Source: Phyto melanocephala (lineage: Eukaryota > Arthropoda > Insecta > Diptera > Rhinophoridae). Taken from it: a stretch of 64,000 bases of DNA. The stretch spans positions 176,855,235 to 176,919,234 of the forward strand of contig OW799233.1 in the NCBI GenBank assembly GCA_941918925.1. The letters are read 5' to 3'. Position numbers and translations under genes: made by a program. Shown here in pieces: positions 1 to 64,000 of this stretch. Each line of letters begins with the position of its first letter. Positions within the stretch are counted from its first letter, which is position 1. Under the pieces are notes generated by a model, which was given only the letters and a program-made list of their open reading frames with translations, had not been told where the DNA came from and searched no databases.

Positions 1-696
1 GTTCGAGTGTTTGAACGATCCAGACAATTTCTGCAATGTTTGTGGCCAGTTTATAAAAAAAAATCACGCACACAAGTTTACTCCAGCAGTACAATTGCAC
101 TATTTGAATTATTTTGGTATTTCACCAAATATCACAGAACCATGGACACCTAAGTCGCTGTGTGATCTTTGCTATATAATCTTAACCAACTGGGCAGCTG
201 GCGGAAGGTAAGAATTTTTATTTAAACACATTATACATAGCGAATATAGTAATTTATTTTAATTTTAGCCGCCATATGAAATTCGATACACCAATGATGT
301 GGAAAAAGCCGCTATGCCATTCCACAGACTGTTATTTTTGCCTCACCACAAACAGTGGGGTAGGAAGATTTTTTAAATGGAACTACGCTCAAGTGGGATC
401 GTTTGCGCTTCCAGTACCACATTCGCATGATGTGCCATATCCAGTGTGCCCTGGTGCATCTCTTCAAAAAGCAGAATCGTCAGAAGAAGAGTCCGAGTCA
501 AATGCAAGCGAATTTGAGCCGGGTGCAAAGCGAAAATTACTGTCACAGGCCGAACTAAACGATTGGGTGCGCGATTTTGGTCTCACTAAGGAGAAAGCCG
601 AACTTTTTGCGTCTCGGATGATACAGTGTGGATTTGCGGCTTCAGAAGTGAAAGTAACAGCGTACAGAAACCGTCACAAGGAGTATGCTCAAAATA
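1..696 (+). CDS. Cysteine-rich arthropod multicopy protein, partial
   Basis: Two exons are visible. The first is open from the window edge (codons from base 2) to 207, followed by a GTAAGA donor. The second runs from 269, after a TTTTAG acceptor, to 696 before GTAAGTG. Splicing joins GGS to RHMKFDTPMMW in frame. The protein has CxxC pairs (FCNVCG, CDLC, CYFC) that look metal-binding, then a Ser/Glu-rich linker and a C-terminal helical segment ending near YRNRHKEY. It resembles an uncharacterised protein present in many copies in arthropod genomes, often near transposons. I cannot assign a function. The N-terminus lies before the window and the third exon was not found; the retrotransposon at 1.9-7.8 kb may sit in its next intron or may have truncated it. 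Confidence 0.6.
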
Positions 697-1889
697 GTAA
701 GTGTACCTCCAAAAATTAAAAAAAAAAATTAAAAAATTTGTATCTCGCAAACCAATCGACAGAAAAATTTTTAAAATTCATTTTCGTGTTCAGTAGGTCC
801 AAATCCATGAGAAAAAGTATGCTAGAACCAAATAACAAAATGGCTGTTGCCTAGTGTTATTTATAGTCTAAGTAGCTACAACCTAGTGACAGAAAAAAAA
901 ATGAATAAAAATAAAACATTTTCCCTTCAATAATGTTTTAATATATCTATCGGATTTGGTTGGTATTAATTAATTTATTCTTGCGTACGCCAGTCAACAA
1001 CAACTTTATTTTCATTTCTAATGACAATATATATGTTTTCGAACAAACAATAGTTGTTTATTTTCGTTAATTTGTTTGAACTTACTGTAAGATCGGACTC
1101 AGAATTATGTTATTGTACTAGGTGACTAACGTCTCCCAGTTCTTAATGGCATAGCTCCCCTAGAACGTTAACGGGGACGCACTATTAGTACAATGACAGT
1201 TACAAAATGTAACTAGCTAAGAAACGTTAGTTTCTAGTTCAAACAAAAAAAACGAAAATTTCATTGTAAATGAATATTGATGTTGTTGACTAAGCGAACC
1301 AATTAGAATACTGAAATACTTAACTAAATCTATTTTTGCCTACAATAAACTTTATTAACTTAAAAAAAAACAAATTCAAAAGTAATAAATTCAATAATTA
1401 ATTCCTAATACTAATATTTACTATACTATGTAGCCTAAATATATATGTACTATTACTCATAACTAACAATTCATTTAATGTATTCTAAATTTACTATTAT
1501 ATTATTATTAATATAACTATATAAACTAAGCCTAGAAAATAAAAATACTAATACCTATTTAAATCCAAAAAATTCAATTTACTACTTAAAAAAAATAAAT
1601 AAATAAAATATTTGAAATGATAATAAAACAAAATCTAGATGTTTTCATTTCATTAGAAATATACTGATAAAATAACTAAAATAAAAATCTAAAATAAACT
1701 AAAAAAATAAAAAACTAAAAATAAAAACTAAATACCATATATAAATTGTCGTAGGAGGTAACTACAGAAGAATATTAGGGTAAAATTAGAAAAATTATTT
1801 TTAATTATTTTGCAAGGTAAGGTATAAAAACAAAAATTTTATAAAACGATATAAAAAGAACTTGGTAACGTATAGACAAATAACAGATC
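697..1889. other. AT-rich non-coding flank of the gypsy element
   Basis: No gene is visible. Most of the stretch is A/T-rich simple sequence. Positions about 1080-1250 are less AT-rich and hold a short inverted pair (TTGTACTA near 1113 and TAGTACAA near 1187). The 3' LTR of the element should lie here, but nothing matches the candidate 5' LTR beyond 7841, so no LTR is called. Confidence 0.4.
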
Positions 1890-4800
1890 TTATTGTTTTA
1901 TGTCCTTTGCGTGGTATACTCCGATTATTTTCCCCTGTAGATCTTCTAGCTCGTAAAAACAATTACCTACCGGACGAACTATGCGACATTTAAGAAACTT
2001 CTTTCCCATTTTCGCGTTATATAACTTACTGGAGTCGCTGAGGGTGAAATTGCGTCGAAAAACTTCTTGACCTGGACGAAATTTAATTTTACGCGCGCGT
2101 TTATTATACACTTTAGCGCGAAGTGAATAACTTTTTGCCAAATTTTTACGAATTTTATCGTGTATAAGTGCGTTTCTAGACGGTTTCGGTAAGAAGTTCA
2201 TCTCAGCGTCCTCCAGAAGTTCGAGTTTCTTCGCCAATTGGTAAACGCTTCCGTGTGTGATCATATTCGTCCCAAACAAAGCGAAATAGGGAGTCATACC
2301 AATCGATGTGTGCACCGATGACCTGAGAGCACACTCTATCTCTGAGAGATGGTTATCCCAATCTCTCTGGTCACTCTTTAAGTATGATCTTATAGCTGCT
2401 AATATCGATTGGTTGACTCTCTCAGACGCATTGGCTGGAGGCGAATATATTGCCGTTTTCATGTGTTTTACGCCAAACAGTTTTACCATTTCTCCAAATT
2501 CTTTCGAAACAAATTGGCTGCCGTTGTCAGATAAAATAATCTCAGGTACGCCAAATTTGTGGAAGACTTCTGAAACAAGAAATCTCACTACGTTTTTGTT
2601 GTTGGCTTTGGCCATAGCTTTAAGCAAAACAAATTTGGAGAAATGATCTAACACTATGAAAATAAAGCAATTACCAGACTTTGACCGAACGTATGGACCT
2701 AAAAAGTCTATATAAATTTTTTGAAATGGACGATTTATTTGCGTAACCTCTTCGCTCATCGGGGGTCTCAAAATTTGGTTCGAAGGCTTATTTTCTTTAC
2801 AGATTTCACACTGTTGAACGAAATCTCTGACTTGGATTGTCATATGCGGCCAATAAAAATATTCTCTTATACGTTTAAGAGTTTTATGAAAACCTCTATG
2901 TCCAGCTGTTGGTGGATTATGAGCTTGAACGATAAGCTCTCTACGTAGCTGAGCTGGGACCCAGATTTTCCACGAAAAGTCTTCGGACAAAATATCGCCA
3001 TTATAATGTTAGGTACGCTTATAAATGTAATCACCTTCAATTTTCAAATCTGGTAACTGATCTTTACTTTCATTAATAGCATCCCGAAGTTCCGAATATT
3101 CATCCGATGAAAAAGCCGGTGAGTTAAGGTCGATAAGACGTGACACTTCGCTAACGATTTCATCCATGGCATACCGCGAGAGAGTGTCTGGCACCACGTT
3201 TTTACTCCCTTGACGATGTTCAATATCAAACGAATACGATTGCAGTAACAAGCTCCATCGGGCTAGCCTACCACTGAGCTCCTTATTGGACATCAGCCAT
3301 TTTAAACTCGAGTGGTCTGTTATGACCGTGAATGGCATGAGCTCGATGTATGCCCTAAACTTTTTAATGGCCATTACTACTGCCAGACACTCCCGCTCTG
3401 TCACCGAATAATTTCGTTGCGCGGGCGTTAATTTCTGCGACATATACGCAATAGGGTGTTCACCGTCGGTTTCGTCTTTTTGAAAAAGAACCGCACCGAT
3501 ACCGATGTCAGACGCGTCACATTGGACAAAAAACGTTTTCGAAAAATCTGGATGGCGTAACACGGGACTCGAGGTAAGGGCTTGTTTTAATTTGTCAAAC
3601 GACTTTTTCGCTTCATCCGTAAAATTAAAAGTTTTCGATTTTTTAAGCGTCTCAAAAACTGGTGTAGCTATAGTCGCGTAATCTTTAATAAAGCGGCGAT
3701 ACCAGCCGGTAGTCCCCATAAATCCGCGTACTTGTCTAGGTGTCTTTGGATAAGGAAATTCGAGTATCGAAGATATTTTTGCAGGATCAGGCTTTAGTCT
3801 GCCTCCTCCTACTATATATCCAAGATACCGAAGTTCCTTAAAACAAAACTTTGATTTTTCAACATTTATTGTCAATGTAGCATTAGAAAGTAAATCGGCA
3901 ACTCGCTCTAGTGTACTAACATGAGTTTGAAAATCTGGGGTGACTATGAGTAAATCGTCTAGATACACAAAAACTCGATCGCGCAAGTCGGAAGGAATCA
4001 CTTTATCCATTAAACGGCATAACCTTTGAGCTGCATTACACAACCCAAAAGGCATGACCGTGAAATGATATAGTGGTCTCCCCGGCACTGTAAAAGCAGT
4101 TTTTTCGCGACTTTGTATATCTAGTGGAATTTGCCAGAATGCATCTTTTAAATCCACACTAGATATATAATACGTGTCATTTAGTCTGCTGAGCAATCCC
4201 TCTATATGCGGAAGTGGATAAGCGTCTTTAACTGTGAGTGCATTGAGCTTTCGTGCGTCTAAACAAAGCCTGTTCTTCGTACCTTTACGCACTAACGTCA
4301 CTGGATTATTCCAGGGGCTTTGACTCGTCTCAATAACACCCATAGCAAGCATTCGATCCAATTCAGCATACATGAGTTTTTGCACAGCAGGAGAAACTGG
4401 ATAATGTCTCTGCTTTACAGGCACTGCGTCTTGCGTATCTATGCTATGTGTTTCTAAATCGGTTTTCCCAAGTCCCTTTTCAACAAAAGATGGAAAATTT
4501 GCGATAGCTGCTTTCAATAACTTTCTGTTCTGATCACAAAGTACATGCATTAAAGGATTTGTTGAGCTTTCACTCGCCTCCTCACTCCAAAGCATATCAT
4601 TTGTGGTCAAGCAATCTAAATTGACAATAAGTTTAAATTTTTTCATAAAATCGACACCTAGAAATAACGCTCGCTTCAAGGTCGGTACAAGATAAAAAGT
4701 AATATTACTTTCTATTCTATTAAATTTGATTTTTGCTATAAACCGTCCTTGAATATTATGGGACCTACCGTCGGCAGTTTTTACCGTTGCCGGAAACTTA

Positions 4801-5285
4801 CGAATTTCTACACCCGCTTTTTCCGCGATCTCAAAACAACCTTCGCCGAGAACCGTTACGGTTGCACCGCTATCTAGAAGACCTTCAATCTCTACCCCAT
4901 TGATAGAGATACGGGTATATAACCGTGTATCATCACCTTCGTACAACGATACGTTGGCAATCTCACGCCTAAGCTCTTTTCTTTTTCTATAGCGTTCTCT
5001 AGCTTTTTCTATCCGCGTCTTCTTAAAAATCCTGTTTCTAACCTCCCTATACTCTCTGATTCTTTCATGCAATGGTTTTATTTCCCTAATTTTAAATTCT
5101 TCTGCCTTTTCACTTATCCTAACTTTATTATTATTATTATTAACTAAGATTCTAACGACCCGATTATTCTCCTTTTCCTCTAGGCTGTTAAAATCCTCCA
5201 GTGTGTTTACTGGGCGGTGGGATTCGGACGCTGTTCCCCAGTCATTAACGGGTCCGGCCTCCGGTTTCCCGTACACCTTGGACAT
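1890..5285 (-). pseudogene. pol: gypsy pol, broken by one stop codon
   Basis: From 5285 the frame encodes an aspartic protease (LLDSGATVTVLG), a reverse transcriptase with YLDD (VFVYLDDLLIV), and RNase H (QCDASDIGIGAVLF, ITDHSSLKW). It stops at TAA 3011-3009. The same frame reopens at once and continues to 1890 with an integrase: an HHCC finger (H-H then CEIC), the DDE triad in YIDFLGP, LSDNGSQF and NASERVN, and a basic C-terminal domain. Because the two halves are in one frame with no indel, the break is a single nonsense change. The gag-side start at 5285 is an ATG, but translation probably enters by -1 frameshift from gag. Confidence 0.9.
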
Positions 5286-6772
5286 TTGGGCGTAACAGTG
5301 TTATCCATACCACATTTAAAGCAAAACAGACGCCTTGTTGGTGATGGACAGTCCATGTAACCATGGCCAGGTTTTCTGCAATTCCAGCAGACGTATTTTG
5401 TGGTAGTGGCTAAAGCATCAACATCTACGCTTACGTTTTCATTTTCATTCCATTCCAATTCATGGACACGCTGATGGAACTGACGTTGATTGTATGCTTG
5501 TCGCTGTGTCTGCAAAAGCGACTCTGCCTTTTTGCATTCCTGGCGAAAATGACTCAGGCCAAACATACGAATTGGGAAAACTAATTGCGCCATTGAGGTA
5601 CGTAAATTTGTCTTCATTATATCTATTAATTCCACCTCACTTATCGGTTTGTTTTGTTGGCTATGTAGTCTTAGTACCGCATTATAATAGTCCTCAAAAG
5701 ACTCCTGAGGCATTTGGCGACGGTCCATTATTTGCCGATGAATTTCGATATCGCTGTTAAAGCGCCTAAAACGGCTCACAATGGCATGTTTTAATTCATC
5801 CCATGAGTTTGTGGGCTGGAGACGCCTCTGCATCCAGTACCACTCAAGTGCATCACCGGACAACAGTTGATGAAAATGTCTCATCACTTCAGACCAACTG
5901 CTACCATAGTCTTTACGCATTTCCTCGACACGAAAAACGAATTCCTGCGCACCCATTGTTTTTGAGCTGCCGTCAAAATTAACACCCCATTTATCCAACC
6001 CTGGCCTACGATGAGTATCGAAATTATACGCCGGTGGATAAAACGGTGCTTGTACGTCGTGTTGTTCAAACGTACTGTTGTTTGCGTCGAGCGGCTGAAA
6101 ATGTGAAGCGTTGTGGCTATGCTGTGAGCGGTTATACTGCTGTTGATGAAACGCTTGAGGTAGTGGATTTAAATATGGTCTCCCCGGTGGCTGTTGATTA
6201 ACCATATTGGGTTGTTGTCTTATTGATGGTATAGGCTGCATATTGACATTTGCCATTGGTGGCTGATCCCTCACCATTTGTGCTGGTTGCCTTTCAGTAT
6301 TAATCGGCAGAGGTTGATTTGACGGTACCGGTACAACCGAACCAGCAGATAACGAACGAATACTATCTGCTACAATACGAGGTACTATTTCACGTAAACG
6401 TTCTTCCATTGAACGCATTATTTCCGTATGCCTTAGGCCTACAGTAGACTCCACCAAATTCTGCAAGTCTGGTACTACGGGTCTAGCTGGTAGTTGATTT
6501 GTAGCCAAACTGCTACGGAATTCTTGGCGTACATTTCTGGCCGTCAGACTGCTATATTCCGGTGACGTAATGCTACCTTCAGCTTCCACTATAGGATTTG
6601 GTAAAGCATACTGTGCGTTTATTTGGGCTGAATTAGCACTATGTGGTGTGTACGTTACTGTTGTTGTAGTTGTTGTTATAGGTGGTAAACTAGCGTTATT
6701 TCCACCGAGGACTGGCCTAGAGGAAGTAGATGCGGAATCGCTGTTCATTTTACTTGCCCTAGTCTGTACCAT
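5207..6772 (-). CDS. gag: gypsy Gag polyprotein
   Basis: I take the ATG at 6772 (MVQTRASK) as the start. The ORF is open 15 codons further upstream, but with only a TTG there. The product is about 521 residues. The N-terminal half is Gln/Asn/Pro-rich and low in complexity. The middle (about residues 260-450) matches a Ty3/gypsy capsid fold, the family from which Arc derives (WGVNFDGSSKT, FRVEEMRKDYG, GDALEWYWMQRR, ESFEDYYNAVLRL). The C-terminus carries zinc knuckles: CWNCRKPGHGYMDC, then CFKCGMDNTVTPKCPRC. It would package element RNA into particles. The frame is uninterrupted, unlike pol. Confidence 0.88.
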   Translation of the reverse strand: MVQTRASKMNSDSASTSSRPVLGGNNASLPPITTTTTTVTYTPHSANSAQINAQYALPNPIVEAEGSITSPEYSSLTARNVRQEFRSSLATNQLPARPVVPDLQNLVESTVGLRHTEIMRSMEERLREIVPRIVADSIRSLSAGSVVPVPSNQPLPINTERQPAQMVRDQPPMANVNMQPIPSIRQQPNMVNQQPPGRPYLNPLPQAFHQQQYNRSQHSHNASHFQPLDANNSTFEQHDVQAPFYPPAYNFDTHRRPGLDKWGVNFDGSSKTMGAQEFVFRVEEMRKDYGSSWSEVMRHFHQLLSGDALEWYWMQRRLQPTNSWDELKHAIVSRFRRFNSDIEIHRQIMDRRQMPQESFEDYYNAVLRLHSQQNKPISEVELIDIMKTNLRTSMAQLVFPIRMFGLSHFRQECKKAESLLQTQRQAYNQRQFHQRVHELEWNENENVSVDVDALATTTKYVCWNCRKPGHGYMDCPSPTRRLFCFKCGMDNTVTPKCPRCTGNRRPDPLMTGEQRPNPTAQ

Positions 6773-7816
6773 GCCATCCAAAAAAAATAATAATAAATAA
6801 TCCAAAAAGAATAACAAAATCTAAACTAACTAATAAAAAACAAAATTATAAAAAAAAATTGGAATAATAAAAACTAAATAATAAAACAAAAAAAAAAAAA
6901 TAAAAGATTAAAAAAATATCAAAAAAAAATTTAATAATAATAAAAACTACAAAATAAAAAGAAATTGAAAAATAATAAAAAAATGAAAAATAATAAAAAA
7001 TTAAAAATAATAAAAACCTTAATAAAAAAAACGAAATACTGTATAAATTAGCAAATAATTATCAAATATCAATAATTTTCAATATAATTATCAGTTCAAA
7101 AGAAAATAAGAAAAACAAAATTTCATTAAACCTGTATAAAAAATTAAAACCAGGCTGAGAAATAATTGATTTTATTAAATTTAAGTATTTTGCAAAAAAA
7201 AAAAAAAAATTCATACATATACACACAATTATTCAAAAATATAGATTTTCTTCGATTTCAAGATTGCAAGAAAGTGAGATATTTTTCTAAACTGTAGGTC
7301 AAATTACTGGCTAGAGAAATTAAATACCAAAACGTTTAATATTCTAACTTCTTTTATTTTCTAGGTATCAAAACTGAGGATTGAGTTGAAAAGACTGGTA
7401 GCTAAAACTTCGCCAAACTAGAAATCTTCAGCAGATCGACAATGAAACTTCTTGTGAAAGCGTTTGTTTCACGACTTATCCACTGAAAAATTCCAGCTTG
7501 GTGAGTATAACTTTGGGCTATTGTAATCTACTTTAAATTAATGGTTTCTTGCTTGTTACTCTGTTTTCGAAAACACTGTAGCTAACATTACTCAAATATT
7601 AATTTTGTAGTAATGTGACTTACAAGTGCTCTCGAAACCCGAGAAATAGCAAGCCTTTCTATTTCTCATCCAGCAGGATCATCTCCTTAACGTCGCAAAT
7701 ACTAAACAACCTTGATGGATTGGTTTTAGTATGACTTACGCTAAAAAGATGACCTCTACTCAACGACAAACAAAAAGTAAAAAAAACGAAACTGAAAAAG
7801 GAAACCCGAATTTCGG
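6773..7816 (-). other. gypsy element leader (5' UTR)
   Basis: This lies between the putative primer-binding site and the gag ATG on the minus strand. Positions 6780-7210 are almost pure A/T with long A runs; 7260-7816 is more complex but has no convincing ORF. Confidence 0.5.
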
Positions 7817-7836
7817 GCCCCCATTGTTGGGCGCCA
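7817..7836 (-). promoter_or_regulatory. Candidate tRNA-Lys primer-binding site
   Basis: The minus strand reads TGGCGCCCAACAATGGGGGC. Its first 11 bases match the TGGCGCCCAAC start of tRNA-Lys-primed retroelement binding sites; the rest matches loosely. It lies about 1 kb upstream of gag. Four A bases separate it from a sequence ending TTGACA on the minus strand, a plausible LTR 3' end (plus-strand 7841). Confidence 0.6.
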
Positions 7837-7840
7837 TTTT

Positions 7841-9299
7841 TGTCAAGGGTCTCTTGGGCCAAAGCCCGGTGAATGACTGATGGCAACGCTAAAAATAAAA
7901 CAAGCTGGAGTTGTCCGGCTACTCCGGTAGAGCGCGTGAGGTTCGCCATCAAGCCATCCACAAGACACTGAGCAAAAAAAAGTAAGTAAAACAAAACAAA
8001 ACTTCAACCCTCAGTTTTGTGTCCCATGGTTCTCTTATGTTTACGCTTTGGTATTCAACTTCCTAGCCTGCAGCTGGTGGAATGCTGCATTGGCCTGCCC
8101 ACCCCTAACCATGGCAAATCTTCGGCCATTTATCTACTGATTTGCCCCTACTTATATTTGGCCCTACAGCTTAGATTTTCTCACTTACCTTTCTTTCCAG
8201 ATTATTCCATCGTGGGATATTTACACACCGTTCATGACATTTGTCACGTCTCGTCTAAAGTCCGTCGTCCAGAAAAAACACAAGGTCTCCCCAATATAGG
8301 ATTTACGATGACGATATGCGCCAGAGATGAAACTAATGAGCTCACTATTTTCTTCCGACACCAACCAAATGCCAACTTTGGGCCACACAAAAAGGTAGTA
8401 TCTAAACACCTAAAATTATTTTACCGACTTGTATTTTTCCTATTACCGTCCGAAGCTGTCTGCAGTCTGGTGTGATACCTCTGGAGTTGGGAGCCTCTGG
8501 TGTGTGTGCAAATCCTATTACGGTGTTGTGATGGAGTAATGTAACCAGGATGTGTTGGTGGTATTTTAATGCGGTGTTTATTTAATAAAACTGTATTCAC
8601 GTTGTTTTAAAAATTTATGTGTGAGGGTGTGTATGTATTTATATATGATTTTGTTTATCTTTGTTAAAAAACCAAAAATCAAAATTTCTTTACTTTTCAC
8701 TTAATAAAAAAACTTGTGTGTATTTGCATGTATTGTATTTATTGTATTTATTTAAATTTAATCTTATTAATTTAAATAAAAATATATATCATTTAACAAC
8801 AGAAAAATTAACAAATATGTTTTCTTTCTGTTCTCTTCTTTTATTTTTAAATTAAATTAACTTTCTTTGTCTATTAATTAAAAATTGTATGTTTTTCAAA
8901 TATATAACTTTCTTTTCATTTCCTTATATTTGACACAGCGAAAATTAAAAACTTTCTTTAATTAATTTTTCTTTCACCACTCGCACCTTGTTTTTTCTCG
9001 CTTCACGAAACTTTTTTCTTTTCCTTCTCTCAAACTTCAAAAAAAAACTCCCCCAACTTCAAATTTCCCTTCAACTTTTTTCCCGCCTTTTTCAACATTT
9101 TCCGACATCTTTTCTTAACATACTTTTACCTCATCAGCTGAACTTTACATCTCATCAAAATTTCACTCTTCTTCTTCCACTTTCATTCACTACCTTAACC
9201 CTAAAACGAGCCACATGACAAATAATAATAATAATTTGTGTTTTATTTAAATTCAACATCGGTCCTTAAAATTCAATCGCCCTTTATAACTTCGATATG
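7841..9299. other. Probable 5' LTR/flank of the gypsy element; no gene
   Basis: Beyond the primer-binding site, 7841-8540 has clearly higher GC than its surroundings, as expected for LTR sequence. The outer LTR edge could not be fixed, and no copy was seen on the 3' side. From 8560 to 9230 the sequence is AT-rich and then C/T-rich (8980-9200) with no recognisable gene. The 152-codon plus-strand ORF at 8017-8475 resembles nothing known to me. Confidence 0.35.
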
Positions 9300-9319
9300 C
9301 TACTAAAATGCTTTTGAAA

Positions 9320-10350
9320 ATGTGGTCTTTCAATGAAAGTGGACGTTAAAGTAGGGGTGTCAATAAAGTTTCTGCTAATAAATAGAACTTAGATATTTCA
9401 ATATAGTCCTTTATTTTCCCAAAAATTTTTCAATAGAGAAATTACATGAATTTAAGATAAACCGTTATATGGGAGGTAGGCGTTAAAGTGGGCGTATCAC
9501 CTAAACTTTTTAGAACAACAATAACATTGATTAGAAGGATATATGTAGCGATCACCATACCTCAAATTTTGGCGGTTTTATGAGCTTTTAAATTTCATTA
9601 ACGGTAAATTATGTGAAAAGTGGGCGTTATAATAGGCGTGTCAAAGTTATTTTTTTGAATGACTTCAACCTAGGTGCTTCAATATAGCCCTTTATTATTC
9701 CAAAATCATTATTAGTAGATAAATTATATGAATTTTAGGTAAAACGTTATATGGGAGGTCGGCGTAAAAGTGGACGTGGCACCTTAATTTTCTGGCACAG
9801 TAATGACATTGCCTAGGGGGATGTACGTAGCAAATTTTATCATCATACCTCCAATTTTGGCGGTTTTATGAGCTTTTAAATTTCATTAACGGTATATACC
9901 GTGAAAAGTGGGCGTTATAGTAGGCGTGTCAAAATTGTTTTTGCGAATGAGTACAACTTAGGTGTTTCAATATAGCCCTTTGTTATTCCAAAATCTTTAT
10001 TAATAGAGAAATTATATGAATTTTAGTTAAAACGTTATATGGGAGGTGGGCGTAAAAGTGGGCGTGGCACCTTAATTTTCTGGCACAGTAATGACAATGC
10101 CTAGGGGGATATACGTAGCAAATTTTATCATCATACCTCTAATTTTGGCGGTTTTATGAGCTTTTAAATTTCATTAACGGTAGATAACGTGAAAAGTGGG
10201 CGTTATAGTAGGCGTGTCAAAATTATTTTTGCGAATGAGTACAACTTAGGTGTTTCAATATAGCCCTTTGTAATTCCAAAATCTTTATAAATAGAGAAAT
10301 TATATGAATTTTGAGTAAAACGTTATATGGGAGGTGGGCGTAAAAGTGGG
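9320..10350. repeat. Tandem repeat, period about 285 bp, four units
   Basis: A unit containing CGTTATATGGGAGGTGGGCG recurs at about 9464, 9745, 10031 and 10319. Each unit also has an AGTGGGCGTTATA segment and an ATAGCCCTTT segment. The units diverge by small substitutions. The array runs into the mobile-element end at 10760-10970, so it is probably the internal satellite of that element. A related partial unit recurs at 17270-17720. Confidence 0.8.
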
Positions 10351-10971
10351 CGTGTCACATTGATTTTCCGTTACAGAAAAGCCTCTCACCAAAAAGCAAA
10401 GTGTGAAAAATTTCAGAGTCGTACATCCAAGTTTGTTGCTTTTATGACGTTTTTGTTTTTAAATATACCGAAAAATACACTGTGCGGTATAAATTTTCGT
10501 ACATTTTGATCGATAACTCCTCTCCTAATGCATAGATTTAGATAATTTTAGGGAAAAAATATTGTTTTTACTCAGGAAATATATATTCGTAGTTTCATGA
10601 GTCTACGTTAATGCGTTTGGACACAATTCCATTTTATTCGATGTTCGAAGGACACGGTTTTTTCGACCTACTCTTGCTTTCCGAGCTATAACTCTCTTCC
10701 TAATATTCCGATTTAGCCCATTTGCAATACCAAACAAACCTTGTCTATAAGAAAGATTCTGGCAAAATTTGAGCCCCCTAGCTTTTTCGGTGCGACCGCT
10801 ATCGTGCTTTCAACAGACGGACGGACGGACATAGCTAGATCGTCATCAAATCAAACCCTGATTCAGAATATATATACTTTATGGGGTCTAAAATGGATAT
10901 TTCGATGTGTTACAAACGGAATGACAAAATTAATATACCCCCACCATATTTTTGGTGGCGGGTATAAAACA
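10351..10971 (+). mobile_element. DINE/helentron-like element end (type C)
   Basis: It contains the CAGACGGACGGACATAGCTA core, the TATATATACTTTATGGGGTC block and a terminal GGTGGCGGGTATAAAA, all shared with the element at 16396-17275. The (GTCY)-like core beside a TA-rich block fits the mini-me/DINE repeat class of Diptera. The left end is not defined; the tandem array at 9320-10350 may be part of the same element. Confidence 0.6.
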
Positions 10972-11202
10972 TTTTTATATGAATTCGCCTGATTATTTTT
11001 TTTTAATTTTACATTGATAAAACAGCGAATTCAGTCGAAATCGTCAATGGGTGTTTCTTGTTAAGTGTACACTTGCTCACACCTTAGCGGAATGCGAGGA
11101 AGGTGTCGAAAATGAAATAAACTTGTTTACATTTGCAACCAAGGCGAAACAACATAAATATCTCTCACTACGTAGTACGAAACTTTGTTAAACATAGCGA
11201 AA

Positions 11203-11749
11203 ATGAGTGCGGAAAGCAATAACGATGTTTCATGTAATGTGATAGAAGAAACACAACAAACCAACAGTAATCTTGATGCGGTAACTACGGTGGACAATGA
11301 TGGAAGACCATCGTGTAAATTTGGAAGACAGTGTTATAGGTAATAAATCAAACTTTTTAAAACACTTCTAAGAATATTTTTTAGACAAAATCCACAGCAT
11401 CGAATAGGTATGGCACATCCCGGAGATGGCGACTACATTGTTCCAGATATGCCCGAATGTAATAAAGATGCTTCCAAGTGCAAATATGGCAGAAAATGTT
11501 ATAGTCTTAACCCGGAACATTTTAAAAATTTCTTGCACCCACGCAATAGTAAGTACACCTATTTGATTATTTTTTAAATTATTGTCACTAATACAATTAT
11601 TAGTTAATATTCAACAAAACTACAAAAAATCCTGCATTAAGCGTTCAGGTAATAGAAGAGATAGTGACAGCAGTTTTGATGATGACACTGAGGATCCGTT
11701 TGCCGGAGATACAGGTGGTTCAGACTATAGCCCCAGTGAAGAAGAATAA
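11203..11749 (+). CDS. PBZ (PAR-binding zinc finger) protein, APLF-like
   Basis: Three exons join in frame: 11203-11339 (donor GTAATA), 11385-11548 (acceptor TTTTTTAG, donor GTAAGTA) and 11604-11749 (acceptor ATTATTAG), giving 148 residues. Two C2H2-type PBZ motifs are visible: CKFGRQCYRQNPQHRIGMAH, spanning the first junction, and CKYGRKCY followed by NPEHFKNFLHP. In APLF and CHFR such fingers bind poly(ADP-ribose) at DNA damage. The C-terminus is a Ser/Asp/Glu tail ending SDYSPSEEE, like the histone-binding acidic tail of APLF. FHA and endonuclease-like domains of full APLF are absent, so this is a short fly-type version. The gene converges on trax with 55 bp between stop codons. Confidence 0.85.
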
Positions 11750-11804
11750 TTACTTTATTTTACTTTTTTAAATTCATTAAAAAAAAACACAAAATATATT
11801 AATT

Positions 11805-12725
11805 TTAGAAAAATCCCTCATCTAAATCTTCGGTCGGTTTATCAAATACCGCACCCCATTTAGCGGCTTCGCCTCCGCGTACTTTAACGTTGTAGCAAAC
11901 ATGTTCAGCTTTTAAGACACTTTGGCGCATGGTGTATATTTTGCGCGATAACTCACGACATCTATGAACATTAAGACTTATATAGCTGTAAAAAAAATTG
12001 TTAGATTTAAAAAACCTGAAAATAAAATAATGAAGTTCTTACCCTGTGTAAAACTGTTGCAGTACTTTACATGTAGATAAACAAGTATCTGTTTCTCCAC
12101 TGCCCAGGGAATTAATACACCGGCGCATCAACTCACCGGTAAGGTCGGAAACCCCTAATATATATTCCGTGGGATCAACAAAAAACGATAATTCAGATTC
12201 GTCTAAAACTTCGTTTTCCTTTTCTATTCCCATGTCAGTGTAATACATTTGTTTCCCTAAGTTCACCCAATCAGTCATTGATTTCTCAATATCATTTTCA
12301 CCTTCTTTAACTTCGTCTGCGTACTTCATATATTCCATAAAAGTGTACGCTTCTATGAATTCCTGCAATCCTGCAGAGTATGCACCACGAAAATGATAGG
12401 GATCTTGATTTTGCAATTCTTTAGCCAATGCTTTAAAATTAGTTTCTATTAGCTTTTCTATTCGCTGTTGGGCTTCTTCCAAAACTTTTTCTTTATTTCC
12501 CTTACGTGTATCAATTGAATGTAGTAAAAATATAATACGTTTTGATTCAATGGTAACATCACGAGAGAGCTTAACTATGCGTTCATACCGGTCGTGCTTC
12601 GCATCTAGTTCAGCAGCGTACGATTTAAACGCTTTTAGCACATAATTGTTTTCGTCAATTTTTGGCTTATCCTTTGGTTTTTGCTGCTTACGATAGTTTT
12701 GGCGAAATCCCGAATTTTTAGACAT
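11805..12725 (-). CDS. trax: Translin-associated factor X (TRAX)
   Basis: Two exons: 12725-12043 and 11985-11805, with a 57-bp intron (GTAAGA...ACAG) in phase 2, giving 287 residues. The open frame extends upstream only to a TTG, so the ATG at 12725 (MSKNSGFRQNYRKQ) is the start. The translin fold is unmistakable: ELDAKHDRYERIVKLSRD near residue 40, then GLQEFIEAYTF and VSDLTGELMRRCINS. The acidic residues in QEFIEA and DLTGE are those that form the C3PO endonuclease site. With translin, TRAX forms C3PO, which removes the siRNA passenger strand during RISC activation and processes tRNA fragments. The gene overlaps nothing and converges with the PBZ gene. Confidence 0.96.
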
Positions 12726-12850
12726 TTTAAAGATACTCAATTACTTAGAAACTTTAAAACCATACATTCACAAAAAAGGAAGAAAATCAATATAGGTATT
12801 CGTAACCAATCAACTAACAATTTTTATATGTATGTGTGAAGTTTGACAAA

Positions 12851-12910
12851 CATTGGCACAAAAAAAATAATCAGCTGGGCTGGCACCGCCACCTGTATAA
12901 ATGTACCCTG
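12851..12910 (-). mobile_element. Solo end of a CAGGGTAC-type TIR element near the trax start
   Basis: On the minus strand it starts CAGGGTAC and reads through ACAGGTGGCGGTGCCAGCCC and AGCTGATTATTTTTTT, matching the left end of the complete element at 50183-50318. The other terminus was not found. It lies about 130 bp upstream of the trax ATG and so may fall in its promoter or 5' UTR. Confidence 0.6.
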
Positions 12911-13048
12911 GCAAGGTTTTATTTTCTAATACTTTGACGAAGTTTTTACCTGTATAATTATTTAAATACTCTTAATAAATAAATAAAATAAAGACGCTCT
13001 ATATTTATAATATCTGGCAACTACAGAACCGGCAAATTTTATACACAT

Positions 13049-13073
13049 CAAGGCGAATAATAAATTCGCCTTG
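13049..13073. mobile_element. 25-bp palindromic TIR remnant with 8-bp target duplication
   Basis: The sequence begins CAAGGCGAAT and ends ATTCGCCTTG, so it is two terminal inverted repeats joined by only a few bases. ATACACAT flanks it on both sides (13041-13048 and 13074-13081), a perfect 8-bp duplication. It belongs to the CAAGGCGAATTC family at 31.6 and 33.7 kb and is either an extreme internal-deletion derivative or an imprecise excision product. Confidence 0.75.
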
Positions 13074-13339
13074 ATACACATAAAAAACTTCTACATTGTA
13101 AATCATACCCAGATAGCATTTAGATTGATTTAGATGATTGTTTTTTAAAAGCTCACCTTGCTGAGTCTTCTGTAAGTACTTTCGATGAACACGATTAAAA
13201 TACAATAACAAATTGAATTAAACCAGGCGTTTAAAATGTGAGTATTTTATCCGTTTTTTGTTATCATATTTGCGCATCTGAAAGATTTAAAATTTTTGCG
13301 TATTAAGAAAATATCAAAAAAATAAATTTTTATTCATTT

Positions 13340-14115
13340 TTATACCCTTCACACAGTGAAAAAGGGTATATATAGGTTTGTCATTCCGTGTGAAATTTCT
13401 ACAATTTTCATTTCCGACCCCATAAAGTATATATTTTCTGAAAGCTTATGAATAGAGGAGTCGATTAAGCCCTGACCGTCTGTCCGTCTGTCCGTCTGTC
13501 CGTCTGACCGTCTGTCCGTGTGTATGTTGAAATCAACTTTTTGAAGCCCCCCGACATAGGTTGGACCCGGGTAAGGTATTAAAATATCAGAAATATTCGG
13601 GAGTAGATCGGTATTGAAAATCAGAAACATCGGTACATAAACAACTGAGATATGAGCAAAAACCCACGACCACCTCGATTTTCTTTTCATAAAAACAACA
13701 TTACAACAACAACATACATACATACAAACGTGTATACTGGTTAGAGAAAACGTGGCATCGAATCCCAGCTGAGGCAAAAAAATTTTTTTTTAAATTTTTT
13801 TAAAATTTTTTTTTTTAATTTTTTTTTTATTTTTTATTTAATATATTATATATATTTTTATTATTATTTTTTTTTATTTTTTTTTTTTAATTTTTTTTTT
13901 ATTTTTTTTTTGTTTTATATATATTATATATGTATATAATAATTTTTTTTTTTTAATTTTTTTTTAAAATTTTTTTTTTTAAATTTTTTTTTTATTTTTT
14001 ATTTTTTTTTTGTTTTTTTTAACATACATACGTGAATTTACTGTTATTGCATGACTACACGTTGTGAAGGGTATATAAGATTCGGCACGGCCGAATATAG
14101 CGCTTTTACTTGTTA
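13340..14115 (+). mobile_element. Helentron-associated (HINE/mini-me-like) element, full length
   Basis: The left end is TATACCCTTCACACAGTG. Then come a TA-rich core (AAAGTATATATTTTCTGAAA), a (GTCTGTCC)n tract at 13487-13520, a conserved block with CACGACCACCTCGATTTTCT, and a long A/T tract. The right end has a hairpin, ATTCGGCACGGCCGAAT, followed by a short tail ending ACTTGTT. A subterminal 3' hairpin without terminal inverted repeats fits helitron/helentron derivatives. The copy is almost identical to 32851-33622. The 142-codon minus-strand ORF inside is read through by-chance open sequence. Confidence 0.8.
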
Positions 14116-14467
14116 AAAGTAATATCGAGGTATACACATCGTTTAATTGTAAAATGTTATAATAACCATGTAATTTTTATGTTGTGAAAATACTTAAAGC
14201 TGGACTTTAATTTTTATTTCAACAACTATTTTTAATTAAATTTTTTTTTCTTTTAAATAAACTTTGATGTTTTATGAATATACATCAAGAATATGAATTT
14301 AATATATTTTTATTTAATGTTACCCCAAGTTTATATGGACGTGCTTTTAAAAATCGACTCGATTTTGCTTATTCTACTACAACTACTTTAGTGTGAACGT
14401 AATGTTAAGAAAATTGTCTGAAAAAACACTAGAAAAAGAGTCAAATTCGATTAGCAATACGACTAAA

Positions 14468-14779
14468 AAAAATCGAGGTGGTCGTGGTTTTTTGTTCATA
14501 TCTCAGTTGTTTATGTACCGATGTTTCTGAGTTTCAATACCGATCTACTCCCAAATATTTCTGATATTTTAATACCCCACCCGGGTTCAGGCGATATCGG
14601 GGGGCTTCAAAAAGTTGATTTCAACATACACACGGACAGACTGACAGAGAGAATCGACTCCCCTATTGATAAGCTTTCAGAAAATATATACTTTATGTGG
14701 TCGGATATGAAAATTGTAGAAATTTCACACGGAATGACAAACCTATATATACCCTTTTTCACTGTGTGAAGGGTATAAT
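14468..14779 (-). mobile_element. Truncated HINE copy
   Basis: This is the reverse of the 13340 element's left half, from the CGAGGTGGTCGTGG block to the terminal GTGTGAAGGGTATAA. The hairpin end is missing. Confidence 0.75.
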
Positions 14780-14929
14780 TACTCAAAAAAACTCGTGAGT
14801 GAATAGAAATATGACTGATAAATGACTCGAAAAAGCCTCACAAATCAAAAGAAATAAGACTGATAAATGACTAGAAAACGAATTGAATAAGACTATAATA
14901 AAAAAAGGAAAGGAAAAAAGGAATTGAAA

Positions 14930-15942
14930 CAAGTTAGAGTGTTATATTCGGCCGCGCCGACTCTGATAATACCCTTGACTATCATGTACATAGGTATAAT
15001 CTCACATCGTAGCTTAACCTATATTTCATATTATACCCCTTTTTTCTTTATTATTTCCGACGCCATCCTCGATTTTGAATTTTTACGTAGTTATGTGTAT
15101 TCCACTAGTCAAGCCCTTTAATTTGATACCCATATTGATGGAGTTAAAAAAATTGTATCCGCCATCTTGGATTTTACATTTTAGAATTATTTACTGTATT
15201 CTACTGGTCAAGCCCTTTAATTTGATACAAATATTGAGGGGGTTCAAGAAGTTACATTTTAAAATACCAGATTTGGCTCATATATAAATTTATTGTCCGC
15301 CATTTTGTAGTGGCGGCCAACATAAATTTAAAGTCTTTTATGGTGTTTTTATTGTGCTAGCCAATTCCTTTCAGATGATACCAACATTGACTCTCTCGGT
15401 TGTCTAGAAGCTGAAAAAATTTGATTTTCGTTTGTAAGTTTTTAAAATATATATTTAAAAAAAATTTTTTTGCCTCTAACTTTATCGATAAGAGCCCGAT
15501 TTATCCAAAATTTTACACGAATATATCTAGAGGCATGTTATATCTAAAAATAATAGCAAAGGTACCTATAAATTTATCTGTGGCTGAACAATTTTAATTT
15601 TGGTGGTAAAAATATGGGAAACAACAGAGACAGTCATGTTTATTTGCTCATATCTCAGAAAGTTATGAGGCAATTGCGCTGAGTTTCAATAGCGATTCAT
15701 TCCCGGATATTTCCAAACGATTGATACCATACACAGATCTGAGGAACATATGGTTGCTTCTAAAAGTTGATTTCAACCAACACACGGGCAGACAGACAGA
15801 CGGTCAGGGCTTAATCGACTCCTCTATTCATAAGCTTTCAGAAAATATATACTTTATGGGGTCGGGAATGAAAATTGTAGAAATTACAAACGAAATAACA
15901 AAGCTATATATACCCTTGTGCACCACAGGTGAAGGGTATAAA
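14930..15942 (-). mobile_element. HINE copy, subtype with CACCTGTGGTGCAC end
   Basis: In reverse orientation it starts with the hairpin end (AACAAGTTAGAGTG, then ATTCGGCCGCGCCGA) and finishes TTGTGCACCACAGGTGAAGG at 15920-15940. It is about 1 kb long. Its interior differs from the 13340 type and carries the TTTTGGTGGTAAAAATATGG block, so two subtypes share ends and core but not the middle. Confidence 0.75.
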
Positions 15943-15948
15943 AATGAA

Positions 15949-16308
15949 TCTATATATATAAAAATCAATGTGTGTTTGTATGATTGTTTGTGCTTTATAG
16001 ACGGTTAAACGGCTAGACCGATTTCCTTGAAACTTTCACTATTTTGATAAGAAATGGATGCTTTAGTAATAGTGGGCGTGGCACCTGTCACATGAATTAA
16101 ATACAAAAATTCGTATATATGGGAAGCGATAATAGTTAGAGTACCCAAATTTTGCAAGCGACACTTTGACGTCTATACGATTATTTGAATAAGAAATGGT
16201 TGATTTAGTAATAGTAGGCGTGGCACTTGCAAAATAAATATATTTTTGAACTATAATATCTTTATTTCATTACGATGGGGGTGGCGAAGCGCACAGGGTA
16301 TTGGCTAG
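15949..16308 (+). mobile_element. Short non-autonomous Helitron
   Basis: It begins TCTATATATATAAAAATC and ends GGCTAG, the canonical 5' TC and 3' CTAR ends, sitting between host A (15948) and T (16309) with no target duplication. A GTGGCGAAGCGCAC hairpin precedes the CTAG end. It directly abuts the preceding HINE copy. Confidence 0.75.
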
Positions 16309-16395
16309 TCATAAATAAAACCATTAAGTAAAAACATACAAGTGTAAAATGGGGGTTACAAACAATGAAATTGGCACCTATGTTGTAAACCAAGG

Positions 16396-17275
16396 TATTT
16401 TTATACCCGCTACCAAAAAAATGATGTCGGGGTATATTCATTTTGTCATTCTGTTTCTATCTTATCGAAATATCCATTTAAGATCCCATAAAGTATATAT
16501 TTTCTGAGTCCTGGTTTCATTTTGATAGGATCTAGCTATGTCCGTCTGTTGAAAGCACGATAGAGCTTGAACCAAAAAAGTTAGAGGGCTCAAGACTTGC
16601 CAGAATATTTCTTATACACAAGGTTTGCTTGGTATTAAAAATGGGCTAAATCGAAATATTAGGAAGGACTTATAGCTCGTAATGCAAGAGTAGGTCAAAA
16701 AACCATGTCCTTCCAACATCAAATAAAATGTAATTTCGTCCAAACGCAATAATGTACAGCCATGAAATTTTAAATGTATATTTCCTGAGTAAAAAAATAT
16801 TTTTCCCTGAAAATTGCTTAAATTTATGTGTTAAGAAAGAAGTTATAGATCAAAATGCACGAAAATTTATACCGCACAGTGTATTTATCTGTATATTCAA
16901 AATTTGAAACGTAATCAAACAGAGGAAAATTAGATGTGGGATTCTAAAATTGCTATTTGGTCAAAGGCTTTGTACTAACGAAAAATAAATGTTACTGCCC
17001 AATTTTACATCCACCTCCCATGTAACTCTTTATCTAAAATTCATATAATTGTTTATAAGAAATATTCTGGCTAAAATTAAGCCCCTAGCTTTTTCGGTCC
17101 GACCTCTATCGTGCTTTCAACAGACGGACGGACATAGCTAGACCGTCATAAAATTAAACCCCGATATAGAAAATATATATGTACTTTATGAGGTCTAAGA
17201 TGGATATGTCGATGTGTTACAAACGGAATGACAAAATAAATATACCTCCACCATTTTTTTTGGTGGCGGATATAA
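16396..17275. mobile_element. DINE/helentron-like element, type C, with long inverted ends
   Basis: The left part (16396-16720) and the right part (17050-17275) are largely reverse complements. Both hold the ACAGACGGA core, the CTTTCAACAGACGG block and a TATACCC-type terminus. The middle has no ORF. It is probably two inverted or nested copies of the element seen at 10351-10971. Confidence 0.6.
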
Positions 17276-18372
17276 AAAAGCGTTATATTGTAGGTGGGCG
17301 TTAAAGTGGGCGTCTCATCTTAATTTTTTGGAATTATATTTATAATGACGAAAAATCTATACAAAATTTCATCATCATATTTACAACTAATTTTGTAGGT
17401 TTTATTAGCTTTTAAATTTCATTAACAGTAAAGTGGGCGTTGAAGTAGGCGTGGCAATGTAGTTTTTACTTATAAATTCCACTTACTTCCCTACTTCAAC
17501 TTAGTAGATAACGTGAAAAGTGGATGTTATATTAGGCGTGTCAAAGTAATAATAAATTCAATTTAGATATTTTAATTTAAGTCCAATTCACAATTTTGTA
17601 CATTTGCCATTGCAAATAAGTTCTGTTTGTGAATACATTGTTAGTGTTAAGTAAAACTATACTCTACTATTTTGCAAATGCACTTTAAATAGGAGGTGGG
17701 CGTTAAAGTAGGCGTGTCAACTTATTTTTTCGATATTCTAATAACATTGATAAAGAAGCTATATTTGAAAAATTTCAGCATCGTACATCTAATTTATTGA
17801 CGTTTTAAATATACAGTGATATATAGCTTAACTAGTCTGGTTCTAATTCTGTAATTTGTAAGGTGTATTAGAATATCAAATTCATTAATAAATACAAATC
17901 AGTCTAAGAGGGAGATACTAGATCCACACCGTTGCATGAGGTATCTCAGCAGATCGTTTAGTCTAACTTCATATATTTCAGAGATGTTATCAAGTATGTA
18001 TATGTTTGGCCAAGGTTATGTATCTCTTGCAGCCAGGGCAAAACATTCGCAGTGATGCTGAAAAACAAAATTCTCTGTCTCCAAATCCATAGAGCTGTAA
18101 CAATGTTCGTTCGAGTTCGAATCGTCTTGCACGTTTCTTGTGACCCGTCAATACCACCAATAACCTCGAGATGTCCGCGTTGTAAACATTTTGACAGCTA
18201 ATCAGCTGACATAAAATATTAATGTATTGTAGCTAAACTTTTTGTGCCGGATGCGTTTCAAAATTATTTGTGTTTAATGACAAAAGCGAAAAAAAACGTT
18301 AACGCATTTAAGTATGTTATGTAAATAAAAATTCGTCGGAATATTAGATTTTAAGATTACTTATATGATGCC
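17276..18372. other. Repeat-derived spacer before Cog2
   Basis: Degenerate GTGGGCGTTAAAGTGGGCGT units (17290-17720) resemble the tandem array at 9.3-10.3 kb. From 17830 to 18370 nothing was recognised. Confidence 0.5.
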
Positions 18373-18579
18373 CAAGGCATATTTATTCATCAGGTAATTG
18401 CAGTTCGGAGAATTTTTTTGTTGATATTTTTTATATATGAAGTTTGACATTTGAAATAACTTAGAAACGAGAAAAAATAGTTTTTTATTTATGCATTTTG
18501 ACAGCTGAAATTTAAAATAAGTGTTGAAAAAAATAATCAGCTGACGAATCAAGAGTACCTTGTGAATAAATATGCCTTG
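18373..18579. mobile_element. TIR element, CAAGGCATATTTATTC family, 9-bp duplication
   Basis: The terminal inverted repeats are CAAGGCATATTTATTCATCA on the left and its near complement GAATAAATATGCCTTG on the right. TATGATGCC flanks both sides (18364-18372 and 18580-18588). The element is 207 bp with no ORF. A sister copy with its own 9-bp duplication is at 49301-49493. It sits about 150 bp upstream of the Cog2 ATG. Confidence 0.85.
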
Positions 18580-18726
18580 TATGATGCCCAAGAAAATTTT
18601 ATAATACATAAATCTGGCAATTCTAAACGATCAAAACAAAAACATATGAAATAAAAAAAAATAGTCGGTCATCAAAATGCCAAGTGGCTGAAAAATAAAG
18701 ATAACGAAAATATTTTTTTTAAAACT

Positions 18727-21700
18727 ATGTTGGAACTAAATATAAACAGCTCCAGTTCTATGGATGTAAAAGGAGAAAAATTATGTTTCGATAAAAATGA
18801 ATTTCTTAAGGTAATAATTTATTGTGTGCAAGTCCAACTACTAATAAAAGTATGTATTGAATTTTTATAAACCGTATTTTAGGCTAATTTTTCGGTTGAT
18901 GAATTTTTGCACAAGAACCGCAATGTTTCCAGTCTCGAGGTATTAAGAGATAACTTGGGCCTTTACTTAAAAAGCCTAAGAGCTTCTATGATAGATCTTA
19001 TAAATGAGGATTATGCAGACTTCGTTAGTCTGTCTGCAAATCTGGTGGGTTTGGATCAATCCATTGACACGATACAAAAGCCTTTGGAAAAATTTCGTGA
19101 TGAAATAGCTGGAATTCAGGCTATGATTGATGAGAATATAAATGAAATAAATACACAATTAGAAACTAAACGACATTTACGGGAACTGAAACGGAATTTA
19201 CACAGTTTAAACAAAGTCTATGAAACAACACAAAAATTGGAAAATTTATTGGCAAACCAATTGAGTGTTGAAAACTTGAAGTCAGTCGACTTAGAAAGAG
19301 CCGCTTTGGAATTGGTTCAATTAAAATTTAATGAAAAGTTTTGTACAGAGTATTTAAATGAGGAGCAGGTGAATGGTATTAGGAAACTGGAAATTTTAAT
19401 TCATAAAAAATTGCGTTTGCTCTTTAATGACGCTTTAAAGACTTCTAGCTCCACATCTACTGAACCCTTAGAACGTTGTCTACGCATTTATATAACACTC
19501 GATTCTTGCTCTGTTGCGGAAACTGCGTTTAAAGAGGATGTAGTGGCTCCCTATATGAAAGACATTATTTGCGAACATAGCTTGCAGCAAACTCCTCAAG
19601 GTTTGGCTGGTATATATAGTAAAGTTTTGAACTTTATATCCTTGAATATGACCGATTTAATACGACTAACTCAGTATACAGACAAATTTAAAGGATTCAA
19701 TTTTTTGATACATAGTTTCTGGGTAGATGTTGAAATGCGCTTGGAAACTCATATGACGTCTATATTTGCACCTGGCAATTCAGAGGTTTTTTATGCTAAA
19801 TATAAATGCACGCGAGATTTTCTGACCAAAATTGAAGAGATTTTAGTGGCTAAGGAAACAATTAATACTTTCAGGCAACATACACTAACAAAAAGTTTTC
19901 AAGCGAGATGGAATTTACCAGTTTATTTTCAAATTTGTTTTCAGGTAATTTTTGTTAAAAAAAATTTGAGTTATGTGTAAAACATGTTTTAATTTTATTG
20001 AAGAAGCTATCCAATGTGGTAGCGAAATATTCGAATAATTTAAAAATAGTTTTTATATAAAAAAGTGATATTTAGCTACAAAAAAAAAAACAAGTAAATG
20101 TGCTATATTCGGCCATGCCGAATCTTATATACCCTTCACAACGTGTAGTCACACATAACAGTACTTTGTATCACCATTCATCTCATATGAAATACGTACA
20201 TACATATAAAAAACATACATATCGATGCCTTACTTCCTCAACCTCGTATCTTAAAAAATACGGGTTTGACTTTTTCATATCAAACAATTTTTTTATGCTT
20301 TAACTAAAAAAGATTAGTATATTATTACTACTAATATATATAAATACAATCTATTCCTTAATAATTGCATTTAAACTTTAAACCAAATACCGACGTATAA
20401 AAAGATGAACCGTTTTTTTTTTCTCTCCTGAAAAATTTTATTTTTTAAGATACGAGGTTGAGGAAGTAAGGCATCGATATATAAAAACATCCCATTGTAA
20501 AATTAAAAATTAACGTATGTATGTTAAAAAAAAAATAAAAATATATAAAAAAAATATAAAAAAAAAATTTAAAAAAAAATAATTAATATATAAATAATAA
20601 ATATAAAACAAAAAAAAAATAAAAAAAAATCTAAAAAAAAATTAAAAAATAAATAAAAAAAAATTTAAAAAAAAAATAAAAAAAATTTTTTTGGCTCAGC
20701 TGGGATTCGATCCCACGTTTACTTTAACTAATATACACGTTTGTATGTATGTATGTTGTTGTTGTAATGTTGTTTTTGTGAAAAAAAATCGAGGTGGTCG
20801 TGGGTTTTTGCTCATATCTCAGTTGTTTATGAACCGATGCTTCTGATTTTCAATACCTATCTACTCCCGAATATTTCTAATATTTTAATACTGCAGCCGG
20901 GTCCAAGCGATTTCGGGGGGCTTCAAAAAGTTGATTTCAACATACACACGGACAGACGGACAGACTGACAGAGCTAAATCGACTCCCCTATTCATAAGCT
21001 TTCAGAAAATATATACTTTATGGGGTCGGAAATGAAAATTGTAGAAATTTCACACGGAATGACAAACCTATAAATACCCTTTTTCACTGTGTGAAGGGTA
21101 TAAAAAAATAAAAATAAAACAACATCTTCATATAAAAAGATCAAAGACATTAACATAATAATGTGTAAAATATTGAAATATGTATGTATATTTCAGAAAT
21201 TTTATTTAAATTCCCTGATTTTAAATTACATATCGTCATCTCAAATGCAAAAAAATAACGTATAATTAGAAAATCAAAGATTGCCATACATTGCTTTAAA
21301 TTTAGATATTAGAAACTAAGTAATAACCGAAGTACTTTTTGTACCCTTTACCTGTGGTGTACAAGGGTATATATCTGTGGCTTGGAGCTAAAAGGACCTG
21401 TGTATGGTATCAATCTTTTGGAAATATCCGGGAATGAATTGCTATTGAAACTCAGCGCAATTGCCCCATAACTTTCAGAGATATGAGCAAATAAACATGA
21501 CTGTCTCTGTTGTTTCCCATATTTTTACCACCAAAATTAAAATTTTTCAACCATAGAAAAATTTAAAGGTACCTTTGCTAGAGATATTCGTAAAAAATTT
21601 TTGATAAAAATTCAAAATCAAGGATGAAATATTAAAGAAAACTGCCGTGTAACATGAAATATAGGTTAAGCTACGATGTTGGATTATAGCTATGTACATG

Positions 21701-23201
21701 ATGGTGAAGGGTATTATCAGATTCGGCACGGCCGAATATAGCACATTTACTTGTTATAAATAGCATTACTTTCATATTAAAGTTATTAAAATAATAATAG
21801 GTCATTTTGCGTATTAGGTGACGATAAATACACTTATTGATGCGATTATAAGCAAAAAATCTAAATTTAATTTTGAATCAATGTTAGGTTTCTATGTGTG
21901 GTACTGTGGCAGCTATTTTTAAAAATGTTATTTTAAGCCAAATTTAAAATAAAAATTTGGTTGAAACTTTTTATTTTATAGTATAAGACTACGCGGACGG
22001 TCCTGAGCTAGTATTAACACATAAATAAATAATAAGATAGTCTAAAAATTTCAGAAATTAATTTAAAAATTTTTGATATATAAACATTTACGTATGTATT
22101 TATATAATTAAATAAAATTTAAAAATTATACTTTGTATTATTTTTTACTAAATAACAGGAAATCGCAGGACAATTTGAGTCCATTTTGGAACCTATTCTC
22201 ACAGAAGAAAGTCAAAACAAATCATTAGAATACTATGAATTAAAGCCCTTCACACGCGCTCAACAAGCTATTACACAGTGCTGGTCTGAAGGTGTATATT
22301 TACCAGAGGTTTTCCCGAAATTCTTTAAATTGCACATACAAATTATACTTCGGTTATCACATTGGATTAAAGACGCTATAATTGCTATCAACTCAAAAAA
22401 TGACTCTAATTATATGCAAAATAAAAAAACAAACCTATTTGTAGCTATGCATTCCGATATTAACAAATTACTTCTTGTGCTACCACAACATCAAGAATTA
22501 ATAATAAAAAGCTTAATTTGTTCATCGGTACATCAGAGAGCGAAACAACTGGAAGTTGCTAAAGATTCGGTTGCTAAATCTTTTCGTGATTTAAATGAAA
22601 CTCTAAGTAAACATCTAAATGAAATACAACAATCTCTTATAGAAATTTTGATATTAGGGTGTGGTCCCGAAAATCTCAAGCAGGTCAATGACTTGCCACG
22701 TTTGTATCGTAAGACTAATCGTGATGTACCCAATCGTTGTTCGGCATATGTAGATCAAATGTTAAAACCTTTGAAGTCATTTAATGCAGAATATGAAACA
22801 AAGCTGACAAAAGAAGTAGTTATCAAGATTTTAGCAAGAGTCTTAAATAAAATAACTAAAGAGTACGTAAATACTAATTTTGAATTGTATTTTAAAGTAA
22901 TGTTTATGTTTTTATTTTTAGTTATTTAGTGGCAGTAAATGAAGTTTTAACTTCCGTACAAAAAACTGAGGAATCATTAAGACGCTTAAAAAATCTTAAG
23001 GGAACTGGTTCCTCTGCTTCTTTGTCATATCAAGCTCAACCACCTGGCGCCATGACAGACGATGATAAAATACGTTTACAATTACGTGTTGATGTCTCTT
23101 CTTGGACAAATGAATTGTCAAAACTTGATTTTATGCCCTGCGATGTGGACAAATTATTTGAATTGAATTCTATAGTTGAAGAAAGTGTAAAAGGCAAATA
23201 A
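18727..23201 (+). CDS. Cog2: Conserved oligomeric Golgi complex subunit 2
   Basis: Four exons: 18727-18810, 18883-19944, 22159-22862 and 22922-23201, giving 709 residues, close to the family's size. The first ATG gives MLELNINSSS; exon 1 ends LCFDKNEFLK and exon 2 opens ANFSVDEFLHKNR, the conserved COG2 start. The N-terminal half holds the coiled coil that assembles COG lobe A (SLRASMIDLINEDYADFVSL, NLVGLDQSIDTIQKPL). The last exon has the family C-terminus (VNEVLTSVQKTEESLRRLKN, DDDKIRLQLRVDV). COG tethers retrograde vesicles at the Golgi and maintains glycosylation enzymes. Intron 2 is 2.2 kb because two HINE copies lie in it. For intron 3 only the GTACGT donor at 22863 keeps the frame; a GTAAAT 4 bp later would cause a stop. 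Confidence 0.95.
20089..21104 (-). mobile_element. HINE copy in Cog2 intron 2
   Basis: This is a reverse-orientation, full-length copy. The hairpin end (AACAAGTAAATG, ATTCGGCCATGCCGAAT) is at 20089-20135 and the other terminus is GTGTGAAGGGTATAA at 21088-21103. Part of the interior (20220-20480) contains an inverted pair around CTTACTTCCTCAACCTCGTA. Confidence 0.8.
21340..21755 (+). mobile_element. Second HINE copy in Cog2 intron 2, internally deleted
   Basis: It begins TACCCTTTACCTGTGGTG and ends with the ATTCGGCACGGCCGAAT hairpin and ACTTGTT. At 416 bp it lacks the TA/GTCY core. Confidence 0.78.
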
Positions 23202-24187
23202 ATCCATAGTTTTTAGATTTTAAAAAAATTATTTATTGTTTTATTGTTAAATGACAGCATCTTGTTAAAATAGTGCCTACAAAAACAATATGATTTTTTT
23301 TTTCTTAAATACAGCTATTTAAAAAGGGACTTTATAAAACAAAGATGAAATAAATGGTATTGTTGTTAAAAAAATATATCATTTTATCTTGTGTCATGTT
23401 CTAGATATTTATAATTTTATCAATAGGAGGTAAAGATTTGCTGCAGTAGAACATAACATCACGATTAGCTGCAAACACATAAACACTTAATAAATAATAT
23501 CTTGAAAATTAAAATACATTATAATGTTAACTAGTTATTTAACGAAAAAAAAAAATTGTGTTAATAAAAGAAACATTGAATTTATTATTGTTTAAATATA
23601 TTTTTATTAAGGCACATTATGAAAATAAAACGACAAGTATATTTAAAAAGATTTTAGCACTTTTATACTTAAATATATATACATATATATTATATTAAAA
23701 TAGATTTATGAAAAAGACCACAATGTTTAAAAATAAATAATTAACATTTGTTTTTGTAACGTCTAATATAGTTTTGTTTAATAGGTACATATTCGTAATT
23801 TATGTAAATGCGTAATATTCTGGTACTCATTCATGTTTACTTTTGTTGTTATGGAAGTGTTTTATTTATTCAGTTGTTTTTTTTATTTTGCCCTGCGAAT
23901 AGAAATTTGGAAAAAAAAATTATTATTACGTAATACGTATTTATTAAAAAACCCTCGTATATATGCTAATAAAAAAAGAAAATGAGCAAAAAAAATATAA
24001 CAGTTAGTAATAATTAATAAAACACTACTTATTAGGCTTAACGCTCTTAATGTAAAAAATTAAAAATCTTTCAAGCTTTACTTTAAAGCTTGCAAATGGA
24101 ATGGTTAGTATAAATCAAAAAAAAAAGGCCAAAAAAGAAAAAATAAACAAAAGCCGTTACAACACGAAAAGCGAACATTCATATATT
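23202..24187. other. Convergent 3' flanks of Cog2 and Hibch
   Basis: No ORF or repeat was recognised in this roughly 1 kb of AT-rich DNA. It must contain both 3' UTRs. Several AATAAA/TTTATT motifs occur, but none can be chosen. Confidence 0.5.
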
Positions 24188-27100
24188 TTACAATTTCAAT
24201 TCTTCGGTGTCTGGTAGTTTGGCAAAGAATGATTGGACACGTTCTTCTGTTACGGCTTCTAATGTTTTTGGATTCCATTGGGGCTTTTGATCTTTATCGA
24301 TAAGTAGGGCTCGTACACCTTCTTTGAAGTCACTATTTTCTAAATGGCGCACGACCAAGCGATATTCCATGTTGAGACATTGTGGCAATGATAACTTAGC
24401 TCCCAATTCCAATTGACGAAATGTTACTTTTAATGAGGTGGGTGACATTTTTAATAAAATCTGTAAGTAAAGAACGAGCAGTTAATCAAAATAATAATTT
24501 TACAAAATGTGAGGTTCCTAATATGAAAATTTTAATGAACATTCTAATAATGGGATATTTATCAGGTATACGCATTAAAAAAAAAACGAAAAAATAAACA
24601 AGAGTGCTATATTCGGTCATGCCGAATCTGATAATACCCTTCACCATCATGTACATAGTATAATCCCACATCGTAGCTTAATCTATATTTCCTCGATTTT
24701 AAATTTGTACGTAGTTATCTGTATTCTACTAGTCAAGCCATTTCACTTGATACCCATATTAATGGGGTTAAAAAAATTAGTTCCGCAATTTTGTTTTAGA
24801 CACCACCTTGGACTTTAAATTTTTTAATTTAATTGTATTCTACTGGTTAAGCCCTTAGTGCTTATATTGCGCAAGTCAAGTCCTTTCAGATGATACTTTC
24901 GCAGTTGTCTAGAAATTGATTTTAGTTTGTAAATTTTTGAAATTTATGTATATTTTTCAAAAAAATTTTTTCCCTATAGTAGTAGTAGTAGTTTTATTTA
25001 ATCTTAGTGAATTAATTCCTAGATTAAAAAGAATTTTTACAGGCATTGGCTTCATAGGCCATCAGCTCTACTTGTAAATACAATTAGGTTTATAATAAAA
25101 TTAATTAAATTTTTTTTATACCCTTCACCTGTGGTGCACAAGGGCATATATAGCTTTGTCATTCCGTTTGTAGTTTCTACAATTTTCATTTCCGACCCCA
25201 TAAAGTATATATTTTCTGAAAGCTTATGAATAGAGGAGTCGATTAAGCCCTGACCGTCTGTCCGTCTGTCCGTGTGTTGGTTAAAATCAACTTTTAGAAG
25301 CAACTATATGTTCCTCAGATATGTATATGGTATCAATCTCTTGGAAATATCCAGGAATGAATCGCTATTGAAATTCAGCACAATCGCCCCATAACATAAT
25401 ATTTACATGTGAAAAACATACCAAAAAAAAAAAATATCAAAAATAAGAAAAAAATCTACAAAAAAAAAAATTAAAAAAAAATTTAATAAAATTTTTTTAA
25501 AAATTTTTCTAAAAATTTTTCTAAAAAAATTTTTTAAAAAAATTTAAAAAAAATAATAAAATATAAATAATATATTAAATAAAATAAAATAAAATTTTTT
25601 TGGCTCAGCTGGGATTCGATGCCACATTTATTCTAACGTGTACGTATGCACGTATTTTATATGGGATGAATGGTGATACAAACAATTGTTATTGCATGAC
25701 TACACGTTGTGAAGGGTATATAAGATTCGGCACGGCCGAATATAGCACTGTTACTTGTTTTATTAAATTTTGAGTTTTGTACTTTTTGCGAAGTTATAAA
25801 TCTTATTGATATTGATGGTAGTTGGCTTCTTTAGAAGGTCTAAGGCCGGATTATTGCCAAAAATTATTTGTCTTGGATTTAGGAAAATTGGGCAGGTGGT
25901 CAGGATGTGGTTTATTGTGAGAGGACAGATGCATCTATGGCAAATTGGTTGAACTGCGGGTTTCTTTAGAATCCATTCGTGTGAGAAGGTGGTGTGACCG
26001 AGACGTAAACTCGAGAATGTCCGGTAAGGGCTTTATTTAAAAGTTTTTAAGAATATCTCTACAAATAGTAGCAAAGGTACCTATAAATTATTCTATGGCT
26101 GAAAATGTTTAATTTTGGTGGTAAAAATATGGGAAAAAAACAGAGGCAGTCGTGTTTATTTGCTCATATCTCAGAAAGTTATGGGGAAATTGTTCTGAAT
26201 TTATATAGCGGTTCATTCCCGGATATTTCCAAAAGATTAATATTATACACAGATCTAAGGAACATATGGTTCCTTCTTAAAGTTGATTTCAAACAACACA
26301 CGGACAGACGGACAGACTGACACCCCTTCATAAGCTTTCAGAAAATATACTTTATATACTTTATGGGGTCGGAAATGAAAATTGTAGAAATTACAAACGG
26401 AATGACAAAGCTATATACCCTTGTGCACCACAGGTGAAGGCTATAAATATAATAACAGATTATTTAAAAGAAAAAATCATTTTTTGAATATATCTATGTA
26501 CTACATACTTACATATGTATGTATACTCTTGATATGTGTAATTTTTATTTCGAAATAAAATAAAATTATATATCTATATAAATAAAAGAGTAACGTGACT
26601 GGCTGACTGATTCATCATCGCACAGCCCAAACGCAAAGAGCTAGAGACATGAAATTTGGACAATCGGTTCCTCTTTCGATGTATAGCTCCACTAAGAAAG
26701 GATTTTTGAAAATTCGTACTTTAAGGGGGTAAAAAAGGGTAAAAACGGGTAAAATCGGTAATCTTATATCTACTAAACTAAAAACGATACAAATAAAATT
26801 GAAAAAGAATTGTAATTTGCACAAAATGTAAGCTGACAGGTGTCTGGCCTTTTTTTGAATTTTCAACCCCTAAGGGGAAAAAACGCGTAAAAACTGTAAT
26901 TTGGTACTTTTTTGGTGCCCTATGTAACTTCCAAACACATATAGCTAGAAAAAAAATTTAAACTGTTTTAAGTAGTCCGCAAAAAAATATTAATAGGAAT
27001 TCGGCAATTTTTTCAAATTCGCATGTATAAGGGGTAAAAATTTTCCCTTTTTTCGGTACTTTTTTTAAAAGAAACTTTTCTAATATTATTCAATGGGACA

Positions 27101-30100
27101 AAATTTGATCATTATTATTGCCTAATAGGATATGGACAAATATCAAGGTGAAATTTTTGGAAACCTTTTTGGGGACAAAAAAGGTACCAAAAAGGGGAAA
27201 ATTTCATAAAATGTATGTAATTCCTAATTTGACGGCCAATTTTCACAAAATTTATAATTGGGATTTCACCAGACATAAAAAATTATGTAATTTAGTAAAA
27301 ATTTAAACACATTCAAAAGAGTTTGGTACTTTTTAGAACATAATTACTTTTTTGCAAAAAAGAGTAGATTTACTGACTTTAAATCATGTCTATTAAAATA
27401 TTTTGTTACATAGATATTTGAAGATTTTAAACTTGGAATTTGGAACTTGGACCAAAAATGTACTTTTTCGCTTTTCTATGGTACTTTTTGTATTTTCAAC
27501 GTTTGCGAAGCTAGAATTTTGAAATTAGTGGCAATTGATACAAGGTGAGACTGAAAATGTTATGGTCAACCAAAAAGGTACTTTTTTGAATTTTAATGGT
27601 ACTTTTTGTATTTTCTACGTTTATGAAGGTAGGATTGTACAATCAAGGACTATTGATTCCAAGTGAGATTGAAAATGTTATAGGTTATCAAAAAGGTACT
27701 TTTTTGAATTTCTATGGCACTTTTTGTATTTTCAACGTTTATGACGGTAGGATTGTACAATCAAGGACTATTGAATCCAGGTGAGACTAAAAATGTTATG
27801 GGCGACCAAAACGGTACTTTTTTGAATTTGTGTGGTACTTTTTGTATTTTCAACGTTTGCGAAGCTAGAATTTTGAAATTAGTGACTATTGATACAAGGT
27901 GAGACTAAAAATGCTATGGGCGACCAAAAAGATACTTTGTTGAATTTTTATGGTACTTTTTGTATTTTCAACGTTTGTGAAGCTAATATTTTGATACTAT
28001 TGATACAAGGTGAGACAGAAAATGTTATGGTCGACCAAAAGGGTACTTTTTGAATTTTTATAGTACTTTTTGTATTTTCCACGTTTGCGAAGCTATAATT
28101 TCGAAATTAGTGGCTATTAATACGAGGTGATACTGAAAATGTTATGGGCGACCAAAAAAGTACTTTTTTAAATTTTTTATTTTATTTATTTATATATAAT
28201 TCATCGAGCCCTTGTGGGCCATATATGATTAATATAAATGTTATAATTATGCAATGAAATAAAAATATGTATATATAGACAAATGAAGTAAATATATGAA
28301 ATATACAAGAGAAGAAAAAAAAATAACAATTTAATAATAGCAAAATAAGGCCATATTTATCAGTACTAAACAGCAGTTAATAATCTATCTATCTGAATTT
28401 TTATGGTTCTTTTTGTATTTTCAATCTTAGTGAAGCTAAAATTTCGAAATTAGTGACACAAGTGATACAAGGTAAGACTGAAAATGTTTTGAGCGACCAA
28501 AAAAGTACTTTTTGTATTTTCAACATTTGTGAAGCTAGAATTCGAAATTAGTGACACAAGTGATACAAGATGAGACTGAAAATGTTTTGAGCAACCAAAA
28601 AGGTACTTTTTGATTTTTTTTTACTTCTTGTACTTTCAACGTTTGCGAATTAGAACTTCGAAATAAGTGACTTTTAATACAAGGTAAGACTGACAATGTT
28701 ATGGGCGACCAAAAAGGATCTTTGTGAATTTTTATTTTACTTTTTGTGTGTTATACGTTTATAAAGATAATATTGGTTCAAATTGAGAATAAAAATGATA
28801 AGGGCAAAACAAAAGGTGTTTTCTTTAGGATTTTTATTTCACTCTTTGCCTTTTCGCATTTTTATTGTACTTTTTGTATTATTACGTTTGTAAACATAGA
28901 TTCTTAAAATAAGTGATTTTTATCCAAATTCTAACTCTAAATGTTATGAACGACAAAAAATTCTTATTTTTGTATACATAGAATTCTGAAAGTAGGTACT
29001 AATAATCCAAGTTATCTTTGAAGATTATAGTGAAGGACAAAATGTTATTTTTTTAAGTCATTTTTGCATATTGTGAATTTAAAATATATATTTTAAATAT
29101 ATATATATACTAGTATTTAATCAGCTGAATGCGTTTTTTTATATACAATTTATAGTTACCAAATTTTTTTTAAATGTTTCTGCAATTTTATTTATTTTTT
29201 TATTTTTATTCTACAATCAATTTCAGTTGGTTTAAAACATAAATAAAACATAACCGTAAATAAAAAGTTTTTTGCATTAGTTTTTTTTTTTAATTATTAA
29301 AATTAATGAAGAAAATAAAAAAATTGTGTGACAGATTATGTATATAAAAAATGCGTTTTTTAATTGTTGCGATGTACATATACATCATATGAATATGACT
29401 TGCATCCACATAAGGTAATAGCACATAGGTGATAAAGAGAGACACATTTTTAGACTGAAATATTTTTTTAATATATGGAGTTTGTTATATGTATGGTAGG
29501 ACACAAAAAAATTGTCATCTAGGCTGAAACCACTACCTGCTAAGAGTAATTTATATGCAACGACGAATTGTATATTAGGGATTGAAAAGTTAAACGTTTA
29601 ATTTAATAAAATTCGATTAAAAAAGGAATATATGTATGTATATTTGGACAAAACCCTAATTAATAATGGTAAACATTGTACTAATTTACCTCCTTAGTAT
29701 TATTAGCCCATCCACTGCCATCGCTCTTAAGATTCTCAATAATTTCTTCGACGCTTTCACCGGTAAAACATTTATTGATTTGATCCAAATGTGGTTCCAA
29801 AGTAAATGGTTTTGGCGACGGGTTATTGAATTTGTTTAATATTTCGGAAACTTCATCGGCATCAGGACAATTTAAAAGTGCCGTTTCTAATTCAGCAATT
29901 TTAGAACTTTCACAATAGTGAGTTGCAATGCCGGCTTTTAAAACATCTTCACCCTTTAAGCGTACACCGGTAAGTCCCAAATACAGACCAAGTTTGCCTT
30001 GCAGACGTGGTAGAAAATATGATCCACCGACATCAGGAAATAGTCCAATAGCTGTTTCAGGCATGGCAAACAAAGTTCGTTCGGTTGCTACGCGATATTT

Positions 30101-31133
30101 CCCATGCACAGACAAACCAACACCACCTCCCATAGTAATGCCATCGATTAGAGCAATGAAGGGTATTGTATAATTTCCTATTAAGGCATTTGTGTTATAT
30201 TCCTCACGAAAGAAACTTTTTGACTCTTCGCTAGGTCCAGATTCTATCACAGCACGTACATCGCCGCCAGCACAGAAAGCTTTTTCACCGGTACCTTTGA
30301 TAATCACCAAAGATTTGGTAGTTTCGCATTTCTTTAAGTGTCTGTAGATTTTGCGAATCATATCTACGTTAATAGCATTTAAAGCCTTGGGACGGTTCAA
30401 AATTATCATACCTATTAGAAATTATAATTTTTAAAGAATTGTTATTAACACAAACAATATTTACTTACCTTTGTCAGATGATTCTGTAGCCAAAACAGAA
30501 CTTGACATCTTACGTATGACCGGTGTGTTAACATGATTGGTGAACGAAGGCAAGGTACGATGACCAAAAGCATATATGATACGTTGAAGGGGCTAAACAG
30601 AGTGAATTATTTAATTAAAAAAAAATTGACTTGTTGTTTATTTTAACAACGCAAATAATTATGTAGGTATAGAACAGAACAAAAGAAAACACACACACAA
30701 AACCACACCTCTTATGCTAATTGTTCACACAATGTTCGTTTGCCGTATACATTGTATTATTTCACAATTGGCTAATTCACATGGGTGTCCTAAGTGTCGT
30801 AGTGGAAACTGACAATTACCAAAAATGTTTAAAATGTCTCAAAAATTTACCAAGCAATACAAAACTTTTTAATCATTTTAAAATTTTTGGGAAATTATGA
30901 TATTTATGACAATATTATACTTAGGACACTCTTGTGAATTAGCTAATTGTAAGTACATATACATTTTGTTTACTTTGTTTCATTGAAAACTTTAAGCAAT
31001 ATACATATGTAAGCAGAAAAAAACTTGCATTCAAGCGGCAGGTCCATTGTTTAGTTATTTTTAATAGGTATAGAAATAAACATCCTTGATTTTGGACACT
31101 TACCATATTGCTTGTTGGATTCACAAAGTTCAT
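24188..31133 (-). CDS. Hibch: 3-hydroxyisobutyryl-CoA hydrolase, mitochondrial
   Basis: Four exons on the minus strand: 31133-31104, 30592-30469, 30411-29690 and 24460-24188, all GT-AG and in frame, giving 382 residues (human HIBCH is 386). The first 48 residues include basic residues and few acidic ones ([20 protein letters not shown]), consistent with a mitochondrial presequence. The crotonase fold follows: [28 protein letters not shown] (oxyanion hole), [13 protein letters not shown], and [14 protein letters not shown] with the catalytic Glu and Asp. The last exon carries the diagnostic [14 protein letters not shown] and [11 protein letters not shown]. The enzyme releases 3-hydroxyisobutyrate from its CoA ester in valine breakdown in the matrix. 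Intron 3 is 5.2 kb and consists mostly of mobile elements. Confidence 0.97.
24596..24965 (-). mobile_element. Truncated HINE in Hibch intron 3
   Basis: It starts with the reverse hairpin end (AACAAGAGTG, ATTCGGTCATGCCGAAT) and degrades towards 24965. The TATACCC terminus is absent. Confidence 0.65.
24970..25125 (-). mobile_element. 3' end of a non-LTR retrotransposon, distal part
   Basis: On the minus strand the sequence ends in AAAACTACTACTACTACTA, a trinucleotide-repeat tail typical of I-like LINEs. It is the continuation of the ORF2 fragment at 25763-26032, separated from it by the HINE at 25126-25759. Confidence 0.55.
25126..25759 (+). mobile_element. HINE inserted into a LINE fragment
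   Basis: The left end is TTATACCCTTCACCTGTGGT; the core has GTCTGTCC repeats at 25256-25272; the right end is the ATTCGGCACGGCCGAAT hairpin and TTACTTGTT. It separates the LINE ORF2 end from its tail, so it is the younger insertion. Confidence 0.8.
25763..26032 (-). pseudogene. I/Jockey-superfamily LINE ORF2, C-terminal fragment
   Basis: The minus-strand frame is open over about 85 codons to a stop at 25763. It reads [19 protein letters not shown], then a zinc knuckle CHRC-x7-H-x4-C ([18 protein letters not shown]). This knuckle after the reverse transcriptase is characteristic of I- and Jockey-type ORF2. It is 5'-truncated at about 26032, next to another HINE. Confidence 0.75.
26035..26447 (-). 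mobile_element. Truncated HINE copy
   Basis: Reverse orientation, from the GTAGCAAAGGTACCTATAAA block to CACCACAGGTGAAGGCTATA. The hairpin end is missing. Confidence 0.65.
26573..28800 (+). mobile_element. Helitron-like 5' end followed by a 118-bp minisatellite
   Basis: TCTATATAAATAAAAGAGTA at about 26573 resembles a Helitron 5' end and is followed by a GTGACTGGCTGACTG motif. From about 27430 to 28790 a unit containing TACTTTTTGTATTTTCAACG repeats roughly every 118 bp (27480, 27598, 27717, 27834, 27953 and onward), interrupted at about 28165-28400 by unrelated AT-rich sequence. No 3' CTAG end was identified. There is no coding potential beyond short ORFs produced by the repeat. Confidence 0.55.
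28801..29689. other. Remaining Hibch intron 3
   Basis: Degenerate minisatellite tail to about 29060, then AT-rich sequence. Nothing else was recognised. Confidence 0.5.
30776..30938. mobile_element. hAT-like MITE in Hibch intron 1
   Basis: TTCACATGGGTGTCCTAAGT at the left is matched by ACTTAGGACACTCTTGTGAA at the right. Flanks are TTGGCTAA and TTAGCTAA, an 8-bp duplication with one mismatch. It is 163 bp and non-coding. The ends resemble those of the large inverted repeat at 44.5 kb. Confidence 0.75.
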
Positions 31134-31643
31134 TCAAAGTTTCAAAATATTGCGCAATCGAATTTATCAAGAGAACTATTGTCGAAAATTGTATTGTGCT
31201 AAAAATTGTATTCTGCGCCGAAAATTTAAAGAAATGTGCCTCAAGGTATATTAATGCACAAATAAATATAATTATACATACATAAATATATTTTGCCGAC
31301 CCTTATTTATATTACTGGTAGTCGTATCTTAACAGCTGAATTTTAATATACAACACTTTAAGAATTACGGCTGTCAAAGTTCATATATAAAAACAAAATA
31401 TTTTTTGGCACTACAACTTGAATTGACAATCTTCATATACAAAAAAACAAAAAACGATAAATTTAACACAATTTGCAATAACCTTATATGTAACTAGTGC
31501 ATGACATTTTGCTTTGTCTTTTTTGCAGTGCTACCACCATAAGTGTAAATATTTATATCGTGTGCAGTGTTGCCACGGCTCATAGAACACAACACATGTA
31601 TTGTCGTTCGTGAATTATAGTGTCCTATATGTAAGGTTTTATG
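31134..31643. other. Upstream region of Hibch
   Basis: No ORF or repeat end was recognised. The Hibch promoter and 5' UTR should lie here, but no clear core motif was seen. Confidence 0.4.
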
Positions 31644-32190
31644 CAAGGCGAATTCATAGCAGGTGAACTTTTTAGCCCAGCTGTTCATCAGCTGTAAACG
31701 AAGTTTAAGAACAAAATGTCAAAATTTGTGTTTTTATGTTTGTTTACATTCGTTTGCCGGAAAATTTTAATAAATGTTTAAAAGGTGAAAAAATTTAATG
31801 TCTATGGATAAAACAGCTTGGATTCAATATATATATATATGTATGTACATTTGTGTTTTAGTTAAACGACTAACAACTTGTAAAAGTTTTCGTGAAAAAA
31901 TGCCTTCCAGCGTGATGTGTAGAAAAAATATTTTAAGACTAGTGAAACTTTATTTCGTGTACTTAATGATGAGCAAAATATACAAATACATATATATAAA
32001 GTTAAAAAAATATATATTAAAATTGTTTAATTTTAGTGTGACTTGCATAATTTGTTTAAAAAAGTGTAAGCAAATGTGTGTTTGTGTTTAGTCAGAAAAT
32101 TTTTGACAATTAGGTTTAAATATACAAAAACAAAATACATGTAGTTTAGTGTTGTTGTAGGGAAGAGATCACCTAATTGAATTCGCCTTG
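31644..32190. mobile_element. TIR element, CAAGGCGAATTC family, 547 bp
   Basis: The ends are CAAGGCGAATTCATAGCAGG and its counterpart CACCTAATTGAATTCGCCTT plus G. GTTTTATG is duplicated on both sides (31636-31643 and 32191-32198). The interior has only short ORFs. Confidence 0.8.
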
Positions 32191-32365
32191 GTTTTATGTT
32201 TCACATAGAACGCAATAATGTACGAACGACTGTATGACGGTATGTTATATATGTTTCTAAGAATACATATGTACATACGTTGTTAAGAAAATTTTTTTCT
32301 CTTGTAAGAATTTGTCGCTACCTAAAACATATGTGCAATTGAATAATAAATTGCACATCTTGTTT

Positions 32366-32790
32366 TTATACCCTTCACCTGTGGTGCACAAGGGTATATA
32401 TAGCTTTGTCATTCCGTTTGTAATTTCTACAATTTTCATTTCCGACCCCATAAAGTATAAGTCCTGACCGTCTGTCCGTGTGTTGGTTGAAATCAACTTT
32501 TAGAAGCAACTATATGTTTCTCAGATCTCTATATGGTATCAATCTCTTGGAAATATCCAGGAATGAATCGCTGTTGAAATTCAGCACAATCGCCCCATAA
32601 CTTTCTAAGATATAAGCAAAAAACCACGACCACCTCGTTTTTTTCACAATTACAACAACAACCTACATACATACTGGTTAAAGTAAACGTGGCATCGAAT
32701 TCCAGCTGAGACAAAAAAATTTTATTTTATTTACATTTTATTTTTAATTTTTTTAAAAAAATTAAATTTAAATTGTATGCATCCCAACAA
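32366..32790 (+). mobile_element. Truncated HINE copy
   Basis: Left end TTATACCCTTCACCTGTGGT, short GTCTGTCC core, then the CACGACCACCTCG block. The hairpin end is missing and a complete copy begins 60 bp later. Confidence 0.7.
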
Positions 32791-32850
32791 CAATTATATA
32801 ACACATGCATTTTGCTTTTGTATATACTTATGTATTTTGTAACACACAAT

Positions 32851-33622
32851 TTTTATACCCTTCACACAGTGAAAAAGGGTATATATAGGTTTGTCATTCC
32901 GTGTGAAATTTCTACAATTTTCATTTCCGACCCCATAAAGTATATATTTTCTGAAAGCTTATGAATAGAGGAGTCGATTAAGCCCTGACCGTCTGTCCGT
33001 CTTTCCGTCTGTCCGTCTGACCGTCTGTCCGTGTGTATGTTGAAATCAACTTTTTGAAGCCCCCCGACATAGGTTGGACCCGGGTAAGGTATTAAAATAT
33101 CAGAAATATTCGGGAGTAGATCGGTATTGAAAATCAGAAACATCGGTACATAAACAACTGAGATATGAGCAAAAACCCACGACCACCTCGATTTTCTTTT
33201 CATAAAAACAACATTACAACAACAACATACATACATACAAACGTGTATACTGGTTAGAGAAAACGTGGCATCGAATCCCAGCTGAGGCAAAAAATTTTTT
33301 TTTTAAATTTTTTAAAATTTTTTTTTTTAATTTTTTTTTTATTTTTTTTTTTATTTTTTATTTAATATATTATATATATTTTTATTATTATTTTTTTTTA
33401 TTTTTTTTTTTAAATTTTTTTTTTATTTTTTTTTTTGTTTTATATATATTATATATGTATATAATAATTTTTTTTTTTTTTAATTTTTTTTTTAAATTTT
33501 TTTTTTTTAAATTTTTTTTTTGTTTTTTTTAACATACATACGTGAATTTACTGTTATTGCATGACTACACGTTGTGAAGGGTATATAAGATTCGGCACGG
33601 CCGAATATAGCGCTTTTACTTA
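32851..33622 (+). mobile_element. HINE copy nearly identical to 13340-14115
   Basis: Over the first 440 bp only a few substitutions separate it from the 13340 copy, and the open frame across both differs by one residue. Most differences are in the poly-A/T tract. The right end is the ATTCGGCACGGCCGAAT hairpin followed by ACTTA. The similarity implies recent transposition or gene conversion. Confidence 0.82.
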
Positions 33623-33690
33623 TTTTCTTTTTTTTTTGATAATTTTTTATAACCTTCAATGTAAAACTTTATACATACATATGTATAGGT

Positions 33691-34418
33691 CAAGGCGAAT
33701 TCAATAATACAAAGCAAGGCGAATTCACTATCAGGTGATAACATCCCTGCAACCAAGGCGAATTCATACAGGTGAAATTATCAGCCTAGCTGATGAGGAA
33801 TGCTACAGTCAAACTCCATGTATAAAAAATTATTGTGTATTTTTTATATGTGGCGTCTGACAGCGAACATCACAGCGAATTCGCCGTTGCATATACCTGT
33901 ATGAATTCGTCTTGCCTGCAACAAACACAAAAAGGCCAAGAGAATGTCAAAACACAAAAAAAAACAAATTTTTTTTTTACTTTTAATTAAAATTTTATTT
34001 TCATAAATTTAGGCGAAAAGTTTTAAAATAAATAAGTATTTTTAATTTATTACATAAATTTGTGCTAGATTATATCACATATTTGTGTTTTTTTGAATAT
34101 TTTTCCCAATTCCAATTATTCCAATTATGAATTGTATTCTACTTATTTTCCAGTAAGTTATTGCACAAATATTAGTATTTTTACATATATTTTTCACAAA
34201 TTTTACCACTTTTATATAAATTTTAGACTAACGCACATAAAAAATAATTTAAATATAAACAAACTTTGATATTGTGCCGTAAAAATAAAAGGAGCAAAAA
34301 ACAATCAGCTGGCTTCTTAACATCACCTGATACTGAATTCGCCTTGAATGGTCCCTAGAAGTAGGCAACAGCTGATGATCAGCTGATGTAATAAGTTCAC
34401 CTTTTTGAATTCGCCTTG
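33691..34418. mobile_element. Composite CAAGGCGAATTC-family element with nested copies
   Basis: The outer ends CAAGGCGAATTC (33691) and GAATTCGCCTTG (34418) are flanked by GTATAGGT on both sides, a perfect 8-bp duplication. Inside are further ends of the same family: CAAGGCGAATTCACTATCAG at about 33713, its partner ending near 34337, and a complete nested copy at 33754-33914. Confidence 0.8.
33754..33914. mobile_element. Nested CAAGGCGAATTC-family element
   Basis: The ends are CAAGGCGAATTCATACAGG and CCTGTATGAATTCGTCTTG. CCTGCAAC flanks both sides (33746-33753 and 33915-33922). It is 161 bp and younger than the surrounding element. Confidence 0.82.
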
Positions 34419-34486
34419 GTATAGGTATTTTCGTTTTGAATTTTTTAAAACATTTTAAACTAATTGAAACTACAAATTATTTAAGG

Positions 34487-34790
34487 CCATGACTGACTAT
34501 CCTACAAAGTCGTGCGATTATGTCAAATAAAAATCTGATAGTTTTCTGTCCTACATGAAAAAATCGCAACAAAATGTGTTATTGGATGCCACACTGTCAT
34601 ACTTGCTTAGAAAAAGCAACTCTGATCGCACAGAAACTATTATTTTATGAAAATTTTCAAAAGATTATCAAATCGGACTCACTTGTCAAAAAATCTGACA
34701 CACATGTACACTTTGTGTCCACACTATCACACTTTCTGAACACACATACAATTTTTGACATATCGAACGACTAAATCTGATAGTCAGTCA
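34487..34790. mobile_element. MITE with about 40-bp imperfect inverted ends
   Basis: GCCATGACTGACTATC near 34487 is inverted as GATAGTCAGTCATCGC near 34790, with pairing extending about 40 bp inward with mismatches. No clear target duplication was found, so the exact ends are uncertain. Confidence 0.6.
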
Positions 34791-34799
34791 TCGCCTTTA

Positions 34800-37700
34800 C
34801 CGATGACAAAAAAAAATAATAATTTTGACGTGCTCTACTTGCTCTACTTCTGAATTCTTAAAAGAAACAATGTCGCATTACAGAAATTCTAGATTCATAA
34901 ATTTAAAAAACACTTAAAGTACTATAGAAATGCAAAAAATACCCTTTGTTTCGACCACATAATTTTAATCTCAACTTGGATCAGTAGTCCCAAATTTTAA
35001 AAATCTAGATTTATAAACGTAAAAAATATAAATTAAAAAAGTACTGTTTGTTAATTGCCCAACTTTTTCTTTTGTCTAGCTTTTATTTTCTTTGTGTTTT
35101 TTTATTTTTACATATTTTAAACGTTTAATTTGTGACGTTTTTAATTCAAATTTTAAATTACTTACTCACCAAGAAGTGAAACACCAAGTATTTAATTGCT
35201 TAGTACCGGCGATTATTTTTCCCTTTTTCTCTCCTCAGCTAAAACGGTAAAAACATCTATAAACTCAAGAATTGCCCAACTATAATCGTTGTGTGTGACT
35301 ATAGACTTAAAAAAAAATTTAGCTACTTTTTTTTTTAGCGATTTTGAGGCCACATTAAGCGGGAATTGGTTAAAAAAGCTCCCTGCACCACTGATTTACT
35401 ATATACTAAAAAGTGATGCCAGTCGATCTTAACACCTTTATACTATATATTTTAACCCTACCATTATGTGATATAGGATTGACATTATAAACGATATACA
35501 AAATGTATGGTACTTTTTGTATATATAATACGAATAACTGCTCTATAAATTTCTGCTAAAATCTGAAACCTAGTCTAAGCTACGATGTTGTCATTATACC
35601 TATGTACGCGGTGATAAAGGATATTATCAGATTCGGCACGGCTGAATATAGCACTCTTACTTGTTTCCCATATTTGTACCACAAAAGTTAATATTTTCAG
35701 CCGTCTGACAATATAAAGTCACTATTTTTATATATGATAAGCGACTAGGCAAGTTGGTCACTAATCGACAAATTTATGGAAAAATATATATATTTATATA
35801 TATTTTTAAATTATCAAGTTCTCTTATTTCCAAAATAATTTTTCGACGCACTAATGACACAAAAAATAATAAATCGCCTTAAAACTGAAATATAAGCTCT
35901 AAAATACATCTGCTTCGGTGTTTTTCTTAAAATAAACAAACGAAAATAGATTTTTTTTGAAACAACAGTATGAGTATCAAATGAAAGGGCTTAATAAGCA
36001 AAATACAGTAGATTGTTATATTATTAAAACATATAATGGCTGGTATTACAAATGCCACCACACTAATCGTTGTTATATTATTTGTAAACTCTCAAATTTT
36101 GTTAATAATATTGTTAAAAAGAATAAGTTCTAATAAGAAATAATAATAAAACAGTTTTAGTTGTGTTTTAAATATATATATGATAAAAATAACTAAATTA
36201 GCGTAAACCAAAAATTTAAGAATGTATTCAATACGTTTAATATTGATTTGACAGCACCAATCTAATAACGGAAACGGAATAATTTCAATTAATACTTATG
36301 TAGTTATTTACTTCCGCTTTGTAGTTTGCATACACACTACCACCCTGTTATCGTTTTTTTACAATTTTCCTTTCGTTAATTTCGCCGGTTTACAATTTTT
36401 TTGTTTAAAATGTGTAGAATTTATAGAAAATCTAGGTTAAAAATGAGTATTCTTTTTAAAAATATTGTTTGAACTAATCTGTAAAATGAATATTCGAAGC
36501 TTAGTGATTTATTTTCATATTTTTTACTAAAATTTGTGAAAAAAGTGAAGAAGAAGTAAGAACAATATTAAGGTTTAAATATCATATAAAAGTTGAACAA
36601 AACAATATACCTAGTTAAAAATAAATTAAAAAATACATGCTTTAATATTTACTGATATATAAAATGTTTGTATTATTAAAAAATTGCTTGTTATTTATGT
36701 GAAAGTTCCAATTGACATGGTAGGTGCAAATTAAAGAAAATGCGCCAAAAGCTTAAGATAAAATCAAGATAATATAACATAAAATACCTATAGTTAAAAT
36801 CTATTGTGCAATTCATAACATTAGTTTTATACTTAGTGTTCAATAAAATACATTAAAAACATGTCTTGTGTATAAAAATAAAAAATGTTTTGTTTTTAAA
36901 ATATGTCGGGATAAAAAATGAAAACTGTCCTCACTTTTTTTGAAAGTAATAGATGTTGACAAAACTAAAAAGCTATGTTAATATTACCCATATATGTAAG
37001 TGTCCATTGAACGATGTTCGTCAGTAAGTTTTGGTTGCAATTAACTTTAAGAAGCCCCCACATGATGCACAGACTTGTATCTTGGAAACATTCGAGAATA
37101 AATCGTTATTGAAAATCAGCAAAATTATTATAACTCTGAGCTATGATCAAACACACATTAGCTACTGCTTCTGTTTCCTATATTAGATTCTTACTTTATT
37201 TATTTTTTTTTAATCGCAAAAAAATATCTTTTTTTAATTTAAATAAGGTGTTTTTCGTGTTTTACAAAGGTAAATTTAAGTTTTATTCTTTTTCTTTTGT
37301 TTTTGAATGTGTTTAATAAATAAAACAACTTATGGCGTTTTTAGTTCTACAAAAACTGCAGACACAACAAACCATTTTTTTCTACGCTTTGTAACAAAAT
37401 CAAAAAATATACATGTTGTTTTTGTAATTGTTGCCAATGAATACATTAAAATATACCTCTAATCTAATGAAATGTTCCATTTTTTAAAACGATTTAAAAA
37501 ATTGAAAAATACGGTCCGCTTGTAAAATTTTCATCCGTATTTTCTCTTCTGTTTTTTTCTACTGATTACAATTTGGTTTTACAATATTCTACTTTGTTCA
37601 TTCTACACGAATTTTTGAAATGTCGTACGACTTGTATCACAGAATACAACTTGTATTATAGTCCTAACTGGCCTTAAGCTTTGCCGTCTTAGCCGGGTTA

Positions 37701-37970
37701 CGGTTCTTCACTGACGTAAACTATGGACCGAGTCCACTACAACCGATGGGATATTTTTCTTGTAAATACGATGTCTTTCTTTTCCTTTACGAATTTTGCT
37801 TATTATTTCTATTTATAAATAATTTTCAAGTTAGACCAATTTCGAGTTAAGATTTTAATATAAACAATACTTAATTATTTTCTAAAAAATCAGATTAGGT
37901 TAAAAGTATAGAAAATCCAAGTGAACTAAATATTGAACCGAAAAAAAAAACTAAATTGTAAGCCAAGGCG
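34800..37970. other. Gene-free AT-rich stretch
   Basis: No gene was recognised in these 3.2 kb. A HINE hairpin end lies at about 35580-35665 (ATTCGGCACGGCTGAAT, ACTTGTTT) and scraps of HINE interior follow to about 35720 and at 37010-37200. The rest is A/T-rich sequence. Confidence 0.5.
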
Positions 37971-37977
37971 TCGTCAT

Positions 37978-38510
37978 ATTTATACCCTTCACCTATGGTG
38001 CCTTGTTGTTTAGTCATTCCCTTCGTAATTTTTACAATATTAATATCAGACCCCATAAACTCTATATTTTCTGAAATCTTATGAATACGGGAGTCGATTG
38101 AATGATTTATAGACAACTTTGTTACTGTTTTTAGATATGACTCTAGAAACATTCGTAAAAAAAATTTTGGACAAATAAAAAAAGTAAAAATCTAAGATGG
38201 GGTCCTGAATAAAATGGCAGATATATGGGTTTAATATAGTAAAACCGGATTTGCCCCCTTAAATTCCCACAATATTGGTATCAGATGAAAAGGCGTCTCT
38301 AAGTTATTATAAAAGTGTCAAATCCAAGATGGCCGTAAAAAACAAAATGGTGGACATTTTTTTCTTAACCCCATCAATATGGGTATCAAATGAAAGGGCT
38401 TAAATAGTAGAATACGGTTAACTTTGTAAAAATTTAAAATCAAAGATGGCGTTGAAAATAATTAGTTACATGGCGTATATAATAAAATCTAGGCAAAGCT
38501 AAGAATAAAG
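37978..38510 (+). mobile_element. Old, degraded HINE copy
   Basis: TTTATACCCTTCACCTATGG and the ACCCCATAAACTCTATATTT core are recognisable, but the GTCY tract is gone and substitutions are many. Confidence 0.6.
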
Positions 38511-38982
38511 GACTCTATTGTAAAATCTAACTTGATTTTATTAGCAGAAATAAGTTTCACACGCATATAAATGCCTACTTTTAACATAATCCAGTATTAT
38601 TAAGATCCAGTAAATTTAAAATGTATAATATACATATCGATGGCTAAATATAAAAAGGAAGTATCTTGATTTTTAACAAAAACGAGTTTTTAATGTTTTC
38701 TGGCAGTTCACATACAAACACATCACCACTAAAAAATTAAGTGAGCTATGGTCGAAAATAACGGATTTATGGCTAAATAAAAAGGCTCTAAATCAATACA
38801 TTTTTTTAAAATTTATTAAATTTTTTCTTTTTCCTGTAAAGTAGTAAAAAATCAAGTTACGCCTTTTTATATTAAGCCATCGATATGTATTTATATATGG
38901 ACCCGAAATTTCGTTAGTGTTGTGTTGGTCAGTCAGTGTTTGTTTCTGGCTATTATAACATAAAATATATACATATATAACA

Positions 38983-39850
38983 TCTATATATATAAAAGTG
39001 AAACTCTGTGTGTGTGTGTGTGTTAGCTATAGACTCCGAAACTGTAAAACCGATCGGGCTCAAACTTTGGTAAGTTGTTGTACACATACCAGGGCGTGTT
39101 TATGGGTGAAAAAAAGTGGGCGTAGCCACGCCCATAAAAAATTAGTTATCAGTTTTAGCTACTTGCACTTGACCGATTTTTCTGAAACTTTGCACACATA
39201 TCGAGCTGTCATGACTAAATAATTTCGTGATAAGAAAAGTGGGCGGGGCCACGCCCCTAAAAAGTTTTAATTTTGAGGTACTTGCACTGGACCGATTTTT
39301 CTGAAACTTTGCACACATATTGAGTTGTCATGGCTTTATAATTTCGTGATTGAAAAAGTGGGCAGGGCCACGCCCATAAAAAATTAGTTATCAGTTTTAG
39401 CTACTTGCACTGGACCGAATTTTCTGAAACTTTGCAAACATACTGAGCTGTCATGACTTTACACTTTCATCATTAGAAAAGTGGGCAGTGCCACGCCCAT
39501 TAAAAAAAAGGTATCATTTTGAGGTACTTGCACTGGACCGATTTTTCTGAAACTTTGCACACATATTGAGTTGTCATGACTATACAGTTTCGTATTTAGA
39601 AAAGTGGGCAGTGCCACGCCCATAAAAAAAGGTATCATTTTGAGGTACTTACACTGGACCGATTTTTCTGAAACTTTGCACACTTATTGAGCTGTCATGA
39701 CTATACAGTTTTGTAATTAGAAAAGTGGGCAGTGCCACGCTCATAAAGAAAAAGTTATAGTTTTTAGCCTTGCACTTGATATTCGATTAAAATTTAGAAT
39801 GCGATTAAAATTCATGAAGGGGCGTAGCAACGCGCGCCGGGATTGGCTAG
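38983..39850 (+). mobile_element. Helitron D1, with internal about 120-bp satellites
   Basis: It starts TCTATATATATAAAAGTG and ends GGCTAG. Internally a unit of about 120 bp (GACCGATTTTTCTGAAACTT ... GTGGGCAGTGCCACGCCCAT) repeats about six times. A GCGTAGCAACGCGCGCC hairpin precedes the CTAG end. No ORF survives; it is non-autonomous. Confidence 0.8.
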
Positions 39851-40672
39851 TCTATATATATAAAAGTGAAACTCTGTATGTGTGTGTGTTAGCTATAGAC
39901 TCCGAAACCGTAAAACCGATCGGGCTCAAACTTTGGTAAGTTGTTGTACACATACCAGGGAGTGTTTATGGGTGAAAAAAGTGGGCGGGGCTACGCCCAT
40001 AAAAAATTAGTTATCAGTTTTAGCTACTTTCACTGACCGATTTTTCTGAAACTCTGCACACATATCGAGCTGTCATGACTAAAAAATTTTGTGATAAGAA
40101 AAGTGGGCGGGGCCACGCCCCTAAAAAAGTTTAAATTTTGAGGTACTTGCACTGGACCGATTTTTTGAAAACTTTGCACACATGGGCAGTGCCACGCCCA
40201 TTCAAAAAAAAGGTATCATTTTGAGGTACTTGCACTGGACCGATTTTTCTGAAACTTTGCACACATATTGAGTTATCATGACTATACAGTTTCGTATTTA
40301 GAAAAGTGGGCAGTACCACGCCCATAAAAAAGGTATCATTTCGAGGTACTTACACTGGACCAATTTTTCTGAAACTTTGCACACATATTGAGCTGTCATT
40401 ACTATATAATTTCGTGATTAGAAAAGTGGGCAGTGCTAGGCCCATTAAAAAAGTTATAATTTTAAGATACTTTCACTGGACGGACTTTTCTGAAACTTTG
40501 CACACTTATTGAGCTGTCATTACTATACAGTTTCGTAATTAGAAAAGTGGGCAGTGCCACGCTCATAAAGAAAAAGTTATAGTTTTTAGCTTTGCACTTG
40601 ATATTTGATTAAAATTTAGAATGCGATTAAAATTCATGAAGGGGCGTAGCAACGCGCGCCGGGATTTTCTAG
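39851..40672 (+). mobile_element. Helitron D2, directly head-to-tail with D1
   Basis: Its first base follows the CTAG of D1 with no spacer. It has the same ends, satellites and 3' hairpin as D1. Confidence 0.8.
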
Positions 40673-40866
40673 TACAATATATATATAACATAAAATATAT
40701 GTGTATATGTATAACACAAAACATTATAATGAAAAAAAAAAAAATAACTAAAATAAAATACAGGAAAGTGTGCTATATTCGGGCGAGCCGTATCTTATAA
40801 TTCCCTAACATTATACTAGTCAAGTTAGTTTTTTGTTTCAGAGGCCATCTTGCATTTTACACATCT

Positions 40867-41486
40867 TCTATATATATAAAAGTGAAACTCTGTGTGTGTG
40901 TGTTAGCTATAGACTCCGAAACTGTAAAACCGATCGGGCTGAAACTTTGGTAAGTTGTTGTACACATACCAGGGAGTGTTTATGGGTGGAAAAATGTGGG
41001 CGGGACCACGCCCATAAAAATTAGTTATCATTTTTAGCTACTTGCACTTGACCGATTTTTCTGAAACTTTGCACACATATTGAGCTGTCATAACTACAAA
41101 ATTTCGTGATAAGAAAAGTGGGCGGGGCCACGCCCATAAAAAAGTTTTAATTTTGAGGTACTTGCACTGGACCGATTTTTCTGAAACTTTGCACACATAT
41201 TGAGCTGGCATGACTTTATAATTTCGTGATTATAAAAATGGGCAGGGCCACGCCCATAAAAAAAAGTTATAATTTTGAGGTATTTGCACTGGACCGATTT
41301 TTCTGAAACTTTGCACACATATTGAGCTGTCATGACTTTACGATTTCGTGATTAGAAAAGTGGGCAATGCCACGCCCATAAGAAATAGGTTATAATATTT
41401 AGCTTTTTGCACTTGATATTCAATTAAAATTCAGAATGCATTTTTATTCTTTAATTGGCGTAGAAACGCGCGCCAGGCTTTTCTAG
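40867..41486 (+). mobile_element. Helitron D3
   Basis: TCTATATATATAAAAGTG start, CTAG end at 41483-41486, four to five satellite units. Between D2 and D3, at about 40765-40830, is a HINE 5'/hairpin scrap (GTGTGCTATATTCGGGCG). Confidence 0.78.
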
Positions 41487-41610
41487 TATAAATATATATA
41501 TATAAAATTCACGTGTCACAGTGTTTGTCACCAAACTCCTCCGAAACGGCTGAACCGATTTCAATGAAATTTTGCATACACATTCTATAGGTCTTAGAAT
41601 AGGTTTATAA

Positions 41611-41646
<36 letters not shown>

Positions 41647-42575
41647 TATATTTATATTCCTTAATGAAGTGGGCGTGGCACATCCCATACAAAGTGAATT
41701 TTTAACATCATATATCTTGATTACTATGAAAGGGAGAGCTTTGAAAATTCGTGCGACATCATTTGTTGTTACTATTTGTTGCCGAACCGAAAATGGGCAG
41801 GATCGCATAAGTGGGCGCGGTAGCTCCCATACAAAGTGAATTTTTAACATCATATATCTTGAGTACTATCACAGGGAGAGCTTTTTTAATTTGTGCGGTA
41901 CCGCCCGTGCAAACTTTGTACACATATTGAGCTGTCATGACTTTATAATTTCGTGATTAGAAAAGTGGGAGAGGCCACGCCCATAAAAATGTTATAATCT
42001 TGAGGTACTTGCACTGGACCGATTTTTCTGAAATTTTGCACACATATTGAGCTGTCATGACTATATAATTTGGTGATTAGAAAAGTGGGCAGGGCCACGC
42101 CTATAAGAAAAGTTATAATTTTCAGCTACTTGAACTTCATCAATTTTTCTGAAACTTTGCACGCACATATTGAGCTCTCATGATTATACAATTTCGTGAT
42201 TAGAAAAGTGGGCAGTGCCACGCCCATAAGAAATATGTTATCATTTTTAGCTACTTGCACTAGATCGATTTTTCTGAAACTGTGCACACATATTGAGTTG
42301 TCATGAGTATACATTTTCTTGATTAGAAAAGTGGCAGTGTCACGCCCATAAGAAAAGTTATTATATTCAGCTACTTAAACTTCACCGATTTTTCTAAAAC
42401 TTTGCACATATGTTGAGGTGTCATGACTATACAGTTTTGTGATTAGAAAAGTAGGCAGTGCCACGCCCATTAAAAAAAGTTATAAAATTTACCTTTTTGC
42501 ACTTGATATTCAATTAAAATTCATAATGCATTTTTATTCATCAAGGGGCGTAGCAAAGCGCGCGGGCTTTTCTAG
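41487..42575 (+). mobile_element. Helitron D4, divergent 5' part
   Basis: The 3' 700 bp match D1-D3 and end CTAG at 42572-42575. The 5' part differs: CACGTGTCACAGTGTTTGTC, a (TA)n tract at 41617-41647, and two copies of CATACAAAGTGAATTTTTAA. It may be two elements joined. Confidence 0.65.
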
Positions 42576-43440
42576 TATATAATATATGTATATATAACAG
42601 GATGTATGTATGTATGTAACGTATGAACTCCAAAACGGCTGGGCCGATTTTGATGAAATTTTCAGGGAATCTTCAAAATATTTAGGTGGGTGACACTGTT
42701 ATTTTTGATTTTCGATCTGCGGGCGGAGGGGCGTGGCAAAGTCCAATTTTCATATTGCACCACCAATGAAATATACATACATACATATATTTATTTTTTG
42801 TTTTTTTTTGTTTTTTTTAAAGCAGTTGTCATGTTTTTCAAAACGAAATAACAAACTCCTAATTCGGTTATGTAGTTCCGAAGATATTCACAAAAAATCT
42901 ATGTTAATAAGGATCCAATATCAAAATTTTGAAACTTTTGAAATGTTGAATTCAAAAATGCGAGTTTTCGGTTTATTTACAAAAAATATTTACAGCTCAA
43001 TGAGGAAATTCAATTGAAACTGCCCGGCAAATTAATCAAATAAAAATCGATCAACACAGTAATGAATGAAGAACAAGCCGTCAATTATCCCACTGAATTT
43101 TTAAATTCATTGCAACCACCCGGAATGCTACCGCATGCACTAACATTAAAGGTTGGATCACCGGTAATTCTTATTCGCAACTTAAACGCACCAAAGTTAT
43201 GAAACGAAATCAGATTGACCATAAAAAACTGTTCACCAAAGTGCATTTAGTTTGCCTAAAGTTTTTTTAGAATCTTGATAGATTTAAAAATACATATATG
43301 TATATATTTTTTCAAAAAATTTTTACTTATAACTGCAGATTAGCGACTGATTTGTCCAAATACTATCTCTAGATCATATCTATAAATAGTTACATATACT
43401 TTTGTCTATAAATTATCATATCAATTATCATAGCTGAAAA
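42576..43440 (+). mobile_element. Relic of an autonomous Helitron
   Basis: A Helitron-like 5' segment (ATGTATGTATGTAACGTATG, CGGCTGGGCCGATTTTGATG) follows D4. Its interior holds a helicase fragment at 43045-43220. No 3' CTAG end was identified. Confidence 0.6.
43045..43220 (+). pseudogene. Helitron helicase (Rep-Hel) C-terminal fragment
   Basis: In one frame from 43045 the translation gives KSINTVMNEEQAVNYPTEFL, then NSLQPPGMLPHALTLKVG and SPVILIRNLNAPKL. This is the conserved C-terminal block of Helitron PIF1-type helicases (NYPTEFLNSL...L.LKVG....LRNL). A TGA follows where the family has a Cys codon in the usual C-N-G-T-R-L stretch, and NEIRLTIK continues after it, so the copy is dead by at least one nonsense change. 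It is the only autonomous-element coding trace for the Helitrons in the window. Confidence 0.8.
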
Positions 43441-43640
43441 ATTTTGACTTTTATGGCAAAAAATAGAGACAGTCGTGTTTATTTCCTCATATTTCCAAAA
43501 CTTAAGGGGCGATTGCGCTGGATTTAAATATTGATTCGTTCTTGAATATTTCCAAAAGATTAATATCACATACAGATCTATGTAGCATGTGAAGGGTTCT
43601 TAAAGTTGATTTCAACCAACACACGAACAGAGACCCTTTA
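43441..43640 (-). mobile_element. HINE fragment
   Basis: It matches the interior of the CACCTGTGG subtype from the GACAGTCGTGTTTATTTCCT block to ACACACGAACAGA. Both ends are missing. Confidence 0.55.
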
Positions 43641-44507
43641 TTTTGACGCGAACATAATATTTTACCCATCCAAAAATGTAATGTTTTCAGCTAAATACTT
43701 TTAATAGTGTGGTTAAGAAATGCTTTCATTTGTATCAGGGATGAATAAGTGTTTTTTATGTGTTTAATTTAATAAAATTTTAATAAAATAAAAAATATAT
43801 TAGGCTTATTTGACAGATGTTATACAAAAACTTATCAAATAAGCCTTTAATAAACCTTTAATATTTTTCAACAATACGGCAGTTAATATGAAACATTTTG
43901 TAAATTCACAAGGTGCCCCAAGTTTTGCAGTCATGTTATAATTTTGTAAAATTGCACAATTAACAATACTATAAGGTGTGTGAAGGAAAACGATCCTTTT
44001 CAAAAATATTTATTTACTTATTTAAAGTTTGGCAACCTAACCTCTAGGCCATAATCGGTTACAAAAGTATACTAAACAAATTTACAATGTTTTTACTTAA
44101 ACTATAAAAATATAATGTAATAATTTTAAATATAATAACAAGAAAATTGAACAGAAAATATAAACCAAACTAACCAAGCTTAAGATCAAGATTAAAATAT
44201 GTACATGGATAGAGAATGATCATTCAACATAACAAAGTAAGTCAAATCAATGCAAAAAGAATAATTTATTATTTTAAAGGAATCAATATTAATATCGAAC
44301 ATCCTTAAAGTGTCCGATAACTTGTAATAAGTAGTATCACTCTCACACAAAAAGAGTCCAAAATTGAGGTCAATCTTGGTATGATAAACTGTCATTTTCT
44401 ATTAGATATACAAAACCTAAAAAAATTAACTAAATAATTAGGTATCCGCAACTTATGTATATAACTTATAAAAGTGTAAAATATTTCTAAAATTTTTAAA
44501 AACGATT
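43641..44507. other. Gene-free AT-rich spacer
   Basis: No gene was seen. A segment at 43905-43980 (TTCACAAGGTGCCCCAAGTT to ATAAGGTGTGTGAAGG) looks like a decayed short TIR element of the TTCACAAGGTG type. Confidence 0.45.
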
Positions 44508-45712
44508 GGGTGATTCACAAGGTGTCTTATCATGTCATATTGTCCTAAAATTTTACAATGGTTTAAAAATGTTGTTGTTGCTTTTCAAACAAAAAGTGTC
44601 TTATAATAATAGAACTTTGTATGCTATTGTGGGATTCACAGTAGTGTCATAAAGTCATATGTCCTATAAAAATAGCATGAAAAATTAAGACTATTGTGAA
44701 CAACCCCTCATAATTAAGTGTGCTATTTTGAATTCAAATCAGCTGATGTAAAACAATTATACAAATAAATATTTTCCTTCATAATGCCAAAAACAAGTAA
44801 AAAAAACAAAATAATAGCCAGTTTGTGCGAAAAGTACATTTTAGATGTTGTAATGGCAGACTCAAGTAAATAAATTACAAATAAATAAAATTTTGTTTGA
44901 TAAACAAAAAACAGCAGAGTCCTTAGCCGATCTTATTTGACGCCACCAGTGATTTGTTATCAAAAATTAGCAACGTCGCTCAAATTTGGATGTCGGCCCG
45001 ATAAAATTATACATTGAACGGCGACGGCTTACAAAAACTGTTGCGGCTTGGCTTAGTCGGCTGAGCCGTTTAGCACAGGTCTCTGCTTATTAAATACGAC
45101 AGCACAATAAACATAGCGTACAAAGTTCTATTATTATAAGACACTTTTTGTTTGAAAAGCAACAACAACATTTTTAAGCCATTGTAAAATTTTAGGACAA
45201 TATGACATGATAAGACACCTTGTGAATCACCCATATGTTTATTGTGCTGTCGGATTTAATAAGCAGAGACCTGTGCTAAACGGCTAAGCCAAGCCGCAAC
45301 AGTTTTTGTAAGCTGTCGCCGTTCATTGTATAATTTTATCGGGCCGACATCCAAATTTGAGCGCAGTTGCTAATTTTTGATAAATCACTGGTGGCGTCAA
45401 ATAAGATCGGCTAAGGGCTCTGCTGTTTTTGTTTATCAAACAAAATTTAATTTATTTGTAATTTATTTACTTGAGTTTGCCATTACAACATCTAAAATGT
45501 ACTTTTCGCACAAACTGGCTATTATTTTGTTTTTTTTTTACTTGTTTTTGGCATTATGAAAGAAAATATTTATTTGTATAATTGTTTTACATCAGCTGAT
45601 TTGAATTCAAAATAGCACACTTAATTATGAGGGGTTGTTCACAATAGTCTTAATTTTTCATGCTATTATTATAGGACATATGACTTTATGACACTACTGT
45701 GAATCCCCCAGA
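44508..45712. repeat. Large inverted repeat, order A-B-A'-B'
   Basis: A (44508-44622) returns inverted as A' (45119-45231). B (44629-45114, about 480 bp) returns inverted as B' (45233-45712). The outer ends are hAT/MITE-like: GGGTGATTCACAAGGTGTC for A and GGGATTCACAGTAGTGTC for B. Arm identity looks above 90%. Short ORFs in the arms resemble no known protein. Confidence 0.8.
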
Positions 45713-45991
45713 TATTTTTGAAAAAGTAAGAATAATTCCAATAGATTTTAAGAATTAATTTTAAACCAATCTTAAACTTTCGACTTCTAACAAACAATAT
45801 ATAAAACAGTAAAACGTAATTTATCAAAAACCATTGAAAAACAATTTAAAAAAAGGAAAAATAAAACGACTAGCTTTTTCGAATAGGTTTTATGTCATAA
45901 TCGTTTTTTATCACATTCCTAAATACAATACGAATTCATACAGGTAAAATTAACTTCCCAGATCAAGGCGATGTTTCAAAAACTACATGGT

Positions 45992-46782
45992 TTTTATACC
46001 CTTCACACAGTGAAAAAGGGTATATATAGGTTTGTCATTTCGTGTGAAATTTCTACAATTTTCATTTCCGACCCCATAAAGTATATATTTTCTGAAAGCT
46101 TATGAATAGGGGAGTCGATTAAGCTCTGTCAGTCTGTCCGTGTGTATGTTGAATCAACTTTTTGAAGCCCCCCGACATAGGTTGGACCCGGGTAAGATAT
46201 TAAAATATCAGAAATATTCGGGAGTAGATCGGTATTGACAATCAGAAACATCGGTACATAAACAACTGAGATATGAGCAAAAACATACGACCACCTCGAT
46301 TTTTTTTCACAAAAACAACATTACAACAACAACAAACATACATACAAACGTGTATACTGGTTAGAGAAAACGTGGCATCGAATTCCAGCTGAGCCAAAAA
46401 AAAATTTTTTTCAATTTTTTTAAAATTTTTTTTTATTTTTTTTTTTATTTTTTATTTAATATATTATTTACATTTTTATTATTTTTTTTTTTTTTAATTT
46501 TTTTTTATTTTTTTGTTTGTTTTATATATATTATATATATAATTTTTTTTTTTAATTTTTTTTTTAATTTTTTTTTTTAAATTTGTTTTTTTTTTTTTTT
46601 TTTAACAGACATACGTGAATTTATAATTTTACAATGGGATGTTTTTATATATGTATGTTTTTATATGTATGTACGTATTTCATATGGGATGAATGGTGAC
46701 ACAAACTACTGTTATTGCATGACTACACGTTGTGAAGGGTATATAAGATTCGGCACAGCCGAATATAGCGCTCTTACTTGTT
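45992..46782 (+). mobile_element. HINE copy, full length
   Basis: TTATACCCTTCACACAGTG start, a reduced GTCTGTCC core at 46130-46141, the CACCTCGATTTTTTTTC block, A/T tract, then the ATTCGGCACAGCCGAAT hairpin and CTTACTTGTT. Confidence 0.8.
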
Positions 46783-47353
46783 GTTTGTTTTTTTGTGCGG
46801 GAGGGAGTAATCTATGTAAACATAAATAATATTTGACAATTCAATCATCATTTTTGCAAATAAAAAAGTATATAAGCTGCGTTGTCAACACCACCTGATA
46901 ATGAATTCGCCTTGCGTTGAAAACGCAGCTTATCTACTTATCATAATAAAAAGAAATGACAATAATTTTCGAAATAATTTGTTTTATTCAAAACCAACAT
47001 CGGCCCCTAAAATTTAACCACACTTTATATAATTTGTGTTAAAAAAATTTTCCTTTCTCTGTTATACGAATTGGCCTTGACGAAAGTTTCATTGTACAAT
47101 AAACGAGTAGCCTCAGTTCTGCAACAACAAAATTCTACATGCATTTTGTTGGTGGGAAACGACGACTGAAATGTCAAAAGGCAAATGGTGGTTGTACCAT
47201 GTATTGTATCAATTCGTTGTTGCATATACTTGTATGAGTAGGATGCCTGAATACTTAAAATTTTAGGAAATTTGTTATTACATAAGTATATAAATTTGTC
47301 TTGGCAATTTAGTATAATCAAGATGATTTGTTCTGATTTTTTATTTATCTCCT

Positions 47354-48261
47354 TTAGTCCGCATGTATTTTCCTCTTTGGGGGCAAACTGTTCTTCGTCG
47401 CTTTATTAACAGTTTCGACTGCATTATCGTACTCGTTTAATTTCTTGGCCAAAAAATATATTTCAGCCAAAGCAATAATTAAAGCACACATGATACCTAA
47501 TAATAAACGTAAACCAAATTCTAAATTACCAATAATAAGATTTATGCCCAAAAAACCAAAAGCATATCCTGCGGCGACCGAAAACATGAACTGTAGCACA
47601 GCTATGATTTGACTATTTATGGCCTTAACTAAAAAAGGAAAAAAACAAATACAATAATTTTTTTTTAAATACGTATTCAATATTACTTACTTTGATATGA
47701 CACTGTGTCCTCAGGATAGTGCTGGAGTACAGCGTCAACATTTTTTGTCATTTTACGATATTCTAAATTTTGTTGTTCTTCACGTAATTTTTGGCAGCGT
47801 GCTTCTAACTCAGGATTTCTTTTTATTATTCCATTTTGCGGCAACTCTAGTTGACAGGTTTCTAAAACATCGTTTAGATAAACTTCTAAGCCTTGTTTTT
47901 TGCGTATTTCTGCCAAAAAATTACTTAACCAACGTAAGTCACTTAAATATAAAAACATTTCTGTAGTGGATTTCTCATTTTTGTTGTTTTTTGATTTCTT
48001 TTTTTCCGTCTTTTGTGGTACTTCTTCATTAAGTAATTGTCTCAAAACTTTTAGATCGACATCACAGGCATCTTGTTGTGTGTTTTCTGAAATAAGCTCT
48101 ACATTCGAAGACAGCTGTATTAACTGATTTTGTAGCAATTTACGTATATTTTCGGGTACTTCACCACTAAAAGAAGTTTTGTGTTTTTCAAGTAACTCAA
48201 TAAGATCCATGGAGGCTTTTACCTTAATGCGGTTATCTATAATTGTAGTAATAATGTCCAT
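47354..48261 (-). CDS. TMEM199: TMEM199 / VMA12-like V-ATPase assembly factor
   Basis: Two exons: 48261-47691 and 47628-47354, with a 62-bp intron in phase 1, giving 281 residues. The N-terminal cytosolic part has the family block ELEARCQKLREEQQNLEYRK followed by MTKNVD. The C-terminal exon begins KAINSQIIAVLQFMFSVAAG and carries two membrane segments (about QIIAVLQFMFSVAAGYAFGF and LRLLLGIMCALIIALAEIYF), then a basic tail. VMA12/TMEM199 proteins sit in the ER membrane and assemble the V0 sector of the V-ATPase. It is the intact copy; the paralog at 52419-53291 is broken. Its ATG is 10 bp after the remnant of the muted stop codon, so translation from a shared or leader-containing mRNA is likely. 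Confidence 0.92.
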
Positions 48262-48271
48262 AATAACAATA

Positions 48272-48819
48272 CGACTTGGGTATATTAAGTTTTAATTGTA
48301 AATTTCAACACAATTCAAAAATTTCCTCCTCCTTTATAGAAAATTAATTTTCTATACGATTAAATTATGTTTTAATTGATTTTCAATGTCTTCTTTACGT
48401 CGCTGTTTTTCTAAAAGGCCATTTATTAAGCTTCTGCTGGGCTAAACAGACATTTTTTATAATTAAACTAAAATACCAAATATATTTAATTACTTCTTGT
48501 GGTTTTTTTAGTTAATTTACTAGATTGTCTAACTTTACTAAAAAGACTCTTTAGTTCCGTTGAAATAATCTTCAAATTTGAGGCTTATAGATTAATACAT
48601 CTATTTTAGTGCACCGTTTCCGAACTTTAAATATTCTATTTCAGAATCGTTACGCTGTATTTCGAAATTGTTGAGAAATATTTCATCATTAACGAAAACT
48701 GTATGGTCCAATACTCGATACTGGGCGTTGTTAATATCTATTATTGATCAAGGATAAATCAAACAAACTTTTTTTTACAAAAAACTAGTTATTTTATTTT
48801 TTCCTACTTGTGTTATCAT
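48272..48819 (-). pseudogene. muted (BLOC1S5) pseudogene, copy A
   Basis: It aligns with the intact gene at 53302-53880. The start ATG and the first seven codons (MITQVGK) survive, but the GT donor of exon 1 is lost in an A run. Exon 2 lacks about 23 bp near 48605-48650 and a further 6 bp near 48690, and has small frameshifting indels. The terminal TAG is now TCG. It could still be transcribed as the 5' leader of the adjacent TMEM199. Confidence 0.88.
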
Positions 48820-49300
48820 TTCTCTTTGGATCACCGAATTAAAACGTCACATGATAAAAAAAGTCGAAAGTGCTGCCAAAACTTTCAATATATCTAATAA
48901 ATAATAATTATACATTAATCAAATATTAATTAAACATAAGCGTTGTCAACTCGGTGATTTGGCACTTATTTGTGCTTTTTGTAATTTTTGTCGCGGGAAA
49001 TGTTTAAGCCAGTGGTCGTTGTTTTTTTTTTTAATTTTCACATGCTTTTCTTTTTGGCGTAGAATACGTCTTACCTTACGGTATAGGAAGTCATGTCAGA
49101 TTGTTATTGTTGTAATATTTATTTCATTGATTACGAGGAAACGGCGAGATAACTTTTTTTAAAAATTTTTTTGTAGGTAAATGAAGATGTTATCTTTCGT
49201 TTGATATACATTTCATATTGGTTGATATCTTCCTAATATATAAATTTCTCAAATGAAAATTGTTTAAACACATACACTCAAACATATGTATGGTGTTTGG

Positions 49301-49493
49301 CAAGGCATATTTATTCATCAGGTACTCTTGATTCGTCAGTTCATTATTTTTTAAGTTTCAGCTGTCAAAATGCATAAATAAAAAAAATTTTCTCTCTTTT
49401 CTGATTTATTTAAATGTCAAACTTTATATAAAAAAAATATAAACAAAAAAATTCTCTCCGAACTGCAATTACCTGATGAATAAATATGCCTTG
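49301..49493. mobile_element. TIR element, CAAGGCATATTTATTC family, 9-bp duplication
   Basis: The ends are CAAGGCATATTTATTCATCA and TGATGAATAAATATGCCTTG. GGTGTTTGG flanks both sides (49292-49300 and 49494-49502). It is 193 bp, sister of 18373-18579. It lies in the spacer between the two duplicated blocks. Confidence 0.85.
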
Positions 49494-49530
49494 GGTGTTT
49501 GGTTGAGTGTTTGTAGCGTGAACACAAACT

Positions 49531-49770
49531 ATGCTGCTGTTTCAGTGTGGACAAAAGTCTTCGGCTGTTGTTTTAATTGATGAAATATTGAAAGCGAAAT
49601 ATATGAGCGATATATTTAATTTGGATTATATTCGAAACGATGCTCCCACAACTATTGATAACACAACCATTGATTTAGTTTTTGCGAGAAATTTGAATGT
49701 TAATTTAAAAACATATTTATCCTATTTTTCCTATCATAAGCCCATATTATCAAAAGTAATTTTTAAATAA
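49531..49770 (+). pseudogene. Endonuclease/exonuclease/phosphatase-like domain fragment
   Basis: The 79-codon ORF contains NTTIDLVFARNLN and YLSYFSYHKPILS, which resemble the last two conserved blocks of EEP-type endonucleases (the D-V-F block and the S-x-H-x-P-I block) found in non-LTR retrotransposons and helentrons. The first half of such a domain is missing. A diverged duplicate of its last 100 bp follows at 49800-49920. I regard it as a mobile-element relic; the source family is not determined. Confidence 0.5.
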
Positions 49771-50182
49771 TCAAACTGATTTGCGTCTGTTATTTATCAT
49801 TTATCCTTAATTTTTTAATTTTAAAACATATTCATCCTATTTTTCCTACCATAAGCTTATGTATATTATCAAAAGTAACTATCAAATAAATAAATTAATT
49901 TGCTTATATTATTTATCATTTATTGTTATATGTACATACATATATGTTTTCTGTCTTATCGGATGGCGTATTCTACGTTAAACTTAATGGCCGTGTCTCT
50001 GACACAGCCTGCAGGGACAGTCCGTGTCTGCTGTTTTTTTTTCGGTGACACCAAATACTAATTTAAAAATAATTTTTTAATTGAAAATATTCTGCTCTGT
50101 TAACAGTTGGTAAAACCCCTGAACATGTTTGTTACGTTTTATTTTTATTGAAAGAAAATAAAAATCTAAAGAACATTATACC

Positions 50183-50318
50183 CAGGGTACACTTATACAG
50201 GTGGCGGTGCCAGTCCAGCTGATTATTTTTTTGTGTGCCAATGTTTGTCAAACTCCATATAAAACAAGAGCCAAAAATTGCTCTCCTTTACGCTTTCACC
50301 TTATGTAATTACACCATG
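50183..50318. mobile_element. Short element with unlike ends, CAGGGTAC...CACCATG
   Basis: The left end is CAGGGTACACTTATACAGGT; the right end is TTATGTAATTACACCATG. ATTATACC flanks both sides (50175-50182 and 50319-50326), an exact 8-bp duplication. The 136-bp interior contains AGCTGATTATTTTTTTGTG. Related ends occur at 12851-12910 and 54753-55061. Confidence 0.82.
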
Positions 50319-50569
50319 ATTATACCTATATAGATAGACTTTGAGTTTTGAACTTTAATACAAATACATCATACATAATTCTGGCAAACAAATGCATTTA
50401 TTCAAAACATCGTTAATAGCAACAAATTTACATACATAAATTTGGTACATTTATAATAAAAAAATTACACTCAAGTTAATTGTTCAATACCCAAACCCAA
50501 ATTTTATTTTCCATTCCTGAATTAGTAAATAAAATCAGTGTTTAAAATACTCTCAGCAAAAAAGCAAAA

Positions 50570-52008
50570 GTTCAAATTAAAACGCTTTTGCTTTAAAGTA
50601 ACAGTTTTCAGTTAAAAAATAAACTCTTGCTTTCGCTTCTGCTTTGCAAATAATTAGCAACTGTTGAACAGAGAAACAAGTCGCTGTAAAAAGTCGGCGG
50701 CGGCGGCTAAGAAGAAAATTTTCGGCGGCGGCTCATAGCCGACTAAAGCCGGCTACAAGCCGCCGGCTTTAAATATATGTATATATTTTTAAAAATATTT
50801 AAAGTTATTTATCATAAAACAAGATTTTATTTAAATAAAAATTTTTTTCTTATAAAAAAGGTTTGATAATATTTTTGTTGTCGTAAACAAACAATTGCAT
50901 TAATGCATAAGCTTGAGGCGGAAAACGCCTGTTTAGATGATGCTGACGTTACTGGAATTCTAAAACAAACGTCAGCAATGTTTGCTAAGTTTGGAATGAC
51001 CTATCGAAATATAATCTTAAAAATAATTTAGTTTTAATATCATATACAAATCGCCATAATATTTCCAACATTCCGAAATAGTATTTTCAGAAACTACCAC
51101 TTTGGACATTTTTTAAATTTTTTTTTAGTTAATAATTCAATATAATAAGCAATATCTTTATTAAGTAATATTGAATAAGTTGAATCTTCAGATTCTGATT
51201 CCGAGGAAACACTTTCTAAATTAATTTCTTATCTGAAAAAACTTTTTATATATCTTTGGTTCATTTTTAGCAAGAATAAGGTTATACCAAAAACTGTCTA
51301 AATCCTTTTAATAATCATAAAAATATTTAATTGTGTTAATAAACATAAAATGGAAAAATATTTCTTTATCATCCTAAAATGTTAAAAAAAAAGAAATTTA
51401 AATCTAAAAAATATCTGTTAAAATGAATGTAAGATATGTTAGCCGGCTACATATTTGAGCCGATTTAAGCCGAAACAAGTCAGCGGCGGCTTGAACACTC
51501 AAAAAAAGTCGGCGGCGGCTCTTAGCCGGCTTTGAGCCGATTGAATGGTTTCTCTGCTGTTGAAGTCTTTTGTGTTTTTCGCATTCGTACAGTTTTGTTT
51601 TGATGTTACTTCGTACTATAGACGAGTAAAATCAATGCAACAGTTCGTAATCAAAATTAATCGTTTCGCTTTTAAGAAACTGCGCAGTCGTCAACAGCAA
51701 AAAGTTAAGCTGAAAGCACACAAACAGTTGCTGTTATTTCGACTTAAAGCATAAATTCATGAAAACTTCGTACATCTAATTTTGTCAGTTTAAGCACAGC
51801 AACTGTTTGTGTTTTTTCTATTTAACGTTTTGCTTTAGCTGTTGACGACTGCGCAGCTACTTAAAAGCAAAACAATTAATTTTGTTTACGAACTTTTGCT
51901 TCGATTTGACTCGTCTATAGTACGAAGTAACATCAAAACTGTACGAATGCAAAAAATACAAAAGACTTTTCAACAGTTGCTATTTATTTGAAAAGCAGAA
52001 GCATGGTA
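50570..52008. repeat. Foldback inverted repeat interrupted by a hAT element
   Basis: The left arm is 50570-50668 plus 51565-51750; the right arm is about 51785-52005. GCATTCGTACAGTTTTG in the left arm and CAAAACTGTACGAATGC in the right are exact complements, and pairing extends nearly the whole arm (about 280 bp without the hAT). The loop is short, near 51750-51785. A 69-codon ORF in the left arm is a by-product of the repeat. Confidence 0.8.
50669..51556. mobile_element. hAT element, non-autonomous, with GGC-rich ends
   Basis: The termini are CAGAGAAAC and GTTTCTCTG, a standard hAT TIR. CTGTTGAA is duplicated at 50661-50668 and 51557-51564. Subterminal regions carry GTCGGCGGCGGC repeats (50693-50765 and 51430-51535), striking GC-rich islands in this AT-rich DNA and plausible transposase binding sites. 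No transposase ORF remains. It split the left arm of the foldback repeat described next. Confidence 0.85.
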
Positions 52009-52418
52009 CAATTATCCGGTAGCCTCACTAAAACAGCTGATTATTTTTTTCTCTACTTCTTTCTTCTACCGCAAAAAAAAACACGCACACACATTTGCTT
52101 TTAGACATTTAAGTCGTCGTTTTCAAGCAACAAAATACATTTAGGATTTTGTTGTTGCAGAACTGAGGCTACATGATGATTGTACCATGAAATATACCTT
52201 GCGATGTATGAATATACCTTTCTTGTATTAATGTCTTGCTGGAATACTTAAAATTTTAAGAAATTTGATATTACGACACTTAGAACTTCTTAATACAGCA
52301 AGTGTTTATATGAGCATGTGAAATATAAATTATTGCTTATACATAAGTATATAAATTTGTTTTGGTAATTTTATATAAATCAAGATGATTTTTTTTTTGG
52401 ATTTTTTCATTATCTCCT

Positions 52419-53291
52419 TTAGTCCGCATGTATTTTCTTCTTTCGAGGCAGTGTTCTTCGTTGCTTTATTGACAGTTTCGACTGCATTATCGTACACATT
52501 TAATTTCTTAGCCAAAAATTATATTTCACGTCAAAGCAATAATTAAAGCACACGTGATACCTAATAATGAACGTAAACCAAAATTCTAAATTACCAATGA
52601 TAAGATTTATGCCCTGAAAACTAAAAGAAAATCCTGCGGCAACCGGTAACATATTCTTTAGCACAGCTATAATTTGACCAATTATAGCATTAACTAAAAA
52701 AGGAAAAAAAAAACAAATACAAAACATTTTTTAATTAAGTACTCAATATTACTTTCATTTGACACTGTGTCCTCAGGATAGTGCAGGTGTACAGCGTCAA
52801 CATTTTTGGCCATTTTGCATTTTTGCTGTTGTTCATGTTGTTTTTGGCGGCGTGCTTCTAACTAAGAATTACTTTTGAATATTACATTTTGAGGCAACTC
52901 TAGTTGATAGGTTTCTAAAACATCGTAAAGATAAACTTCTAAAACTTGTTTTTTGCGTATTTCGGCCAAAAAATTACTTAACCAACGAAAGTCACTTAAA
53001 TATGAAAACATTTCTGTAGTGGATTTTTCATTTTTGTTTGTTGATTTCTTTTTTTCCGTCTTTTGTGGTACTTTTGCATTAAGTAATTTTCTCAAAACTT
53101 TTTGTTTTGTGTTTTTAGAAATAATGTTTACATTCGAATATAGCTGTATTTCCTGATTTTGTAGCAATTTACATATATTTTCGAGTACTTTACTAAAAGA
53201 AGTTTTATATTTTTCAAGTAAATCAATAAGATCCACTTAGGCTTTAACCCTAATGTGGTAATTTAAATATAATTACAGTAATATTGTCCAT
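52419..53291 (-). pseudogene. TMEM199 pseudogene, copy B
   Basis: It aligns with the intact gene at 47354-48261. From the ATG-equivalent at 53291 the frame hits a stop after 13 codons. A later open piece (53236-52862) retains the coiled-coil region with deletions and ends early at the position of NPELEARC. The membrane exon (about 52695-52419) is frameshifted between the two helices. Confidence 0.9.
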
Positions 53292-53301
53292 ATTATAAAT
53301 A

Positions 53302-53880
53302 CTACTTGGGTATATTAAGTTTTAATTGTAAATCTGAATACAATTCAGAAATTTCCTCCTCCTTTTCAGCAAATGAATTTTCTATACGATTAAGATTATG
53401 TTTTAATTGATTGTCAATGGTTTCTTTACGTCGCTGTCTCTCTAAACGACCATTTATTAAGCTTCCATTAGGCTAAATAGAAATTTTTTATGATCAAACT
53501 AAAATACCTAATTTATTTAATTACCTCTGGTTGTTTTTGTAGTTCATTTACTAGATTGTCTAAATTTACTAAAAGACTCTTTAGTTCCGTTGAAATAATT
53601 TTCAAATTTGAGGCTCCTAGACTAATACATCTATTAGATACTTCGTACTTTAGTGCACCCGCTGTCTCCGTAACTTTAAATAAAGATTCTATTTCAGAAT
53701 CGTTACGCTGTATTTCGAAATCGCTGAGAAATGTTTCTATTTCACCATTAACGAAAACTCTATGGTCCAATACTCGATATTGGGCGTTGTAAACATCTAT
53801 AAATGGGCAAAGATTACACAAAAAAAAATTTTTTAAAAAAAAACTAAGATGAGTTTACCTTTTCCGACCTGTGTTATCAT
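53302..53880 (-). CDS. muted: BLOC-1 subunit 5 (muted)
   Basis: Three exons: 53880-53859, 53796-53525 and 53472-53302, all with GT-AG introns and continuous phase, giving 154 residues. The start MITQVGKDVYNAQYRVLDHR followed by VFVNGEIETFLSDFEIQR matches the family signature LLDHRPxxxGE...F..EFE.KR of BLOC1S5. The C-terminal half is a charged coiled coil (GRLERQRRKETIDNQLKHNL, ENSFAEKEEEISELYSDLQ). BLOC-1 sorts cargo from endosomes to lysosome-related organelles such as eye pigment granules. Its stop codon is only 10 bp before the start codon of the (now dead) TMEM199 copy. The paralogous copy A is a pseudogene. Confidence 0.88.
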
Positions 53881-54045
53881 TTCTCTTTGGATCACCGGAT
53901 TAAAACGTCACAAATTAAAATTGTGGAAAGTGCTGCCAAATTTACAACAAATCTGAAATAAAAAATTATCATTCATCAAATATTTATTCATTCATTAACT
54001 AAGTGATTTGAGCGATTGTTTTAAGCGTCAGACAGTGGTTGGTGC

Positions 54046-54752
54046 TTTTTCTTTATATACACTAAATCTTAATTTATTTATTTAAATTGAAAGCAATTAA
54101 CTAACTAAACAATTAATCAGGAAAATTATAAAGATTGTTATTGAACAGAGTTTCTGTTATTTTTGAAAAATTAACTATTAAAAAAAAAAAATTGTAATGT
54201 GTGGAATAATTGAAATATCATTCCGATACACGTTTCTTGATCTTATAAAACCAATTTTTTTATAAAGTTGAATTGCTACGACAACTTATTTTGTAAGCAA
54301 AGTTTCAAGTTGATTTATGAGCTATGCATCTTAATTTTTTAGACAGGTTATATAGAGAAAAGAATATCTATTGATTTATATATCGCTTATCGAGAGCAAT
54401 ATATATACGGTTTTGTTGCCATTTGTTAAATAAGTTATTCCAGAAGGCAACTGGCGTCTAAAAGCTGTCAATTTTTCTGTCAAATAGTGATTATAATTAT
54501 ACATGTAAATTTAAATTTATACACTGTTTAAAAGTGTATTTCGTTATATATAAATATTTTTAAATTTAAATGCTCCTAATAGAAGCGATGGGAACCTATT
54601 ATATTTCTTCTATATCAAAATTAAAAATTTTATGAAATTAAGAGAAACAAAAAATAGTAAAGCCGTTTATATTATTATTATGTAAACCACACTGTAAACA
54701 AACCTTAAAAGATAGAAGTTAGAGGATAAAAAAGGCAAAAAATAGTCAGCTC
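54046..54752. other. Non-coding spacer
   Basis: AT-rich, with no gene or recognisable repeat end. Confidence 0.45.
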
Positions 54753-55061
54753 ATGGTGTTATTACATAAATTGATAGCGTAAAGCAGAGCGTATATCTGA
54801 AGTTTGACAAACAGTGGGATACAAAAAAAATCAGCTGGGATGGCACCGCCACCTGTATAAGTGTACCCATGGTGTAATTATACAAGGTGGCGGTACCAGC
54901 CCAGCTGATTATTTTTTTGTGTTCTGGAGTAAGTCAAACTGCATATATAAAAAATTATTTCAACTCCGGAGATTGTCAAACTCCATACATAAAAAAAGAG
55001 AGACAAAAATTGCTCTCCTTTACGCTATCACCTTATGTAATTACACCATGAGTGTACCCTG
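54753..55061. mobile_element. CATGGTG...GTACCCTG element, host of a nested copy
   Basis: It starts CATGGTGTTATTACATAA and, once the insertion at 54868-55050 is removed, ends GTATAAGTGTACCCTG, the complement of the left end of 50183-50318. No target duplication was found, perhaps because of age. Confidence 0.6.
54868..55050. mobile_element. Nested CATGGTGTAATTA element with 8-bp duplication
   Basis: The ends are CATGGTGTAATTATACAAGG and CCTTATGTAATTACACCATG. AGTGTACC is duplicated at 54860-54867 and 55051-55058. It is 183 bp. The target was the GTACCC terminus of a related element. Confidence 0.85.
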
Positions 55062-55655
55062 CTTTCGTTTTTAAACTTACATATACGTATGTATCATGGT
55101 ACAATTGTAGCAGGTAGTCTCGGAAAGCCAGCTGATTATTTTTTTATTTGCTTATTTTGTGATACGAACTGTCAAATATTGTTTATGTTTTTTTCAACAC
55201 GTGTTAAATTTCTAGCTTAAAAGTAAACAAGTTTTTTTAATCAAAGTAAAAAGTGATAAATTTCAAAAGAAAATAAAATTGGCTAGTCTACAAAACAATA
55301 TGTATTAAAATTAATTAGTATTACACTAAAAATACAAACAATTTTAATTTAAAATATATGTAAATATCAATATACATGAATTTTTAAATATACGTGTACA
55401 CTTGAATATATTAGTTCAAATTTTACCCTAAAAATCGTACGATTGTCAACACTGCCAACGATTAAATATATTTTTAATGGAAGGGAAACCCACTGTCGAA
55501 ACACACATTTTGACAGAACATTCGTGCATTTTATAACGGCACAAAAAAAGAATCTGGTTGCTAAAAAGGAAAATCGCAAAATTATTGTTAATTATATTTA
55601 AAAAGAATTAAAAAACCTATTTTATTGCTTTCTTTCTCTGCTGTCTGGAAATAAA
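55062..55655. promoter_or_regulatory. Upstream region of the JMJD6 gene
   Basis: This holds the presumed promoter and 5' UTR. Another partial element end (CATGGTACAATTGTAGCAGG at about 55096, also seen at 52002) is present. No clear core promoter motif was identified. Confidence 0.35.
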
Positions 55656-56876
55656 ATGAGTGAAGATTTTAAGCTGCCCAAACGTTTACGTAAACGTACA
55701 AGGGAAGTAAAACGTAAAGCCCGACCAGAATTGGACAAAGAAGGTTGGACAGCCTTACGATTTGCTGAACGCTTTGAATCATTTTGTGAGGTCAAAGACA
55801 ATGTTGAGCGCATACAAGAGCGTGATTTTAGCTGCCAAGAATTTATAGAACATTATGAGGAACCATACAAGCCGGTGGTGATTGAAGGATGCCAGGAAGG
55901 TTGGCAAGCTTTGGAGAAATGGACACTTGCACGACTGGCTAAAAAGTACCGCAATCAAAAGTTTAAATGCGGTGAAGACAACGAGGGCTATAGTGTTAAA
56001 ATGAAAATGAAATATTACATAGAGTATATGCAGTCGACCAAAGATGACAGTCCCTTATACATTTTTGATAGTAGCTTTGGGGAGCATCATCGTCGTCGTA
56101 AACTGCTGGAGGACTATGTGGTGCCACAATATTTCCGTGATGATTTGTTTAAGTTCTGCGGGGAAGAGCGAAGGCCACCGTATCGTTGGTTTGTCATGGG
56201 TCCTGCTAGATCTGGAACTGGTATACATATAGATCCTTTAGGCACTAGTGCTTGGAATGCTTTAATAAGTGGCCACAAACGTTGGTGTCTATTTCCCACA
56301 CAAACACCTAAGGAATTGTTAAAGGTTCCCTCTAATTTGGGTGGAAAACAAAGGGATGAAGCCATTACCTGGTTCAGTACCGTCTATCCGCGTACCAAGC
56401 AATTGGATTGGCCCAAAGAATATGCCCCATTAGAGATTCTACAAAAACCGGGAGAAACAGTTTTTGTACCCGGTGGTTGGTGGCATGTTGTTTTAAACAT
56501 AGATGACACTATAGCAATTACGCAAAACTTTTGTAGTCGCACCAACTTCCCAATTGTATGGCATAAAACAGTACGAGGTCGTCCGAAACTCTCACGTAAA
56601 TGGTTGCGAGTGTTACGCGAAAAAGAACCTCGATTAGCAAAAGTGGCAGAGAATATAAATATCGATCAAAGTACAGGCTTTGCTTCGGACAGTTCTAGCA
56701 ATTCCAGTTCATCTTCGTCGAGTTCGTCATCGTCGGGCAGCGACACTGATGCAGAGGGCAATAAAAGCGACGACGATTCCTGTTCCTCGAATACAGATAG
56801 TGGCCAAGAAAGTTTAACTGCCAAAAAGAAAAAGAAGCGCCGTATGGGTGGCGGCAACATGTCATCAAACTCATGA
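55656..56876 (+). CDS. JMJD6: JmjC-domain hydroxylase JMJD6 (phosphatidylserine receptor homolog)
   Basis: A single open exon of 406 residues starts at [14 protein letters not shown]. The N-terminus is basic, a likely nuclear signal. The JmjC domain (about residues 140-290) has the iron ligands HxD in [15 protein letters not shown] and the distal His in [11 protein letters not shown], with the family signatures [13 protein letters not shown] and HKRWCLFP. The C-terminus has the poly-Ser stretch typical of JMJD6 ([12 protein letters not shown]) and a basic KKKKKRR tail. JMJD6 is an Fe(II)/2-oxoglutarate lysyl hydroxylase acting on splicing factors; the older role as phosphatidylserine receptor is not supported for the human protein. 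No intron was needed to close the frame, although other introns may lie in the 5' UTR. The fly ortholog is known as PSR. Confidence 0.96.
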
Positions 56877-57821
56877 TGGCCGCCACAATTGTGGAAGTGT
56901 AGTAGAGGTCATTACTCTGATGACAACAGCCACAAAAGTGACGATCATTCACATGCTACTGATCAAGATAATCGGCAACTTATTACTAGTTTTGCATTAG
57001 ACGTCCTTAAGTCTGAAAAGACAAATAGCTGTCGTTTGGTCAAATATTTCAATTGGCGTCTATTACATTTAGTTATTTTAGAAAATAGTTAACATTTTAT
57101 TATTACCCTTAAACTATAAATCTAAACGAGTTGGCAATTGTTAACCATAATTAGACACACACATCCATATTAACATCTTTATTTGCTCCACAACTCATCT
57201 TTACTTTTCTTCAACTAGAATTTGTATATCCTTTACTAAATTACATAATGTTAGTTTATATTTTAGGTTTAAGAATAAAAAATTAAATTTATGACTTAAT
57301 TTGAAATTTTTGTTGTAGTTATTTACCTTTAAGTATTTGGTTAACATAAGAACTTTTTTTCCAGATGAATGTTTTAAGCTGTAATCACTATCCCATCCTG
57401 TCACTAACACTGAATATTTTTTTAGTTCTTGTTAAAAATTCACCTAAATAATAAATAGAAATTCATGGAGCATATTGATTTTTTATCATTAATTATAAAC
57501 ATCTATGACGTAATAATAAAAACAAAATATAAAAAACATTGTTCTAATTATGACACTATTTGCGTACTTTAATTGAAATATTTTTTTTAATAAATGGGTG
57601 TACCGATAGGTTTTTTAAGTGAAAATTATATGATCTGCCACAACAAAATTTTATTATAAAAATTCCGAGATATGCTGGGGAAATGCCTTAGAAATGTAAA
57701 CAAAGGAGAAAGTGAAAGCAATAGCATAACCGACCCATTAATATGTAACATATAATAAAGTAATAGTTTGTCCGCAATCATAATATTTTAATATCTTAAA
57801 AACTGAAGAAAATTATTTTTT
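56877..57821. other. 3' flank of the JMJD6 gene, no other gene
   Basis: AT-rich sequence with no ORF resembling a protein. The 3' UTR should end here. Confidence 0.45.
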
Positions 57822-58335
57822 TTTATACCCTTCACCTGTGGTGCACAAGCTTTGTCATTCCGTTTGTAATTTCTACAATTTTCATTTCTGAAAGCTTATG
57901 AATAGAGGAGTCGATTAAGCCCTGACCGGCTGTCCGTCTGCCCGTGTGTTGGTTGAAATCAACCTTTAGAAGCAACTATATGTTCCTCAGATCTGTAAAT
58001 GGTATCAATCTCTTGGAAATATCCGGGAATGAATCGCTATTGAAATTCAGCACAATCGCCCTATAACTTTCCGAGATATAACCAAAAAACCACGACCACC
58101 TCGTTTCTTTTCACAATTAAAACCACAACATACATATATACTTGTTAGAGTAAACGTAGATCGAATCCCAGCTGGGCCAAAAAAATTTTATTTAATTTTT
58201 TATTTTATATAATAAATTTTAATGTGAACCATTTTTTATTTTGGCTTAAGTTCATTTGTTCTTTTTATTTAATTTTATAATTCAAATTAAATTAAATTGT
58301 AACCATTTTAGGAATATTCTTTCTAAAAATTATTT

Positions 58336-58403
58336 CCGATATTAGCCGAGTGGAATACATTTTCGAAATCAGCTACGATTTCATCATCAGCACTCTTTAT
58401 CGG
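58336..58403 (-). ncRNA. Hammerhead ribozyme motif, copy 1
   Basis: The minus strand has the same 68 nt as copy 3 (59305-59372). See that entry for the fold. Confidence 0.72.
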
Positions 58404-58880
58404 TATACTACTATGTAACTTAAAATTCCTATTTATGTTACAATTGAATGAAATTTAAATTAGTGAATCTTAGTATTAATTTTCATATTTTGTTGAATAT
58501 TTAATTTCACCTATCAAATGACAATTCATAATTCAACATGTTCATATTCTTCTTTATTCGTAATACATTTTCGTTATGCTTTCAATATCCATCCTTTGGC
58601 TGGAATTATTGAAAACAAGGTTGTATTTACATTTTTCATTTATATAAGTCTATCTAGGTGATACACACTGAACAATGAATTCTTGAATGTCATTAACACC
58701 GTGCCATGTGTGTTATAATTATATATTTATATTTTATTCGAACTTTTTTCTATATATTAAATTTTAATGTGAACCATTTTTTATTTTGGCTTAAGTTCAT
58801 TTGTTCTTTTTATTTAATTTTATAATTCAAATTAAATTAAATTGTAACCATTTTAGGAATATTCTTTCTAAAAATTATTT

Positions 58881-58948
58881 CCGATATTAGCCGAGTGGAA
58901 TACATTTTCGAAATCAGCTACGATTTCATCATCAGCACTCTTTATCGG
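58881..58948 (-). ncRNA. Hammerhead ribozyme motif, copy 2
   Basis: The minus strand is identical over 68 nt to copies 1 and 3. It lies in the second repeat unit, direct to copy 1 and inverted to copy 3. Confidence 0.72.
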
Positions 58949-59304
58949 TATACTACTATGTAACTTAAAATTCCTATTTATGTTACAATTGAATGAAATT
59001 TGAATTAGTGAATCTTAGTATTAATTTTCATATTTTGTTGAATATTTAATTTCACCTATCAAATGACAATTCATAATTCAACATGTTCATATTCTTCTTT
59101 ATTCGTAATACATGGATGGATATTGAAAGCATAACGAAAATGTATTACGAATAAAGAAGAATATGAACATGTTGAATTATGAATTGTCATTTGATAGGTG
59201 AAATTAAATATTCAACAAAATATGAAAATTAATACTAAGATTCACTAATTTAAATTTCATTCAATTGTAACATAAATAGGAATTTTAAGTTACATAGTAG
59301 TATA

Positions 59305-59372
59305 CCGATAAAGAGTGCTGATGATGAAATCGTAGCTGATTTCGAAAATGTATTCCACTCGGCTAATATCGG
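59305..59372 (+). ncRNA. Hammerhead ribozyme motif, copy 3
   Basis: Helix I has two parts, CCGAT/ATCGG and GAGTG/CACTC, separated by an internal loop. The core CTGATGA follows helix I. Helix II is GAAATC/GATTTC with a six-base loop, then the core GAAA. Helix III is only about 3 bp with a two-base loop (AATGTATT counted from the last A of GAAA). The cleavage site would be TTC, between 59355 and 59356. One base is extra: a T between CTGATGA and helix II. A very short, nearly palindromic helix III is known from hammerheads of Penelope-like elements, which work as dimers. Confidence 0.75.
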
Positions 59373-59750
59373 AAATAATTTTTAGAAAGAATATTCCTAA
59401 AATGGTTACAATTTAATTTAATTTAAATTATAAAATTAAATAAAAAGAACAAATGAACTTAAGCCAAAATAAAAAATGGTTCACATTAAAATTTAATATA
59501 TAGAAAAAAGTTCGAATAAAATATAAATATATTTTATATAATATTTATATATTTTTTTTAATTTTTTAAAAAATTTTTTTTTATGGTTTTATGTTTTTGT
59601 TTTTAATATATTTTTTTGGAAACATGTTTTTTACATGTATGTACGTATTTTATGAGATTAATGGGGATACAAACAATTGTTATTGCATGACTACACGTTG
59701 TGAAAGGTATATAAGATTCGGCACAGCCGAATATAGCACTGTTACTTGTT

Positions 59751-61435
59751 ACTTCTTAAATTTAAAGGAAAAAAATACTTATAACGCATTGTAATTCTAT
59801 CAATTCTTTAAGATACCGACATATAAAGCACCCTCCTCTTTTTGATATGCGAGTCAGCATGAAGGCTTTTCTTTAAGTTTTAACGACAGATCCAATATTT
59901 TACTGTACAGATGAAATTAAAAATATGTGGAAGTTATCTTGCGCTGGTGTAGCTGTCCTCAATGTTGTTTGCTCCAAATTTCCTTCCTTATTTTGTATGT
60001 TATAGATATTCGCTGAGTTAAATTAATGAAAATTAAATATTGCTGCTACATACAGAATTTTCGTCTAAAGAAACCGGTATTTTTTATATTTAGTCGTAAA
60101 CTCGTGAATGGACGTATAATTTTCATTGTTTAAATTTCGCTACGAAATGTGTAAACTGCCACGTAATTAGCACCACTTATTGTTACTGTGACTTCTTTAA
60201 ATAGGACGAATTACTTTTTATTATATTCAAGGAGATTCTGGAATAAATTTTTGGACGTTGAAATTTTAGTACAAACGTATATAACCATTGCACCTACTAT
60301 GGAGTAGGAAATGAAAACTGAGAGCAAATTCGTAAATATAGTTAAAACGATCTATTTTACGTTCACAGTTTAATGCAAACAAATTTATCACATTTTCCAA
60401 CCATGTTTCTTAAAAAAATCTGCTTCAAATTGTAAACACAGTTTTTAATACCCATTGAAATCGTTAGCCCCATATTCATATAAAAATGTTAATTTTTAGA
60501 AAAAAAAAATCATAGATTTTTGTTTTAAAAAGCTTGTGTAATTGAAAAAAATCATGAATGCGGGAGTAACCCCGTGATGCATGTGTAATTTTGTTTACAC
60601 ATAAATACATACACATTACAGCAATTTATAAAAGGAAATATTTAATTTTTATTTAGGTTTTTTCTTTTGTTTCCTTGTTTTGCATAGAGAATCAGAATAT
60701 TTAACAAGACTAAAAAATTTACGCTTAATAAAATTAATGAAACTTAGAACCAAAAAAGAAAAATAAAATAAAAACTAATAGTACATAAGAAATATTTATA
60801 ATATTCTATATAGAGGTTAGAAATAATTAAAAAAGCAAATATATATTAAATCCTTTTTAACGTTTTGTTGTCATCACAAAGATTATATTTTTAAAATATT
60901 GTATGGAATACTTGATGCATTATCACTTTGTAATAAAAACTTAAAAAAGGAAGAAACAAAAAAAAAAAAAAAAATCACTTTGTATCTAAATGAAAAAATT
61001 GTTTTTAATAAACTGTATTCCATATCGTTTTTTACGCAAACCCAAAAATTACCACTTAGCTTATTTATTTTCTTTTTTTAACGTATAGTAAAAATTGCGT
61101 CTTCTTCTCAGTATTTTTTAAATTTTTTTCTTTTATTGTTATTTAGTATTATTCTTATTGGTTTTTGTATTTTCTGTTTGCTTATTTGATTTTTTATTAT
61201 TATTCTATTTTGCGAATGAACAGAGTGAAACATCTGCATTCTGGGTATGAATGTTAATTTGTTGTTGAATATCTGATTCAGAGAGAAGAGGGTTTACAAT
61301 GGCTGCTGCAGTTACAAATATTGTAATAAAATTCCTTAATTGATATAAAAATGAATAGAAATTTTGTATTTTCCTTATTTAGCCACAAAAAAAAAATACG
61401 ATTTTTTTAAAACAAACGGTCTCTTTCTATACAAC
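59751..61435. other. Spacer and presumed Sar1 3' UTR
   Basis: No gene recognised. Sar1 is transcribed towards this region, so its 3' UTR occupies the upper part; several TTTATT motifs could be polyadenylation signals on the minus strand. Confidence 0.4.
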
Positions 61436-63200
61436 TTAATCAATATACTGCGCTAACCAACGGAATCCTTCGCCATATCCTTGTCTTTTCAGTACTGAGC
61501 ACATGAACAATTCCAATGGGCGACCAGGCAAATCAGAACGTGCTACTTTACCCTGTAAATAAAAAAAAATACATAATTTAATAAACTTTATTTTTAATGG
61601 TTTTTTTCCCTTACAAATCAGTAAAAAATAGTAAAACAATTTTGAGTAACGACAAATAAATACAAAGTTTTATTATGATAACTATAATATAAAGATCTGT
61701 CTAGAAAAAATTATCTCATTTGAAAGCAAACCTGCTGAAAATTATTTTTGCTCTAATTTTTAAAAATAATATATGAAAAATTATATTGTTGTTGTTGTGA
61801 ATATTCACTAACACACATATATAAAATTCAAAATTATACTTAACATAGAGATTTTACCATAGAATTTACCTTGCCGGTGGTTAATTGATATAGACCAAAA
61901 ACATTTCTTAACTCATCTTCACTGGCTGCACCGGGCTTATCGATTTTGTTGCCCAAAATCAGTACAGGGCAATTTGACAAGGCCTCATCTGTGAGAAGGG
62001 AATCTAATTCATTTTTACTTTCTTGGAAGCGTCCACGATCCCATGCATCTATCAAGAAAACAATGGCATCCACAGCTGGGAAATAATCCTTCCACACACG
62101 ACGAGCTAAAATTTAGAGAAAATTTAAATTACGGTTCTTATCAAATCAAAGTTTTTCAACATCCAACGAATTTTGAATGAATATAATCATATTATTATTC
62201 ATCTAGAATTAAGCGCTATTAAATGATAACGTTCGTTAAAGTTGTGTGAAATTATTTGCGTTTGCATTAGTATAATAAAACACATGTTAAGAATTTACTT
62301 GCCAAAAACGAACGCTTTCTATAAACTGCACATTCAACAAAAATGTTAAGTCGTTCATATATACATATACATATGTATGTATGTACATTTATGAATTTAT
62401 ATTTTTTCATTTGCATTAGTACTTGTTATTATCAAGTTATTATCTTTTAAATTGTTCAAACTAATTTTGCTCCAAAACAAATGCATTATTATACATACAT
62501 GCAATGATAAAGAAAAATAAAATAATAAAAACAAACTTACCTTGAGTGTGGCCGCCCAAATCGAATGTAGTGAAACGCATATTGCCAATAGATAATTCTT
62601 CTGATGCTATAGAGGAATAATGAAACAAATAAAATAAAGCAATGTTTAATTCAACTTTTATTTATTTTCTGGATGTAGATTCTTTCTTATTTTTTTGAAA
62701 AATAATATATGCAAACACACATATGTTGGCCACAAGTAAAAAGGACCCAACTCAAATAATTTTAACTTTAAAGGTAAAGGCAAAAATTATTATAAATTGT
62801 ATTATCATAATCTTTTTGTTTTTTTGTTTGTTATTTTACTATTATTACAATTGCATTAAATTTTTGTTTTAAGGTATGTTTGTTTGAAATGTATTGGATT
62901 TGCTGAAAAACTTAATATCGAAAAAAAAAAAAAATAATACGAGATAGGGCCTTTCTACTTGCGACCATGGATATGTATGTATGTACATTTTATTATAATT
63001 TTAATAAAAATATGAGGATTACGCTCTCTGACAAAAACTGACAATATACTTTTAAACAATTTTGTTGTTTTTATACATACTGGGATGTAAAGTTGGTACA
63101 TGTTGAGCTAATTTATCATCTTTCAGCATGTGCAACAATGTTGTTTTACCAGCATTATCCAGTCCAAGGAACAACAATTTACCAGATTTTTTCCACAGAC
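61436..63200 (-). CDS. Sar1: Sar1 GTPase, 5'-partial
   Basis: Four exons in frame on the minus strand: 63200-63081, 62606-62541, 62105-61870 and 61552-61436, encoding 178 residues. The family is 193 long, so only about 15 N-terminal residues (the amphipathic helix) lie on an exon beyond the window. Visible motifs: GLDNAGKTT (P-loop), TLHPTSEELSIG (switch I), [13 protein letters not shown] (switch II), GNKID (guanine binding) and the invariant C-terminus [20 protein letters not shown]. Sar1 recruits the COPII coat at ER exit sites. Sequence conservation is very high, with no sign of disruption. Confidence 0.97.
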
Positions 63201-64000
63201 CTGTTTGTATTAAAAGAAAACGTATAAAGAATTAAGTAATGATTTTAACAAAAGTTTTACAGATACATATTATTACATATGTTATGTTTTTTCTCCTTTA
63301 TTTTTTTTAAGACATTTAGCCTGTTTAACGATGTCAAAAGAAAACCCAAGTGAAATTTTCATTCGTACAAATACGTTGAAAACAAAAAAATTTTTTAGTT
63401 TTTGTTGTTGTCGTTTTCAATATATTTGTAAGAATGAAAATTTCGTTCGCATTTAGATAAACAGGCAGTTTATGTTTCTTTCAAATTTTATAAAAAAGTT
63501 AACTTAAAAAATATTTCAACATGGGAATAACAATTTATAAAAATACAAGACTGTGCCCCGCGACTTCGTCATCGCAGTTATCGGCACGAAAGGAGTCTCT
63601 TTTAGAAATAATCCAGGTTGTTTGTTATCTGTTTGGCGAATTTTATTTGAATTTGTTTAGAGTAATTCATATCTATAATTCTATAAACGAAGTTGGATCA
63701 TTTAATTTTTTGCGCTACCGAAAACGGCTTATAATGCTTGATATCACGCTATGGTTAATATAATTTTTTGCAATTGAGATTACGGATTGACTGTTATTAA
63801 AATCAGCTATTATTTTTCTTTTAAATTTATTGAATATTTACTTCGAACCCTTGCTAAGCAATTCACGAAAAACGTCCCCAACGAGTTTAAAGAACAAAAA
63901 CAAATTAGATGTAAATTTCTCTATACGCTTCTGATTTGATCTTTTAAAAAATAAATTCTTTTTTTGCAAGTAGTTTTTCATTATTAAAAGCAATAAGAAA
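63201..64000 (-). other. Sar1 upstream intron, to the window end
   Basis: No first coding exon of Sar1 and no repeat end was recognised. The 80-codon plus-strand ORF at 63521-63763 resembles nothing known. Confidence 0.45.

Follow-up and report, generated by a model that had tools for sequence, protein, structure and literature searches.

A probable non-autonomous Penelope-type retroelement with a type I hammerhead motif, present in high copy number in the fly Phyto melanocephala

The insertion at about 58201–59543 of the window (the whole 64,000-nucleotide stretch analysed here, from contig OW799233.1 of the rhinophorid fly Phyto melanocephala) is probably one copy of a high-copy, non-autonomous, Penelope-type retroelement that carries a type I hammerhead. 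Two minus-strand copies of a unit, arranged head-to-tail with a 545-bp period, meet a single plus-strand copy head-to-head (Table 1). The unit is non-coding and has a GC content of 24%; as it contains no open reading frame (ORF) for a reverse transcriptase (RT) and GIY-YIG nuclease, it is not an autonomous Penelope-like element (PLE), and it is therefore named here a non-autonomous element of PLE type. An earlier note, made from the letters of this DNA, had guessed at a Penelope-like element or retrozyme, and the anatomy of the copies found across the genome supports that guess.

The three identical 68-nt type I hammerhead motifs that the note had reported are present at 58336–59372. Type I hammerheads have three stems, with stem I open, and the core C3 U4 G5 A6 N7 G8 A9, G12 A13 A14, A15.1-U16.1 and H17; the window motifs contain this core, the three stems and the open stem I. 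All of the parts that had been claimed were found, namely a two-part stem I (outer CCGAT/ATCGG, inner GAGTG/CACTC), CTGATGA, an extra T, stem II (GAAATC/GATTTC), GAAA, a short stem III and TTC. The palindromic helix III of 3 bp stood in part: the stem is short, but 2 bp with a tetraloop is likelier than 3 bp, because the latter would leave a loop of 2 nt. Stem III reads AATGTATT in the window copies and AATGCATT, a perfect palindrome, in the majority of the genome matches listed (about 100 of 6101). Lunse 2017 is said to describe small dimer-cleaving hammerheads near PLEs with a diminished stem III; judged by the title of that work, the fly motifs would have PLE association and dimer cleavage in common with them, and the fly stem III may be longer.

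A strict descriptor, fitted after the motif had been seen (stem II of at least 6 bp, inner stem I of at least 5 bp, short stem III of at least 3 bp), matched these three motifs alone in the window and nothing in 6000 dinucleotide shuffles (384 Mb). A permissive descriptor gave 23 matches in 6000 shuffles of the same total length and one further match in the real window, at 9137 (−) with a 49-nt stem III; we take the latter as chance, and it indicates that loose matches do arise in this way. The three window motifs are confirmed to be more than chance and count once, because they belong to one family; the 6101 genome matches are stronger evidence than they are. Recent copying, also proposed in the note, holds, but the perfect identity over 68 nt is not a special sign of it, because the surrounding repeats are about 97–98% alike over their whole length. 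For the same reason, a reading of the identity of the three motifs as selection was ruled out.

Table 1. Features of the hammerhead-bearing insertion, in window coordinates
Feature	Position	Strand	Remarks
Left 14-bp direct repeat TATTTTATATAATA	58201..58214	.	Target site duplication; outer 1–2 bases may match by chance
Unit copy 1	58208..58740	−	Ends approximate; 3′ end bounds the insertion on its left
Hammerhead motif copy 1	58336..58403	−	CTGATGA 58390–58384; extra U 58383; predicted cleavage after C 58353
Predicted 545-nt RNA	58353..58897	−	Between cleavage sites of copies 2 and 1
AC-rich weak hairpin AACACACATGGCACGGTGTT	58695..58714	−	Near outer 3′-end (T) site; unit coordinate 527; −4.0 kcal/mol
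Unit copy 2, 5′-truncated	58741..59113	−	Head-to-tail with copy 1
Hammerhead motif copy 2	58881..58948	−	Predicted cleavage after C 58898
Head-to-head junction of arms	59113..59114	.	Two truncated 5′ends meet
Unit copy 3, 5′-truncated	59114..59529	+	3′ end with tail is the right outer end
Hammerhead motif copy 3	59305..59372	+	Predicted cleavage after C 59355
A9-U10-G10.1 start codon and dead frame ATG AAA TCG TAG	59324..59335	+	Within stem II/loop II, copy 3
Right 14-bp direct repeat	59530..59543	.	Second copy of target site duplication

The 14-bp direct repeat that flanks the insertion is weak evidence when taken alone, because the sequence is so AT-rich: such a repeat arose in 37 of 3000 shuffles and in 130 of 3000 draws of AT-rich stretch pairs. 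A paralogous empty site lies at about 25523–25630 (−), where the joined flanks score 145, compared with 93 for the left and 70 for the right flank alone. The left outer end was placed by eye, near unit coordinate 494; automatic alignment put it at 512, with a repeat of 7 bp alone, because the alignment ran into the duplication. The element seems to have inserted in the tail of a dispersed repeat, GAATYCCAGCTGRG with an A/T-rich tail, which was also seen near 13748, 20721, 25630, 32684, 33261 and 46368, besides 58151, in the window. The adjoining gene at 55659–56876 encodes JMJD6/PSR, its best named match being that of Calliphora vicina (94% identity), which points to a calyptrate fly near the blowflies. 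Elsewhere in the window, frames at 1890–6820 (−), named from their translation, resemble gag and pol of a Ty3/mdg4-like LTR retrotransposon, and tandem repeats occupy 27450–28747 and 39111–42485, with periods of about 98–118 bp and about 120 bp.

The genome-wide search for further copies that the note had suggested was made in the assembly of 739.75 Mb (9 contigs), where the 38-nt core had 6101 matches (3062 + 3039) at three or fewer mismatches and the reversed control none. Forty stretches were sampled from the roughly 100 listed matches, picked by core similarity and mostly from contig C1; together with the window they held 44 insertions with both ends inside the stretch, those that reach a stretch end, such as L011, being left out. 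Head-to-head arms were present in 26 of the 44, so that tandem pLTR-like units stand with an inverted arm, as they do in PLEs. While the outer 5′ ends of the 44 are scattered, the outer 3′ ends form two main clusters, S at 484–502 (peak 489) and T at 515–538 (peaks 524 and 530) in unit coordinates. These clusters are 35–41 nt apart and lie about 176 nt (S) and 211–217 nt (T) after the A of the start codon described below; eight outer 3′ ends fall outside them, besides the misplaced 512 of the window. Direct repeats of at least 12 bp flank 16 of the 44 insertions, against 6 of 1892 cross-paired flanks, and one of the repeats (L038), a 27-bp TTA run, is probably no duplication; the other 28 insertions have no repeat of that length. 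Target site duplications, another PLE trait, are about 12–16 bp long in the sampled copies.

Classed by ranges that were set after the ends had been seen (480–502 for S, 510–536 for T), the 26 head-to-head insertions comprise 17 with one end of each kind (ST), two TT (among them the window, with its misplaced left end), one SS and six that are unclassifiable. A loop-II variant served to select ten additional loci (L051 was set aside because it and L050 are one place). They contained 11 insertions, two with direct repeats of at least 12 bp and eight head-to-head, of which five were ST and three unclassifiable. Tested against 50%, the excess of ST pairs has a binomial P of 0.0026 (17/20) and of 0.00016 when the added loci are included (22/25 classifiable). 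An ST pair amounts to a 3′ tail of about 30–40 bp on one arm, the optional tail of PLEs. An association of the S/T choice with arm length was looked for and rejected (8 versus 9).

The inner ends were examined in a set of 26 that came from a looser alignment and included partly other insertions than the 26 head-to-head ones above. In 25 of this set, more than 20 nt separate the inner 5′ ends of the two arms; in the remaining one (L028) they lie within 20 nt. Twenty of the junctions fall between an 11-nt gap and a 7-nt overlap, and the six with overlaps of 25–287 nt are probably alignment artefacts of AT-rich internal palindromes. Such unequal inner ends are not those of a simple hairpin, and hairpin self-priming was rejected on this ground; together with the complementary S and T outer ends, they favour priming on both target strands.

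These features can be set beside those of known PLEs. Penelope of Adineta vaga has tandem and inverted pLTRs, target duplications of 8–10 bp or none, and an optional 31-bp tail on one inverted pLTR (PMC3846280). In PLEs, an optional tail of 30–40 bp is described as corresponding to the sequence that lies between two sites of RT start; both strands of an AT-rich target are cleaved and extended, and the RT start lies in an AC-rich stem-loop (PMC11167929). The fly family has in common with PLEs the tandem and inverted copies, the two 3′ ends some 30–40 nt apart, the AT-rich targets and the short target duplications; unlike them, it has a unit of 545 nt without an ORF, and 6101 genome matches. Two further loci (L013:3269–3439 and L026:2803–2976) belong to another element family, whose hammerhead is almost identical but whose 3′ body differs; its two members are 88% alike and are 5′-truncated within or near stem I. 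Outside this genome, the hammerhead pattern had no match in viral contigs or in genome contigs, and a flank pattern had none in viral contigs.

The extra base between CTGATGA and stem II, which the note had offered as a possible new variant, is no such thing: that idea falls with the printed hammerhead of PAc, a PLE of Anolis, which has an extra U at the same place. In the PAc template (CUGAGGA-U-GCCUGC..GUGGGC-GAAA-CG-U-C), A9, the single U that follows it and G10.1 spell AUG, and the printed sequence places C17 26 nt past this AUG, in agreement with the distance stated (PMC11167929). The extra U is therefore a known PLE arrangement, and the fly family has it in common with PAc/Poseidon of Anolis, along with the type I hammerhead; PAc differs in having ACGU alone as stem III and the core CUGAGGA, whereas the fly family has a stem III of 8 nt and the core CUGAUGA. 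A viroid hammerhead has an extra A at this place, and its change to U raised trans-cleavage 3–4-fold (PMC3705267). In the fly unit, the frame opened by the AUG stops at codon 4. The T of this loop-II stop is replaced in 11 genome matches, a count that covers otherwise exact 30-nt matches alone and none with further changes, and the longest frame so obtained is 37 aa.

The likeness of units within insertions offers another line of evidence. Stretches could be compared in 22 insertions. In 14 of these, the units resemble one another more closely than they resemble those of any other insertion in the set, and the median divergence over all 22 is 1.00% inside versus 2.58% between. When arm is compared with arm alone, the values are 1.57% within and 3.22% between (17 insertions), and the window insertion differs by 1.35% inside versus 1.76% from its closest other. 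In the remaining eight, the units are at least as close to those of some other insertion, and inside L010 they differ by 10.84%; later mutation has blurred the old copies. Inside each of L020, L021 and L028, the full units differ on average by 0.00–0.16%, also between arms; the three loci differ from one another by 0.70% (minimum 0.55%) and from L011 by 6.3–6.7%. The 41 full units came from four loci alone, and their divergence between loci, 4.87%, is mostly due to the array L011 and is 0.70% without it. Many of the differences inside L020 and L021 concern the length of A runs; the long-A unit that stands second from the centre is the same in the two arms of L020, one of which could be a copy of the other, whereas the two variant units of L028 are confined to a single arm. 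The array L011 (G000 C2:38571000–38580900), in which the 545-bp unit is repeated in tandem across the whole 9.9-kb stretch, is heterogeneous (4.26% divergence). The simplest reading of these comparisons, which we hold with moderate confidence, is that each insertion may have been made from one short template, perhaps a circle processed by the ribozyme; unequal exchange or conversion could also have made the units alike.

The covariance search with Rfam hammerhead models that the note had proposed did not recover the motif. With Rfam 15, nothing in the window reached gathering score; at E ≤ 10, no hammerhead was reported for 58150–59600 or for the surroundings of one further genome copy. Nineteen further loci, a set without L011 and L029–L061, likewise had nothing at gathering score. 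This negative result for the family comes from searches run without a known PLE hammerhead as a positive control. Sub-threshold matches in 58150–59600 were chance snoRNAs and miRNA and other models fitted to the central palindrome; the miRNA matches were rejected as below gathering score and produced by that palindrome. In the monomer, the hammerhead fold (−8.4; −11.5 if stem III is left out) is less stable than the lowest-energy fold, at −14.9. The same is true of the dimer, with −26.6 for the hammerhead form and −37.4 for the best fold.

Core and pair counts were made on the 107 of 108 extracted hammerheads that have the same length. Outside L011 the core is intact in 85 of 89 copies, from loci picked by core similarity and with many copies being units of the same arrays; in L011 it is intact in 10 of 18. 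Pairing outside L011 shows one cell changed on both sides and 28 broken, all in stem I, with stem II unbroken, whereas L011 has none changed on both sides and 28 broken (11 in stem II, 17 in stem I). In 107 copies, then, a single cell is changed on both sides. The note had named uncompensated breaks in helices I and II as a refuting observation, but in a family that is young and whose copies are mostly dead such breaks speak neither for nor against the ribozyme. The hammerhead varies by 5.1% in L011 versus 2.0% for the rest of the unit, and by 1.4% versus 2.4% over all loci together, a comparison biased by the choice of loci. We lean slightly towards the predicted hammerhead being active in vivo.

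No autonomous partner came to light. A profile search of the genome with PF01541 (GIY-YIG), run without a PLE positive control, had one match, at L060:1402–2441, which from its frame looks like host SLX1. A pattern for an RT motif, likewise used without a PLE positive control, had 48 matches in the genome versus 43 for the control; the one match examined had no frame resembling reverse transcriptase. Simple text motifs matched no frame in loci L001–L059 or in the window.

An ordinary animal non-LTR retrozyme, moved by a LINE or another enzyme and resembling PLEs by convergence, is an unlikely alternative. The fly family does have much in common with such retrozymes: a non-coding, AT-rich tandem unit, found in dimers and longer arrays, a type I hammerhead and an expected circular RNA intermediate, and its stem III can be read as the 2 bp with a tetraloop, and its duplications fit the length of more than 4 bp, reported for invertebrate retrozymes (PMC7229834). 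Its unit, however, is larger, 545 nt against monomers of 170–400 nt, and the head-to-head arms, the two clusters of 3′ ends and the extra U that forms the AUG of a relict start codon are PLE traits. The two readings overlap, because PLEs have been proposed as the enzyme source for animal retrozymes (PMC7229834). That the hammerhead arose by chance in a DNA transposon of foldback or MITE-like type, or in a satellite that grew through unequal exchange, is very improbable. Inverted arms, richness in A+T and one pure tandem stretch (L011) would suit such an origin, and exchange could also make the units of one place alike, but the inner ends of the arms are unequal (1 of 26 within 20 nt), the outer ends behave as one RNA-like 3′ end in two forms while the 5′ ends are scattered, the number of units varies while the ends stay constant, and the strict descriptor's lack of any match in 384 Mb of shuffles speaks against a chance hammerhead.

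A different alternative is compatible with the PLE-type reading and competes with its ribozyme step alone, namely that the hammerhead is a relict, kept by enzyme binding or by recent spread, without cleavage in vivo. We give this an appreciable chance, if one below even. The PAc hammerhead cleaves in the presence of its protein, which it needs, yet its mutants left insertion in vitro unchanged, and none of the reads stopped at the cut site (PMC11167929). The RNA copied in the fly insertions had likewise been read through uncut hammerheads, the stems show no covariation, and the array L011 decays. Against this stand the largely intact cores outside L011, with the bias in choice of loci and arrays noted above, and the likeness of units within many insertions, most easily explained by a unit-length or circular RNA.

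Returning to the PLE-type element with its ribozyme, its cycle might run as follows. Tandem copies would be transcribed, and the ribozyme would cut the transcript into unit-length RNAs of 545 nt, probably better as dimers formed through the short palindromic stem III. These RNAs may then circularise, or serve repeatedly as one template in some other way, a step to which the likeness of units within insertions lends moderate support. A Penelope-type enzyme, presumably supplied in trans, would then nick AT-rich DNA, and copying of the RNA would start at one of two sites, about 176 or 211–217 nt past the relict start codon, where the observed ends lie. As the end structure suggests, both target strands would serve as primers, each arm running inward over one or several units, and the two truncated 5′ ends would be joined, leaving a duplication of about 12–16 bp. 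The extra U of the ribozyme, the same base at the same place as in PAc, may be the middle base of an ancestral start codon. More tentatively, and we regard this as doubtful, the family may link PLEs and retrozymes: the start-codon hammerhead of a PLE would have become a non-coding, circle-making unit, and a two-headed enzyme complex would start at S on one target strand and at T on the other, on the same RNA circle. Such a double start would account for the one S and one T end in 22 of 25 classifiable palindromic insertions.

PLE structure (PMC3846280) and retrozymes (PMC7229834, PMC7761336) have already been described; the family itself is new, and its best name is a non-autonomous PLE-type retroelement with retrozyme-like units. 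In the literature searched, a weak test of absence, we found no paper on hammerheads in blowflies, and a term search of a C. vicina repeat survey met no mention of Penelope (PMC3630058). The route of PLE integration and the role of PLE hammerheads are described as open (PMC3846280, PMC7761336, PMC11167929). Whether integration proceeds by hairpin self-priming or by priming on the two target strands could be decided from the end points, duplications and arms of this family, which a chromosome-scale fly genome offers in thousands of matches. That units are alike within many insertions lends partial support, at the level of the genome, to a single short template per insertion, a prediction of the retrozyme model. 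Should the fly element be moved by PLE machinery, the idea that animal retrozymes are mobilised by PLEs would gain support.
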